Shown here: in pieces, positions 1-40,616 of the stretch
Position numbering within the stretch: position 1 is the first letter of the stretch
Layout of the letters: each line of letters begins with the position of its first letter
Origin: Colwellia sp.
GTDB taxonomy: Bacteria > Pseudomonadota > Gammaproteobacteria > Enterobacterales > Alteromonadaceae
Direction of reading: 5' to 3'
Length of the DNA: 40,616 nt
NCBI GenBank assembly: GCA_016745015.1
Contig: JADGDH010000012.1
Coordinates: 1-40,616, forward strand
Position numbers and translations under genes: made by a program
The notes under the pieces: generated by a model
Database searches by the model: none
What the model saw: the letters and a program-made list of their open reading frames with translations, nothing else
Told to the model about the DNA's origin: nothing

Positions 1-834
1 GCAGTTGTCGCAGTGCTTACTGCAACCATGGGTGACGCCGCTTTTTTATTACTAGCATCACGCCCCAGTACTGGATTATTTGTTATAGCTGTAGGTGTTG
101 TTATTGGCATAATATCAGGCATAGTTGTTGATTTAATACATGGCGATAAATTTATGCGCCCCAAGCAAACAGAAAATATAGCCATCAACGACAATAAAAA
201 ACAGCCAGATGATAAATTCACCTTTTATATTAAGTGGCAAGGAATAGTTTGGCAATGGCTTTTATTACCATCCGCTTTTATTGCTATTTTATTTTCATTT
301 CAAATTGATGTTGACCAAGTTTTTCGTTTACCCTCAGGTACTATCAGCATTATCGGTTCAATAATAATAATGGTAGTAATAACACTTTGGGCATGCTCAG
401 GTGAAGTAACTAACTACCAAACGATTGTGTCTGAAGACTCGAAAGTTAATACACGTAATTTATTTCAAAAAGTGGCTCAAGATACTAATTTTGTTGCCAG
501 CTGGGTTATTATAGCCTTCTTAATCTTTGAGTTATCAATGCACTTTTCAGGGTTGAATTTAGCCAAGATATTTGCCCAGTGGGGAAATTTAACGCCTTTA
601 GTTGCCATATCTATCGGCTTATTACCTGGTTGTGGCCCTCAAATTATCACGACTAGTTTGTACTTATCAGGTACAATTCCACTATCTGCCCAACTTGGTA
701 ATGCTATTAGCAACGACGGTGACGCATTGTTTCCTGCTATTGCTTTAGCACCTAAAATGGCACTCATTGCCACACTCTATTCAGCTATTCCTGCCATCAT
801 TGTTGCCTATAGTTATCTATATTTTTGTGAATAA
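1..834 (+). CDS. Putative manganese/heavy-metal transporter (ArsP_2-like multi-TM), 5' truncated by window edge
   Basis: Frame open from base 1; several hydrophobic TM segments; TMGDAAFLLLASRP and LLPGCGPQIITTSLYLSGTIP motifs resemble the putative 10TM heavy-metal exporter family. Confidence 0.7.
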   Translation, partial: AVVAVLTATMGDAAFLLLASRPSTGLFVIAVGVVIGIISGIVVDLIHGDKFMRPKQTENIAINDNKKQPDDKFTFYIKWQGIVWQWLLLPSAFIAILFSFQIDVDQVFRLPSGTISIIGSIIIMVVITLWACSGEVTNYQTIVSEDSKVNTRNLFQKVAQDTNFVASWVIIAFLIFELSMHFSGLNLAKIFAQWGNLTPLVAISIGLLPGCGPQIITTSLYLSGTIPLSAQLGNAISNDGDALFPAIALAPKMALIATLYSAIPAIIVAYSYLYFCE

Positions 835-973
835 ACACAGAAAAAAATAAAAATAATTACCGTTAAAAACAGAGACTTATATTGTCATTTGTTGTAAACC
901 ACCTTGTTTTTTATTAAATAAACAACTATCCTTTAATAAGATTTTAGTAATAATATTACAGGTAGGGTGTAAA

Positions 974-1459
974 ATGAAAGGTAATATAAAAATAATCAAT
1001 AGTTTAAATGGCTTATTACACAATGAGTTAGCTGCAATCGATCAATATTTCACTCATTCTAGAATGTATCAAGATTGGGGCTTAGATAAGTTATTTGAAC
1101 AACTTGATCATGAAATGCAAGAGGAGATCACCCATGCCGACGCCTTAATAAAACGTATTTTATTCTTAGATGGTAAGCCTAATTTAACCAGTCGTCGCGA
1201 TTTAATTATTGGCGATAATCTTCCTTCAATGCTTAAAAATGACTTAATTCTTGAGATGGAAGTGCTAACCGCGCTAAAAGAGTCTATTCTTTTATGTGAG
1301 AATGAAAAAGATTATCAAACAAGAGAGATGCTATTAAAACTATTAACAGACACGGAAGAAGACCACATTTATTGGCTAGAAAAACAACTCGGCTTAATAG
1401 ATAAAATGGGGCTGCAAAACTATATTCAGTCACACATGGGTAATCACCTAGCTGGTTAA
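974..1459 (+). CDS. bfr: Bacterioferritin, ferroxidase-type subunit
   Basis: 161 aa ferritin-like four-helix protein; E18, Y25, E51, H54, E94, E128, H131 present; residue 52 is Ile, not the heme-ligand Met. Confidence 0.93.
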   Translation: MKGNIKIINSLNGLLHNELAAIDQYFTHSRMYQDWGLDKLFEQLDHEMQEEITHADALIKRILFLDGKPNLTSRRDLIIGDNLPSMLKNDLILEMEVLTALKESILLCENEKDYQTREMLLKLLTDTEEDHIYWLEKQLGLIDKMGLQNYIQSHMGNHLAG

Positions 1460-1469
1460 GGAGAGTTTT

Positions 1470-1943
1470 ATGCAAGGTAATAAAGACATTCTCATTCTAC
1501 TTAATAAAGCCTTAGCCATTGAGTTGATTGCCATTAATCAATATTTTTTACATGCACGTATGTATAAAAACTGGGGATTAGAAGGTTTAAATAAAGCAGA
1601 CTATAAAATATCAATTTTAAAAATGAAACAAGCCGATGATTTAATTGAACGAATTTTATTTTTAGAAGGTTTACCTAATTTGCAAGATTTAGGTCGTCTT
1701 CATATAGGTGAAAATACTGAAGAGATGTTGCAGTCTAATGCTAATCTAGAATATGAGTCGCATAAAATATTAAAAGCTTTAATTGAAAAAAGCGAGCAAG
1801 AACAAGATTATATTAGTAGAGATTTAGCCCAAAAATTACTCGGCAATGTTGAAGAGCAAATAGACTGGATTGATGATCAACAATATTTCATACAAAATGC
1901 TGGTATTGAGAACTATATACAATCTAAAACTTACTCACTGTAG
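1470..1943 (+). CDS. bfr: Bacterioferritin, heme-binding-type subunit (degenerate ferroxidase site)
   Basis: 157 aa paralogue of the upstream gene; Met52 present but K51, Q54, I131 replace ferroxidase ligands. Confidence 0.9.
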   Translation: MQGNKDILILLNKALAIELIAINQYFLHARMYKNWGLEGLNKADYKISILKMKQADDLIERILFLEGLPNLQDLGRLHIGENTEEMLQSNANLEYESHKILKALIEKSEQEQDYISRDLAQKLLGNVEEQIDWIDDQQYFIQNAGIENYIQSKTYSL

Positions 1944-1976
1944 CAACACTGTTGTTTAGCAGTAAAAATCTAAGCT

Positions 1977-2171
1977 TTACGCAACCGCTGGTTGAGCTTC
2001 TGCAATTTGCAGAAGCTTTCTATTCAAGACCTTCTTTGCACATTGGCAACATTTTCCGCATTGAGAGCCAACGCTAAGTTCACTCTTTAATTGCTTCATG
2101 CTTTCTAAACCATCATCTATCGCTGATTCTATTTGAGTATCTGTAATACCGTGACAAAGACAAATATACAT
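1977..2171 (-). CDS. bfd: Bacterioferritin-associated ferredoxin
   Basis: MYICLCHGITD...GSQCGKCCQCA: CxC plus CxxC [2Fe-2S] pattern; internal ATG at 2171 is preferred over the longer 86-aa ORF start. Confidence 0.88.
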   Translation of the reverse strand: MYICLCHGITDTQIESAIDDGLESMKQLKSELSVGSQCGKCCQCAKKVLNRKLLQIAEAQPAVA

Positions 2172-2291
2172 AAAATAAATTACTTTTGAATAACTTAATA
2201 ATACGCAAACAATAACAGAAATACGAATAACTATCAATTAGATTTATGGTAGTAGAACTGATTTATTGTTTACTTCATATTGCATCCACTA

Positions 2292-3830
2292 CTAAATACT
2301 ACTTCTACCTTTACGAATATATTGCAAGACTCCCGTTATTGTTATAATTAACAGTGACAAGGAAACTGCCAATAATAAAAGTAAATAGAATGAGCCAATA
2401 TAATTTTGAAAAATACGCAGATTATGTAGTTCAAAGAAAAAATTCCATAACGCCATTCTGGCCTCACTATTAATGCTATCAGGCATTGTTGAGAAAACTT
2501 TTGATTGATCAAAAAGCTTTCCTTTAAAGAAATCAAAAACAACTAAGCCAGATTCATTTTGACAAGCTGCAACAGGTAAAATACCTTTTGTTTCTTCGGG
2601 TAAAACAATGGCCTCGTATCTATCATGTTCTTCTTGCCATACAAATAAGCCACTAAATGAGCCTACTAAAATATTACCGTCTGTTTGTTGCTGAAATATA
2701 GTTGCTCCCATACCATGTACTGGCACAGAGAATTTAATTTGTTCAAACCTAGCTGTATTTAAATTACCTGAGAAAACGCCATCATCAGTTAAGAGTACTA
2801 ATTTATTTTCAATGAATGCGGCTTTAGTTATTTTGTAGGGAATATTGTTCGTAGCATGACTTGCGTAGACGTCAATGGGTGAATTACCTGCAACAATCAA
2901 CAAAAGCCCCGGTGGTCTCATAACGGCTGCTGTAGCAGCACTAATAATAAGCAAAGGTGCTAATATAAATCCCCAACTATTATGATTTTTTGCTAACCAG
3001 CGAAAAGCTCTACCTCCTTTTATTTGTTGCCTTTTTGAAAGTAATTTTTTACGAACAATTTTAGGGAACAACCAATAATATAAACCGCTTAAACAAAAAT
3101 AAATTAATGATAGCGCAACAAAATCCATTAATAATATGCCTGTAATCCCTAAGAGTTCACCACTATGCAAAGCAAAAATAAAGCGAAAAAAAGGTACCGC
3201 TTGTGAAGATTTTTCCAAAGTAACAACAAGCTCTGTTACTTTGTTAAATGCATTATCAGTTACATTGTTGTTTGCTGTTACCTCAATGGTAAATATATGA
3301 TGATTAGCTATCGCAATAATAGTGTCTGAGTGGTCATTTTTAACAATCGAGACAATACGTTTATCACGCGTTTGTACATAATAGTGCCACTGCTGCGTTT
3401 CGGCTTGGTAGCGGTATAAACCATCACGGCTACCCACAAAAAGTTGTTTAGTGTTCTTATCGTAATAGAGGCTATAAATAAAATTCTGCCAATTATTTAT
3501 TGCTAGGGGATTATCAATCTGTTGATATGAACCATCAATAAAATAACCTAAACCATTTTTACCCGCAGCGTATATTCCTCCTCTTTCATCTTTGGCTAAG
3601 GTTTGTATTACGCCTCTATTCCACTGCTTAAAATGATAATTTTCAGGTAGGCTGCTAATAGGTAGAGAAATATTTTTAATAATATTTGGATGATTTAACC
3701 CCATACCACTAAGAGCAATAAAAAGAAATATAGGTAAAAAAATAAGACTTAATATTTTATGGAGTTTACTTGCTAACTTGCTTTTTAGTTTGTTTTTTTT
3801 AATTTTCTTTGATTCGATTGTTTTTTTCAT
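2292..3830 (-). CDS. PepSY-associated TM protein with an embedded propeller-like periplasmic region
   Basis: 512 aa; N-terminal TM (LSLIFLPIFLFIALSGMGLN), HSGELLG motif, C-terminal TM; located downstream of a TonB receptor. Confidence 0.7.
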   Translation of the reverse strand: MKKTIESKKIKKNKLKSKLASKLHKILSLIFLPIFLFIALSGMGLNHPNIIKNISLPISSLPENYHFKQWNRGVIQTLAKDERGGIYAAGKNGLGYFIDGSYQQIDNPLAINNWQNFIYSLYYDKNTKQLFVGSRDGLYRYQAETQQWHYYVQTRDKRIVSIVKNDHSDTIIAIANHHIFTIEVTANNNVTDNAFNKVTELVVTLEKSSQAVPFFRFIFALHSGELLGITGILLMDFVALSLIYFCLSGLYYWLFPKIVRKKLLSKRQQIKGGRAFRWLAKNHNSWGFILAPLLIISAATAAVMRPPGLLLIVAGNSPIDVYASHATNNIPYKITKAAFIENKLVLLTDDGVFSGNLNTARFEQIKFSVPVHGMGATIFQQQTDGNILVGSFSGLFVWQEEHDRYEAIVLPEETKGILPVAACQNESGLVVFDFFKGKLFDQSKVFSTMPDSINSEARMALWNFFFELHNLRIFQNYIGSFYLLLLLAVSLSLLIITITGVLQYIRKGRSSI

Positions 3831-3867
3831 TATTAATTTTTGATAAACAAGTTGTTATAAAAGAAAA

Positions 3868-3899
3868 ATGCCGCTAGATAAAATTTACCTGCGGCATAA
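3868..3899 (-). terminator. Intrinsic terminator/attenuator between TonB receptor and PepSY gene
   Basis: ATGCCGC...GCGGCAT hairpin followed on the minus strand by TTTTTCTTTT. Confidence 0.6.
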
Positions 3900-3927
3900 A
3901 ATAGAATTAAACATTAAAAAATATTAA

Positions 3928-6021
3928 TTAAAATTCAACAGAAAACTTAGCTTGGAAACTACGCCCTACAGCTAAAAGAGTTGCAGAAGCTGGCCGGTAA
4001 GCTTTATCTGTTAAATTAACCGCTTCAAAACTCAGCATCATCATATCGTCTTTACCAAAACGACTGCCAAAAGCTAAGTTAAAGGTACCCCAGCCAGCAT
4101 AATGTTCATTATCTTCACTTTCGGCTCTTTGATAGTCTGCATCGCTTGCTGCACGTAAATAAGCATCAAGCCAATAATTGCCCAAATAAGTACTTTCAGC
4201 AAAATATTTTGCCCCTACCTTTCCGTATAATGAAGGTAAACCTGTTTTATCTGTTTTATAGCCATCAACCGTTTGTTCACGTTTAGATACAGTAAAAGAA
4301 GTGTACAAACTCACTTGTTCAAAATCGACAGAAGCATCAAGTTCAATACCCTGACTGGTTGCCTTGTCAGCGTTAATATAAATATCATCTCGTTGTTGAT
4401 TAACACATTCATATTGAGTACCTGCGCAGGCAATTGTTGTTAGGTAATCATCTGCATCGGTATAAAATGCGGTAGCATCAACCACTACATTACCATCACG
4501 AAAGCGATAACCTAGTTCATAGTTAATAGACGTTTCTGCGGTTAATTCAGCGTTAGGATTAATATAAGTTCCCGCCGCTGTAGCGCCCATAGCAATTTGT
4601 AATAAGGTAGGATAGCCATAACCTTGTGAAACCAAAGCGCGAATATTTTGATCTTCAGTAATCGCATAATTTGTCGCAAATGATGCCACTAATTCAGTGT
4701 CACTGTTATCGCTTTTAGGTAAACCACGGGTTGAAGAAATAAGTTTAGAGTCGACCCAATAATGACGCGCTCCTAACGTTACCAACCAATCTTTAGTAAT
4801 ATCCCATTCATCTTGAACGTACACCGCAGAAGTGGTTAATGAAGCATTTTCAATATTAGTTTTATCTGTTTCAATGACTCTAGGCGGCATTGGTCCAGGC
4901 ATGTACATGGTCATTTCTGTTTGGTTTCGTGTGTTTTTATTAACTTCATCTTTAGCATATTGCAACCCTGCAATTAAGTAATGTGCATCAGATAAAGTAA
5001 AATCAAATTGTCCATTAACGCCTGTTGTTTCTAACTCTTCCGTTATATGAGTATCAATTACCATATTTGCGCTCATGGGCGGCTGCATAGGTAATGCCAT
5101 TTTCATATGTTGAACAAATTGTCTATCAATTTTTTGCTTATAAGCATCTATTTTTATCTTACTTAAGGTTTCAGATAATTCTTCTGCTTTGTAAAAAACA
5201 CCAAGCTTTTCTCTATCACGCTGCGGCATGTCTAATTTAAAATCAGGTATGCCTGTCGCAATTTCAGAGGCTAAATTGTATTGATCATAGGTTAAACCTA
5301 TAGTGTGGTTACTTATGTTATAGGCACCATAAGCCATAATACTATCATTATTAAAAGCGCTATTATCAATTTCACCTTCAGGCGTATCTCTATTATCATG
5401 ATCGTTATCTGAAGCTGATAATCTGTAGTCAAAATCACCTAATGCACCAAATATTGAAGCGTTATATTGCGTTCCTTGTGTTGCGCTGTCATAACTTGCG
5501 CTCATACTGGCTTGAAGCGCTTTATCTCCACCTTTCTTGGTAATAAAGTTAACAACACCACCTAATGCTTTTTGACCATAAAGAACAGAGCCAGTACCAC
5601 GAACAACCTCTATACGTTCAACCATTGCAGGGTCAAGTAACAAAGGAGCACCATAACTTGAATGGTCGGTAACTTCTTGGCCATCAATTAAAATGGCCAC
5701 TCGACGCGAGGCTTCACCACGAATTTTAATTCGTTTCATACCAGCTGTTGCGGCATCTGTTATTTCTAAGCCCGGCACATCGCGTAATAAGTCAGCTAAA
5801 CTATCTGCTGAGCTTACGGCTATTTGCTCAGATGAAATGACAGAAGAAGATAATGGGCTATCCATTAAGCGACGTTCAGTTCTTGTTGCTGTAACGGTTA
5901 TAACTTCTAAATCAACACTTTTGTCTGATTCACCTGAAGGTATTTCATCAGCTATTGACGAAAAACTTAAAGCTGAAGTTATAGCAAATGCAATAATAGA
6001 TTTTTTAGGAGTGTAGCTCAC
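3928..6021 (-). CDS. TonB-dependent outer membrane receptor
   Basis: 697 aa; signal peptide, TonB-box/plug (EVITVTATRTERR...), C-terminal ...FQAKFSVEF. Confidence 0.93.
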   Translation of the reverse strand: MSYTPKKSIIAFAITSALSFSSIADEIPSGESDKSVDLEVITVTATRTERRLMDSPLSSSVISSEQIAVSSADSLADLLRDVPGLEITDAATAGMKRIKIRGEASRRVAILIDGQEVTDHSSYGAPLLLDPAMVERIEVVRGTGSVLYGQKALGGVVNFITKKGGDKALQASMSASYDSATQGTQYNASIFGALGDFDYRLSASDNDHDNRDTPEGEIDNSAFNNDSIMAYGAYNISNHTIGLTYDQYNLASEIATGIPDFKLDMPQRDREKLGVFYKAEELSETLSKIKIDAYKQKIDRQFVQHMKMALPMQPPMSANMVIDTHITEELETTGVNGQFDFTLSDAHYLIAGLQYAKDEVNKNTRNQTEMTMYMPGPMPPRVIETDKTNIENASLTTSAVYVQDEWDITKDWLVTLGARHYWVDSKLISSTRGLPKSDNSDTELVASFATNYAITEDQNIRALVSQGYGYPTLLQIAMGATAAGTYINPNAELTAETSINYELGYRFRDGNVVVDATAFYTDADDYLTTIACAGTQYECVNQQRDDIYINADKATSQGIELDASVDFEQVSLYTSFTVSKREQTVDGYKTDKTGLPSLYGKVGAKYFAESTYLGNYWLDAYLRAASDADYQRAESEDNEHYAGWGTFNLAFGSRFGKDDMMMLSFEAVNLTDKAYRPASATLLAVGRSFQAKFSVEF

Positions 6022-6042
6022 TTTTTATCCTTGAAACTAAAT

Positions 6043-6061
6043 GTTAATAATTCTCATTATC
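6043..6061. promoter_or_regulatory. Fur box-like site upstream of TonB receptor
   Basis: gttaataattctcattatc versus GATAATGATAATCATTATC, about 15/19 by eye. Confidence 0.65.
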
Positions 6062-6243
6062 ACACAAAAATAGCAAAAAGTTACCTTAAAATACAAATTA
6101 AATAGGAATGATTTTTATTTACATGCGTTAGATCAAATTTTATCTCTATTCTTTCTATATTCTTTTACTTAATTCGATGAGCATTTAGCTACGTTAGCGT
6201 GAGAAATAAAGTTCACTTTAAATATTTAATTAAATAACTCAAT

Positions 6244-6275
6244 AAAAAGCAGCTCACTTTCATGAACTGCTTTTT
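6244..6275 (-). terminator. Intrinsic terminator of TonB receptor gene (6292-8484)
   Basis: AAAAAGCAG...CTGCTTTTT inverted repeat immediately 3' of the stop. Confidence 0.6.
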
Positions 6276-6291
6276 ATAGACATATAAATAA

Positions 6292-8484
6292 TTAAAATGA
6301 ATATTTAAGTATTGCGGCAAACTCTCTGCCTGACTCAGTTGAAAAATCTAAAGAGGAATCTTCTGCATGCCCCGCAACATTACTATATTGTGCATACTCT
6401 TTATCAAGTATATTTGTCACAGAAAAATTAATTTTCAAATCATCAGTGATATCCATATTAACTAACCAGTCAACACTGCCGTAGCCTGAAATTTCTGCAT
6501 TACCATCGTTAACTTTATCCATTTTATCAGCCCAGTTGACTATTAGCTCGGTTGACCAGCGTTCGCTCTCATAATTTACGCCAATATTTCCCGATAATGG
6601 ATTGATACTTTGAATGTACTCCCCTGTTTCATCATCAGTACCGTCTTGATAAGCAGCATTAACATAAACACTCATATTATCGCCAACTAAATATTCTAAA
6701 CCTAACTCTGCACCTTTTATGGTCACTGCATCAATATTTTTATATTGAAATAAGTTCACGTCACTTTCTTGGCCCGTGTATGGGCTGATATATTTTTCTG
6801 TACCAACAAATGCTGTTTCTAGAAAATTATCATATTGAGAATAAAAGATTGCTGCATTATAGATTAAATTACCTTGATGACCTCTCAAGCCAAACTCAAT
6901 ACTGTCACTTTCTTCTGGTGCTAAGTCATCATCAGCAGGAAGAATTTTATAACCGTACAAAGAATTATCATGATCAATATAAGCTAAATCATAAGCTGGC
7001 ACCTTAAAACCTTGTCCATATTGAGCAAAAATAACAGCCATATCATTAAACTTATAAAGCATACCCAAGTTAAGTGACACTTGACTTTCATCATAACTTT
7101 TATACGCAGAGCCATCTTCTTTAGTTACGCCCTTAGGATCCATTTCATAGGTATCAAAACGTGCGCCAGGGGTAACTAATAATTTACCTTCAAGTAAACT
7201 AATTTCATCATTGATAAATGCGCCAGCACGAAATACTTCTGTTTCAGGGAATTTGTCTGTTGATTTTGGGTAACCTCTTTTTGGCGTGCCTTCAACTGAA
7301 TACAATTTATCTACGGTGCGTGTTGAAGTAGATTTTTCAATATCTAAACCATAACCTATTGTATGTATATCATTCAGTTTAATACTAGCATTTGATAATA
7401 GCCCAATAGTGTCTTGTTCATAAATAGCAGTTTTCCACATATCTCTTAGTTCAACTAATGGAAAACCAAAGTTTGCATCAATGTCTATTTGAGCATACTC
7501 AACATCTTTTTGCTCTGTACTGTTACTATAAACAGAAACATTAGCAATATCATAAAACGCTGTACCGCTTTCATTATGGTATTGTAATTGAAAAGATTGA
7601 TTATCTTTTTCGCCTGAGCTATTTTCTTTTTGAATATCATAGCCAGGTAAATTGCGGAAAAATGACAGTAAACCATTGGCGACCAAACCATCAACATCTT
7701 GCTGCCAAACATCAGCAATAAAGCTTAAATAATCATCATTGTTGATATTAAATTTACTTTTAAAAAGTACACTAGTTGATGCTATATCCAGTGCAGGTTT
7801 AGTGTTGTAATAGTTTTGCTGCTCTTCACCATCACGCACATTTATATTTAATAAATGTTCAAAACTTCCCGTTTCCAAGGCTAGCGTAGCGCCTATATTA
7901 CCTTGCTTGCCATCACTGTTATAACCAAGTTTCACATTCCCTGCAAAGCTTTCACCATCACTTAAGAAGTCGCTGGCATCTTTAGTGGTAAATACTACAA
8001 TCCCCGCTAACGCGTCTGAACCATAAAGTGATGATGCAGCACCTTTAGCCACTTCTACTTGCTTTAACGTGTCTGTTTCAATAAAACCCCGACCAACAAT
8101 ATCATTCAAGCCATTAGCACCATAACCTTCATTCATACGCATGCCATCTTTGATCATTAATACACGATCGCCCCCCATGCCACGCACTGTAAAGTTTTGT
8201 GCTCCACCTACCGAGCCACTTACCTGCACACTTGGATCATATTTGAATAGTTGGCTCATATCGCTAACAACATGATTTTCTAAGTCTTCAGCTGTAACAA
8301 CTGAAATGCTACCAGCAACATCTTTTAGTTGCTTCTCTGTACGTGATGCGCTAATAACAATAGTTTCTAGATCTTCAACATTATCCTCTTCCGCATAAGC
8401 ATTTGGCAGCGCAATAAATGATGCTGCAATAGCGAGCGCTAATGCAGATTTTTTTATAGCTTTAATATTATCAATTGTTTTCAT
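6292..8484 (-). CDS. TonB-dependent heme/hemoglobin-type receptor
   Basis: 730 aa; plug domain, FKVPAYDLAY (FRAP-like) and PADDDLAPEESDSIEFGL (NPNL-like) regions, C-terminal Phe (ILKYSF). Confidence 0.85.
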   Translation of the reverse strand: MKTIDNIKAIKKSALALAIAASFIALPNAYAEEDNVEDLETIVISASRTEKQLKDVAGSISVVTAEDLENHVVSDMSQLFKYDPSVQVSGSVGGAQNFTVRGMGGDRVLMIKDGMRMNEGYGANGLNDIVGRGFIETDTLKQVEVAKGAASSLYGSDALAGIVVFTTKDASDFLSDGESFAGNVKLGYNSDGKQGNIGATLALETGSFEHLLNINVRDGEEQQNYYNTKPALDIASTSVLFKSKFNINNDDYLSFIADVWQQDVDGLVANGLLSFFRNLPGYDIQKENSSGEKDNQSFQLQYHNESGTAFYDIANVSVYSNSTEQKDVEYAQIDIDANFGFPLVELRDMWKTAIYEQDTIGLLSNASIKLNDIHTIGYGLDIEKSTSTRTVDKLYSVEGTPKRGYPKSTDKFPETEVFRAGAFINDEISLLEGKLLVTPGARFDTYEMDPKGVTKEDGSAYKSYDESQVSLNLGMLYKFNDMAVIFAQYGQGFKVPAYDLAYIDHDNSLYGYKILPADDDLAPEESDSIEFGLRGHQGNLIYNAAIFYSQYDNFLETAFVGTEKYISPYTGQESDVNLFQYKNIDAVTIKGAELGLEYLVGDNMSVYVNAAYQDGTDDETGEYIQSINPLSGNIGVNYESERWSTELIVNWADKMDKVNDGNAEISGYGSVDWLVNMDITDDLKINFSVTNILDKEYAQYSNVAGHAEDSSLDFSTESGREFAAILKYSF

Positions 8485-8587
8485 GTTTTATATTCCTGTT
8501 AATTTTTATGAAAGTTAACAACAGCCAAACAGGACATTTCTGACCGAAGTTATTTAATGGTCGTATAATACAGATCTAAACAGGATT

Positions 8588-8606
8588 GTAAATGATAATA
8601 ATTACT
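8588..8606. promoter_or_regulatory. Fur box-like site in divergent promoter region
   Basis: gtaaatgataataattact, 14/19 to the Fur consensus, between divergent TonB receptor and ExbB-like genes. Confidence 0.6.
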
Positions 8607-8722
8607 GTTTGTGTTTGTCTTTGGTTTCAGGTAAATTACCGCCATTAATATTAGGCTAACAACTTTATTTCTTTTTAATATTGAAATGCCTACTCACTTT
8701 CTTATAAATAGGCTCAGCTATA

Positions 8723-9268
8723 ATGAATATCCAACCAATTGAATCAATGATGGCCAAGGTGTCTACCTTTTTAATGACCCCTGTAATTTTAGTCATCGTT
8801 TTATTGTTGATTTACGCTGTATTTACTTTAGGACGTTTTTTTTCTCAATATGTAGTACGAAAGAAAAATGCACTTTCTTATGTAAAACAAGTAAATGATC
8901 AAAAAATCCAATACCTATCAGGCTATCCAATACATAACTATTTTGTTGTTAACCCTAGTGCGAGTGAAGATGAGCTAGAAGTATTTGCCCTAAAAAAATT
9001 AGAAACTTTACGTATTGTGACTCGTATTGCTCCCATGCTAGGACTTATAGCGACTATGATCCCAATGGGCCCCGCTCTGCAAGCAATGGCTGACGGCAAT
9101 ATTCAAGGTATTAGTGAAAATCTTATTATCGCTTTTGCTGCGGTAATTTGGGGCTTAACCATTTCAACATTAACTTTTTGGCCAGCGTCTGTAAAAAAAC
9201 GGTGGTGTGCAGAAGAATTAATCAATATACACAAGCTTAAAGGTGAGCAAGTAGGAGCAGAAATCTAA
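8723..9268 (+). CDS. MotA/TolQ/ExbB-family proton channel protein
   Basis: 181 aa, about 3 TM segments; RIAPMLGLIATMIPMGPALQAMA motif. Confidence 0.85.
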   Translation: MNIQPIESMMAKVSTFLMTPVILVIVLLLIYAVFTLGRFFSQYVVRKKNALSYVKQVNDQKIQYLSGYPIHNYFVVNPSASEDELEVFALKKLETLRIVTRIAPMLGLIATMIPMGPALQAMADGNIQGISENLIIAFAAVIWGLTISTLTFWPASVKKRWCAEELINIHKLKGEQVGAEI

Positions 9269-9594
9269 TGCGTTTTTTAGACGAAGATGAAGAGCTAAAC
9301 CCTATTGTTAGTGCGGTAAATTTAGTTGATGTTTTTTTAGTCATTATCGCTGCGCTACTTATTGCCCTCGCACAAAATCCACTTAATATTTATTCAGCTG
9401 ATGATGTCACTGTAATTAAAAATGCTGGCAAGCCTAACATGGAAATGATTGTTAAAAAGGGTAAAGAAATTAAGCAATATAAATCAAATGGTGCTATTGG
9501 AAGCGGTGAAGGCTCTCGGGCAGGCGTCGCTTATAAAATGGCTGATGGCAGCTTTGTTTATGTGCCTGAAAGTGATGATAAAAGTAAAAAATAA
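9268..9594 (+). CDS. DUF2149 family protein (ExbD/TolR-like single TM with Asp)
   Basis: 108 aa; VNLVDVFLVIIAALLIALA TM resembles ExbD INxxDVxLVLL; GEGSRAGVAYKMADGSFVYVPE. Confidence 0.8.
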   Translation: MRFLDEDEELNPIVSAVNLVDVFLVIIAALLIALAQNPLNIYSADDVTVIKNAGKPNMEMIVKKGKEIKQYKSNGAIGSGEGSRAGVAYKMADGSFVYVPESDDKSKK

Positions 9595-9609
9595 TAAAGA
9601 GAAATAAAT

Positions 9610-12600
9610 ATGAAATCAATAACGCCCCTACTTTTTCTAATCATAATCAGTGTTCTGACTATTTTTACTCCAAGTTACGCTCAAGTACAAGTGCCACAAA
9701 AAAAAGCCAAAGTCCTTATTATGATGTCTGATCATGTATCGAAACCAAAAGGTGAAATGTTAACTGAATTAGCAAAAAATCAGCCCTTTGAATTAGTTAA
9801 TTATAACAGTAAAGGCAAATCAGAAGATGCTATAAAAACAGAATGGCAAAGTGCTCAATTAATTATGCTCGACGGTATTAACCCTGAACTATCTCAATTT
9901 ATGTTCAAAAAATACGAGGCTTACCTTCAAAATTATCCCAACATACCCGTAATTTCTTTAGGTGATCTCAATAATGAAAAAACAAATCAGGGACTAACTG
10001 ATACTCAAAAAATACGATTAGGCCAATACTATAGCGGTGCTGGACGCGGTAATTATGCCAACATGATGAGTTATATTAGTAATAAAATATTAACAAATAA
10101 ACCGTCAGTAATCATTGATGACCCTATTATTATGCCCACAACGGGGCTTTACCATAATCATTTTGCAACAAAACTAACTAAAAACGAAAATGATTTTTTT
10201 ACTTGGTTAGCTCCAAAAAAAGATACTCCTGTCATTGCTATAGGTATTTATCGCAGCGCGATTGATTATGAGCAACAGCAAGTGATTGATGCACTTATTC
10301 AAGGTTTAGAAGAAAAAGGTGCAAAAGCTTTTGCTTTTTATTTTGATGATACCGCAAATGATGATTATTCATACACTGATCTATTAATAAATGAACAAGG
10401 AAATAGTCGAGTAAACCTGCTTATCAATTATCGTGCATTGCATTACGTTAAAAAACGCCGCGGTGAGTTTGAAAAAATAGGTGTGCCCGTATTACATGCA
10501 CTAAATTACACCGAAGGCGATGAAGAAGCTTTCGAAAAAGATCATGCAGGTATATCTGGCTCATTAACACCATTTTTTTTAGTGATGCCTGAAGATACAG
10601 GTAGTGCAGATCCTACTATTATTGCTGCAACAGAAGATGGTGCAAAGGTGGTTATGAAAGCGCAGCTAAATGCGTTAGTAGAACGAGCCTATAATCACGC
10701 TAGCCTTGCCAAAATTCCAAATAAAGATAAAAAAATTGCTACCTTTATTTGGAATTATCCTCCTGGAGAAAAAAATATTGGTGCGGCTTTTTTAGATGTT
10801 CCATCATCAATAGAACAAATAGCGAAAGAAATGAAATTTCAAGGCTATAACGTTGATGTTAAAAGTGCTGAAATACTTATTGAAGCAGCAGGAAAGCTAT
10901 TGCGCCCTTTTTATCGAGGCGAAGATGTTAGTGGTTTAATCGAGCAAGATTTAGCCGATTACTTACCTTTATCAACCTATAAAAAATGGTTTGAACAATT
11001 ACCCGCATCAGTAAAACAACCCATCAATAAACGCTGGGGAACTCCCGAAAAAAACACATTATTAACAGAACATAATGGTGAGCAAGCCTTTGTTATTCCT
11101 AGAATGAATCTAGGTAATTTAATTGTATTACCCCAAGGTATGCGCGGTAAAGATGCCAAAGAACATGGTGCTTTGTATCATAGTACCAAAACCCCTATTA
11201 ACCATGCTTATATGGCATTTTATCTTTATGCTCGTGAAACATTTGGTGCAGATGCCTTTATTCATTTAGGCACTCATGGCTCTCAAGAGTGGTTAACAGG
11301 TAAAGAGCGTGGTTTATCTGTTTATGATGCACCTAATTTAGCCATTGGTAATTTACCGGTATTTTATCCTTATATTATTGATAATGTAGGCGAAGCTATG
11401 CAAGCCAAACGCCGTGGACGAGCAACCATGATCAGCCACTTAACGCCAGGCTTTGCCAAAGCAGGCTTGTATGCTGAAGTAGCAAATCTAAATGAATTAA
11501 TTAGTAATTACATGATGTTGGAACAAGGACAAACCAAACAAAATACCGAAAACAATATCATTACTTTAGCTGAAAAGTTAAATATTTTAACTGACTTAAA
11601 GTTTACGAAAGAAAGCGTCGAAAAAAACTTTGCAACAAACGTAATCACTATTCAAGATCATCTGAACGAGTTAGCTCAACAAAGCCAACCTTTAGGTGTT
11701 CATACTTTTGGCTTATTACCTAAAAACACTCATTTATATACTACTATTTTACAAATGTTAGGGGATGAATTTACTGAGCGTGCCAACAAATACGAGCAAA
11801 GACATGGTTTATCATTACCTAAAAATGAACAAAAAGATCAACGTAATGTACAAAACCTTGAAGCCTTAGCTGGTTTTCAATTATTGAAAATATACTTTGC
11901 TGGCACAGTTACCAATAAAGCATTACCTGACTTGCCAGAGAAGTTAACACTAGACCTAATTCAAGCTAAAACTTATTGGGATAATTTTCAAAACATAAGC
12001 GAAACGCAAAATTTACTGCGCGCACTTAATGGTGAATACATTAAAGTGAGCCATGGCGGAGACCCAATAAGAAACCCTGATGCAGTACCAACAGGTAGAA
12101 ACTTAATTGGTTTTAACCCTGCCAAAGTACCCAGTAAAGAAGCTTATCAAGCAGGTGTAACTTTAATGGAGCAAACCATAAAAGACTACATGGCTAAACA
12201 TGGTCGTTACCCTGAAAAGCTCGCTTTTTCATTATGGTCACTTGAAACAATGCGTCACCAAGGTGCGCTAGAAGCACAAATTTTACATGCTCTTGGTTTA
12301 AAACCTAAATGGAATCAACAAGGCAATGTTATCGGCACTGAAGTTATAGAATATAAAGAACTAGGTCGTCCAAGAATAGACGTTACTATAACCGCAACAG
12401 GTCTTTATCGCGATGCATTTCCTAACGTCATGTTATGGTTAGCAAAAGCTATTGATAAGATAGCTAAAATGAAAGAAGAAAATAATTTTGTATACCGTCA
12501 TGCAAACGCACTAAAAGAAGAGTTACTAGCAACGGGAAAATCAGAAGAAGATGCCAATTATTTATCATCTATCCGCATTTTTTCAAATGAAACAGGTAAT

Positions 12601-13608
12601 TATGGTACAGGCTTAGCTGGAACAAGCTTAGCGTCGGATACATGGGAAGATGACAGTAAACTAGCTAATTTGTACTTACAGCGCATGGGTTATGCTTTTG
12701 GTAGCGATGAAAAACGCTGGAGCGAGAATGTTGCTGATACTAATCTTTACTCAAAGGTACTTTCAGGTACTGATGCGGTGATTTTTTCTCGTTCTACCAA
12801 TCTCTATGCTTTAATGACTAACGATGACCCTTTCCAATATTTTGGTGGTATAGGTTTAGCTGTGCGTCACCTTGATGGTAAAACACCTGAAATGTATGTC
12901 TCAAATTTACGTCGTAAAGACAATGTTAAAGCACAAACTATGGAGCATTTTTTAAACCAAGAAATGCGTAGCCGATACTTTCACCCTCGTTGGATACAAG
13001 CAATGCAAGATGCTGGCTACGCTGGTGCAACAGTTATGCTTGATCGCATGAACAACATGTGGGGTTGGGAAGTAATGACACCTGAAGCAGTACGTGATGA
13101 CCAATGGCAAGAGTTTTTTGATATTTACGTTGAAGATAAATATGATTTAGATATGCGTGAATTTTTCGAAAAAAATAATGCTCATGCGTTAGCACAAATT
13201 ATTGAACGTATGCTTGAAGCAGAACGAAAAGGTTATTGGAAAACAGACGAGAAAACCATCAAAAGCATGGTCAAAACTTATGCTGAGCTAGCTAAAAAGT
13301 TTGATGTCGTTACCGATAATAGTAAATTTAATGACTACCTTGAGAAACAAGCTATAGGCTTTGGTTTAGCCGCACTGTTGCCCGATATGAAAGAACCAAA
13401 TATTGATCCACAAGTTATTCCTGAACAAACAAAAAAACAACAGGATAAAACAGAAGAAGTTACCGGACAAAAACTGGAAGAACAAGCAAGCAAAGTAGAT
13501 GAAATAGAACAAGATTACACTTGGTTATATCTGATTCTTTTTATTTTTATTGCTGGTTTTGTCAGTAACTTTGTTAAACCAAAGGCTAAAACAACTAACA
13601 TTACTTAA
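9610..13608 (+). CDS. CobN/HmuS-like chelatase, exported and C-terminally membrane-anchored
   Basis: 1332 aa; HLGTHGSQEWLTGK, YPYIIDNVGEAMQAKRRGRATMISHLTP motifs; N-terminal signal peptide and C-terminal TM. Confidence 0.88.
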   Translation: MKSITPLLFLIIISVLTIFTPSYAQVQVPQKKAKVLIMMSDHVSKPKGEMLTELAKNQPFELVNYNSKGKSEDAIKTEWQSAQLIMLDGINPELSQFMFKKYEAYLQNYPNIPVISLGDLNNEKTNQGLTDTQKIRLGQYYSGAGRGNYANMMSYISNKILTNKPSVIIDDPIIMPTTGLYHNHFATKLTKNENDFFTWLAPKKDTPVIAIGIYRSAIDYEQQQVIDALIQGLEEKGAKAFAFYFDDTANDDYSYTDLLINEQGNSRVNLLINYRALHYVKKRRGEFEKIGVPVLHALNYTEGDEEAFEKDHAGISGSLTPFFLVMPEDTGSADPTIIAATEDGAKVVMKAQLNALVERAYNHASLAKIPNKDKKIATFIWNYPPGEKNIGAAFLDVPSSIEQIAKEMKFQGYNVDVKSAEILIEAAGKLLRPFYRGEDVSGLIEQDLADYLPLSTYKKWFEQLPASVKQPINKRWGTPEKNTLLTEHNGEQAFVIPRMNLGNLIVLPQGMRGKDAKEHGALYHSTKTPINHAYMAFYLYARETFGADAFIHLGTHGSQEWLTGKERGLSVYDAPNLAIGNLPVFYPYIIDNVGEAMQAKRRGRATMISHLTPGFAKAGLYAEVANLNELISNYMMLEQGQTKQNTENNIITLAEKLNILTDLKFTKESVEKNFATNVITIQDHLNELAQQSQPLGVHTFGLLPKNTHLYTTILQMLGDEFTERANKYEQRHGLSLPKNEQKDQRNVQNLEALAGFQLLKIYFAGTVTNKALPDLPEKLTLDLIQAKTYWDNFQNISETQNLLRALNGEYIKVSHGGDPIRNPDAVPTGRNLIGFNPAKVPSKEAYQAGVTLMEQTIKDYMAKHGRYPEKLAFSLWSLETMRHQGALEAQILHALGLKPKWNQQGNVIGTEVIEYKELGRPRIDVTITATGLYRDAFPNVMLWLAKAIDKIAKMKEENNFVYRHANALKEELLATGKSEEDANYLSSIRIFSNETGNYGTGLAGTSLASDTWEDDSKLANLYLQRMGYAFGSDEKRWSENVADTNLYSKVLSGTDAVIFSRSTNLYALMTNDDPFQYFGGIGLAVRHLDGKTPEMYVSNLRRKDNVKAQTMEHFLNQEMRSRYFHPRWIQAMQDAGYAGATVMLDRMNNMWGWEVMTPEAVRDDQWQEFFDIYVEDKYDLDMREFFEKNNAHALAQIIERMLEAERKGYWKTDEKTIKSMVKTYAELAKKFDVVTDNSKFNDYLEKQAIGFGLAALLPDMKEPNIDPQVIPEQTKKQQDKTEEVTGQKLEEQASKVDEIEQDYTWLYLILFIFIAGFVSNFVKPKAKTTNIT

Positions 13609-13647
13609 GTTAAACAAAGCTGCTTAACAAACATAAAAGAGGATATC

Positions 13648-14685
13648 ATGTTAAAAAAAACTAAAGAAACGCCTTTATACTTTTTATTATTATTACTGTT
13701 AATTTTAAGCTTTAGCGCCTTATTGTCATTTAATAGTTTCGCCAGTAACGCCGTTAATGTTTATTCATACCGTCAACCTTTTTTAGTCGAGCCTTTATTT
13801 GAGAAGTTTACGCAAAAAACAGGCATAAAAGTGAATATTGTTTTTGCTAAAAAAGGCATGGCTGAACGATTAGCGCGAGAGGGAAAATATAGCCCTGCCG
13901 ATGTACTGCTTACTACCGATATTAGCCGCTTAATTGAGTTGCAAGATAAACAATTATTGCAACCATTTGATTCTTCTGTTATCAAAAAATTCGTGCCTAG
14001 CCAGTATCGTGCTCAGAACAATCAATGGTTTGCACTAACTACTCGTGTCCGCAATATATATTCATCCAAACGCTTAGGTGACATTGAATTAAATTACCTT
14101 GATTTAGCCGATGAAAAATACCGTGGCCGTATTTGCTCGCGCAGTGGCAAACACCCTTATAATGTTGCTTTAGTATCAGCGATGATCAGTGAGTACGGAG
14201 AAAGTAAAACACTTACTTGGTTAGAAAAATTTAAAGCTAATTTAGCTCGTAAACCACAAGGTAACGATCGTTCACAAGTACAAGCTATACACCAAAACTT
14301 ATGCGATTTATCTTTAGGTAACAGCTATTATTTCGGCAAAATGCTTAAAGACAAAAAGCAGAAAAAATGGGCGGATGGTGTAAATATTAATTTCCCCAAT
14401 CAAGCTAATCGCGGGTCTCATGTTAATATATCAGGAATGGCCTTAGCTAAATATGCACCAAATAAAAAGAATGCTCACGCATTAATGGAATTTTTAGTAT
14501 CAAAGCCTGCACAGCAACTCTATGCTGAAACCAACATGGAATACCCTGTACGTACAGACGTAAAACCATCAGCACTTGTTGCTTCATGGGGTGATTTTAA
14601 AGCAGACACTTTATCATTAGAAACTATTGCTAAAAATAGAAAAATTGCATTAAAATTACTTGATAAAGCCCAGTTTGACTTATAA
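13648..14685 (+). CDS. Fe(3+) ABC transporter substrate-binding protein (FbpA/FutA-like)
   Basis: 345 aa; signal peptide, NVYSYRQPFLVEPLFEKFTQKTGIKVNIVFAKKGMAERL, SGMALAKYAPNKKNA. Confidence 0.9.
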   Translation: MLKKTKETPLYFLLLLLLILSFSALLSFNSFASNAVNVYSYRQPFLVEPLFEKFTQKTGIKVNIVFAKKGMAERLAREGKYSPADVLLTTDISRLIELQDKQLLQPFDSSVIKKFVPSQYRAQNNQWFALTTRVRNIYSSKRLGDIELNYLDLADEKYRGRICSRSGKHPYNVALVSAMISEYGESKTLTWLEKFKANLARKPQGNDRSQVQAIHQNLCDLSLGNSYYFGKMLKDKKQKKWADGVNINFPNQANRGSHVNISGMALAKYAPNKKNAHALMEFLVSKPAQQLYAETNMEYPVRTDVKPSALVASWGDFKADTLSLETIAKNRKIALKLLDKAQFDL

Positions 14686-14705
14686 CCATTTAATTTGTAG
14701 ACATT

Positions 14706-16373
14706 TTGATAGCAAAAAAAACGAATACTTCATGGCGGATACTTAGCTGGAGCATAGCAATGCTCCTTGCAATTCCAATTATAGTAATGCTAGTTTCTGC
14801 CCTGACCTCTTCAAGTGATTTATACCTTCATCTCTGGCAGTCAGTATTACCCAACTATATAATAAATACTGTATTGCTAGGCGCTTATGTGGTGGTGTTA
14901 ACATTATTTTTTGGTGTTATTAGCGCAGGGCTTATTGTTCATACCAATATTATTGGTAAAAAAATATTACGTTGGTTACTGGTATTACCCTTAGCTATGC
15001 CTGCTTATATTGTTGCTTACCTTTATACCGATCTATTTGATTATGCTGGTTTTGTGCAAATAGCATTACGTGATACTTTTCATTGGCAATCACCGCAAGA
15101 TTATTGGTTTTTTGATATTAGAAGCTTATTTGGCGCAGCCTGCGTTATTTCACTGGTATTATTTCCTTATGTTTATTTATTAACCCGTACAGCTTTTGAG
15201 CAGCAAAACCAAAACTTGCTACGTGCAGGGCGGTTACTTGGATTATCACCAACACAAAACTTTATTAAGGTTATTTTACCGCTTGCTCGTCCTGCGCTTG
15301 GTATTTCAGCTAGTTTAGTATTAATGGAGACTTTAGCTGATTTTGCCACAGTACAATATTTTGCTGTGAATACCTTAACCACGGCAATTTATGATACTTG
15401 GTTAGGTTATGGCGATTTATCTAGCGCCAATGCCTTAGCAAGCGTATTAATGTTATTTATCTTTATTGTGGTGTTTTTTGAACAAAAAGCAAGATCTAGC
15501 CAAAGCCAACAAAAAAGCATGAGCAATAATCAACAACAGTTAATAATTTTATCAACACGCCAGCAATTTTTAGCCTGTACTTTTTGTTGGTTTTTAGCAA
15601 TTGCTGGTTTTTTATTACCCTTTAGTTTATTAATTAATATGGTGTTTGAATACAGCACTAGCGAACAGTTTTTTAAGTTACTCGCAAGTGCGTTAAATAG
15701 CATTGAACTTGCTTTATATGCCGCTACTATTACTGTGCTTATTGCATTGACTTTAGCTTTATTTCAACGTTTTTCTTACGATATAAATAAAACTTGGCCT
15801 TTGCAAATATCATCTTTTGGTTATGCTATTCCTGGCACTGTGCTTGCCATGGCTATGCTGGCAACATTTGGCCCAGTGGATCATAGTGTCAATGATATCG
15901 CTATATACTTACAGCTTACTGAACCTGGGCTGATTTTTTCTGGTACAATTTTCGTGCTTGTTTTTGCTTTTGTTGTTCGCTTTGCCGCCATAGCAAATGG
16001 TGCTATTAGTAGTGGTTTAAAACAAATTCCTAGCTCTATTGATCTAGCACCAGCAAGCTTAGGAGTAGGTTTAAAAACCAGTTTAACTAAAATACATTTA
16101 CCTTTACTAAAATCTTCAATACTTGGTGCTTGGCTGCTAGTTTTTGTTGAAGCTATGAAGGAATTACCCGCCGTATTATTACTGCGACCATTTAATTTTG
16201 AGACCTTAAGCACGCAAGTTTATCAGCTCATATCAGATGAAATGCTTGAGCAAGGGGCATTGGGTGCTATTCTTATTGTACTCTTTGGTTTATTCCCTAT
16301 TATTTGGCTAAATTCAAGTAATGAAAAAATAGCTAAAACACAACACAGGGAGCAAGATTTTGCCGCTCATTAG
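14706..16373 (+). CDS. Fe(3+) ABC transporter permease (FbpB-like), TTG start
   Basis: 555 aa double-permease with many TM segments and two EAA-like loops; between FbpA- and FbpC-like genes. Confidence 0.88.
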   Translation: MIAKKTNTSWRILSWSIAMLLAIPIIVMLVSALTSSSDLYLHLWQSVLPNYIINTVLLGAYVVVLTLFFGVISAGLIVHTNIIGKKILRWLLVLPLAMPAYIVAYLYTDLFDYAGFVQIALRDTFHWQSPQDYWFFDIRSLFGAACVISLVLFPYVYLLTRTAFEQQNQNLLRAGRLLGLSPTQNFIKVILPLARPALGISASLVLMETLADFATVQYFAVNTLTTAIYDTWLGYGDLSSANALASVLMLFIFIVVFFEQKARSSQSQQKSMSNNQQQLIILSTRQQFLACTFCWFLAIAGFLLPFSLLINMVFEYSTSEQFFKLLASALNSIELALYAATITVLIALTLALFQRFSYDINKTWPLQISSFGYAIPGTVLAMAMLATFGPVDHSVNDIAIYLQLTEPGLIFSGTIFVLVFAFVVRFAAIANGAISSGLKQIPSSIDLAPASLGVGLKTSLTKIHLPLLKSSILGAWLLVFVEAMKELPAVLLLRPFNFETLSTQVYQLISDEMLEQGALGAILIVLFGLFPIIWLNSSNEKIAKTQHREQDFAAH

Positions 16374-17493
16374 CATCAGTAATTTATCGGTAACTTTACA
16401 AAAAAACACCATTTTGTCTGACGTTAACTTAACATTAGCTTCAGGTGATATTATAGGTTTAGTGGGACCAAGTGGTTGCGGTAAAACTACCTTATTAAAT
16501 ACGATTGCAGGTTTTATCGAACAAAGCCAAGGACAAATTCAGCTTAATGATTTTGGCGTAATCAATACTATTACAACCGAACAATTTATCTCACCCGAGC
16601 GGCGTAATATTGGAATGATATTTCAAGATTATGCTTTATTCCCTCACCTAACCGTAGCAAAGAACATTTGTTTTGGTATTGCTAAACAGTCTAATGCGGC
16701 ACAAAAAACTCAACTGATAACATTGCTAAAATTATTAAAACTTGATGATTTAGCTGATAGATACCCACATCAACTTTCTGGCGGTCAACAGCAACGAGTA
16801 GCTATTGCCAGAGCATTAGCACCTAAACCTGCTTTATTATTACTAGACGAGCCTTTTTCTAATATTGATGCCCGTTTGCGAAATGATTTGATGATAGAGC
16901 TACGTTCATTATTAAAAGAACTTAAAATAACCGCTATTTTTGTCACTCACAATAAAGATGAAGTATTCAGCTTTGGTGATAAAATTGCCGTAATGACAGA
17001 AGGAAAAATACTGCAAACAGGAACCCCAGCTGAGGTTTGTAAAAACCCAAACAGTTTTCAGGTAGCTGACTTTTTGCAACTAGGCGCTTGGTTACCTATC
17101 ACAACTATAGAAAGTAACAACTTACCAAGTCATGAGCAAGGAGCAACAATAAGCTATCATAGTGCCCTTGGTCTGATCAAAAGCACCTTAAGTTCACCCA
17201 AAACAAAAACTTTCTCAGAAAACAAACTCGTTTTACTCGTTAAGCCACAGCATCTATCGCTACACGCTAACCACGATGCTAATGCTATTGTTAAAAATAT
17301 CACCATCACTGAACAAGGTTATCATTACCAATTAAGTAGCATATGTACACAAAACGACTTAGCCTTTACTGCGTTAAGCTTTTATAGTAATCAAGCATTA
17401 CACTTAGAACAAAAAATCGCTATTAAGCTCAATATTGATGATTTAGTTATCTTTGCCATGGCCGACACTCATAGTTTGATTACAAGTACTTAA
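16360..17493 (+). CDS. Fe(3+) ABC transporter ATPase (FbpC-like), TTG start
   Basis: Walker A GPSGCGKTT, signature LSGGQQQRVAIARAL, Walker B LLLLDEPFS; overlaps the permease gene. Confidence 0.92.
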   Translation: MPLISISNLSVTLQKNTILSDVNLTLASGDIIGLVGPSGCGKTTLLNTIAGFIEQSQGQIQLNDFGVINTITTEQFISPERRNIGMIFQDYALFPHLTVAKNICFGIAKQSNAAQKTQLITLLKLLKLDDLADRYPHQLSGGQQQRVAIARALAPKPALLLLDEPFSNIDARLRNDLMIELRSLLKELKITAIFVTHNKDEVFSFGDKIAVMTEGKILQTGTPAEVCKNPNSFQVADFLQLGAWLPITTIESNNLPSHEQGATISYHSALGLIKSTLSSPKTKTFSENKLVLLVKPQHLSLHANHDANAIVKNITITEQGYHYQLSSICTQNDLAFTALSFYSNQALHLEQKIAIKLNIDDLVIFAMADTHSLITST

Positions 17494-18598
17494 GCCAAAC
17501 TGAGTCTGGATGCTTAGCTTTATAACTGCGATACCATAAACAAAACGGGTAAAGTAAAATCAACATGATAAAAGTAATTAAATAAGTTGTAGGTAAATCA
17601 GCAAATTTTGTCAAACCACCAAAGTTGACCGAACCTGTTAAAAACAATCTATGCACAAGGTAAAACATCATAGACGTTTGGCCAAAAACCAGTAATACAC
17701 CCTTTTGACGTGTGCCAATAATATTTTCTAAACGGATCATCAAAGCCAAAATTATCGCCATTACGCCAAGCTCTAAAAAAATAAAACTTGCAGATATTGG
17801 ATATTTACTTACATGCAACCATTGTTGCCAACTAAAATCCTCACGGTATAACTGCATGTTACCATAACCATTAAAATATCTAACCACCACAAATGCCGCT
17901 AGAGCAGAAAAACCAAGTATGAATAATAATGTTGCTGGCTCAAATTTCACCTTTCCTTGACCGTAATCCAAAATATAACGGCCAAACACCCAACCTAAAA
18001 TCATGACAGATAACCAAGGCACAAAAGCATAAGAAATACTGATGTCTGAAGTGTAATATTTACCAACGAATAAAGCAGATATAATAGACTGACTAGCAAC
18101 ATCAAAGTTCCAAAACTGACTAGTAACCCATTCACCGCCTAATATCCAAGCCAAAGCAATAACAATTAAGGTTGGTGTTGAAAGACGGCGAAAAAAAGCC
18201 ATACACATCATCGCAATACCTATTGCGTATAAAACTTGAAAGGTTAGTTTACCACCGAAAATTGAGATTAAGGTTGGGTCAAGGATCGCGATAAAAGCAC
18301 CGCGCAATAAAATGTCTTTATCAATAACCTTGCCGTCAAACCCCCTGCTTACTTTGCGTTCAACGCTAATGGCAAGTGCTGTGCCCGCCAAAAAAACAAA
18401 TACTGGTGCACAAATATGGCTGATCCATCGGGTAAAAAACTCAAAAGCAGGTAAAGGAGTGCCTACAATATAATTTGCTGCAGAATCTTTAGCTAAATGA
18501 TCCACGTTATAAGCCATAGAGACATGATCAAGTACCATGATTATCATCACAAAGCCTCGCATCCAATCAATTGATGCTATTCGCTTAGATTTGGTCAT
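17480..18598 (-). CDS. DUF1624/heparan-alpha-glucosaminide N-acetyltransferase-like membrane protein
   Basis: 372 aa; RIASIDWMRGFVMIIMVLDHVSMAYN opening motif, multi-TM; 3' end overlaps convergently with the FbpC gene. Confidence 0.75.
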   Translation of the reverse strand: MTKSKRIASIDWMRGFVMIIMVLDHVSMAYNVDHLAKDSAANYIVGTPLPAFEFFTRWISHICAPVFVFLAGTALAISVERKVSRGFDGKVIDKDILLRGAFIAILDPTLISIFGGKLTFQVLYAIGIAMMCMAFFRRLSTPTLIVIALAWILGGEWVTSQFWNFDVASQSIISALFVGKYYTSDISISYAFVPWLSVMILGWVFGRYILDYGQGKVKFEPATLLFILGFSALAAFVVVRYFNGYGNMQLYREDFSWQQWLHVSKYPISASFIFLELGVMAIILALMIRLENIIGTRQKGVLLVFGQTSMMFYLVHRLFLTGSVNFGGLTKFADLPTTYLITFIMLILLYPFCLWYRSYKAKHPDSVWLKYL

Positions 18599-18627
18599 TG
18601 TTAATTTTCCTTTATTAAATGCACTTA

Positions 18628-19995
18628 TTAGTCTCCTTTATTCCATAACTTTTGATTTTCTTTAACAGAAAAAAATTCATTGGCGTGCCAACAACGTGGT
18701 AATAAATCTAATGCTTGTCGTTCTTGATAATTAGATGACAATAACTCAAAAATTTCATTCAGGCGCTCCTTACTTAAAAGAGCCATTTTTTTTGCCATAT
18801 GCGGAAAATATAAATTATTCTTTTGTTTTACTTCAATATTATGGCCATAGCAAATGAAAGTTAATTTTCGTGTTGCTATACGGCACAATGGTTGTTCTGG
18901 TATTGGTGGGTAAAGTCTATTCACAATAGCATATTCATAACAACCACTCTGCTGTTTCATTTCATCTTCTGGCATATAAATCACACCGTAGCCTTGGGGA
19001 AACATACCTGTTATTTGATAAAGCGCATCAACCACTTTTTGACTACAAGCCCCTAATTCTGCATTTTTATTTAATACCTGAAAGACCTTGGGTAATACTG
19101 TGTAGTTGTAATTTGCTTTAGTTGAAAAAATAATAGAGACATATATTTGTGGTACTTTTAATAAATTACCAACACCCTGTTTTGCCTTAAAGCTACTTTT
19201 TATTAATATATTGATAAACTGATGCTTCAGTTGTTCATCAACAGTAAATTGATCTCGTTCTTCTTTAGAGTTTCCTACATAGTTAGGAATTCCAATACCG
19301 TTTGATATATATATTAAGGTTTGTTTATGATTGATTTGTAATAATTTTTTTCTATCTTCAATAGCTAATGTGCGATGAGTATCTTGTTCCCCATCTTCTC
19401 CACGAAGAATATTTTGTGCTTGAGCATGATTATGACCAATATCTTGTAATAAAGCAGCCATGATAAGTGGCATTCTCACCAGTTCAGTAAAGCGAGCGCG
19501 TGCTGCAGCATCAAGTTCAGCAAAAGATTGCCCCTCAAATTCTGTTAAAACTTTAAGAATATAAGGATCGCTTACTTCATTATTTAGTAGTAACCTATCA
19601 AGTAAACGTAAACTTAATATAGATTTATACAGCGCTTTACATTGTTCATTATTAGCGGCAATTTTATTGCCTTCCGTTGGGCTAATTAATTGAATAGTGC
19701 CTAGTAACTGAGCCGATTTTCGATTACTTTCTTCAAAGCTATCACCTTCAGTTAATTCAATTATCTCATAGCAAATAGCTTGTAAATGGCCGTGACGCTC
19801 AATTTGCTCTAATTTGTGTAAGGCTTCACCCTCGGGACTTGCTGATACATCTGAAGCAACAAATTCATTATGTTCAAAATAATTAATCGCTCGCTCAAGC
19901 ATTGAGTCATTATGCTTACTACACCCATAGATTTTTGAGAGTAATATCTGAGCCTGACGAGTGTAGTGAGTTTGATGTTGAAAAGCTTTAGCCAT
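18628..19995 (-). CDS. Uncharacterised 455-aa protein with HD-domain-like motif
   Basis: Intact ORF; LIMAALLQDIGHNHAQAQNIL resembles an HD phosphohydrolase core; no family confidently recognised. Confidence 0.6.
   Translation of the reverse strand: MAKAFQHQTHYTRQAQILLSKIYGCSKHNDSMLERAINYFEHNEFVASDVSASPEGEALHKLEQIERHGHLQAICYEIIELTEGDSFEESNRKSAQLLGTIQLISPTEGNKIAANNEQCKALYKSILSLRLLDRLLLNNEVSDPYILKVLTEFEGQSFAELDAAARARFTELVRMPLIMAALLQDIGHNHAQAQNILRGEDGEQDTHRTLAIEDRKKLLQINHKQTLIYISNGIGIPNYVGNSKEERDQFTVDEQLKHQFINILIKSSFKAKQGVGNLLKVPQIYVSIIFSTKANYNYTVLPKVFQVLNKNAELGACSQKVVDALYQITGMFPQGYGVIYMPEDEMKQQSGCYEYAIVNRLYPPIPEQPLCRIATRKLTFICYGHNIEVKQKNNLYFPHMAKKMALLSKERLNEIFELLSSNYQERQALDLLPRCWHANEFFSVKENQKLWNKGD
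19867..19975. repeat. Direct repeat copy A (inside the intact 455-aa gene)
   Basis: 109 bp with about 7 mismatches to 22264-22372. Confidence 0.92.
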
Positions 19996-20069
19996 TTATT
20001 TAATTAATTAATTAAGAAATAAAAACTAATAATGCTAGAAAAAACAAAACTAAGCAACAACAAAGCTAG

Positions 20070-20146
20070 AAGTCATGCTTAGTTTGAAGCATTTCCTTAT
20101 GCCTTTAATTTATATCGCTTATTTCTGCGGACGAATGCCAAGGTAT
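20070..20146 (-). pseudogene. metF 3'-end remnant (second copy of metF terminus plus downstream sequence)
   Basis: Minus-strand translation ends ...LGIRPQK*, same as metF, with synonymous differences; shares gcatttccttatgcctt with the region 3' of metF. Confidence 0.8.
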
Positions 20147-20346
20147 TACGAATAAAATATACAAGAAATATATATACGCTCCCCTGATGTCAAGCCGTAC
20201 TTCTTCCAAAAACATAGAAAACATTCTATATTTTAACGATTGATAATAACTATTTTCATCTTATGATCATGAATAAAATTTAAGCCTTTAGTCGCATTTA
20301 ATGTTAGACAAGGCTTCCAGCAATCATGGACAAAATACTTGTTTAA

Positions 20347-22227
20347 TTAAAGAAGTTTAACAATTAATTTAAACCCATAACCACCAAGAATTTCTGTAAT
20401 GGCTGAGTGGGAATCAGCGGCAGCAGTTATCGTGACACATTGGCCAAATTTCTTATCAATAACCACCTTAGCTTCAAATGAAACCTGTAAACTAGCCGTT
20501 AGTTCAGCGGTTACCATATCATAAATCAATTGATTGCGTAGCGTCGGCTTGAATATTTTACCCACGGCAGTAACAGGCATAGCATCGACTAAAAATACCT
20601 GCTTTGGCACCGCTGCTCGCTCGTTAATATTGTTTTTACCGTATTCTAATAGTTGCGCTTCGGTCATGCTGCTATTAGGACTCAAATGGATGTAAACCAC
20701 GGGCAATTCGCCGACACGCTTGTCTGGTTTACCAATTGCTACAGCCTCAATGACATCAGGGTGTTGATAGTAGGCTTCTTCGATCATTTGCGGATCAATG
20801 TTGTGACCACCACGAATGATCAGGTCTTTGCTGCGGCCGGTGAGCCATAAATAGCCCTCTTCATCCAAACGACCTAAATCTCCGGTATTAAACCACCCCT
20901 CTAAAGGCCACTGTCCTTCGTTTTGCTCTGCTTGTTTGTAACCGCTAAAGACATTGGGGCCGCTAATGCAAATTTCACCAGCTTCGTTGGTGTCGCATTC
21001 GCGGACGTATTTACCCTTATCATCAACTTCAATAATTTTAAGTTTGAGGTAGGGCAGTGGCAGCCCGACTGAGCCGACTTTGCGTACTCCATATTTAGGG
21101 TTGGCGGTACTGGCGCAAGTGCCTTCTGTTTGACCATAGCCTTCAACTAACACGAGGCCGGTTTTTTCTTCAAATTTTTTCATTAACTCAGTGGCTAATG
21201 GTGCGGCTCCACACAAGGCAACATCAAGGCTGGATAAATCGTAATCATCGGAAGGTACAGTTAACAAACCGCTGAGAATTGTCGGCACACAGCTGAAAAA
21301 ACTAACGTTGTATTTTTCAATCAATGCCCAAAAATTTTCAATTACAGCAGGTGTTCGGTAGCCTGCTGGAGTGGCGAGAACAATTTGAGCACCAACCATC
21401 CAAGGCGCTAAACCAGTTACAAACACACCGTTCACATGAAACAGCGGTAGACCACAGAGGCCAACGCTATGCGTGCCCATCGCCAATCCTGCAACCATTT
21501 GATAACAACCAATCACTTCATTAGCGTGCGTATGCGGTGCTAATTTTGGTGTACCAGTGGTACCGCCGGTGTGAAAGTAAGAGGCGATGTCGGTGGCTTT
21601 AATATCGCGGCCACTGACTAAATGATCACCGGGTTGAACGTTGGTTAGTTGATCAAAATCCAACACCGAATTGCTAAGGTAATCCATCTGATTTGGACTG
21701 TTAGCAACATTAATAGCAACGATATAATCAAGGCTATCAACCTGTGCCATGATCTCTTGAGCTTTTTCCCATAGATCAGATCCGGGTGTTGGCGCCATTG
21801 TTACTAGCACCTTAGATTGAGCTTCGTTAAGAATCGAAACGATATGACCAACATCCAATAAAGGGTTGATGGGGTTGAATATACCAGCAGCTTCAGCGCC
21901 CCATATAGTAAAGTGGGTTTGAGGTAAGTTGGGTAGCATCATCGATACTACGGTATCGTCAGTTACGCCTAAAGAATGTAAACCGTTTGCGGTTTGGGTG
22001 ATGCGAGTAAACAACTGGTGGTAAGTTAAATCAATTGATGACTCATCGACAGTCGCGTTGATGATAAATTTAAGAGCGGTACTATCCGCAAAATCGATGG
22101 CTGATTGTTTGAGTAATTGATAAGTGCTACTGGGCAGAGTCAGGTCATTGACATCAATGCTCTCAAGCGCATGAATATCATCAATAGTGGCTATTTTGTG
22201 GCCAGGCATAGGGAAATAGTTTGTCAT
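20347..22227 (-). CDS. Acyl-CoA synthetase (AMP-dependent synthetase/ligase)
   Basis: 626 aa; SYFHTGGTTGTPKLAPHTH, GYGQTEGT, GWFNTGDLGRLDEEGYLWLTGRSKDLIIRGGHNI. Confidence 0.93.
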   Translation of the reverse strand: MTNYFPMPGHKIATIDDIHALESIDVNDLTLPSSTYQLLKQSAIDFADSTALKFIINATVDESSIDLTYHQLFTRITQTANGLHSLGVTDDTVVSMMLPNLPQTHFTIWGAEAAGIFNPINPLLDVGHIVSILNEAQSKVLVTMAPTPGSDLWEKAQEIMAQVDSLDYIVAINVANSPNQMDYLSNSVLDFDQLTNVQPGDHLVSGRDIKATDIASYFHTGGTTGTPKLAPHTHANEVIGCYQMVAGLAMGTHSVGLCGLPLFHVNGVFVTGLAPWMVGAQIVLATPAGYRTPAVIENFWALIEKYNVSFFSCVPTILSGLLTVPSDDYDLSSLDVALCGAAPLATELMKKFEEKTGLVLVEGYGQTEGTCASTANPKYGVRKVGSVGLPLPYLKLKIIEVDDKGKYVRECDTNEAGEICISGPNVFSGYKQAEQNEGQWPLEGWFNTGDLGRLDEEGYLWLTGRSKDLIIRGGHNIDPQMIEEAYYQHPDVIEAVAIGKPDKRVGELPVVYIHLSPNSSMTEAQLLEYGKNNINERAAVPKQVFLVDAMPVTAVGKIFKPTLRNQLIYDMVTAELTASLQVSFEAKVVIDKKFGQCVTITAAADSHSAITEILGGYGFKLIVKLL

Positions 22228-22263
22228 TATTGTGCGCCTTAAAAGTACGGGTAAAATTATTAT

Positions 22264-22372
22264 ATTATGTTCAAAATAATTAATCGCTCGCTCAAATACT
22301 GAGTCATTATGCTTACTGTACCCATAGATTTTTGAGAGTCATATCTGAGCTTGACGAGTGTAGTGAGTTTGA
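22264..22372 (-). pseudogene. Remnant of the 5' part of the 455-aa gene (direct repeat copy B)
   Basis: Minus-strand reads THYTRQAQI*LSKIYGYSKHNDSVFERAINYFEHN with in-frame TGA; matches 19867-19975. Confidence 0.88.
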
Positions 22373-22436
22373 GCAAAGCTGCAAATCATGAATGTTTAAA
22401 GGCATTTCCTTATGCCTTCAGTTTAATTCTTATTAA

Positions 22437-25773
<3,337 letters not shown>

Positions 25774-25777
<4 letters not shown>

Positions 25778-26940
25778 CTTTGACTCTGTTCAAGACCATA
25801 AGCTAAATCAGCTAAAATATCCGCACTATCTTCAATGCCAACTGAAATTCTTACTAGAGAATCGGTAATTCCAGCTTCAATCCGTGCTGCTTCTTCCATA
25901 CCTGCATGAGTCATAGTAGTAGGATGACTAATTAAACTCTCTACACCACCTAAAGACTGAGCCAAAGTGAACAACGCTAAATTGGCAAATAATTTCTTTA
26001 CCGCTTCAACACCGCCTTTAACGTCAAAGCTTAACATAGCACCAAAACCTGCTTGTTGCTTCTTAGCAATATCATGACCCAGATGATCTTCAAAACCAGG
26101 ATAATAGACGACATCAATAGCCGGATGATTTTTTAAAAACACAGCGACTTTTTCTGCATTTTCTTGATGTTGTTTCATACGTATTGGCAAAGTTTTTAAG
26201 CCACGTAAGGCCAAAAAGCTATCAAAGGCGCTGCCTGTAATACCGATGCAATTTGCCCACCACGCCAATTCTTCTCCTAGCGCTTGTTCTTTAGTCACTA
26301 AAACACCGCCCACAACATCACTATGACCATTAATATATTTAGTGGTGGAATGAAAGACGATATCTGCACCCAATGTTAACGGTTGTTGCAAAGCTGGGGA
26401 TAAAAAGGTGTTATCAACCGCAACTAAAGCGCCAACGTTATGGCAAGCCTTAGTTACTTCTTCAATATCAATCAAGCGTAATAATGGGTTACTTGGACTT
26501 TCTAATAAGACTAATTTAGGTTTTTTCGATAATGCTTGTGCTAATGCACTTTGATCATTTTGGTCAACAACAATTAACTTAAATAGACCACGTTTAGCTA
26601 AATGAGTAAATAAACGAAAACTGCCGCCATAACAATCATGGGGAATAACAACTAAATCTTCAACTGATAATAACTGACAAATTAAGTGCACTGACGACAT
26701 GCCTGTACTGGTAACAATACCGACACTGCCTTGCTCTAAATCAGCAATAGCTTGTGCAAAAATGGCTCGGGTTGGGTTACCTGTTCGTGAATAATCAAAC
26801 TCACGCTTTTCATTAAAACCTTTTAATGAATACGTGCTTGATAAATAAATAGGCGCAACAACTGCACCGTGATGTTTATCGGTGTTAATGCCTGCTCTCA
26901 CTGCCGTAGTGGTAATGTTTTTGATGCTAGCATTCGACAT
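25774..26940 (-). CDS. metB: Cystathionine gamma-synthase
   Basis: 388 aa PLP Cys/Met metabolism enzyme; FDYSRTGNPTR, HSTTKYINGHSD; overlaps metL by 4 nt. Confidence 0.92.
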
Positions 26941-27008
26941 TTTTATTCCTCACTCTCATTAGTTGAAAGTATTAACTGAGAGCGTTACTCTATTTATTGA
27001 ATTTATTT

Positions 27009-27088
27009 AGATGTTTGGACGTCTATAACTCTAAACGGTTTGGTTATTTAGGTCAAGATATTTTAGACATCTAAACTTCTACTTGACT
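27009..27088. promoter_or_regulatory. MetJ operator: two met-box clusters in one continuous 8-bp register
   Basis: AGATGTTT GGACGTCT ATAACTCT AAACGGTT [24 bp] AGACATCT AAACTTCT ACTTGACT versus AGACGTCT. Confidence 0.8.
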
Positions 27089-27157
27089 GAATTGCTGCAT
27101 CCAGTAAAATCTATCTTATAACTAATAAAATAAATAGAATAATATTAAGGAATTTAC

Positions 27158-27487
27158 ATGGCTCAGTGGAATGACGAATATATTAATCCCTATGCCGAAC
27201 ATGGTAAAAAGAGCGAGCAAGTAAAAAAAATTACTGTATCCATTCCTTTGCGTGTATTGAAAGTATTAACTGACGAGCGTACAAGACGTCAAGTGAACAA
27301 CTTACGCCATGCAACCAATAGTGAATTATTGTGTGAAGCATTTTTACATGCGTTTACTGGTCAGCCTTTACCTGATGATGAGGATTTGGCTAAAGATAAC
27401 GATCAAAAACTACCTGCCAGTGTCCGCCGTATTTTAGAAGAAAAAGGTGTTACTGATTTTAGTGCTTATGAAGTGGATGAAGAATAA
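27158..27487 (+). CDS. metJ: Methionine repressor MetJ
   Basis: 109 aa; [50 protein letters not shown]. Confidence 0.97.
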
Positions 27488-27570
27488 CAAAATACAGAGC
27501 TTAAAACACTAAAAGAGTTTAATGGCCTCAAAATAAAAAATATATATACCCGTGTTATCTCAATACTCAG

Positions 27571-27598
27571 ACTTAAATAATTGGACTTAAATAATTGG
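27571..27598. repeat. Two exact tandem 14-bp repeats (ACTTAAATAATTGG)
   Basis: acttaaataattgg acttaaataattgg. Confidence 0.9.
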
Positions 27599-27644
27599 TT
27601 AGTTGCGCAATGTTAATTTGAGTAAATAGAAAGTGAGCCATTAC

Positions 27645-28232
27645 TTACTTTTTTGATTCTAAGAACTCAATCACATCTTCATTTTGTACTCGATCGTAAA
27701 TATCTTCGACTGATAATGTTAAATTGATTGATTCAAAATGTATTTCATCCTCTAAAAAGTAATGTTTTGAATGCCAATCGTCACTTTTACGGTAAACGGT
27801 TATATCAACAACATCTTGCTCAATAATGACATACTCTTGTAGGGTTGGAATATTGATATACTCTAAAAGCTTATCTCGTTCATCAATTTTACGTGTTGAC
27901 CTAGAGATAACTTCTACAAGTATTACTGGTGTTTGTGTAACATAGCCATTTTCAATAAAATCATTATCACAAACAGCTAAAACATCAGGGTAACGATAAT
28001 TGCCTACAGACGTTTTAACCTTCATGTCTGAAGCGAAAGACCTACAAGAAGAGCTTTTTAAATGCAGGTGAAATGCACTAAAAACATTCCCAGAAATAGT
28101 ATTATGATTCACACTTGCACCAGCCATTGCGTAAACCTGACCATCAACATACTCATGTTTTACTTCACTAATTAATTCACCATTTATATATTCTTCTACC
28201 GTAATAGAATCACTTTTCTTTGCTGTTGCCAT
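27645..28232 (-). CDS. Uma2 family (DUF820) putative restriction-endonuclease-fold protein
   Basis: 195 aa; ELISEVKHEYVDGQVYAMAGAS, RYPDVLAVCDN, PVILVEVISRSTRKIDERDKLLEY. Confidence 0.9.
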   Translation of the reverse strand: MATAKKSDSITVEEYINGELISEVKHEYVDGQVYAMAGASVNHNTISGNVFSAFHLHLKSSSCRSFASDMKVKTSVGNYRYPDVLAVCDNDFIENGYVTQTPVILVEVISRSTRKIDERDKLLEYINIPTLQEYVIIEQDVVDITVYRKSDDWHSKHYFLEDEIHFESINLTLSVEDIYDRVQNEDVIEFLESKK

Positions 28233-28468
28233 AAAACACCTCCTAATGTTTGTATTGGTGACTTGATTTTAATGAAAACCCTAATATGCCAATATTATCT
28301 AACGAAGGATTTTACCGCAATATTTTTTAAGAAAATAGCCCTCCTACAATTTTTTAACTTTTTTCATGAACAAGTAGAGGATAACCGTTTATTTATTAAC
28401 CACCCACTGTCAGCTTATTTTACACATACTTATTTCAACCCCCCCGAACACGCATGACAACCCATTGA

Positions 28469-28589
28469 TTTAATTATAAAATACCTTTCTTGCATGGTAA
28501 TTGCACTCCTGTAATACCATCAGTTCCTGAACCTTCAACCTTAGCTATTTTTGCATTAGGTATAATGGGATTAGCTTCGAGACAATTTA
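28469..28589 (+). pseudogene. Truncated PEP-CTERM protein 3' remnant
   Basis: Frame reads ...VPEPSTLAIFALGIMGLASRQFKKQ*, no start or upstream domain; matches the C-terminus of the CDS at 38416-38988. Confidence 0.85.
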
Positions 28590-28621
28590 AAAAGCAATAG
28601 CCCCTTCGACTGAGATAACAA

Positions 28622-28652
28622 AAAAAGCACCTTAATATTAAGGTGCTTTTTA
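28622..28652. terminator. Intrinsic terminator
   Basis: AAAAAGCACCTTAATATTAAGGTGCTTTTT perfect hairpin. Confidence 0.85.
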
Positions 28653-28674
28653 TTTGTCTTTAATTCAAAGTTTT

Positions 28675-28702
28675 ACTCGTGATAATCCAGATTATCACAA
28701 GT
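28675..28702. repeat. Palindrome (ACTcGTGATAATC-CA-GATTATCACaAGT)
   Basis: 9-bp perfect inner arms plus outer ACT/AGT. Confidence 0.8.
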
Positions 28703-28758
28703 AAATCTAAACATTGCAGTTATAATATTAACGTTTTTAAAGCACAATAAGGCAATTC

Positions 28759-28835
28759 GTCATTATCGAGATGTCTGATCGATAATCCATATGACTTAAA
28801 AGCGTGGATTTTCGATAAAACACCTCGAAGATGAC
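28759..28835. repeat. Nested inverted-repeat element (MITE/REP-like)
   Basis: Outer GTCATTATCGAG/CTCGAAGATGAC and inner CGATAATCCA/TGGATTTTCG arms. Confidence 0.6.
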
Positions 28836-28911
28836 AGGGTTATCTGTTATTTCCTTATAATTAGCACTTAAAATTTAAAATGCTCTTTGCCGTGTATGAA
28901 ACTACCTAACA

Positions 28912-30003
28912 CTACTTATGGTATGGCTTACTTAAACGATGCACTGACTCAATAAAATGCCCTGCGTGTTCAGGTTTCACATCAGGGTGAATACCATGGC
29001 CTAAGTTAAATACATGCCCAGTACCACCTTGACCAAAGCCTGCTAAAATTTTAGCTACTTCTTGTTCAATACGTGGCAATGGTGCATATAACATTGAAGG
29101 ATCCATATTACCTTGCAAAGCAACCTTATCGCCTACCCGTGCTTTGGCATTTTCAATATCAATAGTCCAATCAAGCCCTACTGCATCACAACCAGTAGCA
29201 GCAATACTTTCTAACCACATACCACCATTTTTAGTAAACAAGGTTACAGGCACTTGACGACCATCAGCATGACGAGTCAAACCATCAACTATTTTTGCCA
29301 TGTATTGTAATGAAAAGTCTTTATAGTCTCGTGGTGATAAAACGCCGCCCCATGTATCAAATACCATTACCGACTGTGCGCCAGCAGCAATTTGCCCGTT
29401 AAGATAGGTAATAACAGAGTCTGCTAACTTATCAAGTAATAGGTGCAAGCTTTGTGGCTCTGAAAACATCATTTTTTTGATTTTAGTAAAAGCTTTAGAG
29501 CTACCACCTTCAATCATATAAGTTGCTAATGTCCATGGACTTCCAGAAAAGCCAATTAACGGTACTTCACCGTTAAGTTCTTTACGAATAGTACGCACAG
29601 CATTCATAACATAACCTAATTCATCTTCAGGATCTGGAATGCCTATTTTTTCAATATCTGCTTTACAGGTAATTGGATTGGTAAACTTAGGGCCTTCGCC
29701 TGTTTCAAAATACAAACCTAAACCCATCGCATCAGGAATAGTTAAGATGTCACTAAATAAAATAGCAGCATCTAATTTAAAACGACGTAAAGGTTGAATA
29801 GTCACTTCACAAGCAAGCTCTGCATTTCGACATACCGACATGAAATCACCTGCATCTTTACGCACTTCACGATATTCAGGTAAATAACGCCCTGCTTGTC
29901 TCATCATCCACACGGGAGTGTAATCTACTGGTTGCTTCAAAAGCGCGCGTAAATAATTATCATTTTTTAATTCTGTCACCAATAAATCCTCTAATTTATT
30001 CAT
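28912..30003 (-). CDS. hemE: Uroporphyrinogen decarboxylase
   Basis: 363 aa; [52 protein letters not shown]. Confidence 0.97.
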
Positions 30004-30265
30004 TGTTACTTACTCGCACTTTCACATATTTAGATAGCAAGCAATTTATGATGCATATTCTAGCACTCGCAGTATTTTGAATCTATGCACAAAATCAATT
30101 CCTTTGGTTCAGCAATATCAAATCAAAAAACAAAAAACATTTCAATTTAGTAACATTTAGTTCTTAATCGTCAATCTATGTAACAATCAGCAACTTAGCT
30201 ATGTGGCATAACAATTAAAACCTTTGTACGAAAGAAATCGTCGAGTTTATGCTCTATTAAAGTTG

Positions 30266-30294
30266 TTGCAGTGGCAAAAATGCTTTGCTATAAA
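30266..30294 (+). promoter_or_regulatory. Candidate sigma70 promoter
   Basis: TTGCAG - 17 bp - TATAAA. Confidence 0.5.
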
Positions 30295-30300
30295 TTACCT

Positions 30301-30421
30301 GCGTTAACAAAGAAGCACTGATTAATAATAATAATACTTCTAAATATAACTAATAAGAATCTTGATTAACAAGACCATAAAGCGAGCATTTCAAGCCTTT
30401 CTCTTTGAGAAAGGCTTTTTT
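30301..30421 (+). ncRNA. Candidate intergenic small RNA (about 120 nt)
   Basis: Promoter-like element, AAU repeats (AATAATAATAAT) and strong Rho-independent terminator with no ORF between. Confidence 0.45.
30393..30421 (+). terminator. Intrinsic terminator
   Basis: AGCCTTTCTC-TTT-GAGAAAGGCT-TTTTT. Confidence 0.88.
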
Positions 30422-30460
30422 ATTTGTTAAAATGAACATGTTAACTCTTTAAATAACATA

Positions 30461-30489
30461 TATACCCATCCCAATTAAATATGGGTATA
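30461..30489. repeat. TATACCCAT...ATGGGTATA palindrome
   Basis: 9-bp perfect arms, 11-nt loop. Confidence 0.75.
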
Positions 30490-30539
30490 AACCTGCACCA
30501 TAACAATTTTCTTTAACAATAAACTCCAGAGAGCAAATA

Positions 30540-31016
30540 ATGAATAGTCCACAACGTGATATAACTTTACGATTTTTAGCTGAACCACAAGATGTCAATT
30601 TTGGTGGCAAAGTTCATGGTGGAGCGGTAATGAAATGGATAGATTTAGCCGCGTATGCCTGCGCAGCAGGTTGGAGTGGTCGTTATTGCGTTACCGCTTA
30701 TGCTGGTGGCATCCGTTTTGTCGCCCCTATTCATGTAGGTAGCTTGGTAGAAGTTGAAGCAAAGGTTATTTATACCGGAAAATCCTCAATGCATATTGCG
30801 TTAGAGGTAAATGCCTGTGATCCTAAATCATTAAACCGTCGCTTAACTACTCACTGCATTGTTATTATGGTAGCGGTAGATCAAAATGGTCAATCAGAAC
30901 GCATACCGCAGTGGGTTCCTGAAAGCGATGCTGATCTAAAGCAACACGCCAGTGCCGTAAAGCTAATGGATATGCGCAAACAAATTGGCGAAGAGATGCA
31001 AATTTTTGTTGAATAA
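30540..31016 (+). CDS. Acyl-CoA thioesterase (YciA-like hotdog)
   Basis: 158 aa; FGGKVHGGAVMKWIDLAAYACA, VGSLVEVEAKVIYTGKSSMHIALEV. Confidence 0.88.
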   Translation: MNSPQRDITLRFLAEPQDVNFGGKVHGGAVMKWIDLAAYACAAGWSGRYCVTAYAGGIRFVAPIHVGSLVEVEAKVIYTGKSSMHIALEVNACDPKSLNRRLTTHCIVIMVAVDQNGQSERIPQWVPESDADLKQHASAVKLMDMRKQIGEEMQIFVE

Positions 31017-31033
31017 GAAGTAAAGGATTATTA

Positions 31034-31915
31034 ATGATGGCCAAATATACTATTTTTATCGTCGCTTTTTTAACTTTATCTATAAGTAAACCGAGCTTTG
31101 CTTTAGGTAAACTTGGTCATCAAGTTATTTGTCAATTGGCTTTTGAGCACTTAACAAAAACAAAACAAGATAAAGTTACCGCACTTCTTAATACCATCCC
31201 TAAGCAGCATCAACACTTAATTAATCGTTATAATTATAAAAAAGAAGATAAACCAATAACATTCGCTAATGCCTGCACTTGGGCAGATGCAATCAAACGC
31301 TTAGAAGAATTTAAGTCATACAATACTTGGCATTATATGAACGTTCCACGCACGCATGATAAGATCAACGCTAATGACTGCAACAAGAACTGTTTGCCTA
31401 AAGCCATTTTAACGCACCAAAAAATGCTGACTCAAACCCAAAGTAATCAAGACTGGCAACAAGCACAAACTTTACTTTTTTTAGGTCACTGGGTGGGTGA
31501 TATCCATCAGCCCTTACACATCAGTTTTTCCGATGATTTAGGGGGTAATAAAGTAAAGTTTTCCCATTTAGAGACTAAATGTAGCAACTTACATCAGTAT
31601 TGGGATAAATGTATTTTGTATAAAGGGAAGAAAAGTAAAAGAAGATGGTTAGATTTACTAAACGCAAAATGGAATCAATACTCTCAGCCTAGCTGGCAAA
31701 CAGAGCAAGTTTGGCAGTGGGCTGATGAATCATTTCAATTAGTTAAAGAACCTAACTTTAACTATTGCCAATTGAATAGCCAAGGCAACTGCCAAAAACC
31801 TAACGGTAAAATAAAATTGCCACCAGATTATTTATTACAGTATCAACCAGTGATGGAACAAAGACTGCTGATGGCAGCGAAACGTTTAACAAAAATACTA
31901 GAGGCTTCTTTATAG
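31034..31915 (+). CDS. S1/P1 nuclease
   Basis: 293 aa secreted; LGHQVICQLA, WADAIK, WHYMNVPR, LGHWVGDIHQPLHISFSDDLGGN, NLHQYWDK. Confidence 0.93.
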   Translation: MMAKYTIFIVAFLTLSISKPSFALGKLGHQVICQLAFEHLTKTKQDKVTALLNTIPKQHQHLINRYNYKKEDKPITFANACTWADAIKRLEEFKSYNTWHYMNVPRTHDKINANDCNKNCLPKAILTHQKMLTQTQSNQDWQQAQTLLFLGHWVGDIHQPLHISFSDDLGGNKVKFSHLETKCSNLHQYWDKCILYKGKKSKRRWLDLLNAKWNQYSQPSWQTEQVWQWADESFQLVKEPNFNYCQLNSQGNCQKPNGKIKLPPDYLLQYQPVMEQRLLMAAKRLTKILEASL

Positions 31916-32123
31916 TGTAAACTTGGACGACTGCTTTGAAAAAACATATTCACACAAAGCAAAAATATCTTTGTCATCTCGATTACCCTACTATGGTATT
32001 GTCAATCACTAATATATTATTTTCAAATGACTGCATGTCTTATATTTTCGAGTCGCAGCATACGCGAAAATAAAGTACACATTTAATACTTTAATTGCAA
32101 AAAACGAAATATAAGGATTAAGA

Positions 32124-33206
32124 ATGAATACCAAAATATGGCTGATGTTAGTAGTGTTTTTTATTGGAATAACTAACTTAAATGCCCAAGATTTACCTAA
32201 GGCAAATGCAGAAACTGAGTCATTAGGCTTACCTGGCGATAGTTTAGACCTATATGCGGTACTTGACTTATTTCAAAAATCTAAAACTATTGAAGAATTT
32301 GAAGCTTCTCTAAATGACGAAAAAACAGGGATTAACAATCTAGATTTAAATTTAGATGACAGTGTTGATTTCATTAAGGTAGTAACACAAAAAGAAGGTG
32401 AAGATTTTTCCTTTGTACTTCAGGTTGACATTCTTAAAGATGAAACTCAAGACGTTGGCGTTATTTTAGTTACCAAGAACAAGGATAAAAAAGTAGCCAT
32501 CCAAATGGTTGGTGATGAAAGTTTATATGGAAAAAACTATGTTATAGAACCAAAACCTGCAGCCCCAGCTATTACGGCTAACCCTGCATATACTGGTACT
32601 GCGGTGGTTACAAGTCAACCTGCTACTGTTGTGGTTCTTGAATCAGAACCAATTGTGCAGTATGTATACTCTCCTGTTTACGTACCTTATTACCCACCTT
32701 ATTATTACGGTTATTATCCTGTTTACTATAGACCATACCCAGTAATTTCAATTAACCTATATTTCGGTCGAAATCGTCATCATCATAATCACTACCGTGG
32801 TGGTCATCGAGGAGGAAACACTGTAATAATAAATAATAACAACAATACCTATAATAACTACAGTAAAACAAGAAACACTTCTAATACCGTAAACAGAAAT
32901 AAAAATAAAGGAAGCTATACACGTAATAACACTTCAAAGCCTTCGCCCTCTAGTGCAATGAAAAATAATAAAGTTAGTAATAGAGATTCGATATCTAATT
33001 CTAATAGAAAAGCCACCACAGGTAATATGAAGCAAAACACTCCATCACGCCCAACAAATAGATCTAATGTCAAACCTATTGCTCCAACAGGAAATCCAAA
33101 TATTAGACCTTCGACACCTATAAATAAACCCAATGTTAGACCTTCGCCCCAACAACAAAACAGGCCTAAACAAAACAGACCGAAACAAAACCATAGAGGA
33201 AACTAA
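32124..33206 (+). CDS. Secreted protein: conserved EF-hand-like N-domain, Tyr/Pro-rich, His-rich and Asn/Thr-rich low-complexity tail
   Basis: 360 aa; signal peptide; NNLDLNLDDSVDFIKV, QVDILKDETQDVGVILV; YYPPYYYGYYPVYYRPYP; RNRHHHNHYRGGHRGG. Confidence 0.8.
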   Translation: MNTKIWLMLVVFFIGITNLNAQDLPKANAETESLGLPGDSLDLYAVLDLFQKSKTIEEFEASLNDEKTGINNLDLNLDDSVDFIKVVTQKEGEDFSFVLQVDILKDETQDVGVILVTKNKDKKVAIQMVGDESLYGKNYVIEPKPAAPAITANPAYTGTAVVTSQPATVVVLESEPIVQYVYSPVYVPYYPPYYYGYYPVYYRPYPVISINLYFGRNRHHHNHYRGGHRGGNTVIINNNNNTYNNYSKTRNTSNTVNRNKNKGSYTRNNTSKPSPSSAMKNNKVSNRDSISNSNRKATTGNMKQNTPSRPTNRSNVKPIAPTGNPNIRPSTPINKPNVRPSPQQQNRPKQNRPKQNHRGN

Positions 33207-33323
33207 GAACAGGATAAGTATTGAGTTAATTCGGGCTTACAGGAAGTAAAAAATTCTTGGTGGTCATATTGTATTGATCAAGCCCGTTACTTCAACTCTA
33301 TCATTAAAAACTAATAAGCAACC

Positions 33324-34604
33324 TCACTTGGTATTATTCTTTGCTTCAATCCATTGCGACATGTACTTAGTGCTTTTATGGTGGTGATGATTGAGCATAC
33401 TGCCAATGAAATTATTTTGTCTGTGCTGTGTTAAATTATTCAATAGTTTCGTTAAACAATTTGAGAAATTTAAAAAACGTTTATTTTGTTCAAATAACAA
33501 CTGAGCATTTTTTTTTCCTAACTCACTAGTATGTTGCCAAGCCTCAGAACTTTGATACAAATTTACCGCAGCATTAGCAATACTTACTGCATCATTAGCG
33601 ATTTCCCCCGCCCAAGGCAGCTGAGTTTGCATACCTTCAACACCAATGTTCGTGGTTACTGACGGAGTAGCACAAAGCATCGCTTCTGCGAGTTTACCTT
33701 TCATGCCAGCACCAAAACGCAACGGCGCTAAACAAACGCGCGCTGACTGCATAGCCTTTGCTGCATCATCAACCCAACCTTTCACGATAAAACCCGTTTT
33801 TTCATCATGTAATTCTGTTGCTTTCGGTGGTGGGTAAGCACCACAAATATGTATTTCAGCTTTAGGGAGTTGCTTGCGAATAAGCGGCCAAATTTGTTGC
33901 TTCAACCATAGCACTGAATCCCAGTTTGGCGGATGACGAAAATTACCAATAGAAATAAAACCCTGCCGCTGCCCATAACTAGGGTTAATTTGTTCAAGTT
34001 GCTCTTGATTATAAACAAAAGGTAAATAGTGTAATAAACTGGCATCCACTTTAAATAAACCTGTTAATAATTCAATTTCTTTAGGTGAGATCATTAACGT
34101 AAGATCACAGCGAAAAATAGCCGCAACTTCACGTTGAGCCAATTCAGAGCTAAGTAGTTCAGAGCTAAGTAGCTCAGTACTAAGAATATTGGCTTCAATC
34201 ATTTCTTTATTTTTTTTATAAGCAGCATGTCTCGCATGGCGTAAACAAAATAAATCTTCAGTATCTAAAATTTTTAATGCTTGAGGGCATTGTTCGCTGA
34301 CTCGCCATCCAAACTGCTCTTCCATCATAAAGCGGTCAAACATCACCACATCAGGTTGCAAGCTACAAATAAAGACATCAAAACTAGTACAGTTCAGCTT
34401 TATATCAACACTACTAACATCAAGCTTATTCAAGTCAGCCATATGCTCGGTACGTTGTGCTGTACAAGCAAAAGTGATGCTATAATTTTCACTTTGAAAA
34501 TATTGTATTAGTTGTAACATGCGGCTACCAGCCGCTGAAGAATTAGGCTCTGGCCACACCCAACCTATTATAAGAAGTTTTTTCATCGTTCGCGTAATAT
34601 CCAT
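33324..34604 (-). CDS. Glycosyltransferase (family 1/4-like)
   Basis: 426 aa; FISIGNFRHPPNWDSVLWL, VRVCLAPLRFGAGMKGKLAEAMLCATPSVTTNIGVEGM. Confidence 0.85.
   Translation of the reverse strand: MDITRTMKKLLIIGWVWPEPNSSAAGSRMLQLIQYFQSENYSITFACTAQRTEHMADLNKLDVSSVDIKLNCTSFDVFICSLQPDVVMFDRFMMEEQFGWRVSEQCPQALKILDTEDLFCLRHARHAAYKKNKEMIEANILSTELLSSELLSSELAQREVAAIFRCDLTLMISPKEIELLTGLFKVDASLLHYLPFVYNQEQLEQINPSYGQRQGFISIGNFRHPPNWDSVLWLKQQIWPLIRKQLPKAEIHICGAYPPPKATELHDEKTGFIVKGWVDDAAKAMQSARVCLAPLRFGAGMKGKLAEAMLCATPSVTTNIGVEGMQTQLPWAGEIANDAVSIANAAVNLYQSSEAWQHTSELGKKNAQLLFEQNKRFLNFSNCLTKLLNNLTQHRQNNFIGSMLNHHHHKSTKYMSQWIEAKNNTK
34143..34187. repeat. 15-bp in-frame tandem repeat, 2 exact copies plus 1 degenerate
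   Basis: ttcagagctaagtag x2, then ctcagtactaagaat; encodes LSTELLSSELLSSEL. Confidence 0.9.
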
Positions 34605-34727
34605 CTTGTTGCTATATACCCAAATGATTTAAAAAAGCATGACTATTAAACAACTAATTTGTCTTACCTAAAGACGTTTCTAATTCCAGCTGAATCCTGC
34701 ACCTTCAAGTAGGATGGCTATAAATAT

Positions 34728-34762
34728 AAAAGCCACCAACAAATTACTGTAGGTGGCTTTTT
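34728..34762 (-). terminator. Intrinsic terminator downstream of FKBP gene
   Basis: AAAAGCCACC...GGTGGCTTTTT. Confidence 0.8.
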
Positions 34763-34777
34763 AAAACGCTTAACTGT

Positions 34778-35548
34778 TTACTTTTCTACAGGAGTTTGAC
34801 CTACCTGTGGTGCTGGCTCACTTTTTTGAATTTCTAACAATTCAATTTCAAACTCTAATACTGAATTACCAGGAATACGTGGTGGATTACCATTCGGGCC
34901 ATAAGCTAAATCAGAAGGGATAGTAAATTTAAATTTAGAACCAACTGACATTAACTGTACGCCTTCAGTCCAACCTTTAATAACACGATTTAGTGGAAAT
35001 ACTGCTGGCTCATTACGATCGTATGAACTGTCAAAAGTATCGCCATTCAAGAAAGTACCTTTATAGTGTACTTTTACTGTATCAGTTGCTGCTGGCTTTT
35101 CACCTTCGCTTGGCGTAAGAACGACATATTGAATACCAGATTCAGTAATAATAACGCCTTCTTTCTTCGCGTTATCTTCTAAGAATTTTTGTCCTTCCGC
35201 TAAACTTGCTTCTGATTCTTGAACAGCCATTTCTTGCTGTTTAGTTTTCATCGTGGTCTCTAAGCTCGCCATTAATGCTTGAATTTCTTCTTTTTCAATA
35301 GCTGATTTGTCATTAATGCTATCAACAAAACCTTGCACAATTAATTCTTTGTCTAAAGTCAAACCTAGTTTGTTATGCTCTTCTAAATTACGTTGCATAT
35401 ACATACCGATTGACGCGCCTAATCCGTAAGCTTGTTTTTGTATTTCCGTATCTAATACTGGTGCTTTCGCTTCTTCTTTAGGGGCTTCTTGACAACCAGC
35501 AACCGCTAATAAAGCAACAGCAACTAAAGTAGGTTTAAAAAATTTCAT
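34778..35548 (-). CDS. fkpA: FKBP-type peptidyl-prolyl isomerase (FkpA-like lipoprotein)
   Basis: 256 aa; LLAVAGCQ lipobox, DTVKVHYKGTFLNGDTFDSSYDRNEPAVFPLNRVIKGWTEGVQLM. Confidence 0.9.
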   Translation of the reverse strand: MKFFKPTLVAVALLAVAGCQEAPKEEAKAPVLDTEIQKQAYGLGASIGMYMQRNLEEHNKLGLTLDKELIVQGFVDSINDKSAIEKEEIQALMASLETTMKTKQQEMAVQESEASLAEGQKFLEDNAKKEGVIITESGIQYVVLTPSEGEKPAATDTVKVHYKGTFLNGDTFDSSYDRNEPAVFPLNRVIKGWTEGVQLMSVGSKFKFTIPSDLAYGPNGNPPRIPGNSVLEFEIELLEIQKSEPAPQVGQTPVEK

Positions 35549-35698
35549 CTATTTCTCCGTAAAAAAATTACAATTGGAGAATTCCCCAATCCATCTATAA
35601 TTTAGTTCTATCTTCAACAATAAAATCAAAGATAAAGTTAAACAATTTAAAAAAACGCCTTATACTAACTATAAATACTCAAATAAAAAAGTATTAAT

Positions 35699-36730
35699 AT
35701 GTTACTTAACTTTTCAGATAATAAAAAAGCCATTCTAACTTCATTAAAGCTACCTGTAGTAGCCTTGCTGTCATTCCTATTTTTACAAGCTTGCACTCCT
35801 TCAGCAGGAAAACCTTTGCAGCGTTATCAACACGCTATAGAAGGTAGTTATGCAGGAGATATTTCTAATGACGGGAAATGGAGCGTAATATCTTCAATTC
35901 ATCATGGCATTAGTGTTTGGGATTTAGAAAAAAATGCACTCACATATCAATGGGCACAACAACAAAATAGTAGCGACAACTTAGTATTAGCCATTAAGAT
36001 TAGTAATAACAACAGCCACGTTCTAACAGCAAGCCGAGAAAATTTTGCTCTTTGGAATATGAACACAGGTAAGTCTGAAGGTTACTGGAAAGTACGAGAA
36101 TCAAACATTCGCGATATTGCTATTAGCAACCATGGTGATTACTTACTTATCGGCAAAGGCAATGGCACTGTAGTGCATGTGGCGGTAGATACAGGTAGAC
36201 GTTTAGAATTTTTAGGGCATAAAGAAAAAATAAACACCGTAGACATGCTACCTAATGGCAGAGTGGCTATATCGGGCGGAAATGATTTTATTGCCTATGT
36301 TTGGGATACAGCCTCTGGGCAAGTTATATATCAATTTAACCATACCACTAGAGTATCTAAAGTATCACTAGACCCACAAGGTCGTTATGCTTTTTCTGCA
36401 GACAGTATGAAGTCTGCTTATATATGGAACATAAAAACAGGTAAATTAATATCGCAATTACAAGGTACTAAACGCCATGAAGTGTTTAGCTCTGTACAAT
36501 TTTCTCCTGATGGAAAAACCTTAGTAACAGGAGCAGCAAGCAGTAAAGTGAGTGTGTGGGATATAGCAACAGGAAAACGCACAGCCAGCTGGCATGTTAC
36601 CCCCAAAGAAGTAAAAAGACCGACGGGAGCAGTTGTTTATAGCCTAGCATTTAGCGATAATAACACTTTACTAACTGAAAGCTCATCAGGCTACGCAGAG
36701 CTTTGGCAACTTCCTAATAAAGCAAACTAA
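35699..36730 (+). CDS. WD40 repeat lipoprotein
   Basis: 343 aa; LFLQACTP lipobox-like; several WD repeats (VSVWDIATGK, AYIWNIKTGK). Confidence 0.88.
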   Translation: MLLNFSDNKKAILTSLKLPVVALLSFLFLQACTPSAGKPLQRYQHAIEGSYAGDISNDGKWSVISSIHHGISVWDLEKNALTYQWAQQQNSSDNLVLAIKISNNNSHVLTASRENFALWNMNTGKSEGYWKVRESNIRDIAISNHGDYLLIGKGNGTVVHVAVDTGRRLEFLGHKEKINTVDMLPNGRVAISGGNDFIAYVWDTASGQVIYQFNHTTRVSKVSLDPQGRYAFSADSMKSAYIWNIKTGKLISQLQGTKRHEVFSSVQFSPDGKTLVTGAASSKVSVWDIATGKRTASWHVTPKEVKRPTGAVVYSLAFSDNNTLLTESSSGYAELWQLPNKAN

Positions 36731-36976
36731 ATGACCTCAACCATGCAAAAAGAAGAAACTAATATCCAAGTACTTGAAGAACGTATCAATATACTTGAGT
36801 CTCGCAATCTGTTTCAAGATGATGTTATTGAACAACTCAGCGAAGAGTTAGCCGTGCATCAAGCACAGATTTCTGATCTGAAAGAGCAAATACAATTAGT
36901 CGCGAACCGTTTAAAAGATGCAGGAAGTTTGTCTTCAGAAAAAGAGAGCGTTGAACCTCCACCACCACATTACTAG
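36731..36976 (+). CDS. slyX: SlyX family protein
   Basis: 81 aa coiled coil ending PPPPHY; follows WD40 gene directly, near fkpA. Confidence 0.9.
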   Translation: MTSTMQKEETNIQVLEERINILESRNLFQDDVIEQLSEELAVHQAQISDLKEQIQLVANRLKDAGSLSSEKESVEPPPPHY

Positions 36977-37017
36977 GTATATTAGTACACCTCTATCCTG
37001 TGGTTGCCTAATGCTGT

Positions 37018-38175
37018 TTAATTCTGCTCTTTTATCATCCACAACCCAAATAGAACATTGTTGAATTGGTAGGTTCCCTCGCCCAACTTTTGTATTTCAT
37101 CCGATTTCATTAAAGATAATATTGCCTGATTAAGCCTTTGTTTAGTAACATTGTGTTTATCAAGGTTTTCTTGCGCATACACTTTACCTTCTACTGCGCT
37201 AGCAATTGCTCTAAGCCCTTTCTTTTGTTGTCCCCTGAACATGAGGAACTTTTCTGTAAAGTCAGTTTTATGCTCGTTTACCATTCGATTTATTGCATCA
37301 ACGGCATCGTCCATAGACGGGTTGAATACTTCGTTTGCATAAAAATCAAAACAGGTTTGTAGTATTAACCTGGTTTGACCTCGCAGGGTTTCATACAGCC
37401 AAGTGAAAGCATAGTCACCAAACTTACCATCAAGTTTTTCTTCGCAATATGCTTGCAGTAATGCAGGGGCAATGCCCTCTACTGAAATAGGCGTTGTCAT
37501 TCCATACCAAGGTTGCTTTGGCGCACTAAGTAGCGACTTAAGCATGCTCTTCTTAGAGCCTGAGAAGATGAAACTAACGTTTGGATTCGACTGCGAAATA
37601 GCCCGAAGCATAGCGTCTATTTTAACGTGTTTAATCTCCGCCACTTGCTGGAACTCATCAAAGGCAATAACTGCATGAGTGCATTGACTGAACTGGCAGT
37701 ACTGGTCGATTAAATCAAATGCAGAAGCGAGCAACTGCTTAAAATCCTGCGTTTGAAAGCTAGGCTTCATGGCAAAAGACTCACCCGATTTGGTTGGCGA
37801 GAACGATACACCATTAATACTCGTGAAAAGCTTCATTAACTTGCCAGACTGCTTGCGCAAAGTAGTCGGTGTGGCCTCTTCAACCGCTTTATACAGCAGC
37901 GCAGCAAAGTCCATCTCATCAACTGCTGAATATATATCAAGGTAAATGGGTAAAATTGTACTAGGCATATCGGCGAATACTTTTTGAATTAAGCTAGTTT
38001 TGCCGTACCTTCGGTCACCATAAATGATAACGTTGGCTTTGCCTTCGATTAAAGTGGATAGCCTATTTATTTCGTCTGCCCGGCCACAAAAGTCATCAGG
38101 TGAAACTATTTTATCTATTCTGAAGGGATTCATATTGAGTACAGTTTTTCGTTTACCATTGGTAAATGGTATCAT
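37018..38175 (-). CDS. AAA/ATPase_2-like ATP-binding protein
   Basis: 385 aa; FCGRADEINRL, Walker A YGDRRYGKTSLI, HAVIAFDEFQQ; alternative start at 38136 (MNPFRID). Confidence 0.85.
   Translation of the reverse strand: MIPFTNGKRKTVLNMNPFRIDKIVSPDDFCGRADEINRLSTLIEGKANVIIYGDRRYGKTSLIQKVFADMPSTILPIYLDIYSAVDEMDFAALLYKAVEEATPTTLRKQSGKLMKLFTSINGVSFSPTKSGESFAMKPSFQTQDFKQLLASAFDLIDQYCQFSQCTHAVIAFDEFQQVAEIKHVKIDAMLRAISQSNPNVSFIFSGSKKSMLKSLLSAPKQPWYGMTTPISVEGIAPALLQAYCEEKLDGKFGDYAFTWLYETLRGQTRLILQTCFDFYANEVFNPSMDDAVDAINRMVNEHKTDFTEKFLMFRGQQKKGLRAIASAVEGKVYAQENLDKHNVTKQRLNQAILSLMKSDEIQKLGEGTYQFNNVLFGLWMIKEQN
38152..38166. repeat. 15-bp palindrome TTTACCA-T-TGGTAAA at the AAA gene 5' end
   Basis: 7-bp perfect arms. 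Confidence 0.8.
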
Positions 38176-38415
38176 GGTATGTATTTAAATGCACCTAAAG
38201 TAAACGATATAATTTACTTCGATAATTGCGCGAGTGACAATACTTTTAATTTGTCGGATTATTTTACACAATTCAAAAAACATCCTCGACACTCAAAGTT
38301 AACCAGTTGAAATTATTGCATATATGTAAAATGGCGCAGTCTATGCTTTCATATAGTAAAATTACTGTTCTACACGCGAATACAAGTTTGTGGAAAAATA
38401 TCAAAAGGATAAATA

Positions 38416-38988
38416 ATGAAATCTATTACAGCTTTAGCTTTATCTGCTCTACTCTTTTTAAGTTCAAACGCGAGCGCGGGATTAATTGGTGTTAACTATT
38501 TAGAAATAACCAATGAATCAAATACATGGTTACAAGTTGCTGAGGTAGTAGCAACTAACATGTCAAATAATGATATTGCACTATCTAGCGAAGGAGCCAT
38601 AGCAACAGCACCAACTCCTTACAGTCTTATATCTGGCCCTGAAAATGCAATTGATGGCATAACTTTTGGTGTTTACAGCCAAGGCCAAATTTTTCATTCT
38701 GGGAACCAACATTCTCGCGACACGTTAACAATCACTTTTGCATCAATACAAGAGCTAAATTCTATACAAGTTTTTGGCCGTACTGATTGTTGTCAAACCC
38801 GTGATTTATTTCGCATAACCTTTTTTGGTGAACAGCAAAATGAGCTTTACTCGACGATAATTGACTCTAGAGTAAATGGCGTAGATCCTATTGTTACACT
38901 ACCAAACACTAAAGTTCCTGAACCTTCAACACTTGTTATTTTCGCATTAGGTATTTTAGGTTTAGCTTCTCGTAAGTTTCAAAAATAA
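38416..38988 (+). CDS. PEP-CTERM anchored protein with discoidin/F-type-lectin-like motif
   Basis: 190 aa; signal peptide; NSIQVFGRTDCCQTRDLFRITFF; C-terminal VPEPSTLVIFALGILGLASRKFQK. Confidence 0.85.
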   Translation: MKSITALALSALLFLSSNASAGLIGVNYLEITNESNTWLQVAEVVATNMSNNDIALSSEGAIATAPTPYSLISGPENAIDGITFGVYSQGQIFHSGNQHSRDTLTITFASIQELNSIQVFGRTDCCQTRDLFRITFFGEQQNELYSTIIDSRVNGVDPIVTLPNTKVPEPSTLVIFALGILGLASRKFQK

Positions 38989-39013
38989 ACCCGTTATTTG
39001 TGGCTCCATTTTT

Positions 39014-39046
39014 AAAAAACACCACTCAATTGAGTGGTGTTTTTTA
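39014..39046 (+). terminator. Intrinsic terminator
   Basis: AAAAAACACCACTCAATTGAGTGGTGTTTTTT. Confidence 0.88.
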
Positions 39047-39159
39047 TTTAGAAGTTAGGGGCTGTTGATCTTTCACATTGACAGTCAAATCATTAAACAT
39101 TCTAGAGCCAACATACTTTTGGTCAAATAGGGTCAGAACACTTTAGTTTTACTTTTGAC

Positions 39160-39363
39160 CTAGGGCTTAAATACACCAATAACCTGTTCATGCTGGCGTA
39201 CTACTTCTGCAACTTGCGGTTCACTTTGTGTCATTTGATCACCACAACTAACACACGTTACTTTTTCTACTCCATCTTCTTTTGTTAGCGCCATTGTATC
39301 TTGCGCTTTGCATTTTGGGCACACAGCCCCTGCAATAAATCTTTTTCTCTGTTGCTTTTTCAT
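39160..39363 (-). CDS. yheV: YheV family zinc-ribbon protein
   Basis: 67 aa; RFIAGAVCPKCKAQDTM...KVTCVSCGDQM; adjacent to yheS. Confidence 0.92.
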   Translation of the reverse strand: MKKQQRKRFIAGAVCPKCKAQDTMALTKEDGVEKVTCVSCGDQMTQSEPQVAEVVRQHEQVIGVFKP

Positions 39364-39520
39364 GTGCTACGGCTCTGCATAGTAAAATAAGTGACAAATA
39401 GTCAGGATATTCGCTATTTTACCTTGAATAGTAGCAACAGGAAAAGCGACAATGCACAGATATTTTTAATAGTATGACATCTCACTAATCTCTACTAACA
39501 ATTTAGATAAGGAACAACCA

Positions 39521-40616
39521 TTGATTATCGCCACCGATTTAAGCTTAGACCGAGGTGCAAAGAACCTAATAACGGCTTCTAGCTTCACTATTCATCCGAA
39601 TCATAAAGTAGGCTTGGTTGGCAGTAACGGTTGTGGTAAATCATCTCTATTTGCTGCTTTACTCGGAGAACTATCACCTGATGCAGGTGATTTAAATTTA
39701 CCCAGTAGTTGGTCTATCGCCACCGTAAAGCAAGAAACACCTTCGCTTGAGCAGTCGGCTCTTGATTATGTAATGGATGGTGATAAAGAATTCCGACAAC
39801 TTGAACAAGAACTAGAACAAGCACGTAAAAATGATGATGGTAATTTAGAAGCAATATTAATCAATAAAATAGATACCATTCATGGTTACAGCTTACCTGC
39901 ACGCGCTGGTGAATTGTTGCACGGCTTAGGCTTTTTACAAAATCAGCTAGCCAACCCAGTGAAAGACTTTTCAGGTGGTTGGCGAATGCGCTTAAACTTA
40001 GCACAAGCGTTAATAAGTCGCGCTGATTTACTACTGCTTGATGAACCAACCAACCATTTAGATTTAGATGCGGTTATTTGGCTGCAACGTTGGTTAAAAC
40101 GTTTTACGGGCACCTTAGTGTTAATTTCTCATGACAGAGATTTTCTTGATACCGTTATAGGTCAAATTTTACATATTGAACATCAACGTGCCAAGCTTTA
40201 CAGTGGTAATTATACCGCCTTTGAAAGGCAACGTGCTGAGCATTTAGCTCAACAAGACGTGCAATACCAAAAACAACAAAAAGAAGCGGCTCACTTAACG
40301 GCATTTGTTGATAGGTTCCGCGCAAAAGCCAGTAAAGCCAAACAAGCACAAAGTCGTTTAAAGCGTTTAGAAAAACTGCCTGATTTAGCACCTGCCCATG
40401 TAGATAGTCAGTTTACTTTCAGTTTTGAAGAGCCCGAAAGCCTACCTTATCCGCTGTTGTCGTTAACTGAAAGCCAATGTGGTTATAACACGGAAACTAT
40501 TATTCTTAACGATGTTAGCTTAACGCTAGTTCCTGGTAGCCGTATTGGTTTATTAGGTCGTAATGGTGCAGGTAAATCAACGTTAATCAAATCACTTGCT
40601 GGAGAAATAACATTAC
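39521..40616 (+). CDS. yheS: ABC-F family ATPase YheS (3' truncated by window edge), TTG start
   Basis: Open frame to window end: LIIATDLSLDRGAKNLI..., GSNGCGKSSL, FSGGWRMRLNLAQAL, LLLLDEPTNHLDLDAVIWL, LLGRNGAGKSTL; RBS aagga; missing from ORF track because no stop in window. Confidence 0.93.
   Translation, partial: MIIATDLSLDRGAKNLITASSFTIHPNHKVGLVGSNGCGKSSLFAALLGELSPDAGDLNLPSSWSIATVKQETPSLEQSALDYVMDGDKEFRQLEQELEQARKNDDGNLEAILINKIDTIHGYSLPARAGELLHGLGFLQNQLANPVKDFSGGWRMRLNLAQALISRADLLLLDEPTNHLDLDAVIWLQRWLKRFTGTLVLISHDRDFLDTVIGQILHIEHQRAKLYSGNYTAFERQRAEHLAQQDVQYQKQQKEAAHLTAFVDRFRAKASKAKQAQSRLKRLEKLPDLAPAHVDSQFTFSFEEPESLPYPLLSLTESQCGYNTETIILNDVSLTLVPGSRIGLLGRNGAGKSTLIKSLAGEITL

Follow-up and report, generated by a model that had tools for sequence, protein, structure and literature searches.

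A conserved small RNA gene, most likely of the Hfq type, divergent from hemE in Colwellia and related Gammaproteobacteria

The stretch of DNA analysed here, which we call the window, comprises 40,616 nt of Colwellia sp. (assembly GCA_016745015.1, contig JADGDH010000012.1, positions 1 to 40,616, forward strand) and carries, between two protein-coding genes, a locus predicted to encode a small RNA of ~121 nt on the plus strand (30301..30421) from its conservation, its signals and the lack of an ORF. Its divergent neighbour on the minus strand is hemE, the gene for uroporphyrinogen decarboxylase (28912..30003; TIGR01464, 465.7 bits), while the next plus-strand gene encodes a hotdog thioesterase (30540..31016; 4HBT, 64.4 bits); an ORF resembling the Uma2 type (DUF820) was also seen by eye at 27645-28232, between a metJ-like gene and hemE. 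The small RNA is preceded on its own strand by a sigma-70-like promoter that is conserved in relatives (30266..30294), whose TTGCAG (30266-30271) and TATAAA (30289-30294) elements can be read from the window sequence with a 17-bp spacer between them. Upstream of the promoter lies a plus-strand box, TACGAA-N4-TCGTCGAGTTTATGCTCTATTAAAG (30228..30264), which is conserved across Colwellia and recurs in many group-1 relatives. Its pattern occurs just once in each of eight genomes when up to one mismatch is allowed, and the box is possibly an activator site or an upstream promoter element. Transcription would start 7 nt past the -10 hexamer, run away from hemE and stop at the RNA's own terminator, the T run of which was taken as the 3' end.

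Several parts, all on the plus strand, can be distinguished within the predicted transcript. The 5' end, GCGUUAACA (30301..30309), is the counterpart of a family-wide 5' motif, GCGCUAG, and has diverged in the window; it is followed by a variable A-rich tract (30312..30343), which contains the AAU repeats AATAATAATAAT (30324-30335) and which a weak hairpin, AGAAG/CUUCU, is predicted to hold in its loop. Just 5' of hairpin 1 stand the conserved ARN triplets AAUAAGAAU (30352..30360), which are invariant or nearly so in Colwellia and have AAGAAG as their counterpart in most of the family. Hairpin 1 itself (30361..30373), with a CUUG/CAAG stem and an AUUAA loop, is supported by covariation, and gives way to a conserved single-stranded stretch, ACCAUAAAGCGAGCAUUUC (30374..30392), in which GCGAG and its neighbours are invariant or nearly so in Colwellia. 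The end of this conserved core, GCGAGCAUUU (30382-30391), is likely to be the seed of the small RNA and in the folding prediction for the window RNA has a mean unpaired probability of 0.78. An intrinsic terminator (30393..30421), detected by terminator scan, folding and covariation, closes the element with a stem of 30393-30403 and 30407-30417, a TTT loop and a T run reaching 30421.

The promoter, the AAU stretch and the terminator that a first-pass annotation had pointed out in the window are thus all where it placed them, and its remark that the terminator has no upstream plus-strand gene to serve is borne out by the orientation of hemE. Some of these signals do not rise above chance when taken alone: the promoter is absent from the list returned by a simple scan, which found 7 promoter-like sites in the region where shuffles gave 6.7, and the AAU run of the window amounts to 4 ARN triplets (p = 0.22 in dinucleotide shuffles). 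The terminator of the small RNA is the strongest of the region, where 5 terminator-like sites were found against 1.2 expected, and the predicted window RNA folds better than its shuffles (z = -2.9). As a whole, the locus stands well above chance because it is conserved, with compensatory changes.

All 37 Colwellia genomes examined by DNA search contain the element, the copy in G026 being partial, a promoter match at a contig end. Every one of these genomes has hemE as the divergent neighbour of the element, and only some of them have the thioesterase nearby. In each of the 36 genomes with an alignable complete element, the promoter, hairpin 1, the core and the terminator have been preserved. 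The alignment falls into three parts: the box and promoter, which are conserved, an A-rich tract that varies, and a 3' block that is again conserved. This block, ~76 nt in length, comprises hairpin 1, the terminator and, between them, the core GCGAGCAUUU; it reaches 93% mean column identity, and its flanks are unalignable. Both helices have changed in a compensatory manner within the genus (10 cells), as illustrated by the replacement of CTTG/CAAG by CTAG/CTAG in hairpin 1 and of AU by GC in the terminator. The stretch between promoter and core, on the other hand, varies in length (33-138 nt); the A-rich tract of loci L016 and L018-L036 was seen to contain AAAAAT and AACAACAAAAAT in repeat-like expansions, together with extra TAGCTA inverted repeats.

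Beyond the genus, a covariance model (R1) gives matches in 146 of the 399 genomes of the family, which spread over 38 of the 52 genera sampled, hemE being the divergent neighbour in almost all of the 40 family loci that were fetched, including matches with E near 0.01. The promoter, retained in all aligned Colwellia, persists as TTGCA/TATAA in most relatives, and most of them likewise keep the terminator. The check for covariation in related genera that the first-pass annotation had called for yielded compensatory changes in both hairpins: 50 sequences from across the family contain 113 compensatory cells as against 26 in shuffles, with none of 500 shuffles reaching 113, although the pair counts lean somewhat towards the model's structure, to which the alignment (A3) was fitted. 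The third pair of hairpin 1 alone occurs as UA in 20, AU in 15 and CG in 13 of these sequences. Two sub-types, differing in their cores, can be told apart among the family copies. Two copies, each with its own promoter-like box, were observed in tandem in one genome (L076:2502-2574 and 3006-3078) and, ~20 kb apart, on contig 42 of G161 (L084, L091).

Short full-length forms, among them three RNAs from between tex and dsbB, were the basis of a further model, R3, which was searched against the order, whose other families we denote by anonymous labels (f2, f4, f6, f7, f13, f14, f20 and f21). It matches in genomes of f6, where the context is hemE and an rsd-like gene, of f20, where it is hemE, and of f4, f7, f13 and f14, where the RNA lies between tex and dsbB (neighbours named by eye). 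The RNAs of these six families share TTGC..TATAA, a 5' GCGCTAGC or near variant, and an AAGAAGC-hairpin, and because they have this layout in common with the hemE RNAs, the tex-dsbB RNAs are likely homologous to them. Most of the RNAs beside tex-like and dsbB-like genes at L112, L113, L116, L241, L242, L247 and L248 contain CTGCAGACTGGAAA in a conserved core of their own. The matches in f2 proved false, the model having picked up a terminator that follows an rpmA-like ribosomal gene, and those at L117-L120, L122, L125, L244 and L245 look like chance terminators. In a genome of f21 (L185), the gap between a nudC-like gene and hemE holds, at ~2560-2890, a same-strand hairpin and terminator without the AAGAAGC motif, possibly an unrelated or diverged small RNA. 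As to specificity, when a class sample of 274 genomes was searched, a single weak match (E 0.007) came from outside the order; a plasmid search gave no match.

As read from these comparisons, the locus is a conserved gene with a conserved structure and terminator, without an ORF and without a conserved downstream gene. In sequence terms it is an independent short transcription unit with its own promoter and intrinsic terminator, and it is non-coding, with two covarying helices; its predicted fold would consist of a short hairpin, a single-stranded conserved core ending in GCGAGCAUUU, and the terminator. No closed ORF exists in the RNA predicted for the window, and 74 copies give a median of 0 codons, in agreement with the first-pass view that no credible ORF is present. 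The place assigned to the gene by that annotation, between hemE and a thioesterase gene, is better given as beside hemE, as the thioesterase lies downstream in just 8 of 72 loci. The conserved promoter and terminator, the covariation, the lack of an ORF and the variable downstream gene together strongly support its proposal of a stand-alone small RNA gene. We consider it highly probable that this gene acts in trans, most likely via Hfq, with the core presumably pairing with other RNAs.

That the element might instead regulate hemE in cis, either by way of the divergently oriented RNA or via the conserved box, is suggested by an adjacency that is maintained over most of the family and also in f6 and f20; we nonetheless hold this to be unlikely, since the RNA lies clear of the hemE coding sequence, its predicted pairing with the start region of hemE, which was rejected as a target, is no better than shuffles (6 genomes, z -1.7 to 0.3), and the likely homologous RNAs of f4, f7, f13 and f14 do not reside at hemE. 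The upstream box could still affect both promoters, hemE's included. An iron or heme response, which the first-pass annotation had put forward for testing, gains no support from the pairing predictions or from inspection by eye, which revealed no Fur-type site, and the link to heme is further weakened by the likely homologues located at tex-dsbB in other families.

A function in titrating a protein rather than in pairing, as a Csr/Rsm-type RNA, a 6S-type RNA or an Hfq sponge, appears distinctly improbable. The RNA is short, structured and conserved, and where the ARN tract is long, as in some species, it could serve to load or titrate Hfq; stand-alone intergenic Csr-type small RNAs are known from Alteromonas and Pseudoalteromonas (Aln1a-c, Pf1-3; PMC5864184, PMC9927453, PMC11882849). 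However, those RNAs carry many GGA motifs, whereas the predicted window RNA has none and likewise lacks both a long bulged helix of the 6S type and an Rfam match, and the strongest constraint falls on the single-stranded core, as expected for pairing. Very little probability attaches to a 5' leader or attenuator, whose terminator would stop or pass transcription of the downstream gene according to a signal. The layout in the window, with a promoter, a terminator ~120 nt on and a plus-strand gene further on, would suit such a device, but nothing resembling an alternative antiterminator is evident, the fold that has support amounting to one small hairpin and a terminator, and a leader is contradicted by the downstream gene, which varies in kind and strand: it falls into 25 unrelated clusters over 72 loci, lies on the opposite strand in many and is a convergent nudC-like gene in 14. 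A short peptide, for which nothing speaks beyond the transcription-like signals, is practically discounted by the same lack of ORFs and by a tract length that varies freely.

A gene for Hfq is present in the host (PF17209, 101.3 bits, in G000 as well as three other Colwellia), and its product in the window genome is very like E. coli Hfq. The longest ARN run averages 6.2 triplets in the predicted family RNAs as compared with 3.4 in dinucleotide shuffles, and the U-rich tail of the small RNA is conserved; on account of these three observations the Hfq-type assignment made in the first reading is supported, if indirectly. ARN runs extend to 21 consecutive triplets in one Colwellia, many long forms reaching p < 0.01, and comprise 2-4 triplets in many short-form relatives, with 4 in the window copy, where the AAU run would not by itself sustain the Hfq assignment, so that distal-face binding is not equally clear everywhere; the A-rich tract is a candidate distal-face site. 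In such an arrangement the U-rich 3' end would sit on the proximal face of Hfq, and its distal face would take up ARN triplets, both those preceding hairpin 1 and those of the A-rich tract. We propose Hfq-aided pairing, with tract length as a lineage-specific extra, because class II small RNAs bind both the proximal and the distal face (MgrR: PMC6239178).

As for the RNAs with which the core would base-pair, exact core complements were inspected in four genomes, and two of them, from two species, occupy corresponding positions in the 3' UTR of a gene that we call sp. This gene encodes a fast-evolving exported protein of ~95 aa belonging to no Pfam or NCBIfam family, and is divergent from gcvA (NF008352, 453.8 bits) and convergent with kdsA. 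The site was picked post hoc from ~40 exact complement sites in the four genomes; it was followed by a pattern search and then by a walk from kdsA that is independent of the site. A perfect core complement of 10-11 nt is found in the sp 3' UTR in 21 of the 24 genomes with sp beside kdsA: 20 of the 24 loci have it as AAATGCTCGC(A), and G001 has a 10 nt complement, AATGCTCGCA, after one change. It is missing in three (G012, where the core itself has changed, G028 and G026). The window's own genome has other neighbours around kdsA, and no sp site was found there. The flanks of the site differ between sub-groups and AAATGCTCGCACATT is constant; this sequence was noted in the sp 3' UTR of L250, L254, L255, L257-L260, L263-L265, L267-L269, L271, L272, L275 and L277. 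Predicted duplexes between core and site have energies of ~ -16 to -18 kcal/mol, and the conserved 15-mer at the site is longer than the paired part. The sp 3' UTR site AAAUGCUCGC(A) is thus a candidate pairing partner of the core in Colwellia, backed by its conservation.

The remaining exact 10-mer complements in the four genomes lie mostly inside or antisense to ORFs, five of those in G011 being copies of one repeat, and none constitutes a convincing start-codon target. Across 12 genomes, core complements number ~155 as against ~55 in a backward-read control, an excess that codon use can explain. Other candidates were discarded: anti-Shine-Dalgarno targets for the second sub-type (6 matches in 16 genomes, shared only within one same-genus pair), a similarity of the core to the gcvA coding sequence at ALRAF codons, which vary between species, and AGTTGCTCGCACATTTA sites, which are within coding sequence. 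In two close genomes, G024 and G033 (L252:1501-1517 and L266:1501-1517), AAATGCTCGCARCTTTA occurs near a tatD-like gene, within a conserved non-coding stretch with terminator-like hairpins, which may represent another small RNA with complementarity to this core.

The small RNA matches no Rfam 15 family at the gathering cut-off, whether in the window, in 20 family loci or in 14 further loci. RprA (RF00034) gives a sub-threshold match of 21.3 bits (E-value 7.9), far below its gathering score of 70 and derived mainly from the terminator; matches to EF3314_EF3315, PyrR, isrJ and suhB/mmgR are likewise far below their cut-offs, and sub-threshold matches follow the terminator. ChiX of E. coli is an Hfq class II small RNA. 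Together with MgrR it resembles the Colwellia RNA in being a short independent gene with a U-rich terminator end that is preceded, on its 5' side, by an A-rich ARN/AAN tract (MgrR: PMC6239178). The Colwellia RNA differs from both in core and genomic place, has no sequence or Rfam match with them, and carries a variable tract, in some genomes far longer (<=21 consecutive ARN triplets), with Hfq binding predicted. In E. coli, GcvB adjoins gcvA divergently, and pieces of 3' UTRs can be sponges, as SroC is of GcvB. The candidate partner sp is similarly divergent from gcvA; yet sp is a protein-coding mRNA with a site in its 3' UTR, the small RNA itself is at hemE, and the gcvA loci show no GcvB match up to E = 1.

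A transcription start site study of Alteromonas reports 127 chromosomal sRNAs (PMC5864184); in the literature compared, no small RNA at hemE was found described. We regard the locus as representing a real, conserved and uncatalogued small RNA family whose members are, on sequence grounds, most likely Hfq-type and trans-acting. The fuller picture of a widespread marine gammaproteobacterial small RNA that combines a microsatellite-like expanded distal-face tract, spanning more than one Hfq hexamer, with a gcvA-linked 3' UTR sponge or target is offered tentatively, and we find it rather doubtful.

These findings provide a covariance model that finds the family with little background outside the order, and the conserved core together with the candidate 3' UTR partner near gcvA makes function directly testable. 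The tracts, which range naturally from a few ARN triplets up to 21, likewise offer a way to ask how length sets Hfq loading. More generally, they point to a widespread, uncatalogued small RNA family for marine bacteria, a group with few Hfq-type small RNAs studied to date.
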